Positions 1 to 64,000 of a stretch of 64,000 nucleotides of DNA are shown here, piece after piece (the first letter of the stretch is position 1; every line of letters begins with the position of its first letter). This DNA comes from Bryoerythrophyllum caledonicum (Eukaryota; Streptophyta; Bryopsida; Pottiales; Pottiaceae). Below the pieces are notes generated by a model, which worked only from the letters and a program-made list of their open reading frames with translations, had not been told where the DNA came from and searched no databases. The position numbers and the translations under genes are program-made. The stretch lies in NCBI GenBank assembly GCA_963971425.1, contig OZ020523.1:18348867-18412866 (forward strand), written 5' to 3'.

Positions 1-1429
1 GTCTATATGCTACTAGTGATAGGCGGTCCGAAAATGCTCGCGTGACGTGGGCCAGCATGTGATGATATGTGATAATCCTCCAGCATTGTCTCTCCTAGTG
101 GAACACAATCTATCCATGTACAAGTGAAAGGTTTCCGCAAATTCTTGATTTCTGAATATTAAAGAACTTCCGCCCTCCAGTTGCAGTCTCTCGTACTCTT
201 TAGACATGGTCCTACCATTGATCCGTTGAGCTATTTGAGCTGTTGCATACTCCTCCAAAGCCTTTGAGTACTTTGGAATCATATGAACATTAGCATCGCG
301 TCTGTGTAAGTATGCAACTCTAGGATCCATCCACCACCTTCTCCGCACAACCTCAGCCATTGCCTCCGCATCGGTGAAGGTGTACAGTGATTGCATCAAT
401 TCGCTTAACACAGTTGACATGCCCCAATCACATACTCCGATTTACACTCACGATTCATCGTCTCGAAAATGGAGGAGGATATTGTCCGGAGATAAGTCGT
501 TGTGAAGGTGGTCACTCTTTTTTACTTTGTTCATGTTGTGCAGCAATGCCCATGCAAGTTTAGAATGTTTCTTGCGAAATTGAACGAGCTGATGAGCACG
601 AATAATCTCATCCTCTAGGTAATTCCCATACGATAGATGAATGTTTACATCATCACCATACTGGTAATCACGATTGAGCATCTCTCGAATTGTCCCCCCA
701 TTCCACCAGTACGCATACCATTCGTGTTTGGAGGATGGATGGATGGCTGCAAATCGTACGACGCTGGCGTGTGGTGTCCTTGGTTAGGTAGTTTTGCAGC
801 AAACTTCCAAAATGGTTCAATGCCAGGAGTTCCTTCAATCCGAATTTTTCGAATCGTGGCATATCCACCTCTCTTGATCGCGTCATCTACTGGAATCACT
901 CTCGTCGTTGCACGAATTGCAATCAAATGCGCCATTCAATCTTGTCCCTCCGGTCATCCCTCCTCAGAACTCCACCAGCCCATAGATCCATACCGGTTCC
1001 GATTTTTAGCAAACGGTCATTTGAGCGACAAACAAATCCGCCTTCAAAACCACCGCGTTAAAAGCTTGATCACCTCCTCGACGATCCCTACCATATTTTG
1101 TCAGTAGGTTCTTCGAATTCCATAGAGCATCGTACACCATGCTCTCCAGGAACTTCAAATATCCTTGCTTATTCGTCTCCGCGTACCACTCCGGAGCATG
1201 CAGCGCAATCATCATATATTGTGTCATCTCCACCTTGAATTTATTGGGGCCCTCGTGACGGTATCACACGTACTTGCTCTCCAAAGCTCGTACGGTATTG
1301 TCCTCATAGAATCGGACAACCAATTCTATGAGGAAACCCTTGTACTCCTGAGATGAAATGTCTCAAATCGCGTGCAAATTCGGCGCATCGAAGTCCGCCA
1401 CCATCTGTTTCTTCTTGTTCCTCGACATC
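1..1429 (-). pseudogene. Decayed kinase-like multicopy gene
   Basis: Reading leftward from an ATG at about 1429 there is one long similarity-like track broken by many stops and frame changes. The N-terminal part contains a stretch with LLTKYGRDRRGGDQAF. The middle contains HLHNDLSPDNILLHF, which has the form of a protein-kinase catalytic loop (H-x-D-L-x-P-x-N-I-L-L), with D and N in place. The last part (13-420) is rich in Arg and Trp and is cut by the window edge. No APE or DFG motif can be assigned with confidence, so activity is unproven even for an intact relative. At least six interruptions lie between 1429 and 680, so this copy is dead. I do not recognise a named family; it reads like a member of a repeated kinase-like family. 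A GC-rich GGCCGTCCG cluster lies just upstream of its start. Confidence 0.5.
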
Positions 1430-1639
1430 TTTATTCAGAATTTAATTCAAAGTTGAAAGTTAAACTCTAGATAGTTTTTAAAAACTTTGTAGAGTTCAAC
1501 GAAATACGAAGTTTTTAAAAACTTTATAAAATTCGACGAAACCTCCCCTCCAAATAAGTCACTTTTCAACTTCCAAAAAAGAGGAGCCAACGGATGGATT
1601 TTTCCAGCTGAAGCCACTCCGCATCCACTCAAAATATGT

Positions 1640-1885
1640 CGGGGAGAGAAGAAAAGTGAGGAAAAAGGGGAAGCGGTCGGCCTCTTGGCTGTCCGCCTGA
1701 TTGGACGGCCCAGATCAAGCGGCCGTCCGCTCGATCGGGCGACCGGGAGGACCGGGAGGCTAGCGGCCGCCCGATCGGATGGCCGCGAGCCTCTCGACTG
1801 ACCGACGGATTGCCGCGTGCCGCTCGATTGCCCGATCAGACGGCCAGGAGGGCTTTCAATCCAAACGGACGGCCCCGATTGATCC
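1640..1885. repeat. GGCCGTCCG-rich cluster A
   Basis: A GC-rich block built from words such as GGCGGACGGCC, GGCCGTCCG, GATCGGACGG and their complements, so both strands carry the same words. It ends about 210 bp upstream of the kinase-like ORF start at 1429 (minus strand). Similar blocks lie at 3895-4266, 19150-19312 and 23455-23705. Confidence 0.75.
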
Positions 1886-1903
1886 ATTTTAATATACTAT
1901 CAA

Positions 1904-2330
1904 TTTTTTTACGCCCTTGTTCTCATTGTTTGTCCACGGTAATCGTTTATTACCGCCAGACGCTCCGTCCGACCGGAGGTCTGGACGTTGTTGTCCGTTG
2001 GACGTCTTTTTGGACGTTCGGACCTTCAAGACTTCGGATTGGTAACTCAGCCCGATTAGACGATCAAGTGCCGTCCGCCACATCGGACAACCGCATGTCG
2101 TCCGCCGATCCGTCGGCGGTGAAGCCTTTCACTCTAAATTGATGGCTAGGATTGATTCAAGGAATTCATCATAATTTTTTTTACACCCTCATTTTTCCTT
2201 TATATTCACGGTAAATGTTTATTACCACCAGACGTTTTGTCCGACCGGACATCCGGACGTTGCCGTTTGCCGGACGTCTCTTGGATGCTCCGACCCTTCA
2301 GAACGTCGGATTGGTAACTCAGCAAATGAG
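1904..2330. repeat. Two diverged direct copies of a ~150-bp unit
   Basis: Copies at about 1904-2053 and 2174-2323 share, in the same order, a T-rich start, a TTTATTACC-CCAGACG block, GTCCGACCGGA, GGACGTCT and GGATTGGTAACTCAG. They are separated by about 120 bp. The second copy is followed at 2389 by a good TATA motif, so the unit may be an upstream part of a decayed promoter or LTR. No terminal repeats or target duplications could be assigned. Confidence 0.65.
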
Positions 2331-2388
2331 GTGTAAATAGTTGAGATATCCCGGATATTGCAAGAAAGCATCCATAGGATCGGGTATA

Positions 2389-2416
2389 AAAGGACTCAAA
2401 GGTTGCTTTGGCAACC
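2389..2416 (+). promoter_or_regulatory. TATA-box-like site plus small inverted repeat
   Basis: TATAAAAGG begins at about 2389 in a GC-richer setting, followed by GGTTGC-TTTG-GCAACC (about 2400-2415), a perfect 6-bp stem. No convincing plus-strand gene follows, so it may belong to a dead element. Confidence 0.3.
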
Positions 2417-3569
2417 TTAGCGTGCCTCTCCAAGGAACAAACCTGAATGTCACACAAATTGGAAGAATTACTCTTTGTGTGCCAATTGCAAGTAAAAATA
2501 ACCATTAAAAAATGTGTCAAGACAAGATAAATGGCAAAAACTTCAATGAATCATCTAAATTTTGAATTATACTTTAAATGTCAATCTAAAAAATAATAAA
2601 TAATTTTTAGCTTATATAAATGATAATGATTTCAGCAACTTAATCTCTAAGAGATAAAAAAACAACCAACCTCGGGGGTGATCAGGTTCTATACATGTCC
2701 CAATGAAGAGTGTCCCAATCTTTGTGGTAGAGTCATAGTGCACCAAAAGGCCCACGTGCCTCGATGTAGTCCTCACATTACTAGTAACAGTTGGAGCGTT
2801 GATGGTGTGCTATCTATCATGCTCCGTTGTAAGTAGCGGCCTAGGTTGGCCATTAGCGCCTAGCTCTTCACTGCTCTGCTGCTCCATACCTGGTATTTGT
2901 ACGCCAAAGCCTTTCAGCTGGTGTTCTATACATTCAGATTCCCTTTCACCTGTGCATGAGGATAGACCTTCGTGTTGTCGTCCAGATCGTTCACCACAGG
3001 AAGGTGATGCGGCTCCCGGAGCTTCAAACACAACCGATATTTCTGCACAACCATGTCCGTTAGTGCACTGAGCACGGCATACACAATAACACCCTTGCAA
3101 GAAGCAGGATTCTCATGAACGAACGGCGCTAAAAACCAGTGCATCCGTGCTCAGAGTAGGAGACAGAACTCGTGGATAAAAGGGAACATTAACGTCGATA
3201 GATCCGTCTCACCATATTCGACAATACACACGGTTCAGAAAGGAGATGCAATTCACATTCCCACTAACACCTCAACAATCAATATCATAACTGCAGCAGG
3301 CAAATAGTAGCTGTACCTGCAAGTGGCTGGCAAGAGTCCGACCATGCACACCCATTCACTCCAGAATCCTCTTGAAAACAGCTTCTGCAACCATACACCA
3401 AGCGCTCATCCACAGCTCTCTCACACGCAAAAACGCAACACACAAACCAAATTCCACAAACACCCCTCGGTCCTACAAACGTAGCTCGCAACACCAAGAG
3501 ATGAGGCAATAGCGCCACTTACTCTCTATTCCTCCTCCCTCTACACGCCTCCACAATCCTTCTCCTTGC

Positions 3570-3570
<1 letters not shown>
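2417..3570. other. No gene recognised
   Basis: Mixed-composition DNA. Several open frames run on both strands, but none has recognisable motifs or consistent coding texture. Confidence 0.5.

Positions 3571-3621
<51 letters not shown>
3571..3621 (+). repeat. (CT)n microsatellite
   Basis: About 25 uninterrupted CT dinucleotides. A shorter CT-rich tract follows at 3735-3850. The run creates Ser/Leu-rich artefact frames. Confidence 0.95.
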
Positions 3622-3626
<5 letters not shown>

Positions 3627-3894
3627 CAATCAATGTCGACCAAACAACAATCTCAATTGATGAAACCCTAAACCCTAACTTGCCAATATTTTTCCTCCAT
3701 AGCCACTCCCGCAAACAAAAAGCACACGCGCGTCCTCACTCTCTCTCTTTCTCGCTCTCCGACATTGACACTCGCTCTCGCAGCAAAACCTTCGCAAAAA
3801 CAACAAGCAATGCTTTCGCTCGAGTCTCTCTCTCTATCTCTCGCGCTCCCCAAAGGTTAACGTGGATGATTATCAGGGTTGTCAGGACGCTCGA

Positions 3895-4266
3895 CGTTTC
3901 TAACGTCCGAACGGAGGACGTCCTCGGCCTATCAGGACGTCCAGTGACATAACAAGTTTCGTCAGTTTACCCAAGGGTAAATAGCCGTCCGCAGCCCCGG
4001 CCGACCGTCCATTCCGTCCGCATGGGCCGACCGCACGGCCGTTCGTCGTCCGCCGCGGCCGACCGTGCGGCCGTGTGTTGTTTTCCGCGGCTGACCGGCG
4101 TTCGTCGTCCGCGTGGCCGTCCGCAGCGGCCGACCGCCATTCGCCAGGCCGTCCGCCACAACCGACCGCCATCCGCCGCGGACGGCCTGGCGAATGGTGA
4201 ACCGCTAGGCCTAGGCCTAAACCGACCGCTAGGCTGACCGCCATCCGCCGCGGCGGACGGCCCTCT
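3895..4266. repeat. GGCCGTCCG-rich cluster B
   Basis: Dense GGCCGTCCG, CGGACGGCC and GCCGACCG words with local palindromes, for example the symmetric block around 4150-4262. It ends about 270 bp before the hAT transposase start at 4537. A TATAAAG motif lies between them at about 4337. Confidence 0.8.
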
Positions 4267-6354
4267 CACGACAACTCCCCCGTCTGCTATTAGATTGACA
4301 ATTTATCGTCTCCCAACGGTCAGAATCACCGTGAGTATAAAGAAAATAGCACATGGAGCCTCACTTCACTTCTGAACTTTTGTTTCCCAAGAGCTTTGAG
4401 CTGCATTATGTATCCATTGCTTGGTAATCAACGAGTTCGGAAGTCTTGAATATCAGAGTTTCTTTCAGAACTCCTGATATTTCTTTCACATACTACCTAT
4501 CACGTTCGTTCATTTCTAGATACTACACCCATCAGAATGGCCACCAAACCTTGGTCTCCTTGGTATATCGAAATCACTGAAGTACAAGGCAGGAAGACCG
4601 ACTCCCTCCAATGCAATCTTTGTCACCGTGTTTTTGCAAAAAGGCTAGAACGACAGCTATGTCATCTCGGGTACGAAGAACTCCATGGCAAGCGCAACAG
4701 CGGTGTTGGCCTCTGCACCAAATTAACAACCCGCGTACAAACTTTATTTAAAAATTGTCAAGGCCACTACCCGAAACACAATGGAGAACTTTTTTCCGAA
4801 CATTGCCCCACCCCACCATTGAAATCTACGCCTGCCTCAGAACATAGCACGCCCAAGTCCACTGGCGGAGACTCTTGTGTAGGGTCCACTCAAGCCCCCT
4901 CCCCGTGATTTTACCATCAACCATGGTTGAACCGACCCCCACATTCCACGACTTCACCGAACAAGAGAATATAGGTGCCACCTTCCGCAGATTGGTGAGG
5001 CAATCCGTGCTCGAAGACGACTTTCAAGAAGTGGAGCGGCGGGAGCTAGACAAAGTGTGGGTGAAGTTTTCTACGAAGCAAACGTGCCGTTTGCTTTAGC
5101 ACAGAATGTTGCGTTCAAGGAAGCCGTGATGAAGACAGTCTCTTTCAAAAAACCATATGTCCCACCTTCTTACCATGACATTCGGACAAGGTTGTTGGGA
5201 CAAGCAAATGCTGATTTGGAAGCACAACTCAATAAAAGACTGTTCGAGAGTGTTCGGAAGTTTGGAGAAACTCTAGCCATAGATGGGTGGACGTCTGTGA
5301 CTAGTCGCCCTTTGTGCAATGCTATGCTCGTGTCTCCCGCTGGAGAGCTCTTCTTGGGAGCTGTAGATACTACGGGCAAAGAAAAGAACGCTGCGTACCT
5401 CGCATCCATCATGTTTTAGTTCATTGAACAAGTTGGCCCCCACAACATTGTTCAGGTGTGTACTGACAATGCTCCAGTCATGCTCAATGCCTGAGAATTA
5501 GCCGTCAAGAAATATGCACAGATATACATTCAAGGATGTGCCGCGCATGCCATGGACTTACTGTTGGAAGACTGGGGGAAGGTTACATGGATAAAAGAAA
5601 CTCTCGAGAAGGCCAAGTTCTTGGTTAAGTTTGTCAAGAATCGGCAAATGTCCCTCGCCGTGTTTCGTAAACACAAGGCCAAGTACAGCCTATTGCTGCC
5701 CGGGCAAACAAGATTTGCATGTAATTTCATAATGATAGATCGCTTGTTGAAGGTAAAGGAATCATTGGAGCAAACCGTCGTTGATCCTGAATGGCGGGCA
5801 TACGCCTCAAATAAGTCATTCTCGGCTAGAGATAAAGTAGTCATCTCTTGAGCCATCAAAAGAGTGGTTCTAGATGAGCGTTTCTGGGAGCGGTGCACGA
5901 ACTTCCAGGAGATGATAGCTCCAATAGTGTATGCACTTCGGGAATTCGATGCCAAGGAACCTTGTATGCCCAAGGTTTTGCACATCCTTCGCGACCTCGA
6001 GAAGCATGTTCTAGCGTTGCGTAATGAACCATTCTGTCTCGATAGCGATTTAGCGGTCATTGCTGAGGACGAGTTCTACGCACAGAAACGGATGATGACA
6101 ATGGATTTTCATTTTGCCAGTGCACTTCTCAATCCTTATTTACTTCATGACGAAGAGTTGGCCGATGATCCGGATGTCATCACAGCAGGCAAACGAGTTC
6201 TACAAAAGCTATGTGATCTTAAGACTTACCCGGACGTGGTGAACGAGTTCCTCGCATTTCGAAACAAGGATGTACCATTCCACGACATGTTAGATCCTAA
6301 GGACCAAAAATGTTCTCCGTATGCTTGGTGGAATTTTGAAGGTGCTTGTGGAAA

Positions 6355-7406
6355 CACTACACTAAAGATGATATTTAGTGTTCGCAACACTAATTACGAA
6401 CTTGAACGCTAAATGTCAATTACCCTACTAATGTAACAACATTAAATGTCAATTTAAACACTAATTGTCAATTTCTGTAACTTTTGCCCTTATTACATTT
6501 TAACATATTGACATTTAGTGTTGGTTATGTAACAATGTCATATGCCACATTTCATTGCAAGTCACCCAAATCTCACCACATGTCAAAAGCAAACCTTCCA
6601 TGTTGGGCTGAGTTTTTTAAGGTTGGATTTTCAAATGATGATTTCGGGGGCAGTTTTTGTCCAATTTGAGATTTTCTGGTACCTACTTAAACTGATTTGA
6701 AAAGACGCTTCCAATGGCATCTTACCCATCTTCAAATTCATCTTAAATAAAAAGTTATAGTGAATATTTTTGGGCAGATTTCCTGAGTTTTGGTTGAAAG
6801 TTTGAGGAGGCATATCTTTATCAATTTTGCACCAATTCTATCAAGTGAGGTGGCCAACTTATGTTTATTTTCAAGGAGATTCTGTCGGTATACGGCACAT
6901 CTTCTAATTCGTCGTGATGCAAAAGTTATGAGCAATTTTGTTAGACTGATTTTTTGACATTAAACACTAAATGTAAACAAATTGACATTTAGTGAAAGTC
7001 AGGTCATAGGGGTAACTACACTAATGGTCCCTAAACACTAAATATCATTTTTAGTGTAGTACAAAACTGTGAAAAAAAAACGGCACTCGATTTGGAGTTG
7101 CGGTTCTTTTGACAACGCTGTCGGAACAGTCAGAACTATTCCTAAATCGGGCTGTCCCGAGTTTTTTGGTCATAACTCCCTCATTTTTTAGAGTTTTTGG
7201 TCGTGTAATATATCGTTGAAAGCGTGTTTTCAAGGCGCTTTCAACGGTATATTAAACGTTCAAAAAAGCCCAAAAATGAGAGAGTTATGGTAAAAAAACC
7301 CGGGACAGCCCGATTTAGGAACAGTTCTGAGTGTTTCGATAGCGTTGTCAAAAGAACCGCAACTCCAAATCGAGTGCGGTTTTTTTTTCACAGTTTTGTA
7401 CTAGTG
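6355..7406. mobile_element. Composite CACTA-ended element inserted in the hAT gene
   Basis: It starts CACTACACTAAAGATG and ends TTTTGTACTAGTG, so both ends have the CACTA terminus of the En/Spm superfamily. It is flanked by AAA (6352-6354 and 7407-7409), the 3-bp duplication expected for CACTA elements. The left part (6355 to about 7060) has its own matching inverted end: the first ~26 bases recur inverted at about 7034-7059. The right part is a foldback MITE. Neither part alone has a target duplication; only the outer pair does. No transposase is encoded. Confidence 0.8.
7054..7406. mobile_element. Foldback CACTA MITE, copy 1 (right half of the composite)
   Basis: About 353 bp and almost wholly palindromic: two arms of about 170 bp meet near 7225-7245. 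Arm words are CGGCACTCGATTTGGAGTTG and its complement near 7360. It is closely related to 8346-8697. Its first three bases do not match the CACTA end, because they overlap the right end of the neighbouring element. Confidence 0.85.
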
Positions 7407-8345
7407 AAAGCTCCTTGCACCAATTGCAAAGAGAATACTAGCGCAGACAGTGTCATCTTCTTCTTGCGAATACAATTGGAGTAGCTATTCTTTCGTCCAT
7501 GACAAGAAACGGAATCGGTTATTACCGGGAAGGGCTGATGACTTGGTCTTTGTGTATACGAACTCGAAGTTGTTCGCGAATGCAAAGTTGACGGATGAGA
7601 AGAGGTGGTATGCGGAGAACTTGGATTTAGAGGATTCACAACCACGTAAGTCGGATGACGCAGACTACTCTGACGATTCAAGCAACGGTGCCTTTGCCAA
7701 TTACGATGCAGAGCATCTAGTCGATGACATCGACAGCAGCCCTTCTCAACGTATGGATCATACCCACGACGCCCCAATCATCGAGTATGATTTTGTCGAT
7801 GACAACGTTCTTGCAGAGAAAGAAGATGAGTTGTTGCCCATAGCGCGGTACTTGAATGGAGACGGCATGGTCAATAGCAATAATATCCTTCGTCGTGGAC
7901 CGACTCCGCTTCCCGAAGACACGAAGGACAAGGGAGGAGAAGATTTATCATCCTCACTTGCAACTGCACTACACGGGCAAAAAACGCATGGGCCCTCAGT
8001 GAAGAGTGTTGAGGAAGGCAAGCATCACGGTCTCGCACTTGCGGAGAATCCCGAGCAAACAATGAAAGAGCCATTCCTAGACGACACGGTTGTACTCGGG
8101 GAGAAAACTATGGAGGGCGGTACTTACGGCAATACACGGAGTCCCATTCACGTTACGGAAAAGAAGGCATCATCCTCTAAGGATCAACCGTCCTTGCATG
8201 GTCACGCGTTGCGGTCTCTATTTGCAATCCCTCTTGCAACGGTCAGTACAACCAATTTGAAATCCTCCCACGATTTGGTGTCTCTTTTAAAACATGTGCG
8301 ACCCCGAACGCCGCAACGCCAATCTGATGGCATACCTAGTGATGG

Positions 8346-8697
8346 CACTAGTACAAAACAGGGAAAAAAAAACCGCACTCGATTTGGAGTTGCGGTTCGT
8401 TTGACCACAATGTCGGAACAGTCAGCACTGTTCCTAAATCGGGCTGTCCTGGGTTTTTTGGCCATAACTCTTTCATGTTTGGGATTTTCGAACGTGTAAT
8501 ATACCGTTGAAAGCGCCTTAAAAACACGCTTCCAACGGTATATTACACGTCCAAAAACTCCCAAAAATGAGGGAGTTATGGCCAAAAAACCCAGGACAGC
8601 CTAATGTAGGAACAACGCTGACTGTTCCGACAGCGTGGTCAAACGAACCGTAACTCCAGTTCGAGTGCGGTTTTTTTTCCCCTGTTTTGTACTAGTG
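8346..8697. mobile_element. Foldback CACTA MITE, copy 2
   Basis: It starts CACTAGTACAAAACAGGG and ends CCCTGTTTTGTACTAGTG, and it is flanked by TGG direct repeats (8343-8345 and 8698-8700). The 352-bp body is a near-perfect inverted repeat with its centre near 8520. A transcript through it would form a ~170-bp hairpin. It sits in the 3' part of the hAT frame, and exact removal restores that frame. Confidence 0.92.
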
Positions 8698-8830
8698 TGG
8701 CGATGTACCTCTGTCTAAGCTCTTCATACATCACCCCGAGGTTCAGGGAGGTTTAGGGTTACAACCTAGGCGGCCTACAAACGACACGAAGAAACGTAAA
8801 GCTCCCATGCATCCATTTCTTTGCACGTGA

Positions 8831-9516
8831 CCTAGTAATCCCACTGATGTCATTGAAACTTGCAAAAGATTCAAAACCATTAAAATATTGTCGATCAAAC
8901 GGAGAATCAAACAAGAAGCCACCACGGATTATGAAGACGATCATTCGATCTAGTGGAGCTGAAATCAAAGGAGACAGCGATTACGAACTTCCTACCGACG
9001 TGAATGAGTAGGAAAATTTGGCCCATTTACGTAGTATGCGTTCACCGCACTTATTTTGTTTGTAAATAGTGTAGTTAGAATTTAGGGTACTTTATAGTCG
9101 TTCCGCGTATGCATTAAAAGCTTCTATTGTCTCAATTGATTCTTGGATTTATTCCGAATATCAATAAAGTTTTTTCATATATGCACAAGTTTTACATCCA
9201 TCTCTTGTGCTATTCTATTGTCTTGTGTTTTGTGTATGGATTTAGTCATCCCATACGAAATGACTTAAACATGACATTCTTATTGTATGCAGAATGTAAT
9301 TCGAGTTTGCAAACTTCTATTCATTTCACTGCTTCACATCCACCTGATGCACCACAATATTTCTAGCACCCACATACAATTAAAGAATTAACAAGTTGAC
9401 AAAATATCTTACGAATTGTAAACCTTTATTTCAAAAAGTATGCCCCACCACGGCATGCTTCTGACTTCTTGCCACACCATTCCTTAAACAACAACTACGC
9501 TAAACTTTACATTCAT
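8831..9516. other. Likely 3' flank of the hAT gene; no gene
   Basis: The hAT frame remains readable for about 40 codons after the TGA at 8828 (to a TAG near 8952), so the original C-terminus may have lain there. The rest is AT-rich and shows no coding signal. Confidence 0.4.
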
Positions 9517-10386
9517 CTACCACATTCTATTGCCTTGAAGAAGAAGGCTCGTCGGTATGATCCGTTCGAGTGCTACTATGAGTCCGCGGTCTCTGGCTTG
9601 GCCTAGCAATCCTACCCCCTCTTCGTACTCTCGATTCATGGCTGCAATTTCCCTATGCATCTCCGACCACCAACTATCGTCACTGTCATTGCCATCATCC
9701 CTCTTCCGCTTCCCACCAGAATCCACCTTCTTCGCCGTAAAGATTTCCATGGCCTTCTTTATTCGTTGCACTACCTTGTTCACAAAAGCGTCATTCTTTG
9801 GGAATGACACCAATAATTTTCCTTCCGGTTTTTGTAGCACGTTCCGTCAATAGCCAATGATGTCCCCAATCCTCCGATCAAATGCTTGCACCGCATCCCA
9901 ATAAGGATAGTCTACGTCTTTAAAAAAATCCTCTTCTGTTGAACTCCGTAGCTTTGCGGCCTCTTCCAACTTTGCAAGGACCAGGGCTCTTTCCACCAAA
10001 GTACAATTGTACTTCTTGTACTCATCTCGCAACTCAATGCCATCGTTTACCTCATGTCATACACCATCTTCTCCCTTCTCAGCTCTCCTTGGAAGAAATC
10101 GGAAGAAACGCTTGTGCTCAGTGCTCCAATGCCCCCCAAAGTTGCGGCAAAACAACTCCTGTTGCTCGCCATCTTCAATCTCTCGCGCCCGTATCTCCAC
10201 CTCATAGTCTTGTGTCATCCAAAATAATGGATCAATTTCCATCCCATACTCTTTGTATAGTTGGTGACAAGAAAAGTTAAAACTCACTATTCCACATAAG
10301 TGGTTTTCCCCACTCACGATAGTTTAGGGATTTTTTTGGAAGTTGATCCAAGGGGAGATTCCAGCGGTTGAACTCGTGCCCCGGTG
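9517..10386 (-). pseudogene. 3' part of the RING/coiled-coil gene split by the chromovirus
   Basis: This is the C-terminal continuation of the gene at 16635-19076. Directly after the CGGTG site it reads GHEFNRWNLPLDQLPKK and then YREWGKPLMWNS, followed by a frame change near 10310. The block around 10130-10250 contains WMTQDYEVEIRARE and ELFCRNFGGHWS, and a basic, Asp-rich tail ends at 9517. In-frame stops near 10055 and 9845 break it. I do not recognise the C-terminal domain; its Trp, Cys and His positions look like a conserved folded module. Joining it to the right-hand part across the retrotransposon needs one copy of the 5-bp target. Confidence 0.6.
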
Positions 10387-10589
10387 TGTTAGGGATCCAT
10401 TCATGTCGACGCTCTTACATCATGAACCAAGGTTTCTTACAGGATATTCTTTAATAATATTCATAAGTAAACAAGATGACAAATGAGAGGGAAGGCCTCC
10501 TCTCACTTGCTATAAAAAAGACACCACAACCGTTCTAACTACCTCTTTGCTAAGCACTAGTAAGTCCAGACGAGTGTCTACTCGTAACA
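10387..10589 (-). repeat. 3' LTR of the chromovirus
   Basis: It begins TGTTAGGGATCC and ends CTCGTAACA on the plus strand (TG...CA ends). It matches 16432-16634 except for C/T, A/G and AA/GG differences. Confidence 0.96.
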
Positions 10590-10966
10590 TTACCCCCCCG
10601 ATAAGGTCGAAGGGTGCGGGCCCTCCTCCTAAGCGGGGTTGATCCTACCGCATCCGGGTGCCAGCGGTGGAAATCCCGAACCGCGTCAGCCGCATTCTGT
10701 AGATTCTCCACTCGTTCCCAAGAGTTTTCCTCGGGCCCATATCCTTCCCAACTGATTAAATACTGTAGCTTCCGCCACCGGCCGTGCAGCCGAGAGTCGA
10801 AGACAGCATGAACCTCCCACTGAACATCCCCGTCGGGCGTAATAATCGGCGGAGGAGGTTGTTGATGCCGCCCCTCGATGGTGTCCTCGTGGTGCCGCTG
10901 TAGAAGATTGACGTGAAACACATCATGAATTTGGAGGGACTTGGGGAGCTTAAGCTTGTAAACCAA
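10550..10966 (-). pseudogene. Integrase C-terminus and chromodomain
   Basis: This open frame includes the GPY-like end of integrase (LPKSLQIHDVFHVNLLQRH) and then a chromodomain with YLISWEGYGPEENSWERVEN, whose aromatic and acidic positions match chromodomains of plant chromoviruses. Such domains bind modified histone tails and steer integration. It is out of frame with the upstream integrase part, so it belongs to a broken pol. Confidence 0.88.
10592..10599 (-). other. Polypurine tract of the chromovirus
   Basis: Read leftward, a run of seven G is followed by TAA and then the LTR start TGTTACGAG. This is the normal place for the plus-strand primer. Confidence 0.7.
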
Positions 10967-11259
10967 ATCAGAAAGCCTGGCAATAATTGGAAATGGGCCG
11001 AGAAATCATGATGCCAATTTCTTGGAAGGAGCTGTCGTTGAAATATTCTCATGTCGTAGGAATACCTTCTCACCAACTTGGAATGTGGGTTGAACCTGCA
11101 CTCCTTGGTTGTAATAGCGTCGGGCTCGCACACCTGCAAGGTCGATCATAGTCTTTACCTCGTTGTGTAGCTCTTGAAGGTGCCTTATGCGGTCCTCTGC
11201 TGCCGGAACGGTGGTCGAGGTCGGAGTAGTAAAAGATAATACAGGATGATACTCGTATG

Positions 11260-14139
11260 TTACATAAAACGGGAGAAGCCGGTCGATGAATGAGTGGAGT
11301 TATTATATGCAAATTCTGCTAACGGAAGCAAGTCGGCCCAGTCATCCTGACGTCGAGTAGTGAACATACGCAAATATTGTTCCAAGATCTGGTTTATTCT
11401 TTCTGTTTGCCGGTTGGATTGAAGATGGAACGCCGTAGTTGTAGAAGGATTAATACATAGGAGTTGACATAAGCGGCGCATGAACTTTGAGATAAAAAAT
11501 AGTCTTCCGGTCAGAAATAATGTCTTGGGGAGTACCGTGAAGTTTCCATATGTGTTGTAAATATAGTGACGCCGTGCCATTAGCACCAATGGTTTCTATC
11601 GTAGGAATAAAGTGAGCCAGCTTGGTATTTTTGTCCACCACGACTAATATAGAATCATAACCACTGCTCATAGGAAGTTTAACAATTAAATCCACTGTTA
11701 CTTTTTTCCAAGGAGCGTCGGCGGCGGGAATAGGTTGCAAAAGCCCGTAGCGAGCATGGTGGGTGGGCTTGGAACGTTGGCAGGTGTCACAACCATCGAC
11801 GTAGCGGTGAACATAACGGCACAGTGTTGGCCAATAAAAATCCCGAGACACCAGCTCGAGGGTCTTGGCACGTCCTTGGTGGCCTGCAGTAGGGGCATCG
11901 TGGCGCGAGCGCAAAATCTGACGGCGGAGTTCTTCGTGGTCGGGAACAAAAACCGCCCCTTCGAAACGGAGAAGGCCGTCCTCCCATGTGTAAGCAAGGA
12001 ACCGACGGCAAATGTCTGCAGGTGCTGCCTCCGGGTTGCTTTGAAAGAACGCCAATATTGGCCTAAACTTGGAGTCTTCTCTCAGGCTTGCCTTTATCTG
12101 AGTAAAGATGCGCGCGTCGGTCCACACCGGCTCAAGTCTTTCCAAGTAAGCTAGGCGCAAGAAAGGCCGAGGCTCCTCATCTGTCCCATCCGTGACATCT
12201 ACGCGTCGAGATAATACATCTACCCTTCCATTCAAAGAGCTTGGCCGGTGGTGGATGGCCAAATCAAAGGCCGAAAGCATCTCAGACCAACGAGCTTGAC
12301 GTCTGTTGAGATGTTTTGTAAATAGAAATTGTTCTAAGTTTTTATGATTGGAAATGACATGAACCTGGTGGGGGGAGCCCTCTAGGTAAATGCGCCAATC
12401 CTGGAATGCTAGCACAATGCTCAAAAGTTCCTTGTCATAAATGTCATAGTTTTTTTCAGCTAGGTTCATCTTAGAGCTCCGATATGCACATGGATGAAGA
12501 TGTCCATCATCACCCCTTTGAGACAGGATGCCCCCGGTGGCTGTGTCGGAAGCGTCTGTCTCTACCACAATTGGTTGCTCGAAGTTGGGGTGGATTAATA
12601 CCGGGGCCTTGAGGAACCGGGACCAAAGATCTGTGAAAGCAGCATCGGCCATAGGGGTCCACTGAAAACGCTGGCCTTTTTGTGTTAAGTTTGTCAGGAG
12701 AACTGCAACGTATGAATAGTCCACTATAAAGCGTCTGTAAAAATTTGTAAAACCAAGAAACGCTTGGAGTTCTTTCACCGTTGCTGGAGTCGGCTAATCC
12801 TTAATAACTTGAACTTTGTCTTGACACATCTAAAGGCCGCTAGCAGATACTGTCATGCCCAGAAATTTGACTGAGTCTTTATGAAATTCACACATGGCGG
12901 CCTTTGCATAAAGGCCATGCTTGTGTAATCTCTTCAAGACCTCGCGAACCACGGCTTGGTGAGCCTCTAAATTGGTAGAAAAAATAAGTATATCATCCAA
13001 GTAAACCACCACTGAGATGTCTAATAGGTCGCTGAAAATATTTTGCATGTGAGCTTGGAATTGTTCCGGGGCATTGGTTAACCCAAATGGCATGACCAAA
13101 TACTCATATAGCCCATAACGAGTTTTAAAAGCCGTCTTGAATTCATGCCCAGGAGCCATGCAGATTCTATGATAAGCTTGGCGAACATCCAGCTTTGAAA
13201 ATATTTTTGCACCAGTTAGGGGGTCTATGAGCTCGGGAATCAAGGGCAATGGGTAATGATTTTGCACCGTGACATTGTTGAGGTTGCAATAATCTACGCA
13301 AAATCGAATAGAGGCGTCCTTCTTCCTGGCGAAAACAATAGGGGCAGAAACGGGGGACTTGGACTGCCGGATCCACCCTTTGCCCAAGTTTTCCTCGAGA
13401 TAGCGTCGAAGCTCCTCCAACTCAATCGGGGACATAGGGCGCAATCCCGTATTACGAGGTTCCTGGCCTTCCTTGAAGTCTATCTTCATGTCTGCGGGGC
13501 CATGGTTTGGAAGCTCGTTAGCCGCCTCTTCACTGAAAGCATCGTTTAAGTCTGCATACACCGCCGGAATAGGTGCGGGCTCGACAAAGGTCACCTCACA
13601 AATCTCCAGGCAATAAATTGCTGCTTCCCGTGTAACTGATGGAATACTGTCGCCAACACCCGGGTGGGGGCGGTCGTTTGTGGTCGATAATTTGTTGGTT
13701 TCTCCTCGTGGCCTTCCTTCTGGAGTAAGCCACCGAAACACGTATGTTGGCAATAGAGAGAGTCGAACAACACCTTTTGCTGAGACCACCGGATGATTAG
13801 ATCATGGCGGACAAGCCAAGGGGTGCCAGGGATACAGTCGTAGCGCCCCGTGTTGGTAATGTCCGCAAGTAGCTTCTCCTGATGACCTCCTACGATCAAG
13901 TCCACGGTTGCTTCGTGAGTGATGAGTCCAGAACTGATAATTCGGCCGTCAATGACGTGGACCTCCCGCGGGGTAGCTTTCAACCTGATGGTAGGATTAC
14001 ATCGTTTGGCAAAGTCGGGGTGCATGAACACTCCCGTTGCACCGGAGTCCACAAGCGCCACGGCCGACACATTGTTCATATGCACATTCATTGTCAGATG
14101 TTTCTCCATATCTATGGTAGCATGGACACATAAAGCCAA
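11260..14139 (-). pseudogene. pol: Chromovirus pol: protease, RT, RNase H, integrase
   Basis: The protease (14139-13591) has VDSGATGVFM, the aspartic active site. The reverse transcriptase (13789-12830) has RFCVDYCNLNN, LDVRQAYHRI and an intact VVYLDDILIF box. The RNase H (12778-12200) has VVETDASDTATGG. The integrase has a zinc-binding H/H/C/C region (HDAPTAGHQG ... CDTCQRSK) and a core with VDLIVKLP and VVVDKNTKLAHF; the later core, with HLQSNRQTERINQ, follows in another frame (11589-11260). Stops near 12828 and 12797 and frame changes near 13700 and 11500 make it nonfunctional. Domain order (RT before integrase) assigns it to Ty3/gypsy. Confidence 0.93.
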
Positions 14140-14255
14140 AATATAATTTTCTTTATTTATATAAGAGTAGTTACATGTAGTAGAGTCATTTGAGTTTGGG
14201 CATAGAGGTGTATTATGTGCCTCCTTATTAGTGCCCGGGTACTGCCTCCAAGTGT

Positions 14256-15308
14256 TTAGTCCCGGGCTGCTCCTTTTCCCGAGCCTTCATCGCTAGTAGC
14301 AGCCAACGTAAGGGGCTTGGAAGGATTAGTAGGACACCGTGAACGTATGTGGCCCATCTTCCCGCACCCCCAGCGCCTTCCTTGACGTTGATACTCTAAT
14401 CTGTCGGCCGCTGTTTTAGCAAGAGCCGTGGATGCGGTGTACGTGGCATCTAATTCCATGGGAGTAGGACCGGTTGACGTCGAAGGTGGCCGGGATCGTG
14501 CAGCATATTCTCGTGGTGCCGAAGTAGACCCCATAGGTTGCCGGTGTTGTTGCCGCATCCATAGTCAATCGTCAATTCTTGAAGCTATAGACATCCATTT
14601 CTGTAGAGTGCGAGGCTGAGTCTCGGCGGTTGCTATGGAGTCGAGAAGGTCGTCCTTTAAACTAGCGCGAAACCGAGCCACGAGACTTGGCTCATTCCAC
14701 TCCACTTAGGCCGCATGTTCGTTGAATGTTGAGATATAAGTAGCCACGGCGCCAGTCTGCTGAATGTTTGCAAGGCGGTCCTCAGCATTGCCGTGTCGGT
14801 CTATCTCGCCGTAAACAGCCACAATAGCTCCCCGGAAGGCCTTGTAATTGTGCAATAAATCATGAGGTCTTCCTTCATCCAAGGCTTGAAGGATGGGCAT
14901 AGCCCAGTTCTGGGCCGCCCATGTTAAGTAGGAGAAAACATACGCTACTTTGTCTTCGTCAGAATTATAAGTGCCAGGGTTGCCTCGAAAAACCAGACGA
15001 AGTTGGGCAAACCACTTGTACACCTCTCCTCCCTTTTTGCCGGTGAACTTATCCGGTTTCGCCACCTTGAGTTCCTTGCCACGGTGGTATTCCCCTCGAT
15101 ACATGTTGGGAGTTGATACCGCGGTTTCTCCACCATGCAGCGGTGTAGAAAGAGGAGGAGTTGCTCGCTCAGAAATTTGTTGCACCATATGAGGAATCGC
15201 CGCTTGGAAGGCGTTCTGAATCTGTTGTTGTATAAACATAGCCCAGTCGGGCCCTACTCCATCCGGCATAGGCGGGGCACCTTCCGTGTTAAGTCTTTCT
15301 TGATCCAT
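14256..15308 (-). pseudogene. gag: Chromovirus gag with defective zinc knuckle
   Basis: From ATG at 15308 the frame reads through the capsid region (AKPDKFTGKKGGEVYKWFAQL) to a TAA at 14706, then stays in the same frame past a TGA near 14563 to about 14256. Near the end lies the nucleocapsid knuckle, WGCGKMGHIRSRC. The first Cys of C-x2-C-x4-H-x4-C is Arg (codon CGC, one transition from TGC). Gag packages element RNA, so these changes would block autonomous packaging. It is in a different frame from the protease. Confidence 0.88.
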
Positions 15309-15569
15309 GATTACTGGTCCTTATTTTCTGTAATACGTTGCGTCAATATTGCACCTGAATAATTTTTAAACGAAGAGAGCAAAAATTCGGTGTGCTGATC
15401 CATAAAATTCGGTGTGCTGATCCATAAATTCGGCGATACCTAAAATGCACCATCACGATATATAAAATTCGGCGTGAATTACATAAACTAATCGTGCATA
15501 CCTAAAATTCGGTGATACTTCACAGTCGAATTACTGCGTTTCTGGCTCATAGCAATCCCGATGACCTTT

Positions 15570-16002
15570 CCATAAAATTCTGATATAATCCTGCATAAAA
15601 TTCTCCATAAAATTCTGCATAAAATTCTGATAAAATTCTGATATAAAATTCCAATATAAAATTCCGATATAAAATTCCGATATAAAATTCCGATATAAAA
15701 TTCCGATATAATATTCCGATATAAAATTCCGATATAAAATTCTGATATCAAATTCCGATATCAAATTCCGATATCAAATTCCGATATAAAATTCCGAGAT
15801 AAAATTCCAAGATAAAATTTTGATATAAAATTCCAATATAAAATTCCGATATAAAATTCCGATGTAAAATTCCGATGTAAAATTCCGATATAAAATTCCG
15901 ATATAAAATTCCGATATAAAATTCCGAGATAAAATTTTGATATAAAATTCCAATATAAAATTCCAATGTAAAATTCCGATATAAAATTCCGATATAAAAT
16001 TC
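15570..16002. repeat. 13-bp minisatellite in the retrotransposon leader
   Basis: About 30 tandem copies of GATATAAAATTCC, with variants GATGT, GAGAT and CAATA. It directly abuts the captured CHY fragment and lies between the 5' LTR and gag. The 13-bp unit has no stop in any minus-strand frame, so long artefact ORFs with a 13-residue repeat ([13 protein letters not shown]) arise. Confidence 0.95.
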
Positions 16003-16305
16003 TGGTGCATAAAATTCTCAACACAAGGATGTCTGTTCTTGAGAGCGTTGCTGTAACATGAACCACAACGATCACAATGGAAATAGTTGCCTCGGCCACT
16101 AATTCTGCTTCACATCTTGCTCATAATCACACAGCGAACAGATAACCTTCTCAACACGGTGCCGCGGAATCTCGTGGCGCTTTGAATCGTCAACCTCATC
16201 AGAGTTCTTCACTTCATTGTGACAGTGACGACAATCAAAGACCTCGTTGCAGCATGGCGCTTGAATCCGACATCTCCTTCTGTAATGCTTGCAGCCTGCG
16301 AGCAC
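16003..16305 (-). pseudogene. Captured RCHY1/MIEL1-like CHY and CTCHY zinc-finger fragment
   Basis: From 16305 leftward the frame reads [25 protein letters not shown] and [18 protein letters not shown], the Cys/His spacing of the CHY zinc finger of RCHY1-type (MIEL1-type) E3 ligases. At 16099 it stops. In the next frame it continues [20 protein letters not shown] and CVENFM, which matches the CTCHY finger of the same protein. The part that normally lies between (end of CHY to start of CTCHY) is missing, and no intron is visible. The fragment is in the same orientation as the retrotransposon, downstream of its 5' LTR. It ends exactly where the minisatellite begins. This looks like transduction of host mRNA or exons. 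Confidence 0.85.
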
Positions 16306-16431
16306 TCCTTAAATCCCGACATTGATACTCATGGAATTTCAAACCCTAATTTTCTTTTCATGCCGCCTCATCCTCTTGCCTTCATGTCTTGCATGATTCC
16401 TAAGAGCGTGAACACTCGTGACTTGTCATAA

Positions 16432-16634
16432 TGTTAGGGATCCATTCATGTCGACGCTCTTACATCATGAACCAAGGTTTCTTACAGGATATTCTTTAAT
16501 AATATTCATAAGTAAATAAGATGACAAGTGAGAGGGAAGGCCTCCTCTCACTTGCTATAAGGAAGACACCACAACCGTTCTAACTACCTCTTTGCTAAGC
16601 ACTAGTAAGTCCAGACGAGTGTCTACTCGTAACA
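16432..16634 (-). repeat. 5' LTR of the chromovirus
   Basis: 203 bp, matching 10387-10589 at all but four positions. The base following it in the element direction begins TTATGACAAGTCACGAG. I could not assign this primer-binding site to a tRNA; it does not look like the usual Met tRNA site. Confidence 0.96.
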
Positions 16635-19076
16635 CGGTGGCATAACATCTCTTATCCCCATCACTTCGTAGAATCTTGTGCTAATTGGAGAGCGACACAT
16701 AGGACACGCCAATTGTATTATAGAACCTACAGAAATGCAAGTAATATGAAAGTTATGGCCACATTGGCCCAACGTATACGCTCCCTCCGGACCGAAATGA
16801 TCTTGGCACAAGCTGCATTTGTCATTGAGGAATGCCGGGACATGGTCGCAAGTATGGATTACTCTTCGCTCCGATTCTACAAAATGTGATGAGAAGGTAT
16901 TGTAGGGCACCCATCCTTCCTCCACTTCTAAAGCCCAGTCAATACTATGGCTCTTTCCCTTCCGATGATAATTTGTGCGATCCATCATCTCCAGTACATC
17001 ACCTCAAATAGTAACCTTGTGGACTCATGTCTACGTTGTCCAACGAATTTTTTCAGTCTCTCCAATGAAGTATCCACGAGTTCACATGATTTTTGTGATT
17101 TTGCGGCAAATTTCTTGAGATCATATTGTGCTTTCGAAACCATGGTCTCCGTGTCCTGAAGGCGATGAACCCAACCCAACCAAGGCATTGTGTTCTCGTT
17201 CTATGGTGTGTCGTCCACCAATCTCAATGTCCTCCGCAGTGTCTCTAATTCCGCTCGTGCCACGTCCCTTTCCTTGTTTGCCACCTCTTACTTCTGTGAC
17301 ATCGATTCCATCTCCCCTTCACCTTCTACTAACGCCTTTCCTTTTCCCTGCGCTTGAGGCCATACTTGGCTACTTCCATTTGGTACTGCCAATTGAATAG
17401 AAGATGGCTCAGCTAGTCTGCTAGATTTGACCGGTATGGCATCCTCTGCATCGTTCCCTCCAAACTTGGAAAGAGAAAGGTCATCAGAAGTTCCGGCGCT
17501 GTCCTCAATGACTACCACATCCACCTCACAAACCTGCGCATTCATCTTCTCCGACATCTTGTTAACGAGTCTCCTATTGGCCTCCAGCTCTCGCTTGTTA
17601 TCTTCCAATTCCCATTTAAGGTGTCTAGTGAGTATTTCATTTTTATGGGCCTCCTCCATCATATCCATCACTTTTTAAGTTAGCGCGATCCTGTCTTGTA
17701 ACATTGGCGTTATAGAGGAAGCCAGTGTGTTGAAGCCATCAGCGGCTCGTAGCACACCCGGAGTGATAGTTGAAAACGTATGAGCCATATCTAGAAGATA
17801 AGGAGCCATTGCTGCAAGAATTTCAGCCCCGTCCATCAAATTACGTGCCACTCTCAGTATTCCATGTATTTGGGCCCATTCGCTTGAATCACTTCGCAAA
17901 TCGACTGGATGACCAAATTCTGTTACTTGAACGCACGCTTCAGTCCACTTAACACTCAAGTCGAGCAAGCCTTTGAACTTATCCTTGTTTGGCATTGTTC
18001 GAAGCATTTCTTCAATATTGGAAATCAAAGTAGCCTTGTCAATGATCGGGTCATTGGAATTTGGTTCCAATGTTTCCCGCGTTGAAGTGCTTGGCCAGGC
18101 ATCCATTGTCTTTGGTGCCATGCCTTCCAAAGTTTGAACATTGAGAACAACGGTTTCTTCTCCATCCATATTCTCCCCCCCTTGTTCCGCGTTACCATCG
18201 TCTTCACCTCCTACAATCACAATATTTGGAATATCTGATTGTACGGGATCTTCTACCGTCGTTATCTCCAAAGTCTCTTTGGGGATTGTGGTTGAAAATA
18301 TATTGTCGACCACAATGTCCAAATGTTTGTCAGACTCCATCACAACAGCAACCTCCTCCACCGATGGTTGTATTTTCGGCATGGTATCCACCGTGGTCAT
18401 CTGACGAGGCTTTTTCTTCAACTCCTCCAAAATAGCCTTAGTCAAGGTCGATTCAGGATTGAATAACTCAGGAATATGCTTCTAATTTCGCCCCAATCCT
18501 AAGCGGATATTGTTTAGTAGTCGGAAACGTGCTCCAATCCACCTTTCGTTTCAACACGACCTCGGTGTATACCACTGATAGTACGCTGTAATTGGAAAAC
18601 CCTGTGCTTCTTGGGCGATTCCCAAACAAAGCCCGCCAAACCTCCTCCGCACGATAAATGAAGTGGTCATCTTTGTACATCCACGGCTTGCAAGCAAAGT
18701 AAGTTGTATGACTTATGTGGCAATCTCTTGGCCAAAGTTTATCGATGTGGTACATCTTCACGTATTTCTTGCATGTCTTGGATACCTAGTAATCCTCCAT
18801 TTCAGCCTCCCAACCTTCCTCCGCTTGAATGTCTGCATTGTCCAAAATCTCCCACCGTAGATCATGAGTAGCACCATTTTGTTTCAACCGTTTGTTCGAC
18901 CTCCCTGAATCAATTTCACTCACATCCTCCACCGCGATCCCCTTCTCCGTCGCCATGATAACGCTTGCTTTTAGAAAAACAAGCGCGGACACTCCGGTAT
19001 TAAATCCTGAATGAATGGTTTGGGAAATTAAGAAACGGTTTATCCGGTCACAATAAAAGGACCCCCGTCTCCTCAC
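16635..19076 (-). pseudogene. 5' part of a RING/coiled-coil multicopy gene
   Basis: Leftward from ATG 19076 or 18957. The first module has WEAEMEDY, a stop at 18786, then CKKYVKMYHIDKLWP and YRAEEVW. This module recurs at 23822-24192. A long acidic, coiled-coil-prone section follows (18445-17288), then another helical stretch (17188-16985). A RING-type finger comes last (about 16830-16660): CSLCQDHFG, then CGHNFHITC, then CPMCRSPI. Those Cys/His positions fit a RING-H2/C3HC4 E3-ligase fold. The frame then meets the retrotransposon insertion site and resumes at 10386. Stops at 18786, 17673, 17285 and about 17204, plus shifts near 18460 and 16990, show that it is a pseudogene. Its substrate and role are unknown. 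Confidence 0.65.
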
Positions 19077-19149
19077 CTAGTAAGAGCAACAAGTATAGAA
19101 AACTGTAACTGCAGCACATCTGACTCGACATGAGAGGAGAGGAAGTGAG

Positions 19150-19312
19150 GAAAAAAGAAGTGGCCGTCCGCATGTATATGCGGACGGCCGCTCAACCTAA
19201 CCGGGCGGCCGTCCGAACGAGCGGACGGCCAATCGGACGGGCCCACCAGGCGGGCGGTCGGCCAATGGGCCGGCCGTCCACGGGGCTCGCGTCCGCCAGC
19301 CTCCTTGGACTG
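19150..19312. repeat. GGCCGTCCG-rich cluster C
   Basis: GTCCGCATGTATATGCGGAC palindrome followed by GGCCGTCCG, GCGGACGGCC and GGCCGGCCG words. It lies about 75-190 bp upstream of the minus-strand RING gene start. Confidence 0.78.
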
Positions 19313-20406
19313 TTTTTTTTGGGTTTTTTATTCCTTATTGTTTTTTTTCCCTTTTTTTTACCATGTTTTCTCCTATTTTTTTTCCTTCCTTAAAAGTAAT
19401 GAAAGGAGTTAATCTCTAAGTACCGTGACAGTTTTACACCAAAAACACTTCAAAAGTATTCGATTATAGTGAAAAAGAAGGAAACAAGAACTTCTATTTC
19501 TAGTTTTGACCGTAGGATCTCAATTAAGACTTTCTAAGTATTGTACTCACAGAATTTCATAAACTTTGACCACACGGATTGAAAGTTTATAGTGTTTGAA
19601 GTCAAGCAAATGGTTCATTTTCTTACCTCCACTCAATGGATCACCAGTTTTTGACTTCACTTGGTGTCAAATTTTAGCACTACAGAAGGTCTAAATCCAT
19701 TACCATCTTGTTAAACATGATGATAGTTCCTGATACACCAATTTTTAGAGGTAAAGGACGAGTGTAGCATAATCAAAACAAATGTGCAAGCATTGTAGGT
19801 TCAAAATTTGTCAATTCACACTTTGGTTTTTTGTGAGATAAATATATTTTTGATTGATAATCTGAATGGTCAATAGGAACGCACCTGATGTTGTTGTGGA
19901 AAAAATAAAACGTGAAAATTATGAAGATCTCTACATTTTATCTGGAAAAGAAGAATTTTTATTTCGTACCTTGCTCAACAATGAGTGACAATGTGTGAAA
20001 ATGTTTGACTTGGGTTGATATGCTATTTTTCAATAAAGACAAGACTTGTTTTTTTACAATATCAAGGGAAGCAGTATTACTTGCGAGTATTGAAAATCTC
20101 ACATTCAATACAGTGCCGTAGCAAAAGTGTTTCCAGGTTCCGGAGCTGCCCGCTCTCCCCATTGGAAATTCAAAACCCTAAAACTTTTTCATCAAATGTC
20201 CAATTTGAGAAAAAGTTGTTTTCCCACTAAGGTATCGGTAATGCCTTTCTATACTAAAAATTTCAAAGAAGAATGTTGGAAATTCACACCATAGAAACCT
20301 CACCAAACTTTCAAAAAGTCCATTTTTGATACTTGATCCTTTAGGGGTTAAGATGGAGCTATATACCGTAAGGTAATAGAGCTACATACTCTAAGGAAAC
20401 CAAAAT

Positions 20407-20446
<40 letters not shown>

Positions 20447-23400
20447 AAATATAAGGGAGAGACAACAAATAACACAAATATATTTGAAATATATTAGCTA
20501 TGGAGAAGCTTTTTCAACTTTGTGGGAGAGTTGCCTTACATACATTATACTTTCCTCCCACCGTAGGAGGTAAAGTAAACTACAAGCTCACTTTACATTG
20601 AGTGGATACAGAAACATAAGTTCCTTTTACCTTATGCGGATATAGAATCTACTCATTGTTTCTAAGTTGACTTTTACTTTAACAATAGGCACAAAGGCTT
20701 TCATTTCTTTTTGCCAATTTAACCCCTATTAGCCCAAGTGTCTCCAGGGTACAGAAATGCATACTTTAACAAGAAACTAGCTTTCAATCCGTACAATCAG
20801 AATTCACAAAATTTTGACCACATTATCTCATATCAGTTTAAAAAGAAATCCTATTGTTACAATTTCAATAAGTTCATCGTAGTTATTAATCAACAAAGTA
20901 GAGATTAATCTAAAATCGCTTAGACCTTAAAGGGATAAAGGAGTCTGGAGGAATTTTTAAAAACCAAAGAAATACAAAACTAATCAATAAATGAAGAGGA
21001 CAAAAGGAAGAGAGTGACAATCTACAAAATTCCAGATCTGAACTAAAACGGAAAGAGAAGGTAGGGAGAGAGAGATGGACAATTATAAATGTAGATCTCA
21101 TTTAATTTAGATGGAGTGAGTGGAGACGAGAGAGATGGAGAATTGTTCAAGAAGATCCTAGTTAAATTAGAAGAAGAGGATCCAAGGCAAAATAATTCCA
21201 CCTTCTTATTATTGGAAGGAGTGGAGAAGAATGCAAAAAATTATAAATAAAAAATTAAGAAGGTTCTTCAAAAAACAAAAAAAAAGGAGGCAAGAACAAA
21301 AGATGGACAATAATAAATGAAGTCTTCATTAAATTAGAAGGGAAGGAAGAAGGTTTAGGCTTTAGGGGACAATTATTGATTTAGATATTAAGTAATTTAG
21401 AAGGCATGAGTTTGGGAAGGAACATCCCTCTTTTATTTTTAAAAGACAAAAGGAAGAGAGGGACAACCAAATAAAAGTTAAACTCTCTAGTAAACTAGAA
21501 GGAGAAGAGAACCAGAGAGAGAGAGGGACAATTATAAATGTACACTTATTAAATTTGAAACATCTTGTTTTCTCTTGTACAAGATGTGTTGTAAACCTTT
21601 TCATTGATTGTTTGGATAAACATTCTAAAAGATGCCGGGTGCACAAAAAAGTGAAATGTGAATTGGCCATGTTTGAACCTCCAGTCCTTGCACAAATTTG
21701 TTTGAATATGCTACTCCCGTTTCTTACCTCTACAAATTGGTGTATATGGAATTAACATCAAGCTTCACAAAACAATATAAAATTACGAACTTTTGGATTG
21801 GATCACGGTTTATAAAATGCAAAGTCAAAGTCGAGAATACCAGTCAATTATGGAAGAAAATGAACATTTTTTAAAACTTTACACACTATAATCTATCAAT
21901 CCATGCGGTGGATTGCAACCATAAGAGCATGGTCTGTTCATATAGAAGTCTACTTTAGGATCTTCCGGTTTAAATTCTAAAGATCACTTGAAAATGAGAA
22001 TTGCTATGCGTTTTTTTCGATGTGACGGTTTTAAATTAATTTTTTAGCTCAATTGGCCATGTTCCTTTAGAGTTTCAAACAAGGGTAAAATATTTAGACC
22101 TTGCATATTACATAAATATGATACGAAGTGTTGTCAAAGTCTCAGTGTCTCATGAATATGGATCAACGCATGGAAGAGAATGAGTTGTTGTTTGGATTGT
22201 AAACCCCATGATTTATCTATCCGTGCGGTCGATAGGAACCAAATATATGAACACGCCATATTGTATTAGTTGCAATCTATCGCACGAAACGATAGATTAT
22301 AGTGTCTAACGTGAAAACAATTTTGAGTTCTCTTCCCGGGTTCGTAGACTTTGACTTCACTTTCTATGTAATGTTTGAAGTACAAAAGTTCCAAATCTTT
22401 TACCATTGTTTTAAAAGTTAGGCATCATGTTGATACCCAATACACCAATTCCTAGAGGTAAAAGAGGGGTGTAGCATCTTCCAAAAAAAACAACAACAAG
22501 TGGAGGTTCAAGAATGGCCAATTCACGTTACAATCACTTGTGAACTAAATATCTTTTAGAATGCTTATCCATATTCCAATTGGTCAATAAAAGGGTGTAC
22601 ATCACATCTTTTAGGAGAACAAAAGAAGAAGTGAAATAAATATAAAAATTGTAAGTTTTATTGACAAAAAGAAGAAGTTTTGTTGCACAAAAATATAAAA
22701 TGGTTGAAATTATTTTACTTCGAATAAAATGAAAATTACAATGAAGACCATCATTTTTGAGAGATCTTTAAAGAGAAAAATATTTGAGATGAGTATGAAA
22801 AACCTCAATGAGTCAATGTCAATAGAAAATTCTATAAAAGGATTTTAGATGCCCGAGCTCCCCATTTTTTACTATGGGTGTTATGAAATTTGAAACCACA
22901 AATCCAAAAAAATCAAAAAATAATACATTCAAAAAGCTCTTCCCAAGGACAAAGTAACATAAAATTTTCGAAAGTTGTTTCTTCATATTCGAAATCTAGA
23001 AACCTGCCCAAAATTAAAAACTTGCCATGAAGGAGATTTAGTCATGTAGAGGCCAAAAATCCTACCATACAAAGTTATGCCTATGCCGTGGGCAATGTAC
23101 CCTTGGCCCTTGGAACATTGTGCCCGTGGGCCATTCCAATTTCTCCCTCGTGAGTCAAACATAAAAAAAGGAAACGAACATCTCTTATATGTTATGTAAG
23201 ATATTTTAAGTGGAACCATTATTAAGAAACTATATAAATCTGTGCTTCCACGCGCACAATGAAATATCCTCGTGAATGCGCATAAGATCTTCCCGACATT
23301 CTTCCGACCATTAATGCACGTGGCTGGATCTCCAGATTTGGATTGGACGTCCAATGTCAACCGTCCCAGAAAAGGAAGTGGAGTACAAGGGAGGGGAGTT

Positions 23401-23454
23401 GAGAGGGGAGAGAGTTGGGAGGGGAGGGAGTGTAGAGAAGTGGAGGAGCGAAGA
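19313..23454. other. AT-rich region, dispersed repeats, no gene
   Basis: Low-GC DNA without convincing ORFs. It holds three of four copies of one dispersed repeat: 19735-20050 and 22430-22640 in one orientation, and 21580-21760 inverted. The fourth copy, also inverted, is at about 31600-31950. Shared landmarks are a CCAATTxxTAGAGGTAAA block, an ACGTGAATTG-type block and a TTGACCATTCGGATT-type block. Confidence 0.6.
20410..20446 (+). repeat. (GA)n microsatellite
   Basis: About 18 uninterrupted GA units; several GAGAGA runs recur downstream (21060-21520). Confidence 0.95.
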
Positions 23455-23705
23455 GGGGAGGTCGACCGATTGGGGTCGGCCGCGGACGGCGTCGGCCGTC
23501 CGATCCGATGGCCGCGAACGGACTGCGGACCGATCCGATCGGACGGCCACGACCGTCCGTGGCGGCATCGTGGCCGTCTGATCGGGTGATATGCCTGAAG
23601 CCTTCCGTCATCGGACGGCTCGGACGATTCGCCGACCGTCCGCCGAGGCCGTCCGCCACACGCGGTCGGCATAAATGGCGGACGGCCGACCATTCTCCCA
23701 CACTT
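23455..23705. repeat. GGCCGTCCG-rich cluster D
   Basis: Words GGCCGTCCG, GGACGGCC, GATCGGACGG and GATCCGATGG, preceded by a G-rich purine tract (23390-23460). It ends about 120 bp before the ATG at 23822. Confidence 0.8.
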
Positions 23706-23821
23706 TAGTGGGCGAGCTGGTCGCTTTGGCATATTCTGCCGAATCGCTTGCGCCCCCTCAAGTGGCGCATTATAATTGAATTTCCTTTCATTCATTTAAT
23801 TGTTTGTTCTACTTAGGGAAG

Positions 23822-24192
23822 ATGCCAAGGTCTAACCGGCCCGTTGCTCCAAAGGGGAAAGCCCCGAGATGGATTGGGACGCAACGGACGATCCAGATGT
23901 TGTTGCGGAGTACGGATGGCAGGATGAGGAAGAGAGGTTATGGACTTGCACCATGTGCAAGAGGTACGTGAAGATGAAGCACCTCATGAAGTTGTGGCCC
24001 GGGGCACAAGCGAGGATATCGGGGCCGCGGTGCGAAGGTCTAGCGAGCAGTTGTCAGAGCGACCATTTCCGCCATCGATATCATGAGGTCACTGCTGCGG
24101 TGGATGTGCGCAACTCAAGGCCGGAGATCATGTTATACTCAAACATGGGGATGGTTTGGGCGGAAATTGTCCTACACAAGGATGAGGCCTAA
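23822..24192 (+). pseudogene. Second copy of the N-terminal module of the RING-type gene family
   Basis: An ATG at 23822 opens a short basic leader. A frame change near 23870 then gives DPDVVAEYGW, CTMCKRYVKMKHLMKLWPG and a later EIVLHKDEA. The CxxCK(R/K)YVKMxHxxKLWP core matches the minus-strand gene at about 18720-18860 (CKKYVKMYHIDKLWP). The two Cys and the His suggest a degenerate zinc-binding domain. The rest of the gene (coiled coil, RING) is absent; after 24192 the sequence turns into a GACGT-rich repeat-like region. It is probably a truncated copy. Function unknown. Confidence 0.6.
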
Positions 24193-24239
24193 CGCACCGT
24201 GGCGGGCCGCAATCACTATAAGAACCCGTGTTTTTTGTC

Positions 24240-24880
24240 ACGTCCTGAATCATGTCCCAGGAGACATGTAGACATCCGAATTTACATCCCTCTGACGTAC
24301 CAACGCGTGTAACACGCTATAACGCGTGGGGACATCACCAAAAACACGAGGACATCCCTACGACAGGGACGATTTTTGGAGATTTTGGGAGGCTGGAAAT
24401 GGTGCCAATTGGGCGCCACGTAGACGACACCTAAGCGGCACGATGACGGGCAGTGCCACATGGCCGGGAATTTCATCCAATCCAATGGTGACGTGGAATC
24501 TGACGTGGCGTCTGACCTGGACCCGGGAAAGAGTGACGTGGCAGGCCACGTCAGCAGAGATTTGCGTGGTTTTTTTTTCAGATTCGTGTTTGCGGGGACG
24601 TCATTGGTAACATGGCTGTGTTTTTTAAGACGTCCCGGGTTGACGTGGAGATGTCCTGCTCGACGTCTACGTCAACGCTACCTGGATTTTGATGCTGATT
24701 TCGTTGAACATCGCCATGCCCTAGAGGACGTGGCGATGGACATGATCGCGTCCTCCAATACGTTGCCGACCCATGGTCGTCGGCAATGAGGGTGTCATCG
24801 CAGACGTCTCAAAGAAATTATGCGTGTCTGACGTGACATTCCCTGATGCATGGTATTGTTGACGCTGTGTATGTGATGGT
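24240..24880. repeat. ACGT-core-rich region
   Basis: GACGTGG, GACGTC, CCACGTC, GACATC and GACATG words occur every 20-40 bp, including GACGTGGCAGGCCACGTC (an 18-bp palindromic block near 24533-24551). No coding signal is seen. Confidence 0.55.
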
Positions 24881-24901
24881 GTTTTGGAGGACATAGAGAG
24901 A

Positions 24902-24980
24902 TGTTGTACAAGACATGAATACGTTGTACAAGACATGAGTATGTTGTACAAGACATGAGTACAAGACATGAATACCTCAT
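24902..24980 (+). repeat. ~20-bp tandem repeat
   Basis: Units of the type GTTGTACAAGACATGAGTAT in about 3.5 copies. Confidence 0.85.
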
Positions 24981-25185
24981 CTTACATGTAACATGTACAT
25001 TCATCCAAATTCATGCTTACTGGCCTACTTGCAAATGTGGTAATATGATATACACGCAATTTAAAATATGTCTCCATAGACACGGGGATGTTTCAAAAGA
25101 CGTCCATGCGTTTCCTAAGTGCTGCGGCATACGTCTTCTACAACATGGTCACGTCTATATGCGCTCATAGCACATTGCATGTCCA

Positions 25186-25375
25186 ACACTGCACCTCTAA
25201 CCTCTACACTCTAAACTCTAACCTCTACACTCAAAACTCTAACTTCTACACTCTAAACTCTTACCTCTACACTCAAAACTCTAACCTCTACACTCTAAAC
25301 TCTAACATTCTAACTTGTAACTCAGTCTACACTCTAAAACTCCAACCTCTACATTCTAAACTCTAACTACTTGGA
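25186..25375 (+). repeat. CTCTACACTCTAAACTCTAAC minisatellite
   Basis: About eight imperfect units of 21 bp, with variants CTCAAAACTC and TTCTACACTC. The CTCTAAA core resembles plant telomere sequence, but the unit is not CCCTAAA. Confidence 0.85.
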
Positions 25376-25426
25376 GAAATGAAGGCCAAAGTGAGCTTTG
25401 TGCAACCTCAAATTCTACTTAAAGGT

Positions 25427-25508
25427 CTCATGACCTAACTATGGTTGCAGCAACTAACCCTAGCCGCCTCATGACCTAACTATGGCTGGAGCAGCTAACC
25501 CTCGCCGC
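25427..25508 (+). repeat. 41-bp tandem duplication
   Basis: CTCATGACCTAACTATGG begins both copies (25427 and 25468); they differ at a few positions. Confidence 0.85.
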
Positions 25509-25712
25509 CTCTATTCATCCAATGAACTTGACGAAATTCATCCTACTTGATGGTTATGTTTTGCAAGACACGATGATGTTTTCGAGGACATGTCGATGTT
25601 TTCCAGGACATGTCAATGTTTTGCCAAACACTGCTGATGTTTTCAGAGATGTCTCTGTGGGATGTCCTCAAAGACATGTAGACGTTACTCGAGACATCTT
25701 CAATTGGATGTC

Positions 25713-25973
25713 TCAAGTGACGTGGACGGCGATGATGAACTGGCGCTCCGAACGGAAACACGGGTGCAGTTCGGCGGGAATCTTCTCTTCCAGTTCCTTC
25801 ATGACTGCGGCGTCACGGTGCGCCTTGAAGAGTTTCGCCCGGAACTCCCGTGCCTTGCGGCTGCCGTAGTACACCGCCCACTTCTTCAGCATGGCGTTGG
25901 CCGTTACCAGCGTGTCCAGGCACTTCTCTTCGGCCTTCTTCGACAGCTTGACGTAGGGAACGAAGTCTTTCAT
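25713..25973 (-). CDS. Small bacterial-type protein downstream of the ParB-like gene
   Basis: ATG at 25973 is preceded on its strand by AAGGAG with a 7-nt spacer, a textbook Shine-Dalgarno site. The product is about 86 aa and Lys/Ala/Glu-rich, containing YVKLSKKAEEKCLDTLV and a mostly helical body. I do not recognise a family. The last ten or so residues may come from the plant-like flank, because the GC content falls sharply near 25725, inside the frame. It is in the same direction as the ParB-like gene and likely in its operon. Its presence in plant DNA is the odd point: transfer, or contamination in the assembly. Confidence 0.6.
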   Translation of the reverse strand: MKDFVPYVKLSKKAEEKCLDTLVTANAMLKKWAVYYGSRKAREFRAKLFKAHRDAAVMKELEEKIPAELHPCFRSERQFIIAVHVT

Positions 25974-25980
25974 TCTTGCA

Positions 25981-25986
25981 CTCCTT
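25981..25986 (-). promoter_or_regulatory. Shine-Dalgarno site of the small gene
   Basis: AAGGAG on the minus strand, 7 nt before ATG 25973. This is a bacterial translation signal not expected in a plant nuclear gene. Confidence 0.75.
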
Positions 25987-26014
25987 AATGGCCCGGTGTT
26001 TCCGACGCAGTTGT

Positions 26015-26095
26015 CTGAGAGATAGACCCGCCGACCCCGAACTGGTTCGCACTCGCTACCAGAAATACGTTCGGGGTCGGCGTTTTTTCTCTCAG
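26015..26095. other. Large inverted repeat between the bacterial genes (terminator-like on plus)
   Basis: A perfect 14-bp stem, CGCCGACCCCGAAC (26029-26042) with GTTCGGGGTCGGCG (26069-26082), is followed on the plus strand by six T. An outer pair, CTGAGAGA (26015) and TCTCTCAG (26088), extends it. On plus it looks like an intrinsic terminator, yet the adjoining genes run on minus. It could also be a bidirectional terminator or a protein-binding palindrome next to parB. Confidence 0.65.
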
Positions 26096-27255
26096 GCCGT
26101 TTGTTTGCGCCGGGCTTGTCGGTCGGCGTTCCGTCCCGACCGTAGCTCGGCTTCCTCTGCCCGCTGCTCACGCTCGTCCAGAGCGATCTGAAGCGCCTTC
26201 GCCGATTGTCGTCAATACCCATGACCTCGGCCAACGCCTGAAGACGAGCCACGTTTTCGAGCGGCGTGGCGTCGAACAAGGCGACGACTTCCTTCAGACT
26301 CCGAACATGACGACGACGTTCTGGCTGTACAACCAGAATAGCAGGATCGGAGCCGGTGGCAAGCCCCTGGTCAGGGTTTTGCGAAATTTCCGTGTCGGGG
26401 TTTTGGCTGTCGGCCACTTGCTCCAGTAGTGCTTCGACGGGTTGGCCGGTTTCTTTCGCCTTCGTCTTGAGGGCGGTCGCCAGCTTACCGGCCTTCTTGC
26501 AGTATCGGGTCAGGTCACGCTTACCTTCCTTGTGGTCGGCGTCGATCTGCCGCTTATCGGCGTCGGGGAGGAAGACCAGAGCGGCCCGGCTGCGGACCCA
26601 ATGGTAGTCCCGCTTCACCTTATCGGCGACTTCCTTCATCGTGTAGGGTCGGCCCTTCGGGAAGGCCCGGATCGTACAGCGGGTTGGGCGTGTTCTCGTC
26701 GAGCATGGGCTTGACGGTTTTCGGGTTGATACGAACCGTGAGCATTTCGTGGAAGGACGCCGCCACGTCGTTGGGCGACATATCCTCCCGCTCCATGTTC
26801 TCGGCCAGCGCCCGCTCGAAGGCTTCTTCGAGGGTCAGCTTCTCGATAACCGCCCGGACGGTTTGCTTCTCGCCGGTTTCGGCTTCGATAAGCCCCCAGG
26901 CCAGCGTGCGGCACTCGCCCTGGCAGATACCGTATCGCTCGACGTACTCGTCACCGTCCTTCACTCGGAACGAGCGGAGCGTCACGGCTTCCAGTTGGCC
27001 CCGGCGGATATTGCCCGCCTGCTGGCCCAGGTACTTGATGCTCTCGGCCCGTGCCCGGATGTGCGGGAATTTGGCGTCGATCTCAGCGACGTATTCGGCC
27101 CGCACTTCGGGCGGGTAGTGGGCTTCACCCTTCGTGTGGAAGAGTTCGAGCAGGTGGCGGTGCGAGTGCCGGGGGTTCTGGGATGTGGTAATATCCGACA
27201 GAGAAATCTGCTTCTCCAGACGCTCGCCCTGACTGAAGTTGACGGTGACGGCCAT
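26092..27255 (-). pseudogene. ParB/Spo0J-family partition-like protein, frameshifted
   Basis: ATG at 27255 with AAGGAG six nt upstream. The N-terminal ParB-type region includes LTLEEAFERALAENMEREDM, equivalent to the ENxQRExL box of ParB. After a one-base excess in the G/C run near 26652-26656 the frame continues with GRPYTMKEVADKVKRDYHWV, the helix-turn-helix of ParB proteins, then a charged helical tail. The tail probably ends at 26092 if a second shift near 26205 is accepted; otherwise the frame runs into the next gene. ParB proteins bind centromere-like sites, and many hydrolyse CTP. GC content is high and there are no introns. The single-base shift may be a sequencing error or real decay. 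Confidence 0.82.
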
Positions 27256-27260
27256 TTTCG

Positions 27261-27266
27261 ACTCCT
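27261..27266 (-). promoter_or_regulatory. Shine-Dalgarno site of the ParB-like gene
   Basis: GGCAAGGAGTCGAAAATGG on the minus strand places AAGGAG six nt before the ATG. The motif and spacing resemble those of the downstream gene. Confidence 0.8.
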
Positions 27267-27420
27267 TGCCCGGTATTGGATCGCTTCTCGCAAGTAAGAC
27301 ACGGCAAGCCCGGTCTAGTTCGCAGTCGGCGTTCGGAATTTCCGAACCGGCATATCGGTCGTGTTCAATTCAGAGGGATAGTACCAGAGGTTTCCCTGGT
27401 TGTAAAGCAGAAAAAGTAGA

Positions 27421-27538
27421 TCAGTTTTCCGATGGACGTGTGTTCAGGCGAACTTTGCGGGTCTTGGGCGGGAGAACTCGGATATTGAGTCCGTGCTTGC
27501 TGAGGAGGGTGCGTTTGGCTGCCAGGAGTGCGGAGAGG
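27421..27538 (-). CDS. C-terminal end of a third bacterial-type gene, cut by the gap
   Basis: The frame emerging from the N-gap reads LSALLAAKRTLLSKHGLNIR, then VLPPKTRKVRL, and stops at 27421. It is GC-rich and in the same direction as the ParB-like gene 165 bp downstream. Too short to identify. Confidence 0.4.
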
Positions 27539-27738
27539 NNNNNNNNNNNNNNNNNNNNNNNNNNNNNNNNNNNNNNNNNNNNNNNNNNNNNNNNNNNNNN
27601 NNNNNNNNNNNNNNNNNNNNNNNNNNNNNNNNNNNNNNNNNNNNNNNNNNNNNNNNNNNNNNNNNNNNNNNNNNNNNNNNNNNNNNNNNNNNNNNNNNNN
27701 NNNNNNNNNNNNNNNNNNNNNNNNNNNNNNNNNNNNNN
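27539..27738. other. Assembly gap (200 N)
   Basis: Exactly 200 undetermined bases. It separates the bacterial-type segment from plant-like sequence, so the join on this side is a scaffold link and not a read-through. Confidence 1.
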
Positions 27739-28437
27739 GCGTGAGAACAAGAAGGGAAAATGCAGCAGCCGAAAAAGAGAGACAAAGGATAGAGAGAGAG
27801 GAGTCGAGAAAACGAAAGGCAGTTGAGAGGGAAGAAACCAATGCTAGAAAAGCCGCAGTGAGAGAGAGAAGAGCCTTCGGCTGAAAGAACACCGCGCTCA
27901 AGAGAAGGCCGTAGCGCAAGCACTGAAAACGGCGGAGAAGGAGGCCGCTGCCCAAGCAAAGGCAGCGAGGGCGTATGAGGGTGCCATCGCCAAGGCCGCG
28001 CGGGCCGCATTGCGGGGGCGCGGAGGTCGCGCAGGTTGCGCAGCGCATCGTGCATCGCGGGCGCCGGAGAGCGTTGATGGGCATCAAGTCGACGACAAAG
28101 CTCTGGGCGTCGGGACAACAAGTTCGCGCGTAGAGGAGCCCGGCGCCTTCGGCCACCACCACTTCCATCCTCCTGCTCCCCAATTCGGACACTACGTGCA
28201 GCCGGTGCACCCAAATCCCTTCCTCCACCCTCCAGGTGCAGCATCAGTTTCCCCGCACTTTTTCTTACCTTCGTCCTCAACCCTTTCCCCTCTCTCGCAA
28301 TTTGATGTCGGCCCATATTCTACAGTGCCCACTACACAATTTCCACAAGCATTCCCTATATCTCCAATCCCTACCCGAGCACAACACCCCTGGTCGAGAT
28401 TCTCACAAGGCGAAGGTGGGAGGGGGGCAAAGCTGTG
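27739..28437 (+). pseudogene. Coiled-coil, Pro-rich ORF fragment
   Basis: After the gap the frame codes for a Glu/Arg/Lys-rich helix (EKERQRIEREESRKRKAVER). A one-base shift near 27880 leads to an Ala/Lys coiled coil (QALKTAEKEAAAQAKAARAY) and then, in a further frame, a Pro/Phe/His-rich tail ending at 28437. The texture suggests a real but broken protein, perhaps the end of a transposon protein. No domain was recognised. Confidence 0.35.
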
Positions 28438-28440
28438 AAG

Positions 28441-30965
28441 CGTACGAAGCAAGGGAGCCATTGCCAGGTCCAGCGTCGACGACGACGGAGGAACGTCGCG
28501 CGGGAATGGACCAACCTAGCTCTCAGTTCAGGCGGCCACAGGGAGCGGTTGGCGAGTTCACCCCGGCCACAAATGTGGTGATGTGGTGGCGCTTTTGGGT
28601 CACGCCACGACCCATTCTCCATTTGCAGCTGACATGGTTTGTAGATGACGAAGGTTCATTTTGTTGTTCTCATTGAATTAGTTTTGTAGACGCTGTAGGT
28701 TACAGTTTTGGATATTCACAGGAGCGGATACTAGTTTCATGATGTCTGAAAATACTACAATTCCTGGATCAAGAATGGGTCAAATCTTACTAAACACTTT
28801 TGAATTTTGTATAAAATTGACAAATGCGAATTACATATTGCAAATTTTTGCAATCCTCATGAAAATCTATTTCAAATGTGGTCATATTTTTTTTTCTAAT
28901 TTACCACTGCCAAAAATAGGCCAGATTGCCTAAGTTGGTGCTTTTAGGACAACCAACCTTAGGGAGGAAAAATTTTGAAGGTTGCTCAGGAAACGCCATT
29001 GCCTTGAAATCAATTTGTTGGTCACTACTTGTCTTATGTCTCCAAAGACCTTTAAAGACCAAGTGTCCATTTAGAGACAAGTGAAATTAGATAAATCCAA
29101 CTTTGAAATTTTATTTTTTGAAATTTTATCGAAACATCAATTTTGATAAGCTTCATGAGGTATATATTTTATCTTTTGAATACATAGAGAAAAAGTTATG
29201 GCACTTCAAATATTAAAAGCTCATCTTTTGGGCAATTGGGTAGGATATTGTAGAGCTACTAAAACCACTACAAAGGTGAATACCCTACATGCAAGTCACT
29301 TTCATACATGATTAATTCACAAGGGTGAATGTTGAAAAAAATTGAAAGATTCAAGAGATTTTTCTAGGTGATACCTATGTCAAGCCAAGGTAATACCAAA
29401 GTAATGTCTAGGAGATATTCTTGCAATAGCCAAATATAGTTATTTTGTCACCTAGGTGTCAAATCTAACCCGCATGTATGGTAGTGCAATTTCTTGAGTT
29501 GGGCAGCAATGAAAGAAAGTTTCTAATAGCCCTCATTGATTTTTCTTTAAAATGCATACAAATTAGGGATTTAATTTTCCCTTTTTTTCCTCTAATTGGA
29601 AAAGGCATGATGATTTTATCCACTCCTTGGATTTTAGATCTAACAGTTATTTATTTAATTGAAAAATAATATAGCTTGGCGAACGATATGGCTGCATTTT
29701 ATACCCCTAGTCATTGCAAGGCCTATTTCCTTATCAAAAACCCCTCCATGTACCTTTTAATCCGCACGGTCAAAGTTTAACAAAAAATCAATTTGAGTTT
29801 CTTTTTGTAGCAATAAATTAAAGATCCTACAGTTGAAATTAGTTTTTAAAATGTTTGAATGAGTTTCATAGCATCTCATTTTAGAAGAGCAATTTGGAGA
29901 AACTGAGTCACGGTCCTTTAGGAGTTCAAGATGTTGTGGGAAAAATAAGGACTAATGGGATGAAATTTTCTAAAGATATTGGTGTGAGGTCTTTAAATAT
30001 ATGTTGGGATCTATAAGGAATGGTAACTTCCAATAAAGTAGAAAAGGTCAACATCTTAAAGATCATGAGGAATGATGGAGAGATTAATGAATTGTTGGTT
30101 TGATTTTATTTAAGTTTGAAGCAGGGTTGTTTCCTTGGGATTGCGGGCATTTAACATCTAAATAGCAACTATGTGTCTAAAGTGTTAGTTGATGTGGAAT
30201 GTATTAGGAACTACATTTTTAACTCTAATGGATAATTACAAACAAATGGATAACACGTTGTGGATAAAAGACACCATGCTTGTTAGTGTTATTATCATTA
30301 TCACTCACACAATTTGCAAAACTTAAATGATGATTTAAAGTTATAGAGTTTATCAAAATATATAGGAATATATATCCATATTTAAAAAACTGTATGCTTA
30401 CATACAATGCATATCTATAGGTTTAGTGCCACATTCAACATGGTAATTCATACTCGTGAATATTGATCTTGGTCTAAATTTTTTATTAGAATGTGTTTTG
30501 AAAGACTTATCATTTTTCATGATTGTTGCTTTCTTAGTCATTACATATAATGTATTGTGTTTTGATTCATATAGGTTCTGAAACATCTTTATATATGACT
30601 AAGTAGAACATGGAATTCGCTAAATATGCACTTGGTCAATTTTACTTCACTCCTTTGCTACATATGGTTCACTCATCCAAATCAATGTAACAATGGTTTT
30701 TGTTTTGAAGTGCGGAAATATAGGACATTGTTAACCACATACATAAAAGCCATTGTTTAATTAAAGGTAGGACACAACAACACTTTTTTCAATTGTTCTC
30801 CATACATCTTGCAACTTATGCAACCACTTTCATGTCATTTTTTACATTATATCATTGCATAATAAAAAAAATTCAACTTTGATCTACTCTTCCTAAAACT
30901 AAAATAAATCCACAATCATGAACTAAACATTGCTAGATTTTGTCTTATATACATATATATATATG

Positions 30966-30997
<32 letters not shown>

Positions 30998-31309
30998 GAT
31001 ACCTTCTCGTCTACATACCATTTTCTATATCCATCTAAATACTATTTTCTTCTCTATTTTTCTATGTCTCACCCTCCAATATCACACCGGGCTATATTTA
31101 TGCCATTGTAATGCCACAACCCCCATGCTCCTTAGTCTCCCCAATAGCAGCACCCGATGATTCGCATACACTTCAGACGATGCTGACGCTTTGAACCGTT
31201 GACTTGATGGAGCCCACCCAATACAAAGAACACACTCTGCAATTGAAAACGAATGGCCTTCTTCCAATGTCGTGCCTCACACACAACTTGGCTAATTTCT
31301 TGAGGGGCT
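28441..31309. other. AT-rich, no gene recognised
   Basis: Low-complexity AT-rich sequence. A short GC-richer patch at 31080-31270 carries a 61-codon minus frame (FSIAECVLCIGWAPSSQRFK) that may be an exon relic; nothing more can be said. Confidence 0.5.
30944..30998. repeat. (AT)n microsatellite
   Basis: TATATA run with interspersed GTATAT. Confidence 0.95.
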
Positions 31310-33737
31310 ACCCTTGACCCCTAAATTACCAAGATTAACCTTGAAGGACCGGGCGGGTTCCCCTTGTGTCAATCTTTAGCATTCTCTTTCAAAAAATTAT
31401 CGTAGATGGACATTATTAAAAGCTTTGTGTGAGTCCAAGTTTTTCCCCAATCCGACATTTAATGAAAAAGTTATACGGTTTTGAAGTTCGAATGGGGAGA
31501 GCGGGCCCGTCGGGCAACTCCAAAAACTTTTGCTAAGACACTCTATTGAAGGTGATATTTTCAACAACGACAAATAATATTATTTCCTTTCATCTTGTCA
31601 AGAAAAATCTCTTGTCTTTAGTGAGAAATAGCATATGAATCCAAGTCATACATTTTCACACATTGTCGCACATTGTCGGGCTAAGTACCAAAAAATCTTC
31701 TTCTTTTCCACATAAAACTTAGTGATCTTCATATTTTTACTTTTTTATTTTCCCCACGGCATTGTGCGGTGTAAACCTTTCCATTGACCATTCGGATTCT
31801 CATTCTAGAACATATTAGGTTCACAAAAAAATAAAACGTGAATTGATAGGTTTTGAACCTCCACTCCTTGCACAATTTTTTTGAAAATGCTACAACTCTC
31901 CCCAACCTCTAAAATTTTGTGAACAAGGAGTTGATTGCATGTTCAACATGATTGTAATAGATTAACATATTGTGTAGTGCAAAAAATTCACAACAAGTGA
32001 TGTCAAAGTCAGCTGATCCTCTCAAAGCATTAAAGAAAATGACATCTTCCGACATTTCAAACGCTATAATCTTCCGATCCGTACGGTCCAAAAATGTGAA
32101 ATTTTGCAGGCATGTTAATGACTCAGTCGTGTTCAAGATCTTACGGTCAAAACTTGAAAAAAAGACCCGGAGTTTCTCCTTTACACCCTACAACAGAATC
32201 TACATTTTTAAGGCCGGTTTTGTCAAGAAACTCTAGGTGTTAGGAAAAACCAATGCAACAAAGGGAGGGGTCGAGGCCCTCGACCTCTCTTGCCATGCAA
32301 CAAAGAGGAGGGGTCGAGGCCTCGACCCCTCTTGCCATACAACACAAGGCCATACAACACAAGGCCATACAACACAAGGCCATACAACACACACAAGGGA
32401 GGGGTCGAGGCCTCGACCCCTCTTCCTCTACGCAAAGGAATTACGCAACAACTTTGAAAGCTCACATACCTTGCACATGTCTTGATAGAAAAAACCCAAA
32501 GATCGCGGGACGCCAATCAACCACCGCATCGTTTCGTCCACCGCTTCAAAAAAAAAACAAAACGACCTTCAAGTCTATGCGGAAATCCTATGAAGCAAAA
32601 CACTCTTCTACCAAATGAATCCTCGAGGTTAGCTTGGATCCTTATATACTTCCAAATTGAATCCATATTTAATAATATTGTTCAATAATAGAAAAATATT
32701 ACGATAATCCAAATTGAATCCATATTTAGTATTGTTCACTTTACAAAATCCTATAATCCATTATTTGAATATTAGACTTATCTAATTCACTTTTGGAAGG
32801 TCGAATTGGACGATAAAAATAGAATCAAGATATTTCATCACGACACCATGTGGGGCCCACACGAAGTTCATATTAACTACTTTTGCCCATAACTTTGTAT
32901 CATCATAACTTATACCCGAATGGAATATTCGATGACTTTGGAGCAAAGGTGAAGTATGGTACGGTGGGTCCCACCATATGGATGCTTTGTGGATCAACAT
33001 TCCAACAATGCAAATATGATCATTGGTGTGTGAAGATCTACCGAATATAAATAGTATGTGGGGCCCACGTGGGACCCACCGTACACTTATATGTCTCTTA
33101 CCGTAATAAATGCACAAATGGATATCTATGATATTGGGAGTGAGACCCTCCAAATATTGCCACATGGAGGGAGAGAGGATTTAAGAAAATGACATCTTCT
33201 GACATTTCAAACGCTATAATCTTCCGATCTGTACGGTCAAGAAATGTGAAATTTTGCAGGCATGTTAATGACTCAGTCGTGTTCAAGATCCTACGGTCAA
33301 AACTTGAAAAAAAGACTCGGAGTTTCTCCTTTACACCCTACAACATTGTCTACATTGTTTTTTGCAGTCTTGGTGTGACGGTTTATTGTTTAGGGTTTAG
33401 GGTTTGGAGATACTGTTTTGGATTTAGGGTTTGGGTATACTGTATTGGGTTTTTTTGTGGGGCACTTACTTTTATGCTTTTACTTTATATACCTAGGGAA
33501 CCCGGGGATCTAAGGTGAATTGCGGGTATGTAAAATATATGAGTGGGAGTATCCTTGACCCCCTTAATTACCAAGATTTACCTTGAAGGACCGGGTTGGT
33601 TCCTCTTGTGTCAATCTTTGGCATTCTTTTTTAAAAAAATTATTGTAGATGGACATTACTTATAGCTTTGTGTGAGTCCATGTTTTTCTTCAATTCGACA
33701 TTTAATGAAATAGGTATATTGTTTTGAAGTTATATTG
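31310..33737. repeat. Nested direct-repeat block
   Basis: Repeat B lies at 31310-31490 and 33552-33737 (shared ACCTTGAAGGACCGGG and GTAGATGGACATTA). Repeat A lies at 32035-32199 and 33183-33348 (about 95% alike, containing ATTTTGCAGGCATGTTAATG). The order is B-A-spacer-A-B, all in direct orientation, so it is not a simple tandem or inverted duplication. Repeat A includes a TTGCAG that could be a splice acceptor. Confidence 0.75.
32260..32425. repeat. Palindrome and 15-bp tandem array
   Basis: Two perfect 24-bp palindromes, GAGGGGTCGAGG joined to CCTCGACCCCTC, lie at 32308-32331 and 32399-32422, with a diverged third near 32265-32290. Between them are four tandem CCATACAACACAAGG units (32335-32394). 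Confidence 0.9.
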
Positions 33738-33739
33738 TA

Positions 33740-36229
33740 TTCCTCGGCATAGCAGTATTGAGAAATTTGAGTTTATCAGTAACGTCCTCTAGAAGCTGAA
33801 ACCTCGAGTAAGCCTTAATTGAACTTTTAATCAAATATTCATCTTAGATTCTTAAGGCGTGATTAATACCTGTGGAATACTTTATAGTATTGTAAATTTA
33901 GTTTAATGCACTCTAGTCTAGAAGTTATTGATCGCTCAACCATACCCGACATTCAAGTAGAAGGGAGTGGCACGACAACCCCTACAGTTTAGATGGCTTT
34001 TAGTGTAGTTGACACTTGTAGTGTTTTCCGAAAATGAGAGCAGTAGACCATACTCACCTGCTCGGAAGTGCAGTCGATCACTTTGAACAAAATTAACATA
34101 GTAAATGTCAATTCCAGTAAATAGTGGAATATATGGATTTTTACTTGTGGATATTTAGTGGAATATATTTTGAGCATAAAAGTAAAGAAGATTTTGAGTG
34201 CATGTAGGAAAACAAGAATTTGCAAGAGAAATATTGGGCAAAATAGAACGTAGATATGGAACTAAAGGAAAATTCCAAAAATTGGACAAAGATAAATGTA
34301 CATACGGAGGAAAAATGAAACTGCAAGTACAAGATTTGAAAATCAAGAACTTCAATTTAGATGGGAAGTGAGAAATGAAAGGTATATCATTAAAGGAAAA
34401 ATACATAAATATACAATAAATACACAATATATACAATAAATATACATCAAATACTCATTAGATATTCATTAAATACACATTAAATATGCATTAATCATCC
34501 ATTAAATTTTCATTAAATATTCATTAGAATTTTATTAACAATATAATATATATTTATTAAATATTCATTAAATTTTTAAACATACATTCAATTGACATTA
34601 AATATACATTTAAACTCATTAAAAATTCTTTAAATATTCTTTCAATATACAAAAATTCATTAAAAATCTTTAAATATACAAATATTCACTAAATATTCTT
34701 TTAATATACAAGTATACATTATATATACAATTATACACTAACTAATTTTTTAATATATAAGTATACATGAAATATACAAATGTACTTCAAATATTCTTTA
34801 TATGTTCTTTTAACATTCATTAAATATTCATTAGATATTCATTAAAACTTTAAAAGTTTCAAGGAATACATGAGATGTGAATGGGAATAGTTGGGAATGG
34901 GTGGATAAGGAAATGAGGTTGAGGATGAGACGGGGAGAATAAATGCATGGCAGCCGGTAGGTGGTTGATTGACGGCTAACACTATTTATCAACTCATTGT
35001 TAAGAAAAATGTGACCGAGGGGAGGTGGTTGATTGCGGGCAATTACTAAGGGTACTAGGGTAGGTGGACGATTGAGGGATAATATTCATGACAATGGCGG
35101 CTACCACTAATTGCCAACTTGTTAACAAATAGTGTACTAGGGTAACTACACTATTCATACCATTACACTTAAAGCCATCTTTAGCCCCTAAAGGTGAGTG
35201 GCCTCAAAACAACCAAAAACCCTCAAAACTACCCTCTTTTGATGCAAGATGTATATTTTCAATTTTTGACAATTTTTGAAGTATGTAACCGTAAGATCTA
35301 GTACCTAACTTGTACATGTACATGCGTACCAAATCTTAGATTCAAATTCCTCACCATTTGTGAGATCGTAATGTTCAAAGTTGAAAAAAAAGATTTTTTC
35401 CTTGTTGTAGAATGGAAAACTAATGTTTTGGGGCCAAAAAAACCATTTTTGAAAGGAAATTTGACATGAGGCTCTTCAAATTCTTGTTCCTTTGTGAGTA
35501 AGAAATATGTCCATATAATTTTTACCCTCATAGGACCTATAAAACCTAAAGAAATGCTTAATTTTTCACATGGAGGTATGCTGAAATACAAATACATATG
35601 CCCATTTTCAACAATTAAAAAGGCATGTAGAAAATTATTGGATTGAAAATCCAAACGGTGAGACCATGCTTTACTACCTCTTTTACATGTACGAAAAACA
35701 AAATTTGAAAAAAAGTAATATCTCAAGTTTTGGTGAATTTTTGAAGTAACTGCGATCTAATTGATTTTGGGCAGATTTTGAGAAGGAATGAGCATATACC
35801 GCAGTTTCGGGCAGATTTCAGCATGCCCTAACTCTGTTTTCAAACTTTGACCGTGAATATCTCCTAAAGTATGAGGAATTTTGAAGCATGAATGGTGTCA
35901 TTGGAAAGGTATGGGAAAACTCTACAACCTGCAAAAATTTGTAACTTCATAAGATCTAAATTTAGTAACTGAGAGCCTGACCAGAGTCAGATCGACCACA
36001 ATCTGGTCGATTTCTCCTTTATGGTTTAGTGTAGTGAATGACGTCACAATTCAACAATCCAATGCTACAGGAAGTTAGTTGTAGACTACACTGCATCAAT
36101 AAACCAATCCTCCATGAAGTTAGAGATTTTGCATGGAGTTGAAAATTCAACATGGATTTTACAATTTGTCTACATGAATTCTACATGAAGTTATTGTGCA
36201 GTAGAAAGCATTGATCCAATTCAACAATC
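33740..36229. other. AT-rich; possible CACTA-type element remnants
   Basis: 34430-34860 is a degenerate ~12-bp ATTAAATATTCA array. A CACTA-type right end, TTTAGTGTAGTG, lies at 36025-36036, preceded by the hairpin ATCGACCA-CAATC-TGGTCGAT (35991-36011). Related words ACTACACTA lie at 35146 and, inverted, at about 33998. Paired ends with matching duplications could not be established. Confidence 0.4.
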
Positions 36230-36356
36230 CAATTCTACATGGAGTTGAAGTTTCATGAAAATAGAAGCAACGCAAGCAAAGCCAAAACTCTCAATCAATC
36301 ATTTGACTGTCATGCACAGTGTATGGTTGGATGCTGGAGTTTTTGTAATGCTAGCA

Positions 36357-36424
36357 TTCGTATGACTTTTGTGTTCTCTGCAGAGCGCATTTCGTATGAC
36401 TTTTGTGTTTCTCTGCAGAGCGCA
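36357..36424 (+). repeat. 34-bp tandem duplication
   Basis: TTCGTATGACTTTTGTGT...CTCTGCAGAGCGCA occurs twice in tandem, differing by one T. Confidence 0.85.
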
Positions 36425-36544
36425 GACTCGTGATCATCTGCAAGAAGAATACCATCCTGTGTGTGTATCATCTTTTTGGTGACATCATGACTTTTGTGCA
36501 TAGAGGAGATCATTTTCAAGTTTGATGTGTGTGCAGATCCTACA

Positions 36545-37165
36545 CTAGAGCAAACTTTCTGCTGGACTTTTTGCAAGGCAGTGGAATGCATGACTTTCAT
36601 TCTCCGGAATACTCCCATTCAGGGAGTTGTTGTTGAGCAGGAGGTTCATGAGGCTGGAGCAGTTCCCAAAGCGTCGCTGGAATCTCGCCGTACACCTTTG
36701 TGCTGAACACCACCAAATTCTCCAGCTTCTGCAGCCTTCCAAACTCGGAAGGTATGACTCCTGTGAGCCTGGGATTGGAATTCAAATGCAGCTGTACCAG
36801 CTTAGAGCAGTTGCTGAACTCCGCAGGAATCGTCCCTTCAAGATCATTTCCCTGGAAGTACGCATACTCTATGTTACCCCAGTTGCTGAAAGCTGCAGGT
36901 ATGGTGCCCGTGAACCGGTTGCCATCCATCTGAAAGTTCATCATTCGCGAACACTTGCTGAACACCGCAGGAATTGTCCCGGAGAGGTTCTTATTGCTGA
37001 CACCGATATTCTCCAGCTGGGGACAATCCGCCAGAGTCCCCGGAAGCGGACCTGAGAATTGATTGTCCGACACAAACAAGTGCGTTAGATTCGCACAAGT
37101 CTCCCCGAAGAACGTCGGCAGCGGCCCAGTCAGGTTGTTATTCTCTCCTGAGTTGTTGTATCACT
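36545..37165 (-). pseudogene. Plant LRR (receptor-like) protein fragment
   Basis: Leftward from about 37165 there are at least six plant-type LRRs of about 24 residues: NNLTGPLPTFFGETCANLTH, FSGPLPGTLADCPQLENI, LSGTIPAVFSKCSRMMNF, FTGTIPAAFSNW, LEGTIPAEFSNC and LTGVIPSEFGRL. The pattern LxGxIPxxf is typical of LRR receptor-like proteins of land plants and their algal relatives. A one-base shift near 36665 is needed to reach the last repeat, LNNNSLNGSIPE. No signal peptide, transmembrane segment or kinase is seen, and there is no start codon at the edge. It is a fragment: either a pseudogene or one exon with an error. Confidence 0.8.
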
Positions 37166-37169
37166 GTAA

Positions 37170-38700
37170 CAGTGTAGACCGAAATTCACAGTGTGTCATA
37201 GTCAACGCCCCTACAGCACTACTCTGAGTACAGTACATCGTTGCCAGACTCCAGTGAACGTTACTAAACACTCCAACTGCTATTTCGCCCATACTTTATC
37301 CTAAACACGGAGGGAAACAAACAACGTCACACCTAGAAAGACGAGAGAAAGGATGCGGTTTCCACAGATGCTTCAAAGAACGATGTTGTAATTAATTCAG
37401 ACACCAATTATAGCGCCGCATAAACCCCGACTGTACCCCATCTCATGGAGTATTTGTTGCCCTTCGAACTTCAAAGATGCTGCTCACCCTCTCCACCTGT
37501 AGGACGCCAACATCTGGGGAACCACCAGCACCTCCTAATCCCACATAATTCCAAAGAAAGAAAATTATCTTCAGGGCGGCTCTGAATTCTGCATGGTACT
37601 ATTTATTAATATTCCCTGCAAGTGCGGCTCTTAATTATGCTTGTTATTATATATTAACACTCCCTGCAAGTGCGGCTCTTAATTATGCATGTTATTATTT
37701 TTAATATTCCCTGCAAGTGCCGCTCTGGCCTTACCATCTGCAACCCACGCATCTCTCTTGGCCCTCGCAAGGCTGTACAATTGGAGCACAAGCTAAAAGT
37801 TCTGTCACAAGGTTACCACGTGAAGGACTCTCACATTTTCGTTTCTATGCCTTAGTAATTGCATGAATCTCGTTGGATGACGTTGTTAACTTAGAGGTCT
37901 GGAATTCTGGGCAGACATAGTGGAGACAGATTGGGAAGTGTTTCTGGAGACTTTCGTTCCTTCAGTGACATCTCCTTTTGTGCGTCTCCTTGTGTGTCTC
38001 ATTTGTCTGATTGTGGAAACAAATTGGGAAGTTCGTCTCCTTGTGCTTCGCTTCTGGAAACCCTTTTGAGTACGAGTGTTTCTGGACACTCAAGAGTACG
38101 AGTGTTTCTGGGTACAAGTGTTTATGTGACACACTGGAATACGAGTGGTCCTAGGCTTTTCATTCGCAAGAGTAATTAGCGGCACCACGTCGTATCTTTG
38201 TTAGGCGCGAGGTTGGCCCGCGAGGACTGCAGGGTTCGAGCTAGACGTCGGGCGCAGAACCACAATCGCCTTCATGAACAGCAACGTGTTGCATAGGTGC
38301 GCGCGTGGACTGGGGTGCTACTCTGAGGCGTACGACGTCCCCGTCCCTATTGTGCTATATGTGAGCTAGGTGCAGCGGCACTTGACCTCCCTGGCTTATT
38401 CCTGCTCTATTGTCCCCCTGCTCCACTCTGCAGATCTCACTCAAGTTCACCGGCTTCTCTCTTGTTACTCCTACTCTCCTTATCCGACCTATCTGATTCT
38501 TCCCTGCTCCATGTTGCACTAATCTGTCGTTGCATGTCCGTTCTTCTTCCACCGCTTCTTTATTCTCTCTCTGGTTCGCTAGGTCTCTCCGCACTCTCTA
38601 CAACGCTTCCACCTACTGTCCGGCTATATCTCCATCTTCGACTCAATATCACCCCGCTCTCTATTCTTGATCCCCTCCTCTCTCGCTTCGCTGGATCTCT
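37170..38700. other. Intergenic, with a 3-copy tandem repeat
   Basis: About 37574-37728 holds three ~52-bp units containing CCCTGCAAGTGCGGCTCTTA and TTATTAAT-type spacers. 37930-38140 repeats GTACGAGTGTTTCTGG-type words. 38390-38700 is C/T-rich, like a 5' leader. No gene. Confidence 0.55.
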
Positions 38701-38717
38701 CTCCGGCGCCGGCCTCT

Positions 38718-39120
38718 AGTAGAAGTTCTGGCTGCAACCGAGCCTCTTAAACCTGTGGAAGAAGGTGATGCGAAGGAGCTTCAACCTGTTGTAGCCGAAG
38801 AGGCTCCTCTTTTCGAGGATTCTTTTTCTTCTTCGGTCGATTCGGACTTGCATAAAATAACAGATGAAACGAAGGATTTTCAGCCTGTTGAGCTGAAGAG
38901 CTTCTCCTCTCAAGGATTCCTCTACGGCTTACCCTGACGTGGATACTCCATCAGATGAAGTGAAGGTGTTTTACCCTGTTGTTACAGACGACAATTCTTC
39001 TTCTCTGGTTGATTCAGAGTCGCACAAGACAACCGGGAAAATTGGAGGATCGTCCGAGAAACATGAACAAGTCCCTCACCAAAGTAAAGAGGTCAGTGTT
39101 CTTGGCTTACACCGGATTCT
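38718..39120 (+). CDS. Possible exon of an acidic, disordered repeat protein
   Basis: The frame from about 38718 to a TGA at 38935 reads EEGDAKELQPVVAEEAPLFE and SSSVDSDLHKITDETKDFQP. In another frame it continues to 39174 with DEVKVFYPVVTDDNSSSLVD and SESHKTTGKIG. The two parts resemble each other, so an acidic unit of about 60 residues seems duplicated. No known domain. A C/T-rich leader precedes it. It could be an exon of a repeat protein or a decayed copy; confidence is low. Confidence 0.3.
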
Positions 39121-39179
39121 TCTGCCCCTTGAATGCAGGTCGCTAAGTGTCTGGAATGTTAATGCGGTTAGCTAGAGAA

Positions 39180-40870
39180 TGTTTTGATGCTGTTGTGGGG
39201 TCCAATCCTTCTATACATAGTAGTTTTCCCAGCTGGCTCTTGTCATCAACTGTTTTGCTGCTAGCCTTTATTACGCGTGGCACGCTCACGTTATCAAACC
39301 TTGACACTCATACAGAGAGTCATACAGAGAGTCCTCATACGGAGAGTCATAACTGGCATGTACTAAGGTAAGCCCCGCTAAAACCGACAAGTGTAAAGGA
39401 TTAGCCACAACGTTCACAGATGAAGGTGAAGAAAGTGCTTCTGGGAGTGCTGTGAAAGGCAAGTGGGGCACCATCTCCAGTGCAAGGACGATGCTCACAT
39501 GTATCTCCTTCGTAGTCTATGCACGGCGCAACAGAGGCTGAAGTACGTCAGTGAGTTATTCGTCCCAGCAGTCAGAACATTATTATTGTAGCAAGTAAGG
39601 TAAGCCCCCCTATAACCGACAAGTTAAGGAGTGTGCATATGTATGGAGAGAGGAGATAATTTTACTATTATTTTTCAGTGATAGCCAATAGAATTACAAT
39701 TCCAACCCAAGTGATTTCATATTTTTTCGATGAAAACTGAATTAGTTATGAATTTTCAAACTATGCAACCATGTTAAGTGGGTGGGCAGCAGTAGGTACC
39801 CCCCATAACCAACGAGCAAAAGTAAAGGTCTTGACTAATAGCAAACCTCCATTTGGAGCTCAGTTGGTGGCAATGGGATGGAAGAGGGTTGGATACACCC
39901 CAATTTTATAGGTGTTGGCTATGCAAATAATGAAAGAGCACAAATTTAAAATTTAAAATCAATAATTAAAGGGTTTAATAATTAGTATGAGCATTTTTTA
40001 AATAATGAAATTGTACTCAAAGGAATGTATCAATTAAAGGAGAGTTGAATTCCCTCACACTGAATCTAACTAGTGTTTGTGGTATCTTGAAAAGGGGAGC
40101 CAATCTATGGGCGATGATATTTTGAAGTGAACTTGGTGAATTTTTGAAGGCGTTTCATCGCATTACAGTTGAGCTATTACAAAGTGAATTATCAATGCAC
40201 TACATGCATTGCAAGAGTATCAAATATTCGTGACAAAATTGAAGCATACTCATGGTACAATTATATAAACACCTCTATACAATCCTTTGTTGTATGTAGC
40301 AAAACTCAAAATGGAAGTACATGATAAGTATCATACATCTTATACATGATATAATGTTGGAATAAATTTAGATATTTGTGTTAAGACAAATATGTTAATT
40401 AAATACTAATAAATTTGAGTATTTATGCAAGCTTGGATTTTGTGATGGTAGTAATTCATGTTTTACTCAAGATTGCTAATATAATAATTTTCTACATTAT
40501 GTAGGACACTCCAAGGGCTCCAAAATGGGGGGATCCAATATGGCAAAAACATGGCTGGTGGATTGAGGATGATGGAAGTGGATTACCTGCTTTGTAATGT
40601 TCACTATGGGCAATCAGTCCCTCTGGATTGATGACAGGACTAGGGAAAAGAATTGGAGCCCTGAAAGCTGTGGGAATGCCTAATCCTTCCTCTGTTCCAA
40701 CTATTTTTATAACTGTGGAAGATGAGGTGCAAGTGCTGATAAAATATCGATTGAATCGAAGTTTTATGATGGCAAACGTACATATTTTAAACACTTAAAC
40801 CATAATCATTACAATTATTATAATATGGAATTTGTTTGACTTCGTGTCATGTGTGGAGAGAAGAGAAGAA
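39180..40870. other. AT-rich, no gene recognised
   Basis: Short repeated words (CATACAGAGAGTC near 39310-39345; GGTAAGCCCC-TA-AACCGACAAGT at 39366 and 39600) and AT-rich DNA. A short readable patch at 40503-40600 (APKWGDPIWQKHGWW) may be an exon relic. Confidence 0.4.
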
Positions 40871-40895
40871 CGCCGGTTCCCGAAGGGAACCGGCG
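40871..40895 (-). other. Perfect 11-bp hairpin in the presumed LINE 3' UTR
   Basis: CGCCGGTTCCC, loop GAA, GGGAACCGGCG. It lies about 240 bp beyond the ORF2 stop in the element's direction and is followed there by a pyrimidine-rich TTCTTCTCTTCTCTCC. Some LINE reverse transcriptases recognise a 3' stem-loop; here that role is only inferred. Confidence 0.5.
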
Positions 40896-41133
40896 TGAAT
40901 AAAGTGTCTGTTCGTTCCACTACTAAGACCATGCCCACTGGACAAGGAATTAGTAAACTGGAACTACTTCCCTCTCTCGAGGGTAGACACTATGTAACAA
41001 GTAGCCAAGGAACCGCAAACCAACTGACGAGCCACTAACTAACCGACAAGGCAACAAACGAACCACCAATCAAGCAATTCGTCAAGAAACCTCAAAACCA
41101 ACTAGTCATGAAAAATCAAGGCGGGGGAAAAAT

Positions 41134-44100
41134 TTAAGGGGGGAGGTCTTGTGTATCGGGGAGGGCTTGATTGTTTTCGATTTTGCGTTTATGTAGGAGA
41201 ATGGACATGGCATATTGAATAGCAATGGTGTTAATGTTTTTAAAGGAGGTTTTAATTGTTTCAATGGGTATTTTGAAGGTATCTTCAAGAGATTTCATAG
41301 ATGGGATAAACGTGGTGGCACGAGCGCCGGATGTGATTACAATAAGGGGGTCGACCTTCCATCCGAGGGCGATGATGTCGTCAATAAGGGGTTGGTATTT
41401 ATCTATTTTATTTTGGATTGTTTCCGGGGAAAATCTATCGTTGCAATACGTGAATTCAATGAATTGAATGGTGTATTCTTGGTTGATGTTATCGGGTGGT
41501 GGGTCATTATATGGTAAACCTTTAACGCAGAGGATATCCGGTTTGAGCCTAGCGTTGCAATGACATCTTTGGGTCATGCATGAGCATGGGAGTAGCCAAG
41601 GGGGGACCGTATTTTCTTGTGGATTGTTATTAAAAGTACCGGCGTTCATTAATATAAAACATCTCGATTTATTGTAGGAGGTGATTAGTTTTCGGACTTC
41701 CCATACCGCTTTATTATGTCTTTTAACAATTAGAGAGTGTATGTGGTGGTTTTGGCATTTGAGTAGGACATGGAGCCATGTGTCGGGGTCCGTTGAGGGG
41801 CATATGGGGCATGTTATGGATGGGAATCTTTCTATTCCAAAGAAGAGTTGTTTGCGAGCGTTTCCCATATATTGACCCGTACGGAATTTGATGAGGCATG
41901 TTATTTGCGAGTCTGGGATGATGGGGTTTTTCCAAAAATTTGTAGAGAGTTCATTGTCTATGTCGTTATTGTTAGTCCATTTTTCTATGTTAGGAATATT
42001 TTCTGAAATTGTGTCAAGGTTGTTGTAGAGGTCTTGTTTTTTGAGATATTTGCCCAAAAATCTAATTGGGCCTTTGTCGGGGGTATCTTCTTTGGAAGGC
42101 CAATCTTCTTTTTGAAAGTAGTATGGGGTGGCATGGGCATGTTCGTGTGGGTCTGTGGCGTTTTTGTGTGTTTTTTCTCGGCCTTCTTTTGCTAGTTTGT
42201 CTGCTTGTTCATTGCCATCAATGTTAGCATGGGCTCTTACTTTGTGGAGGGTTGTGATTTGTGTACGGTTTTGTAACATTTGGACCATTGATGTTAATAT
42301 GGTTTGGTCGGGGTGGCTATTGTGAAGGGTAGGGTGTGTTATTTGAGTGTTAAGTAGGTAGAGTGCATTTATACAATCGGTGAATATATGTGCGGGTTCA
42401 TCATTGTATTTTGTTGTGATGATTTGTAGTGTTTTGTGGATGGCCATGAGTTCTGCTCTGAGAATATTTTGTAGTCCATGAAGTCTTTTGGCTAGTTTAA
42501 TTTCTTTGATAAAATTATATATGCCGTAGCCAGCTTTTTCTCTGCGCCAAGAGCCCGGGCTAATTTGTTCTGGTGGTTTGAAGGAGCCGTCGGTGTAATA
42601 ACTGTATGTGGGGTTAAATTTTGGTGTAGTATGGATTTGGTAGTCTGGAAGAGGGGGAGGTATGACGGAGTAGTTTAATGTGTTGTTGACATAGTTTAGT
42701 TTTGACCAGTTTTTACTTTTGTTTACAGGGGTTTGTATAGGTGTTGGTGGGGCCAGTTTTGTGTATAGTCGGTGTATGCCTAGATTGTTTGTTACGGAGG
42801 TAAGTTCCGCAAGTTGTTCTAGGGAGCCAAGGGTTTGATTTTGATGGTGGACGCATAGTATTTGTAATGTAGATGGCTCTATTCGGGGTTTTTTTAGCTC
42901 GGGTGGAATAGTAGGTTCTTCGTATGGTATTGTGTCGGCTTCGAATAGTGCAATGATATGGGAATCTGGGAATGGATTTGGATGTTGGTTGTTGTTTTGG
43001 TACCAATTACTGTTCGGTGCGATGATGATTGTTTTTGTGTTATTTGGATCGTGTTTGGCGGCAAGTCTAGCCCAATGTATGGCTTGATCCATGTCCTTCT
43101 CGTTGTGGGGGTGGGCTATGCCATTACCTGTCCATTTGTAGTCAAAGGCCTTTCCTAGGGATCCGAATATTTTGTCTCTTTCATGCGGTGAGTAGAATTT
43201 TTTTAGTTTGGTAGAACATGTGACTGGGGAAGAGAAGTATGATTGCTCGATATTAAAGGATGAGATCAGTGAGTCTAAAATGAGAGTGGGTATTGTGTAT
43301 TGGGCATTTTTGAGGGGGTCAGTTTTTGGTATTCGGTATTTATACCTTTGGTAGAGCCATATTAGTTCGGTTTCAAAGGGTTGGGTCGTTGGTTCGATGT
43401 TTGTAGGAGTTTGTAATTTGGTATTATATTGATTCCATAGCCATTGGAGTCGGGTAACGGGGATGGTGTGTAAATGTCGGCCGTTTTCTTCGAATAGATG
43501 TGCATGATTGTTATCTATTTGAATTGTGTTTGAGGATGTAAGGATATCATTTTCGGGGTTGCATTCTGTTGTGTAGATGTTTAAGAGTGGGATAATTATG
43601 GGTGGTGTTACGGACCTTGAGTCTGAGAATTGTTCTTGGGGGTGGTGGGCAAGGATGATATCTGAGTATATTTTATTTTGGATCTTTTGGTAGTATTGTT
43701 TTAATTTTTCAATGTTATGTGTGGAGGTATTGGTGTCATGCCGTGGAAAAAGGTCTCTTTGGGGGAGCCATTTATTGTATGTATTATCATTATGTTGCCA
43801 TTGGCATAGATATTTTGTGTAGGTATTTTGTATGTTATTTGTGTCTGTGTGTTGAATATGTTTATGGTTTATGATATTATTAATGGGGTATGTGGTAGGG
43901 TTTTTGGGGATGTATGTTGGGGGGCGGGGGTGGTATATATGTGGAGGGTTAGGGGGATTGGTTGGTGTGGGAATATTTCTTGGGATGATGTTATCGTTGA
44001 GGGTGATGAATGGATCTTTAAGTGTATGAGAGTATGGGTGTATGTTGCAAGGGGTATGACATATAGTGGGGCATGTTAGGTGGCAAAATAGTTGTTTAGC

Positions 44101-47100
44101 AACACTTAGGGCACTCTTTATTAGTTTAGATGGGGTGAAGTGGTAGGTTTTGAAGTCCTCATCGTTCATGATGTGTGTACCGTTGGGTAAGGTAATTTGG
44201 TTTAGCTCAAAAATATTTTTTGAGAGGAGTTTTTGTAGAAGCTTTTGGGAGAGTTGGGCATTGAGTGTGTTATGATTTAATGTTTCTTGGCGCCATAGTA
44301 TTTCTAGTGTTGTAGGATTAGTGAGGAAGTTCGGGAGCGTACTTTTAAGGTGGGCTTTAGCTACATATTTTAATAAGAAGAATGTTCGTGTTATTGGTGA
44401 TCTTATGCAGTCACTTTTTTTAATTCTCGGTATGTTTTCAGCGCCACCATATTGGGCAAGAACATAGTGAGTTAATCCATTATATATTTTCCCAAGTCTC
44501 CCTTTATCGTTTAAAGCATTTTGCAGTTGTTCGCCTATACATCGGAGGTAAGCATTTTTGAGGGAGAAGGCTTCAAGTCCAAATAGGTTATGTGGTAGTT
44601 GGGTTATTGCATTTGACATACATTTTGGTAATCCACATATGGTTTTTTGTATGGCTATTATTTTTTTGTCAAGTTTTTTGATAGCTGGCATAGAGTATGG
44701 TACACCGTAGAAACTGTATGCCACACCTGGGCGTAATACGGTATCAACCATTTTTATTTTTTGTTTCATGGTGGCCGGGCATGTTGTTAGTTCTTTGCAT
44801 TGTTTGATGAGTTTCGTCGTTGTGGTGTGGATTTGGATTTTCCATTTTAGTGAGGGAACAAGGTTTGTGCCTAAGTATATGTATGGTTCATTTTGGTGTA
44901 GTATGGGGATCGGTTGATTGCGGTAATTGATGTTCGAGGCTTGCATTAGGGCTTTGAAAGTGGTAGGATTCAATTTGGATTTGTTTGGGCATCCGGTAGC
45001 GGCACATTTTGGGACACCTACGTCCATACCGGCCCATTTACAATATCTATCAATTTTATTTAGTTGTATTTGGATTGATTTGATTTTGTTAGTTATGGTG
45101 GCTAGGTCATCCGCATATGCGGCAGAGTTTATTATGACATGTGATGTGCCAAAAGTGTATCCGTAATTTCCTCTTTCGAGCCATCTGAGTAGTGGTTCTA
45201 GAAATATAATGAATAGGTATGGGCTAAGGGTATCCCCTTGTATAGTTCCTCTTTGGATGGGTATAGGTTTTGTTTTCCCAAAGTGTTCACCGGTATAACA
45301 TGTAAATGATTTAGAATAGATGTTTCCAACAAGTGTAGTTGCATCTTTTGGGTAACCAAGGTCCATCATTATTGCTAAAAGTCGGGCATGGTCAATTGAA
45401 CCAAAGGCATTTTTGAAGTCCACGTATAGTATGTATATATCTTGGTTAGTAAACTTTGCGTCTTCTAGTGCGGCTATTATAGTTTGTATTTGTCGTGCGG
45501 TACTTCTCTCTGCTCTAAATCCTTCTTGACTATCATGTAGGATTTTGAATTTTTCGCCGTATGAGGATAGTATGGAGGTGAGTGTACTGGTAAAGAGTTT
45601 GTATATTGTGTTAGCTAGTGCTATTGGTCTATGGTTGGGTAGTATGGACGGGTCGCCTTTTTTGTATAGTAGAATTGTTGTACTTAATTTCCATGAGTTT
45701 GGTATCTGTTTTTGTTTATAGCAGTGGGAGAAGAATAGAAATAATAGCTTGTGAAATCTTGGAGGCATGTTTTTGAGTATTGAGTTTGGTATGCGGTCTG
45801 GGCCTGGGGCTTTATTGTTTCCAAGATTTTGAAGGCATGTGTCGTATGTGGCTCTGTTGAGGTATTTATGTAGTGGAATTTCTGGTTCGCCTCGTTTGTC
45901 AAGGGTATATCCGTCCAGGTCGTGCCAAGGGTATTGGCGTATTGCACATGTGCATTCTATTGTATGTTGTGGCTGATAATTACATGTTGGTACTGTTGGT
46001 CTATTGGTTTTTGTTTGTTGGTTGAATATTTCATTCGCAATGTCTTCGGGGCTGGTTAGAATATTATTATATTGATTTTTGATACAATCCATTGGTGGGG
46101 ATTCAAGGTTTTTGAAGACTTTTTTGTTAATTTTTTTGGGGCTGATTTCGTATAGTTGTCTGTATTTTGATATGGCTTTTTTAATGTTTTCTTTTGTGTA
46201 TTTTGTGATTATTTTCCTGGCTTGTATGTTGGCATTTTTTGCAATTATCGCGATATCTTTTATCCATGTATCGTGGGGAAAGTCCGGAGGCGGCGGGATA
46301 GGGATTTGGATGTGTTGTATAGTTAGTAGTTCGTTGTGTATGGGGTGGTTACGCCATTGGGGGTTGTTTTTTACAATTCTAATGGTTTTACGTATGGTAT
46401 GGTATGTGGTTAAGTGTTGTTTCCACGTTTTAGAAAGTTTGCGGGGTAGATACCCGCCTTGTTGGGAGGATCTATTTGTCATTTGGGGTATGGGGTGTGC
46501 TCTACAAGTTTGTTCTAGTGTATCAGATATTTTATTGATGAGTTTGTCTAGAGAGTGGCATGCTTCTTGCCATTGTGCTTGTGTTAATTGACTATTATTT
46601 TCAAGAGTGTTGATGAGAGAGTCTATTTGTACAGAATTTTCTTCGAAAAATTTTGTGTTGAATTTTTCTATCTTGGTTTTTGGGATGGGGTTGAGTATGC
46701 GTATAGTGTCTTTGTTTGGGATTGTAGGAGTTCTACTAATTAGTGTGTTATTTGGGATGTGCAACTGTATGGGTGAGTGGTCCGAGTTGAGAATAATATC
46801 TTTGTTTGTTGTGGAGGTGTATTGTGTATTGTTGTTTGTATTTATATAGAATCCATCTATTAGACTCCAATCACTATAATTGTAGCCACCTTGTCTAGAG
46901 AATTGTGTATTGGTATTGATGTAAGTGAAGTTTAAGTTTTCTGTGAAGCGGCGCCATTGGTAATCAATGTTTTGAGGGGGGGTGTGATGGTTTCCATTTT
47001 GGCGGCCAATTAGCGCTATGTCTCTATTGAAGTCTCCACATAATAAGTATGTATGATTAGGATGATTATTAATATGGGATGTAATAGTGTTTTGTATATC

Positions 47101-49443
47101 TAAGAGAAATCTAGTATCTTCGGGATGGGATGGCATATACATGTGAAAGATTAACCACGGTTGTAGTGGGTGATTAGTGATTTTAATTATTTGAATGTAC
47201 GGTGATATGTGCATTGGGGTAGGGATTTTATTGATGTTGCCTGGGAATGTATATTTTTTGTGTATTAATGTAAGGAGGCCACCGCGGCCCGGTGTGTATG
47301 GTCTCCGTTGTTGAATGCATCTAGTAAGTGCATGTGTATTGTTGAAGATGAGTTTATAATTTTGAAATATATTTTGTATATATTTTGTGGATTTTGAGGT
47401 GGATGTTTTTGTTTCTTGTATAACTATTATGGCCGGTGGTGTGTCTGTGTATGTGACTAAGGTTTGCAAGCTAGGAAGAGCCGTATTAAGGGATGAAGCA
47501 TTCCATGTAATTATGTTTGTGTTTTCGGCGTTTGAACTGTTATTATGGTGTTGTGGAGGAAGGTAGGAAGGTGGAGGGGGCGGATGGGTATATTCAGGTA
47601 TGGGGTCGAAACATTTTAGTGATTCATCAATAAGTTTGTTAGGGAGGTAGGGGAATTTTTGTTTTATTATTATGTTAGATGGCGGTATGGTTTGATTATG
47701 TATAAAGTCGTACAGTTCTTCATGTATTGAGTTTCCATGTTTTATGATACTTTGGTTCTCTTCGAGAAATTTTGTATAAGGGTGTGGTGTATGAATATGT
47801 CTTTCAGGTGGATTTTGTAAGTTTGATAAGGTTCGTAATAGTGTGTTAGTCCATGTAATTGTATTATGGTTTTGTACATTTAAAAGATGGTTACATTCGT
47901 CTATGTTTGGGTGAGTGGTGATTATTAGGGCATATAGAATATGTGTTGGTGGATGCATATTTTTTTGTAGTATATATTGGGCAATATTTGGGTGTGTTGT
48001 GTTATATAGTTGATGTAGTGTATGTGTGGGTTTTAAAAGGGGGGCAAATGTTTGAGAAATGTGTTTGTATTCCGGTTGAAGTTTTATGGAGTTTGGTATG
48101 AAATAAATTTTTGCGTTCTTCTTATGTGTTGTAGGATGTGTTTTTAGTATGTTAGGCATGGGTCCTGGGTTGGTTTCTATATCTCCACTTTGTAGTAATA
48201 GGGTTTTGTAATATGAGGGTTTAATGTGTTGTTTTAGTTTTATTGTTTTGTGTATGTGTTTTAGGTATTTTTTAGTTTTTGTTTTCATGGTTGTAGTATT
48301 TTTGTTTATGTATTTGTGTATGTTTTTGTTTGTGAAATTTGTTGTGGTTTTGTATTTTCTTGTGATTTCGAGCTTTGTATACGGGTGTGTATTTTTGATG
48401 GTGTTTGTGTGGGCTTGTGTATATTTGTTTGGATATTTTTTTGTGTGTGTCTTTGCGGTGGTGTATAAGTGGGTTTTTGTCTGCGGGTGTGGATGGGTAG
48501 TTGTGTGTATATGCTTGCGTGTGTATGTAGTATGTGTATATTTGAGTTTATGTGTGTGTGTTTGGATGCATGGGTGTGTTTGAGTGGATGTGTGTTCATA
48601 TGTATTTGTGGTTTTTTCGTATGTGTTTGTAATTGTGTTTAAGTGTGCAAATGATTGTGTGTTTGTTTTGATGTATTTTTGTGCATGGATGTGTGTGGGT
48701 GTGGATGTATTTATTTTTGTTTTTTGGGGAGAGTATGTAATGATGGCGGTTTTTTTGTTTGTGGTTGTGGAAGGTGTGTACATAGAGGGGTATGTAGGAT
48801 GATGAGTGTTTACATTGGTTGGAGGTGTGTGTGGGAGTAGGATTGATGTGTTATGAGTCGTTGTGTGAGTAGTGTTTGTAATGTAGGGATGTAGTAGGGG
48901 TGTATGAGTGTTGAGTGTGTGTATTCCATATGTATTTTTCAAAGAGATATTCATACCGTAATGGTATATGCATTTCCAAAGTTTATAGATATGTGGAAAA
49001 ATTCCCCAAGGCCAATACATGTGATCACCATGTGGTCTCCAAGTCATGTGTTTAGTTGTGGATGAGTGATAGTAGAAGTATATAGTATGTCTAGCATAGG
49101 AGGTGGGTAGTGAAGAAGGTGTATAGACTATGGTGAGGCTAGAGTGTACTGTGACTATAAGAGTAGAATGATATATCGTTATTGATGGCAAATAAATGAA
49201 AGAGTAGGGATTCTGGGAGTCTATATCTATTTTGAGAGGTGTGGAGGGTGTAAGTGTCATAACTATTGGGGTATTAACTATCATATTGTAGTGTAAAGGG
49301 GAGAGTATACTAGGGGAGATAGTGATTTCAATGAGTAGGTGAGTGCACGAAGAGAGTTGGGAGATGTAGGGGAGGGAGGTGACAACCTTGTTCACCCATG
49401 TGTTGCCACATTGGTGATTTTTTCGACTGTAGTCCTTGGTCAA
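41134..49443 (-). CDS. LINE ORF2 polyprotein: 2A, APE, RT, RNase H, RLE
   Basis: 2,769 codons without a stop. Residues 1-414 are Thr/His/Lys/Asn-rich low complexity. 415-428 is LLLQSGDIETNPGP, a 2A ribosome-skipping motif. 644-900 is APE endonuclease (TWNASSL, IVIQETK, LLCGDFNRD, NSDHSPI). About 1190-1500 is RT (NKAPGPDRIPNS, EGFRAERSTARQ, AYADD at 1442-1446). About 1880-1910 has a chromodomain-like patch (YLCQWQHNDNTYNKWLPQ). About 2075-2150 is an unidentified module (GKAFDYKWTGNG, IIIAPNSNWYQ). 2280-2420 is RNase H (YYTDGSF, RAELMAI, IFTDC, GNEQADKLAKEG). About 2540 is a CPIC...H...C knuckle. 2630-2700 is an R2-type endonuclease (KPD at 2636, IEFTYC with E at 2663, then NKIDKY). All listed catalytic residues are present. 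The ORF1 TGA overlaps the first listed codon (TTG); the first ATG is residue 54, so reinitiation or frameshifting may start it. Confidence 0.92.
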   Translation of the reverse strand: MTKDYSRKNHQCGNTWVNKVVTSLPYISQLSSCTHLLIEITISPSILSPLHYNMIVNTPIVMTLTPSTPLKIDIDSQNPYSFIYLPSITIYHSTLIVTVHSSLTIVYTPSSLPTSYARHTIYFYYHSSTTKHMTWRPHGDHMYWPWGIFPHIYKLWKCIYHYGMNISLKNTYGIHTLNTHTPLLHPYITNTTHTTTHNTSILLPHTPPTNVNTHHPTYPSMYTPSTTTNKKTAIITYSPQKTKINTSTPTHIHAQKYIKTNTQSFAHLNTITNTYEKTTNTYEHTSTQTHPCIQTHTHKLKYTHTTYTRKHIHTTTHPHPQTKTHLYTTAKTHTKKYPNKYTQAHTNTIKNTHPYTKLEITRKYKTTTNFTNKNIHKYINKNTTTMKTKTKKYLKHIHKTIKLKQHIKPSYYKTLLLQSGDIETNPGPMPNILKTHPTTHKKNAKIYFIPNSIKLQPEYKHISQTFAPLLKPTHTLHQLYNTTHPNIAQYILQKNMHPPTHILYALIITTHPNIDECNHLLNVQNHNTITWTNTLLRTLSNLQNPPERHIHTPHPYTKFLEENQSIIKHGNSIHEELYDFIHNQTIPPSNIIIKQKFPYLPNKLIDESLKCFDPIPEYTHPPPPPSYLPPQHHNNSSNAENTNIITWNASSLNTALPSLQTLVTYTDTPPAIIVIQETKTSTSKSTKYIQNIFQNYKLIFNNTHALTRCIQQRRPYTPGRGGLLTLIHKKYTFPGNINKIPTPMHISPYIQIIKITNHPLQPWLIFHMYMPSHPEDTRFLLDIQNTITSHINNHPNHTYLLCGDFNRDIALIGRQNGNHHTPPQNIDYQWRRFTENLNFTYINTNTQFSRQGGYNYSDWSLIDGFYINTNNNTQYTSTTNKDIILNSDHSPIQLHIPNNTLISRTPTIPNKDTIRILNPIPKTKIEKFNTKFFEENSVQIDSLINTLENNSQLTQAQWQEACHSLDKLINKISDTLEQTCRAHPIPQMTNRSSQQGGYLPRKLSKTWKQHLTTYHTIRKTIRIVKNNPQWRNHPIHNELLTIQHIQIPIPPPPDFPHDTWIKDIAIIAKNANIQARKIITKYTKENIKKAISKYRQLYEISPKKINKKVFKNLESPPMDCIKNQYNNILTSPEDIANEIFNQQTKTNRPTVPTCNYQPQHTIECTCAIRQYPWHDLDGYTLDKRGEPEIPLHKYLNRATYDTCLQNLGNNKAPGPDRIPNSILKNMPPRFHKLLFLFFSHCYKQKQIPNSWKLSTTILLYKKGDPSILPNHRPIALANTIYKLFTSTLTSILSSYGEKFKILHDSQEGFRAERSTARQIQTIIAALEDAKFTNQDIYILYVDFKNAFGSIDHARLLAIMMDLGYPKDATTLVGNIYSKSFTCYTGEHFGKTKPIPIQRGTIQGDTLSPYLFIIFLEPLLRWLERGNYGYTFGTSHVIINSAAYADDLATITNKIKSIQIQLNKIDRYCKWAGMDVGVPKCAATGCPNKSKLNPTTFKALMQASNINYRNQPIPILHQNEPYIYLGTNLVPSLKWKIQIHTTTTKLIKQCKELTTCPATMKQKIKMVDTVLRPGVAYSFYGVPYSMPAIKKLDKKIIAIQKTICGLPKCMSNAITQLPHNLFGLEAFSLKNAYLRCIGEQLQNALNDKGRLGKIYNGLTHYVLAQYGGAENIPRIKKSDCIRSPITRTFFLLKYVAKAHLKSTLPNFLTNPTTLEILWRQETLNHNTLNAQLSQKLLQKLLSKNIFELNQITLPNGTHIMNDEDFKTYHFTPSKLIKSALSVAKQLFCHLTCPTICHTPCNIHPYSHTLKDPFITLNDNIIPRNIPTPTNPPNPPHIYHPRPPTYIPKNPTTYPINNIINHKHIQHTDTNNIQNTYTKYLCQWQHNDNTYNKWLPQRDLFPRHDTNTSTHNIEKLKQYYQKIQNKIYSDIILAHHPQEQFSDSRSVTPPIIIPLLNIYTTECNPENDILTSSNTIQIDNNHAHLFEENGRHLHTIPVTRLQWLWNQYNTKLQTPTNIEPTTQPFETELIWLYQRYKYRIPKTDPLKNAQYTIPTLILDSLISSFNIEQSYFSSPVTCSTKLKKFYSPHERDKIFGSLGKAFDYKWTGNGIAHPHNEKDMDQAIHWARLAAKHDPNNTKTIIIAPNSNWYQNNNQHPNPFPDSHIIALFEADTIPYEEPTIPPELKKPRIEPSTLQILCVHHQNQTLGSLEQLAELTSVTNNLGIHRLYTKLAPPTPIQTPVNKSKNWSKLNYVNNTLNYSVIPPPLPDYQIHTTPKFNPTYSYYTDGSFKPPEQISPGSWRREKAGYGIYNFIKEIKLAKRLHGLQNILRAELMAIHKTLQIITTKYNDEPAHIFTDCINALYLLNTQITHPTLHNSHPDQTILTSMVQMLQNRTQITTLHKVRAHANIDGNEQADKLAKEGREKTHKNATDPHEHAHATPYYFQKEDWPSKEDTPDKGPIRFLGKYLKKQDLYNNLDTISENIPNIEKWTNNNDIDNELSTNFWKNPIIPDSQITCLIKFRTGQYMGNARKQLFFGIERFPSITCPICPSTDPDTWLHVLLKCQNHHIHSLIVKRHNKAVWEVRKLITSYNKSRCFILMNAGTFNNNPQENTVPPWLLPCSCMTQRCHCNARLKPDILCVKGLPYNDPPPDNINQEYTIQFIEFTYCNDRFSPETIQNKIDKYQPLIDDIIALGWKVDPLIVITSGARATTFIPSMKSLEDTFKIPIETIKTSFKNINTIAIQYAMSILLHKRKIENNQALPDTQDLPP
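48160..48201 (-). other. 2A-type ribosome-skipping motif in ORF2
   Basis: Codes for LLLQSGDIETNPGP, residues 415-428. It fits the 2A signature D-(V/I)-E-x-N-P-G-P exactly, with the hydrophobic upstream residues that 2A activity needs. Skipping between G427 and P428 would free a ~427-residue Thr/Lys-rich leader from the ~2,342-residue enzyme part. 2A motifs are known in trypanosome and some animal LINEs. Confidence 0.85.
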
Positions 49444-51080
49444 TCCACGTTTGAGTGGTCTTCTAAGGCTGGGATAGTTGGAGGCCGCGATCCTGTGATT
49501 TGTTGCATGGCCATCAGTGCAGAGGCCATCAGTTGTTCGACATTTGAGAGCTTCGCCTGTAACTCACTGGTGCGGTTATCGGTGTAGGCCTTTGTATCTT
49601 TGATGATGTCCTCTCTGAGGGTGGAGAGCTCCTGACGCAGTCTCTTGTTGCCTGCATCTATAATGGAGGTCATTTCTGACCTGGTAATACTAGCAGGAGC
49701 AGGGGTAACTTGGAGGGACTCTACTGTATTTACGAGGGCTTTGTTGATGTCATTAAAGCCCCACTTCTCCAGTAGTGCGGTGGTGGGTGGGTCATCACCT
49801 TCAAGGCTGCGGCGGTGGGGAGAAATCTCCACTTGATGTCGTCCTATAGTGAATGTCTTGTGTAGAAACTGGCGGTAGATGATAGGGTTAGGAAATTGCA
49901 CGTTGGCACTACCATTGTGCATTCCTCTCTGCTGCCTGTGGAACCATAGGGAGATGACATTCTTGGCCTCAAAGGTTTTATGGATAGCATTCGTGGTTTC
50001 TGCCACGTTCATTAAAATGGGGAGTTGGGAGAGGGTAACTGTCAATGCGTCCTTCTTGGCTCTATCTGTGGGGGAGAGGCCACCAGAGCTACTAGCACGT
50101 GCTGGTATCATCTCGTGGTGTGTGGTGATCTGGTGAAGCTCAAACTTCTTGGCCTGTTGTGGGGTTGGGGCGACTATAAAGGCGTGTGTCTCTTCTTGTA
50201 CCTTCTGCACGTCTGTAATCTCAAATTCCAAGTTTCTCGAGAAACTATTTGTCACCACGTCCTGGAAGAGGGTGTGGGCAGCCATACCTTTAAGGGTCTC
50301 GCTCTTGATTCGCACTGATAAGTTCTTCCGGGCCACTGCGTGGAAAGTTTTACACACTTTCCCTAGGGAGGCTTGTCCTAAAGGGTCCAGATGGAGGATA
50401 AAATATCTAGTACCTCGAAGAAGGGCAATAGCATCTACCTCTGGCCTGAGGAGGTGTAACTTGATGATACCGGACCATATACCCCTTTGTCCCTCTTTTT
50501 TGACACCCTTACATAAAACGGCGATAGGGTCCATGAGGTTGGTGCCTAAGGGGATTTTCATGTATTCAAGCCTTGCTAGGGCTAGTCCCTTCACATCGTC
50601 ATGGTGCATGGGATGTGGTGGCAATTCGAAGTGAATTGCCACATGAAAGTCGTAGGAAAGTCCAGTGATAGGGCTTGTAGGGATGTCAAAGGGTACCTGT
50701 GTCAGGTTGTAGTGTTGGCCCTCGATGTTGTCGCTGCGTATTGAAGAGTATAAGAGTTGTGGTATCCTAGGATAGGCCACATTAGCGCTGATGGCCTCCT
50801 CTGCTTCTTCTTTGGGTACTCCACGAGTGATCATGTCTCTAACATTCTCTCCACTAAATAGGGGCTCCTGTCCTGCATCTATGGCAAGTTTTTCCATAGT
50901 GGGGAAGCCTAACCAAAATCGAAATGATGAAAGGTCAGGGATGGAGACTTGAATGGTGGAATAGCTACCTCTAGCTTTCTTGGATGGGGTTGGGCCTCCG
51001 CTTGCCTTTGATACTAAATCTTCAGCTGTTGTGATCTTTAAAACTCCTGTGTGGGGGTTTTCGGTGTCCATGGCGTCCAT
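49440..51080 (-). CDS. LINE ORF1, RNA-binding-type protein
   Basis: ATG at 51080 (MDAMDTENPHTG) gives 546 aa. It is the first in-frame ATG: the same frame stays open for 634 more codons upstream (to 52982) without one Met. The middle of the protein (about residues 340-430) alternates strand and helix like an RRM (ALTVTLSQLPI ... GSANVQFPNPIIYRQFL ... RHQVEISPHRR). The C-terminus (about 470-530) is a coiled coil (RLRQELSTLREDIIKD, SELQAKLSNVEQLM). No CCHC knuckle is seen. ORF1 proteins of LINEs bind element RNA and assemble the particle. The stop codon TGA overlaps the ORF2 frame by a few bases, so the two are translationally coupled or linked by frameshifting. Confidence 0.8.
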   Translation of the reverse strand: MDAMDTENPHTGVLKITTAEDLVSKASGGPTPSKKARGSYSTIQVSIPDLSSFRFWLGFPTMEKLAIDAGQEPLFSGENVRDMITRGVPKEEAEEAISANVAYPRIPQLLYSSIRSDNIEGQHYNLTQVPFDIPTSPITGLSYDFHVAIHFELPPHPMHHDDVKGLALARLEYMKIPLGTNLMDPIAVLCKGVKKEGQRGIWSGIIKLHLLRPEVDAIALLRGTRYFILHLDPLGQASLGKVCKTFHAVARKNLSVRIKSETLKGMAAHTLFQDVVTNSFSRNLEFEITDVQKVQEETHAFIVAPTPQQAKKFELHQITTHHEMIPARASSSGGLSPTDRAKKDALTVTLSQLPILMNVAETTNAIHKTFEAKNVISLWFHRQQRGMHNGSANVQFPNPIIYRQFLHKTFTIGRHQVEISPHRRSLEGDDPPTTALLEKWGFNDINKALVNTVESLQVTPAPASITRSEMTSIIDAGNKRLRQELSTLREDIIKDTKAYTDNRTSELQAKLSNVEQLMASALMAMQQITGSRPPTIPALEDHSNVD

Positions 51081-53150
51081 AGTTGGTGAAGGATGTTGAT
51101 TTGGAGTTTCTGAACTAAGGTTTTCTAGTGGTTCTTCACTATTGATCCTCCAATGTACTTCTACTCCTCTATTCTTCTTTTCGATGGCTATGCGAGGAGT
51201 GGATTGGCACCGTTTTCCAAGGTTTATGCAATTTTGACGGGCTCTACTAGTGGTGGTGAGGTAGAGGGTTGAGTGTAAGGGGAGCGAGGTTGGGGAGAGG
51301 GTGATGGGAGGAAGTAGGGGGAATAATAGAGGAAGGGGGAGGTCCCAACTTGAGGGAGAAGGAGGTTGTAAGAGGAGATTAGGGTGTTTATGGAAGGTCG
51401 CAGGGGGAGGAGGAGGTCGTAGAGGTTTAGGTAGGGAGGTCGCAAGGGAAGGGGGATTGGAAAAAGTGGGATGATGCCAGCCTGTTGGGGACCGTTGGGG
51501 TCTGGGGGTCGTAGGTTTTAGTAGGGGGGGTCGGGTCAGGGGGTCGAGATAGGGGGGCAGCAGGGGAGTCGGGACAGTGGGGGAGTCGGGATAGGGGTAG
51601 GGTCGGGACAGTACTAGAGTCGGGTTAGTAGGGGTGTCGGGGGAGTCGGGCCAGCTAGGGGGTCGGGCTAGCTGGGGAGTCGGGACAGTGGGGGAGTCGG
51701 GGGGTCGGGACAGTAAGGGAGTCCGGTCAGTGGGGGAGTCGGGGGGTCGGGTCCGTATAGGAGTCGGGACAGTGGGGGAGTCGGGGGGTCGGGACAGTAG
51801 GGGAGTCCGGTCAGTGGGGGAGTCGGGGGGTCGGGTCAGTATGGGAGTCGGGACAGTGGGGGAGTCGGGACAGTGGGGGAGTCGGGGTAGTAAAGGGGTC
51901 GGGACAGGAGGGTCGGGGGGTCGTGGGTAGTAGGTCGGTTGGTAGGGGGGAGGTCGGTAATTCGAAGGTGTCGCAAGTCGCTGTGTGTGTCGTTTCTCCT
52001 TGTGTGTATCTCGTCTCGACGCCTGGTCTTGATGGTGCTCTTCTTCTGTTCTCCTTGCGCGTGCTTGCCTTGTTCCTTGTCCTTTTTCTTGCTCGTCTTT
52101 ATTGAGTTTGTCTCTGTTCTTGACTCGTTTCTTGCTCCTGGGTCTTGTCTGCCTCGCTCTCTGTGCTTGTTCGTGTTTGTCTCTGTTGTTCCCTGTTTGT
52201 GTTCGTCCCTGTTGCTCCTTTGTCGTCTGTGTCGCAGGGGTCCGTGTGCGTGGTCTATGACGTTGGAAGTCCGTGTACGTGGTCTGTCTGCCTCCTTGTG
52301 TGTCTTGTCTTCCTTCTTGTCTGCGAGGGCTGGGGTTTACAGAGAGTGTAGGGAGCTGGCTGGGGTGTGGGGAGGGGGAACCTGTTGCGGGGGGAGCTAG
52401 GTTGCATATAGGTTGGAGGAGAGGGAGGGAAGGGAGGACGCTGCAAGCTGTGGGAGAGAGGGGGCACCTGTTGCGGGGGGGGAAGGGACTATGGAAGAGA
52501 TTACGGAAAGACGAGGGTTTAGCGATAGTACTCACCTGATTTGACCTTGTCCTTGTTTGTTCACGTTCGTGTTGTCCTTGCCAATGAACTGCGATTGCTT
52601 GCCTGCTGATCTTCGGTCGCAAATCTCCTTCAAATTGCTTGACTTTGCTGCTGATGCTTGGTACGGCTATGCTTGTGGTGCAGATTGTTTGTGGGTGCGC
52701 GTGGAGAAGCTCCGGTTTGGTGTTGTAGGGTTGCTGATTCTCCGTAGTTAGATCTAGATCTGAGAAAAAAATCCAGCGCTTCGGCGTGCAGTCTCGAGGT
52801 AGATCTTTGAGACTTGTTATGTTGAACTCCACTTCAGAGGTTGTTATGTACTGCTGAACTTCAGATCTGGTATACAGCTCTCTCAAACAATTGATGTCAG
52901 AGTTGTCGTGTAAAGTGTATATGTGCTTAACAAAACATGGTGACAATGTGTGGATAACAGTGGTGAAGCAAGGAAAGGACAAAAAAGTGTAAGGGAGGTG
53001 AGAGGTAGCCTGATGTGGTGCGGTGTTGATGCCTTGCGGCGACGGTGGGGCGGTCTTGTCGTCAATCTTGTTTGCTTGTGCACCTGGGTCGGGGAGGAGG
53101 AGGGAGTATGTGGTAGGAAGCGGATTCAGTTAACCTATTCTCCGATCTGA
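51081..53150 (-). other. LINE 5' leader
   Basis: It is stop-free in the ORF1 frame but has no ATG there. It contains the G-rich minisatellite (51540-51950), a C/T-rich block (51960-52350) and, further upstream, ordinary sequence. LINE leaders usually hold the internal promoter. Exact 5' end unknown. Confidence 0.5.
51540..51950 (+). repeat. G-rich minisatellite (GTCGGGACAGTGGGGGA type)
   Basis: About 20 imperfect 18-bp units of GTCGGGACAGTGGGGGA / GTCGGGGG type. Many runs of three to six G make G-quadruplexes likely on the plus strand, that is, on the template strand of the LINE. Read on minus in the ORF1 frame it codes for PDSPTVPTP repeats, which are probably untranslated. Confidence 0.9.
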
Positions 53151-53811
53151 GATTGAGTGACCTTGTGGGTAAGATTGAAACGGCCAGATCTCTGCTCCAA
53201 CACAAGTGTCCCTAGCTTCAGATTCCTCACAGCAAGATCTTGCCACCACCTCTCCACCCTCAATCCACAAACCCCAGATCTAAAGAATTATGAGCCTTCT
53301 CAACACACATACTCTGCGTTCCACTTCTAACCACATGCCAACCACTAAGACTCACGCAGGCTCAACAACAGGGCCAGCCACCTCCTGTTGTGCGTGATCT
53401 AGGGTTTTGCATCTAAGTCCCTCCTCTCCCCTCACCAGGAAATGCGGAGCTCTACTCAGTGTTCATCTCGATCTTGCAATTTGACTGTTCGCCTAGTACA
53501 AAACTACTCCTGCACACGAGGCATTTGAACCACCTAACTCAAAAAAGTACCGTCTTTCACTAACGCCAAATCCAAAAAGGGTGCTTTTTCTTGTCTTTTA
53601 CGGCTGTATTGACTCTAGATGTAGGTAATGGTCAATAGTAAGTGAGGAGCGACAGAGTTGCTAGTTCCAAAAAGTACAAGTCCTCATTCGCACTTGTACG
53701 TATAAATTGTCATGTGTGGATTTGAAATTAAATTTCACATTGAATGGATTTATAAAATTATTTAGAAAAGTTAACATGCACATAAAAGTAATCAATTTCA
53801 TGATTTTGTAG
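53151..53811. other. No gene recognised; ends in a splice-acceptor-like site
   Basis: Mixed sequence between the LINE and the ParB/methylase-like gene. A TTTTGTAG acceptor at 53804-53811 precedes the first readable exon, so an upstream exon may lie here unseen. Confidence 0.35.
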
Positions 53812-56800
53812 GTAGCAGACTTAGTACACTGCAATGTTTCTATGATGAAAGTAAAAGGTATGAAAGGATTGTGTGAAAAATGGAAAGAATTACATGAAGA
53901 AGAACAAAAGCGACGACAAGATATTGTGGATCGAGCAAAAACACTATCTCAAGAACGTATCGCCATTGCAAAGCGATTTTATCGGGAACACACTACTTAA
54001 GAAGCGCTTAAAAAGGATTCTACCACAAATGCGGTACTTCAAGTTCCACCTCAAGACTCAGAGGACATGGATCCTATGTATTGAGTATTTGCTCGTCCAC
54101 TTGCAATGAATTTGTAACCACAAGGACATGAGGTTGGGGATCGTGCACACTTTTTCAATTCATCTAGAGGAAGAGGTTCAAAAAGAGGAAGTGCTTCAGG
54201 AAGTGGAAGAGGTCGAGGAAATGGGAGAGGTTCAGGAAGTAGAAGAGGTTTGGGAGGTGGGAGAGGTTCAAGAAGTAGAAGAGGTTTGGGAGGTGGGAGA
54301 GGTTTAGGAAGTGGAAGGTCTTCCAATTCTGCATTCATTCAACCCAAAATCAGAAGATCTACCTTCATTATAGATGAAGCTGCAGAGGCTATAAATGATG
54401 ATGAATCTTTGGAAGGTTTAGAAGATGAGAGTGAAGATGACTTTGATTTTGTGGAAATGAGCGACAATGAAAATAGTGATGAAGCATTTCAAAGGCCTTC
54501 ACAGCCTAGAAGAGGGAAAAAGATTAAAAGAGATCAAGATAGAAACATATCTATTGTATTTCCTACATCTCAACAAATCAAAGCAGGATATGTTTGGTGA
54601 TATGATATGGTGTTTACCGTCAAAATGGAAAAGGTGATGCCCGCTATGGATCCAGAAACAAACCATAGGACTTTGACACTACAACGAGCTAAAGAAATAT
54701 ATGAAATCATTCTTGGAGCTGAAGAAGGTTATGTGTTTCCAATGACATTACGCCTAGTCAAATTCAAGGTCAATATTGGGACACGATTTCAACCGATAGT
54801 GAAAGAGGTTCACTTTGATCGCCCTCAACATGCGGTAGAAGAATTTGATGATGTTTTCAAAAAATATGGAGAAGGCAGCAGTTATGAAGATAAGAAAAAG
54901 TTTTTAAGAAAGAACATCATTTGGACACCTGTTGATGGACAACGCATTCAACATGCGTGCGTCCAATTAGCAAAAGCTGCACTTGATAAGGGAGAAATTA
55001 TACTAGAGTTGTTTGAACAACGCTTTGAACATCAAAAGGCACGGTTTGTTGTATACAACGAACCACATGTGTATATTGCAGCATCATTTGCAATAAATCA
55101 AAGAAATGTTATACTATCGAAGTATACAACTGTAGCTCAGGACCTACTGAAGATTCGAAATCTTTGGTTGAAGCATGGAAAACTAAATCCCAAAGATACT
55201 ACAGATGATGAAAAACGAAGGCTATGTCTAATGGAATCAGCTAGCACTTTAAGGAATAAGGTGAAGATTTCTAATGATACTACTTTGTCCGCTTTAAGAC
55301 GATGTATGGATATTTATACACGACATGCTTGGCAAACTGACAACGAATCATTTGATTCTATACTTCAGATAAGTAGCTAAGATGTATATATATATATATA
55401 TATATATATTTTTTTTAAGCATTATAGTCAGTTGTTTGAAATCTTAGCTTATAAATAAAGCAATGCATTATGAACTAGATTATTTGTCAATGTGAAATTA
55501 TAATTATTCTAACGATATCATAAATGTGTTTTAGGTATGCAAAGATTACGATGCAGGAATTTTGCATGCCTCATGGAAAGACGCAGAAGCATGGCATAAA
55601 TTTGTTGATGAACATGGACATGATATTGATTGTGATATTCGGAATGAAAGGGTGGAAATGACAATCAATTGGTTAAAACCTTTTTATGGTTTGAATGCAA
55701 AAGACTATAAACGTTTGGCCCAGCTTACTGCTGCTCGACCAAAAAACATTCAAACTGGAGTCAGACCACAACAACGATTTTTTTTCAATTCTATTGGAAA
55801 AACAAAGCCTAATGGAGGAACAATGGCATACTATGCTGATAGAATGCTTCGTAGAAGTGCTTCTAGAAATGCTCTACGGTGGTTAAAATTACAAGAAGAA
55901 GGTGGGAAAATAATTCCAATGAGGGAATTTAATTCCATTTCAATTGATGATCTTTGGATTGAAGAGCCGACAAAAACCTTAACCTTTCTATCACTGAATG
56001 CATCATTTGCATTTAAGAAAAGATGGGCCAATCCTGGAGGGAAGACCACCAAATCATTGGAAAAGTTTCAGCAACTTATTCCACATATTATTCAAACTCA
56101 CTTTGAAGACAGACGTGCTGGATTTCATGGGTTCATTGGACAAAGACGGATTATAACAGAAGATGGAGATAGTACGTGGGATCGTTTATTCAAGATTCCG
56201 GTTATTGATGAAAACAATTATTTAAAGTCTATTTTCATCAAATATTGGACTCATAATATTTTCGGAGTGGAGCATATGACAATTGGAGATCCTGCTTTAT
56301 GGGTGTTTGATTGTTGTCACGGATCTAGTGGTGATGGAAAAGAAAAATGGGGAATGGACGACTTCATTAAGATATTTCGATTAATTCAACAATGGATAGA
56401 AGGCCAACCCCGTTGGAATGTTATTCTATTGTTACATCATGGTTGGGTTGTGGATGAAAAATTCATTCAAGAAATGGGCATACCAAATGGAGCAATTATT
56501 CGTCGGGGAATATGGGGATTTCATGATAACTATGGTAAAAGTCAAGGCAATGATGATATCAAGTATGGAACCAATGTCATTGGAAAACTTGAAGAATTGG
56601 GTGATATCATATTTATTTTCCATTGCCCTCCAGGGGAAGATCTCACTATGAACTTTGTGCACTCACCAGAGTCACGCTTGACTCGAATTTTTAAGGATCA
56701 AAGCCAAAAAGAAGGTGATGACTCATTTGGAGATACCAACAGAAGTTCAAGGACGTTGAAGAAATTGGTGGATGTTTACCTTCCTCCAAATTGGACATTA

Positions 56801-57703
56801 GTGGCATGTGGCATAACTCATGCAATATCTTGTATTTTGAAAAGTAAATTTCAAGGTTCAGATATAGTTGTGATTGATGAAAATCAAGAACATACAACTA
56901 AATTGTCAAGTCTGCTAAAGTGTCTTTCACAGATAGAAGAGGTGCCTACAGAAGAAGCAAAAGCTTATAAAACTGAGGTCAACGTGCATATTGATGAAGA
57001 AGACATGCAAAGGAAAGAAAGATAGGCTAGCATGTTTTCTGAAAGGGATGAATACTTTCATATTGGTGAGCCATATAGGATGTCTCAAGAACGTGGAACC
57101 TTAGGCGAAGGAGCTATACAAGATATGGACAAAGATGTGAGAATTGAACAAGATAATATCGGTGTTCAAGGAGAGGGACATGGAGCAAGATCAAGATGTA
57201 CAATTGAGTCAATGAAGAAAAGAAAGGCCAATCAACCATCTTATAAATCAGACAAAGTGGAGGACTATGAAGGTAGAACCAATACATCTTCCAGTGGCGG
57301 AACATCTGAAGTAAAATCATTCTCATCAGGTACTGCAATTCATTCACTCAATGTAGAAGATTCATTAAAAGAGCAAGTACTTTTTCATGAAGAAAGGAGA
57401 AATGACATGGACAGAAGTGAAGAAGATGTGAATAGGGTACCCTCATTTATTGATCACCTCCAAGTAAAGAAGAATGATGACGTACTCTTGTATGATTCTA
57501 CTGCAGAAGAATCACCAGATTCATATAGATCAAGCTACCAAATGTTAGAAGAGGATTCTTATTTAAAATCTTTAGAGATGCCGCATGGTCTGGAGTATAT
57601 TGTAGAGCATAGCAGTCAGAGAGAATCAGTGGACGAATGTTCACTACAACCCTTGCCAATTGATGCAAATATGGATCCTGATGATCCATGGTTTTTACTC
57701 TAA
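53812..57703 (+). pseudogene. ParB-like plus beta-class DNA-methylase-like gene, decayed
   Basis: Two exons in one continuous reading (53812-55368 and 55535-57703). Order: a charged helix (KWKELHEEEQKRRQDIVDRA), a Gly/Arg/Ser-rich segment (about 54166-54320), an acidic patch, then a ParB-like domain (54607-55368) with WTPVDGQRIQHACVQLAKA and FVVYNEPHVYIAASFAINQR, matching the (V/I)DGxRRxxA and ENxxR boxes. Exon 2 holds a permuted methylase-like fold: VFDCCHG where motif IV (DPPY) is expected, then FIFHCPPGED, then TLKKLVDVYLPPNWTLVACG and DIVVIDENQEH where HPTQKP and motif I are expected. The catalytic and SAM residues look eroded. A Ser/Glu-rich tail follows (57032-57703). In-frame stops lie at 53998, 54082, 54115, 54598 and 57023, with no other damage. 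Function would be DNA- or chromatin-related; domain calls rest on motif spacing only. Confidence 0.55.
55369..55534 (+). other. Phase-0 intron with ATAAGT donor
   Basis: CAG, then ATAAGT, opens the gap and TTTTAG closes it. Joining CAG to GTATGC keeps the frame (SILQ then VCKDYDAGIL). The donor is one base from the consensus GTAAGT. It contains a (TA)n run at about 55383-55410. Confidence 0.6.
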
Positions 57704-59180
57704 AATATCATTAGGAAGATGAACATTCCATTTGAGAGACCAACATTCTGTACAATTTGAGTAGTTAAATTATACTTTGTCTTGATGTATGTAGGACAAA
57801 TAAGGCTTGCACATTATATGATTTGGTTATTATGTATAACTACAATATGATATTAGTTAATGTTTATTTATGTATAAAATTATGACTTGCTGTACTATGT
57901 TGTATGTTGACAAAAAGAAGTGACAAAAGCCAAGGCCTTCAGCCTTTCTTATTCAACATGCAACCTCTTATAATCAAAGTATGAATTATCTTACCATCAA
58001 TTAGTAAAGTATTCCATCATTCAAGGTTTTTAATTTTCACTACTAAAGAATGGTCAATTTGGAGCTACTATCATCTATTACAACAACCATTGTTCAATGT
58101 TGTTCAAGTTTTTCCAAAATTTTCAATCATAATTTAGTTAACTCCTAAAAGATTGTTCATATATTTCACCAAAACCTCTCCAAAAGTTCTTCATTATGAT
58201 GAGGTATTGTGAAACTAATTTCAACATTTTTTAATTACATTTAAAAGTAAAACCTCAACTTAGCAATAAGACACTCAATAATTTTGGTAAACTTTGATTG
58301 TGTGGATAGTAAGATACATTGCTTTGAAAGGTGCAAAGAACTCTATTTCTTCTTTGCGTAGACAAAGTGAACGTAATTTCACTCAAAAGAAATACAAAAT
58401 TTTCCACTATACAATGCAAAGTTTTAAAGGGGTTATATTTCACCTAAATTTAGATCTTTCCATGCCAAAATCACAAGTAATGGAGGTGTTCAGGATAAAG
58501 AAATTGGTCTTGCAATGAGGCGGAGTATGAAACATAACCGTTTCTTAAGCATTGCACTTTAATTTCGTAACAAAATAGAGGATTGGTAGATCTAAAATCC
58601 AAAAAGGTAGATGAATGCATCATGTCTTATGTCATCAAGAGTCCTTACTTTATTGAAAATATGATATGATTAATTTCTATGCAATTTTTAAGCAAAAACT
58701 ATTAAGGTTGTCAATAACATTTACTCATTTTCTCCTACCACACAAGATTAAACTATCCAACCCGAGAGTAGTAGTATTGAGTTGTATAGTATCTGGCTTA
58801 ACAACCCTAAAGTCTAGCTTTTGATGTTCTAAGCACCGAAATTGATTTCCTATAAATCCAAAGAATAAAATAAAAAATATCCCCACAAAGACAACCCATG
58901 CTTCTATTTTCAATTGAAAAGTCAAAGAGAAGTATTAAATTTTTTTTTTTTGAGAACTTGCGCAAACTGGAAGTGTACCTCGTAGGTACAAAGAGGCCTA
59001 TAAGGATCAAGTCAAATTTTGTAAGGCTATATATGAAATTGAGACAGTCTACTTCTATCACATTCAGTTCAACGGAACAAATTATCACAACATCTCTTGG
59101 TTTGACATAAACATGCAGTTTGCACCGCAACTTGAAACATGATCTCCTTATTTAGCCTGGTTGAGAGTTGGTCCATACCC
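57704..59180. other. AT-rich intergenic region
   Basis: No coding signal. It ends at the left inverted terminus of the Mutator-like element. Confidence 0.6.
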
Positions 59181-59378
59181 AAGGCTTGGTGAGTTAATTG
59201 GCTCGACGCCCGACCCTAGCCCTCTAGCCCGCGACCCGTTCCTGGCCCACCACGGTGTCGCCCCGCTACGACGCCCCCGCCACGTAGCTTGCACGCCACG
59301 TAACCTCTCCGCCACGCTGGCCGCCCGCCCGGTTTCATCCTCCTCTAGTTCTCGTCCGCCTCCCAAACCGTCGGTTTA
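59181..59378 (+). repeat. Left inverted terminus of the MULE
   Basis: GC-rich, about 80% matching the reverse complement of 63797-64000. Whether it starts at 59181 or a little earlier cannot be decided. Confidence 0.85.
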
Positions 59379-60199
59379 AAGTTGAATCTGCCACTTCTTG
59401 GAGATCGCTCAACTACCTCAGCAATAAATTTAGGTGGTTTCAAGATGGCCGCCACAAAATTAGTTCATAGTTTGATTGTTTTTGGGGGTGTTCTTGGTGG
59501 TGCATTTTGTTGTTCTTGTGGTCTTCGTGCATTTTGTTCTTGTTGTGCTTTGGATGTGTTATTGGCATGAACTTGGATTATTGTCCAGTGTTTTGATCCG
59601 CTGTCGCACCACATTCTTTGTATGCTTCATTTACTCTCTCTCCCAAGTATGCAAGTTCTGCCTTTGCTTGTATGGTTTGGAATTTTGGTATACAACTTGT
59701 CCAGAGTTCTTGAACTTATTTCAGCTTCTCCCTAAAAGTTCAAATTTCTTAAGCTTTTTCTTGCATTATGGACAGGGTGTCGGAGTTTAGAGATTCATGA
59801 CTTGCATATAACATGGGGTAGTAGGATGTCCATTCACGGGTAACTATAGAGGATTCAAAAATTGAGGATTTAGTGTTGGACAGGGTTTACGTTGTGAAGC
59901 ATGTTCTGGACAGGGTTTAGGGTTTAGACCCCACTACCGACAGTATGGAGTGTGTCGTAGACCTTGGTGGTCGTGACGAGGTCGATCGATGGACATACAA
60001 CGCTTACAACCCCACCAGTATTGAGGAGGACCTCGTACGCGACCCTGAAGCGGACGTTTTGTGCCGTGGCAAGGACGCTTCCCCTATCCAACAATCGAAT
60101 GTTGCAAACATCCCACTCCCTATTTACAGCGTAAATCCCTCCAGTCTCTCTCAGCCCCCAAACCTGCCGTACTCTGAACATGTCCCCATTCCAATCTTC

Positions 60200-60505
60200 G
60201 CTTGCCATGGCGACGTCCTCAACAAAGCAAACATCCCTTGCCGAAATACCGTTTGCATTGTAGCAAACCTTCCCTGCGTAGCAAGAGTGGCATGTTTGGG
60301 AATTGCCGGACGCGTGCTAAATGGGCCTTGTCCGGGAACTGCCCTTGCACAACGAATGTGGGTTGTCCCCTAAATAACCCCTTCAATGAAAACGGCATGT
60401 GCCATGAAAACAAGGAATGCGCAGGGCTATCCTGTCCAACACCTCCCCAAATGTACAAATCGCCCTCTTGGATGAAAGTACTGGAAAAAGTGTGTGTATC
60501 TTTCT
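60200..60505 (+). pseudogene. Cys-rich ORF fragment inside the MULE
   Basis: Reading with one shift near 60295 gives NIPCRNTVC, then GNCPCTTNVGCPLNNPF and GMCHENKECAGLSC. The Cys pairs resemble small disulphide-rich or metal-binding modules, but I recognise no family. It lies between the left terminus and the transposase and may be captured host sequence. Confidence 0.35.
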
Positions 60506-60611
60506 AGCTCCCGCCAGTAGGTGCCTTTGATCGAACCGACCTTAAATGGGGGGAAAATGTTAATCAAGGATGAGGAAGAAAAAAAACCGTCCAAAAAGCC
60601 ACCATTTTGTG

Positions 60612-60790
60612 GAGCCAAGGAAGTCGTTTATGCTCCACAAGGAAGTCACAAGGAAGTCGTTTAGGCTCCACAAGGAAGTCACAAGGAAGTCGTTTAGGCT
60701 CCACAAGGAAGTCACAAGGAAGTCGTTTAGGCTCCACAAGGAAGTTGTTTAGGCTCCGTCAAGGAAGTCATTTAGGCTCCACCAAACGAC
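60612..60790 (+). repeat. 33-bp tandem array
   Basis: Four units of AGGCTCCACAAGGAAGTCAC plus AAGGAAGTCGTTT, then shortened units. In one frame it codes for RKSFRLHKEVT repeats. It directly precedes the transposase exon. Confidence 0.9.
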
Positions 60791-60915
60791 TTCCTTGACG
60801 GGGAAAGCTCGACCAGACAATTTTCTTGCACATATGTTGAAGAAAGCACCCTTCGTGTCCGTGGCAAGGAAGACAAGATACAAGTCCGAGCTGAATCAAC
60901 CATGCAAGAGATGAA

Positions 60916-61010
60916 GTAAGTCACAGACAATGCCAACTTTTGTGAATTCCATATTCTTTCATCATTTACATTAATTGTCTTATCTATGCTGAAATTGTTG
61001 TCCAAAATAG
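60916..61010 (+). other. Canonical GT-AG intron in the MULE transposase
   Basis: GTAAGTC ... AAAATAG. Joining restores EMK then YSCEYGPKDY in frame. Confidence 0.7.
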
Positions 61011-61947
61011 GTACTCGTGTGAATATGGGCCTAAGGACTACATCAATGAATACAAGGTAGAGGTTCAAAAGGTGTTTGCACACACATTGAAGGACTGCCA
61101 AAAGTCTACCAACCAGAAGAAGGCTGTGCAAAGAGCAAAAAAGGTTGTCTACCAAGTAGAAAAGGCTGCAGCCGCGTCTCGACAGGCATTTAAGAAGGCG
61201 AGGACACATCCAACAATTGAAGTAAACATCAATCCAGAAGAAGAGGACCCCGACAAAACAGCTTAGGTGCAAGCGGCCCAAGAAAGGCTTTGGCAGGTTC
61301 AACAAACAATTCACGGGGCAAAGACCATGAGGCACGGGACCCGCATTGGCAAAAAACAAGCTGGTATGTCTATCAAGCGCGACTGTCAATGTTACTTTGT
61401 TGCTAAGCAATTGCTAATTGATGAAATACTTTGTACGATTCACTTCCACTCCATGGACCATGTCAATAGGGAGGGCAAATCGTATCATGGTTTAGAATTT
61501 TGTGGTCAAAGGGCAGGGTTGTCCAGAAGGCTATCATACGCCACCTAAGATTGGATCCAGGCGTCCTTGCGGAGTGGAAAGTCCCCAGCACATGTTATGG
61601 CTGACCATAAACAAGAGGTCTTGAGATGTGCTAGGTTAAACTTACCACCCACTAAGGACATGTTTGTCCTCCCTCATGATGTTCACAACATTGCGAACAA
61701 GATGGCTAAAGAGTTGTGAGAGTTGTACCTACGTGATTCGATAAGTGTGCGAATGTGGACCGATATGAACCCCGGCGTGCACTTTCACTACCACGAGTAT
61801 GGGATTATTGACCTAAAGCAAGCCCCCACCAACGACGATCCCTTCTGCCTCCCAATTCAGACAGATTGGCAGTTAGACATGATGGTGCGACATGGCCATT
61901 AGAGGGCATTGGCCATGGACGCCACGTTCGGGACCAATTTGCAAAAG

Positions 61948-62028
61948 ATACGTTGTTTTCAAGACTTTGTATTGTAGTCCAACTTCTTTGTTCACAAATT
62001 CTGGTTTTCAAATATAATTATCTTGTAG
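61948..62028 (+). other. Intron with ATACGT donor in the MULE transposase
   Basis: AAAAG is followed by ATACGT, and TTGTAG precedes TATTCGC. Joining gives FGTNLQK then YSLYIVMVF, the expected MULE continuity. 81 bp. Confidence 0.65.
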
Positions 62029-62169
62029 TATTCGCTGTATATTGTGATGGTCTTCAATGAATGGGAGCAAGGCACCCCTGTGGCATATAGCATCCAAGGA
62101 AAGTCTCGAGAGGAAGGCACTGTTGTATGGCTAAAGGAGCTTAGAGACCGTTGCGTTTGACAAGCCCTA

Positions 62170-63796
62170 GCACACACGTCTCGATGCAAAGATGCTACTC
62201 TTGTGGAAGATTAGCAACATCACATATGGGGGCCCTCTTGCACATGACACGCACTGCTTCTGCATATGAGAGTTTGCCTAGGTCTAGGGTTTGAGGATAA
62301 CTGACTTGCTAGTTAAAAACAAAGGAATCCATTAAACCTTGAAATCGGTATCCTCAAAGTACATGCAAACATGTGATGTGAAAGCGTGATCATGAACATG
62401 CAATAAACAAAACAAACATATAGAAGGATTTTGAGCCTCACTGGATTCGTTGAATTGGGCGCCATAGCTAATTGGATGTTTACAATGACTCTTGACGCTC
62501 AAGAATACCCTTAATTTGTCTTCTATAGGATACCTCGGAAGTTCACGAATTAAGGTGGCCCATAGATGGACACACCCTAAACACTAGAAGACATCCACAA
62601 CCACAAATTGGTACATCGAAAATGGGCAGCAATGACTATAATTGTATATGTTCATTACAAAAGGTAGAACACGCAAAACGACCCTATATCCCACATCCTC
62701 TAAAAAAGACAAAAACCCTAATTCAGGACAAGACGTGAGCGCGCACCTCCTTGGTGGCGCCGACGGTCTTTGGTCGCCTTCACTATGGGTCCAGTTGAAG
62801 GTGCCATCAGCGGCCGTAGAAGCCGTGTCCGCAACATCCACAGCGGGCATTCTCCCCAAGTGTTGCGGCAAACAATGCCTCCCCACACGCCCACCGTAGA
62901 TGGTGCCGGAGCGCCTCTTCAACACGCGTTGAGCGCTGCGTCCAACCACCGCTACTCCGGATGGAGCACCTGACCATGCGCCTCGCAGTGCACAGAACTG
63001 CCACAGTCTGTGTCCGAGCGACCGCCCCACCACGCAGTGCAGCACGCGCCTTACAACGCGTCCATCCGCAGTTGCTGGCACCGCAACTTCCTCATGATGT
63101 GATTGACGACATGCGAAAACGCAGTAGCTGCAGCTCACAACGCCTCATCTTGGTTGCCTTTCACTTCCCGCTCCTTCCAAGTAGCCTCCTACTTCCTGCG
63201 CCTTCCACGACCAACACTTCTTACGCCTTCCACGACCACCACTTAGGTCGCGCCTTCCACGTCCCATTCCTTGCCGCATTTATGGCCTCCTCACACTCCT
63301 TTGCCACAACGAGCACCTACCGCAACCAACGCCTCTTCACGCTCCACGTCCCGCTCCCTTGCCACGACCAGCACCTCTCGGAGGAGGTCACCACCAGATC
63401 ACGTCTCCCATTCTCATACACACTCAACGCGCAATTCCAATAACCCCAACTTCCCAAGTCCGGATCACACCCAATTCAAAACCCCAATCCCTCTCCCACG
63501 ATCACGTCCTCCCCAAATTCCTCCACTCTCTTCTAATCCACCACTCTTCCATAATCCCATGGTGTTTGTCAATCATCCGCTCAACCAATGCCTCTCAATG
63601 CAATGACGTTGAGAGAAAAATTTACTCGAACAGGGAAAAACCTATCCTGTAGGCGTTGGTCATGGCAAGCTGCCATAATCCACGGTTGCATCGAATGCCA
63701 AAGGCAGTTGTGAGCATTGAGGACAACATCGCAATCAGGTCATCAGAGAATTTATTTGAAAAAGACGTCAATGGACATTGGTAGGTGACTTAAATT
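62170..63796. other. MULE interior without recognised gene
   Basis: 62.2-62.6 kb is AT-rich. 62.7-63.6 kb is GC- and CT-rich (TTCCACGACCA and CACCACC words) with open frames on both strands but no motifs. Possible captured DNA. Confidence 0.45.
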
Positions 63797-64000
63797 CAAA
63801 CCGACATTTAGAGAGGCGGACGAGAACTGAAGGAGGTTGAAAATGGGCAAGGGGAGTTGGGCGGGCAGGCGGCCAACGTGGCGGAGAGGTTATGTGGCGG
63901 GTTTGGTGACCATGGCAGGCAGACGATGTGGCGGGTCGGGAACGGGTCGCGGGCTAGAGGGCTAGGGTCAAGTGTCAAGCCAACCAACTCACCAAGCCTT
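63797..64000 (-). repeat. Right inverted terminus of the MULE (to window edge)
   Basis: Inverted partner of 59181-59378. It ends CCAACTCACCAAGCCTT exactly at the window edge. Confidence 0.85.

Follow-up and report, generated by a model that had tools for sequence, protein, structure and literature searches.

The original description of the Dualen LINEs is reportedly that of Kojima and Fujiwara in 2005, and a cysteine protease was reported for the first described element. The Dualen/RandI group is defined by the presence of both an APE and a restriction-like endonuclease (RLE), has been reported to carry an RNase H domain (PMC4640811) and occurs in relatives of Chlamydomonas (PMC8226300). The LINE described here lies on the minus strand of a 64,000-nt stretch of the Bryoerythrophyllum caledonicum genome (the window, to which positions refer unless another locus is named), is 12.6 kb long with both ORFs open, and resembles the elements of Chlamydomonas and its relatives in combining APE and RLE in one protein with a reverse transcriptase (RT) and RNase H. 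It differs from them in a putative 2A motif, in a newly recognised PCIF1-like domain (shared with many relatives), in extra bases (leaders) at every paired 5' junction and in the absence of a detected protease, neither Josephin nor OTU (both among the types in relatives) nor any other protease domain being noted by Pfam in ORF1 or ORF2. R2 elements are not known to contain an APE, RNase H or PCIF1-like domain. Other retroelements with methyltransferase-type domains are DIRS and Ty3/gypsy elements, in which these are DNA adenine or cytosine methylases (PMC6338049), as opposed to the PCIF1-type fold in a LINE noted here. The element type is already known, and the part that appears new is the PCIF1-like domain in a LINE.

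Features of the element are listed in Table 1. The first-pass annotation of this locus had placed the element at 41134..51080, an extent that proved too short; it runs from ATCGAGATGAACACTG (ATCGAG) at 53472 to the end of a pyrimidine-rich tail at about 40858, with a 235-nt leader to 53707. The complete APE motif set, AYADD reverse transcriptase, RNase H and intact ORFs claimed in that annotation were all recovered, the Exo_endo_phos match (4e-6, above the Pfam cut-off) being obtained only when the segment was scanned alone and missing from the whole-protein listing. No Pfam match was noted for ORF1. CCHC, RHN, KPD, IEFTYC and NKIDKY motifs were all located within 41386-41811 by a motif scan, and structure comparison of an AF2 model (mean pLDDT 61.9, pTM 0.44) indicated a predicted C-terminal fold like the zinc knuckle and PD-(D/E)xK endonuclease of R2, in agreement with the earlier reading of the KPD...IEFTYC...NKIDKY block as an R2-type endonuclease. 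The 2A ribosome-skipping motif is D(V/I)ExNPGP, to which DIETNPGP in ORF2 is a perfect match, so that the annotated 2A site is retained as a candidate at the level of the motif. The approximately 370 residues ahead of this motif (aa 94-460, 48184-49284) appeared by eye to be rich in Thr, His and Lys. The region of about 600 residues left without assignment in the annotation includes the PCIF1-like domain, which puts a name on part of the interval from RT to RNase H, and a doubtful chromodomain that is not claimed here at an E value of only 0.09. In two of the otherwise near-identical copies, ungapped alignment broke in or near the tandem array upstream of ORF1.

Table 1. Features of the element and its junctions in the window
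Feature	Position	Strand	Basis
Whole non-LTR retrotransposon (ends approximate)	40858..53472	-	comparison of 13 genomic places and their flanks
Target-site duplication, 3' copy, 13 nt	40845..40857	.	copy and flank comparison
3' hairpin CGCCGGTTCCCTTCGGGAACCGGCG, 25 nt, directly before tail	40871..40895	-	sequence
ORF2, 2809 aa stop-to-stop; first in-frame ATG at 49284	41134..49563	-	open reading frame
Predicted zinc knuckle and R2-type PD-(D/E)xK endonuclease, aa 2557-2800	41164..41895	-	fold comparison
RNase H (RNase_H, 1.5e-11)	42178..42603	-	Pfam
Predicted PCIF1-like methyltransferase-fold domain, aa 2010-2262	42778..43536	-	Pfam and fold comparison
Possible chromodomain (E 0.09)	43747..43878	-	Pfam, whole protein
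Reverse transcriptase (RVT_1, E 6.7e-26; AYADDL at 45103-45120)	44869..45654	-	Pfam
APE (EEP) endonuclease, catalytic motif set complete	46768..47517	-	motifs, profile
Putative 2A motif DIETNPGP, aa 461-468	48160..48183	-	motif match
ORF1, 546 aa	49440..51080	-	open reading frame
Tandem repeat array, 42/84-bp units, upstream of ORF1	51563..51886	.	repeat scan and copy alignment
Leader, 235 nt, between target-site duplication and element	53473..53707	-	genome search
Target-site duplication, 5' copy, 13 nt	53708..53720	.	copy and flank comparison

Near-identical genomic copies, the search for which had been proposed in the annotation, were found. A stretch of 8.6 kb recurs at about 100% identity at 13 places of the 437-Mb genome, a count that takes in the window itself and one insertion represented twice, and this excludes a chance origin. 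ORF1 was free of stops in 12 of the 13 places, and ORF2, compared at 8 places (again including the window and two places that are one insertion), was open in all and differed from the window copy at 0-7 of 8310 nt. Variant codons of ORF2 among the young copies were nonsynonymous in 8 cases and synonymous in 5, indicating no visible constraint on that short time scale. Recent activity, which the annotation had suggested, is supported by these near-identical open ORF2 copies together with target-site duplications. The further statement that everything around the element is broken fits a hAT C-terminal fragment at 7408-8499 and, at 11450-13801, pieces of a Ty3/gypsy RT, RNase H and H2C2 domain divided among several ORFs, but covers only 10 scanned flanking ORFs, of which 7 had no Pfam match.

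LINE copies elsewhere are often truncated. Among the best 40 scored matches to the 5' end, 16 were at 100% and 24 at 87-95%, while among the best 40 to the last 279 nt, 19 were at 100% and the next best at 95%. For each of the 16 young 5' ends, one of the 3' ends lay at the distance and on the strand expected of a partner, and the remaining three young 3' ends represented two insertions, one counted twice and altered at its 5' end, the other with no scored 5' end. At least 16 of at least 18 young insertions were therefore complete at 12.6 kb, counts for the young family being lower bounds. The insertion counted twice, at C7:8977584 and C201:11771 (L013/L014, L019/L020), has identical flanks at both places and is an assembly duplicate; its altered 5' end is joined at the equivalent of window position 52296, and no duplication was noted in the flank searched. 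For older copies, 3062 first-look candidates were obtained with the 3' tail (40862-41140) as compared with 316 for the 5' end, and because of this excess, which perhaps reflects truncated old copies or a SINE-like or other non-autonomous family with the same tail, no ratio of complete to total older copies is given.

Examination of 5' junctions indicated the same arrangement in all 16 complete young copies, namely a target-site duplication of approximately 10-13 bp (one, in an AT repeat, of unsure length), then extra bases, then the element. Ten of these junctions were paired by script and 5 by eye from printed junctions, and the window copy was paired after the search had been extended outward. 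Six of 24 older 5' ends were also paired (4/4 from tailored and 2/20 from guessed fetches) and followed the same pattern; of the others, 15 had no 3' end in the fetched piece, 2 were without a duplication and 1 was ambiguous. Leaders ranged in length from 1 to 235 nt, and the base adjoining the duplication was a purine in 22/22 cases (13 G and 9 A). In the window copy this base is A, and the inner 18-nt piece of the leader, which was the one entered in the count, begins with G; the total of purines is unchanged by the choice. The duplicated target sites were unrelated between copies, as opposed to the 28S rDNA that is the target of R2 (Bombyx, Taeniopygia, Platysternon).

Leaders were not shared between copies, the longest stretch in common being 10 nt when 11 leaders were each compared with 13 others. 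For 14 leaders no match longer than 11 nt was seen within the element itself. The limit was 10 nt for 11 leaders compared with the flanks of their own insertion, and 12 nt when other loci and the window were compared, and a local origin was ruled out on these lengths. Neither an Rfam scan nor a tRNA scan of the window gave a match at threshold. One leader is ATCGAG, the element start repeated, and another is a single G. Transcription starts upstream of a source copy could carry part of its flank along (5' transduction) and so account for host sequence beside the element, but leaders inherited in this way would be common to related copies, whereas copies no more than 7 differences apart in ORF2 bear unrelated leaders; this origin is ruled out for the young copies and is highly improbable overall.

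Four leaders (those of 235 and 68 nt and two of 22 nt) were searched against the whole genome. The 235-nt leader of the window copy consists of 2 nt, 215 nt and 18 nt, of which the 215 nt (53491-53705) are 98% identical to C15:14352454-14352668, while the 2 nt beside the duplication mismatch this source and the 18 nt (53473-53490) have no traced source. The 68-nt leader begins with G, continues with a 62-nt stretch that recurs without mismatch elsewhere on C15, in a member of a dispersed repeat, and ends with GAATG. With up to 2 mismatches allowed, the two 22-nt leaders matched only themselves in the genome, and short leaders therefore have no demonstrated template. The latter result also makes it less likely that short leaders come mainly from the snatching of capped host mRNA 5' ends, in which the PCIF1-like module would hold the cap, the PD-(D/E)xK nuclease would cut and the fragment would be copied last, a reading that we consider quite unlikely.

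The locus is probably a recently active Dualen-type LINE with an RT that continues as far as the RNA 5' end, extends the product with filler and on occasion switches to host RNA. By this account, the 2A motif would divide the enzyme from the N-terminal part, one of the two endonucleases would nick the target and TPRT would begin at the pyrimidine tail that follows the 3' hairpin. The RT would then reach the 5' end of an RNA that starts at or next to ATCGAG, add filler with no traceable template and at times jump onto transcripts of host repeats (transcription of the matched repeats is presumed), after which second-strand cutting and joining would produce the 10-14 bp duplication. Non-templated addition and a jump to a second template, which needs prior addition, were reported for R2 RT in vitro (PMC8857657). 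Unusual here is the combination of extra bases at every paired junction, with lengths of about 18 nt, and a 5' truncation that is nearly absent from the young family; integration appears to wait until the RT has come to the 5' terminus of the RNA.

The relationship of the element to Dualen/RandI was examined with ORF2, for which 18 database matches were found, none of them close (24-40% identity). When the Pleodorina protein was used as query, 217 matches were found, and the 120 listed included many from Haematococcus lacustris with mixes of Josephin, PHD or PCIF1_WW domains. In an RT tree of 55 rows constructed by a quick method, the window element fell into a clade of 49 rows (SH-aLRT 91) that also holds proteins of Pleodorina, Haematococcus and Parachlorella and long metagenomic ORFs, beside P0117 (support 85) and apart from R2 and the other rows. 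This placement is moderate, since it comes from the quick tree only, with the careful search unfinished, and no set holding the window reached a support of 95. The tree had no L1, RTE or CRE reference rows, unusual composition was flagged in four rows including the window, and outgroup rows P0015 and P0018 were long branches, the R2 rows joining P0018. The nearest named RT was that of Pleodorina starrii (P0010), with 40% identity in the protein alignment and 48% over 302 columns of the tree alignment. A further alignment had 9 rows, P0011 being left out.

An origin outside Dualen, for example from an R2-related element to which an APE domain was added and which became similar by convergence, might be considered from the top PDB matches of the RT, which were R2 proteins, and from the moderate support of the quick-tree node and the flagged composition. 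Homology with the long relatives is, however, colinear from APE through RT to C-terminal endonuclease, and these relatives themselves group with green-algal proteins, so that such an origin seems very unlikely. The element thus has the APE, C-terminal restriction-like endonuclease, RNase H and, at moderate strength, the RT placement of Dualen/RandI, as the first-pass annotation had proposed; neither outcome named there as contrary, an RT outside the clade or a C-terminus of other than PD-(D/E)xK fold, was seen. Relatives differ in protease, which is Josephin, OTU-like (E 0.002, below the cut-off) or none. Accessory modules are often swapped in the clade, with PHD fingers noted in P0031, P0042, P0045, P0125, P0128 and P0133 and Josephin or OTU-like domains elsewhere.

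The PCIF1-like domain was matched to Pfam PF12237, and its modelled core fold aligns with PCIF1 residues 417-673, suggesting a methyltransferase core shared with the cap-specific adenosine N6-methyltransferase PCIF1/CAPAM. It differs from the latter in its fusion into a LINE polyprotein and in having no matched helical or WW region, the helical domain, which is part of the cap pocket in PCIF1, lying outside the matched range. In addition, GIAHPHNEK (43096-43122) occupies the position of the catalytic NPPF motif, which is replaced by HPHN, and the domain is without the catalytic Asn/Asp of this enzyme class. The corresponding position in 91 domain rows was NP[EK]Y in 20, NPP in 3 (excluding P0029, in which NPPE sits off the motif position) and WNVPA in 24. 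The 24 WNVPA rows were all from Haematococcus lacustris (among P0053-P0122) and represent Dualen-like proteins that carry the motif in near-identical form, probably of recent expansion. The domain was present in 89 of 135 relatives scanned, a biased rate because these relatives came from the 18 ORF2 matches and the 120 listed of 217 Pleodorina-protein matches, overlaps counted once; P0110, P0035 and P0027 (3 of 90 counted proteins) had only short or motif-less pieces. A phmmer search of PDB with the corresponding segment of a relative gave no match, and the literature searched, in which coverage of subscription journals was poor, yielded no description of a LINE that carries a PCIF1-type domain.

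Purifying selection on the domain was indicated by dN/dS in three comparisons, with synonymous sites near saturation in one (L073, dS ~2) and two stops in copy L071. Such selection and the methyltransferase fold, together with the 23 rows that keep NP[EK]Y or NPP, would favor an active enzyme that places N6-methyl marks on element RNA or DNA. We consider this doubtful in view of the missing catalytic residue and of HPHN, which is kept in a relative of only 73% DNA identity, as well as of the WNVPA rows. The domain is most likely a nucleic-acid-binding module and not an ordinary cap m6A methyltransferase, and it possibly acts at the capped 5' end of element RNA, although the link to the 5' end is a coincidence of parts. 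More tentatively, and with no great likelihood, it may read the template RNA at its capped 5' end and license completion, leading to almost exclusively full-length integration and to regular capture of extra sequence, including host RNA, at the 5' junction.

Completion of the 5' end and second strand of LINEs is an open question, for which this young family provides a readable record of 5' junctions; its complete 12.6-kb insertions with clear target-site duplications offer a way to study how copies are completed. The cap-methyltransferase-like fold, found in most of the relatives scanned, is a testable candidate for a function at the 5' end and, if the tentative reading above is true, the element would be a LINE with a built-in check of its own 5' end.
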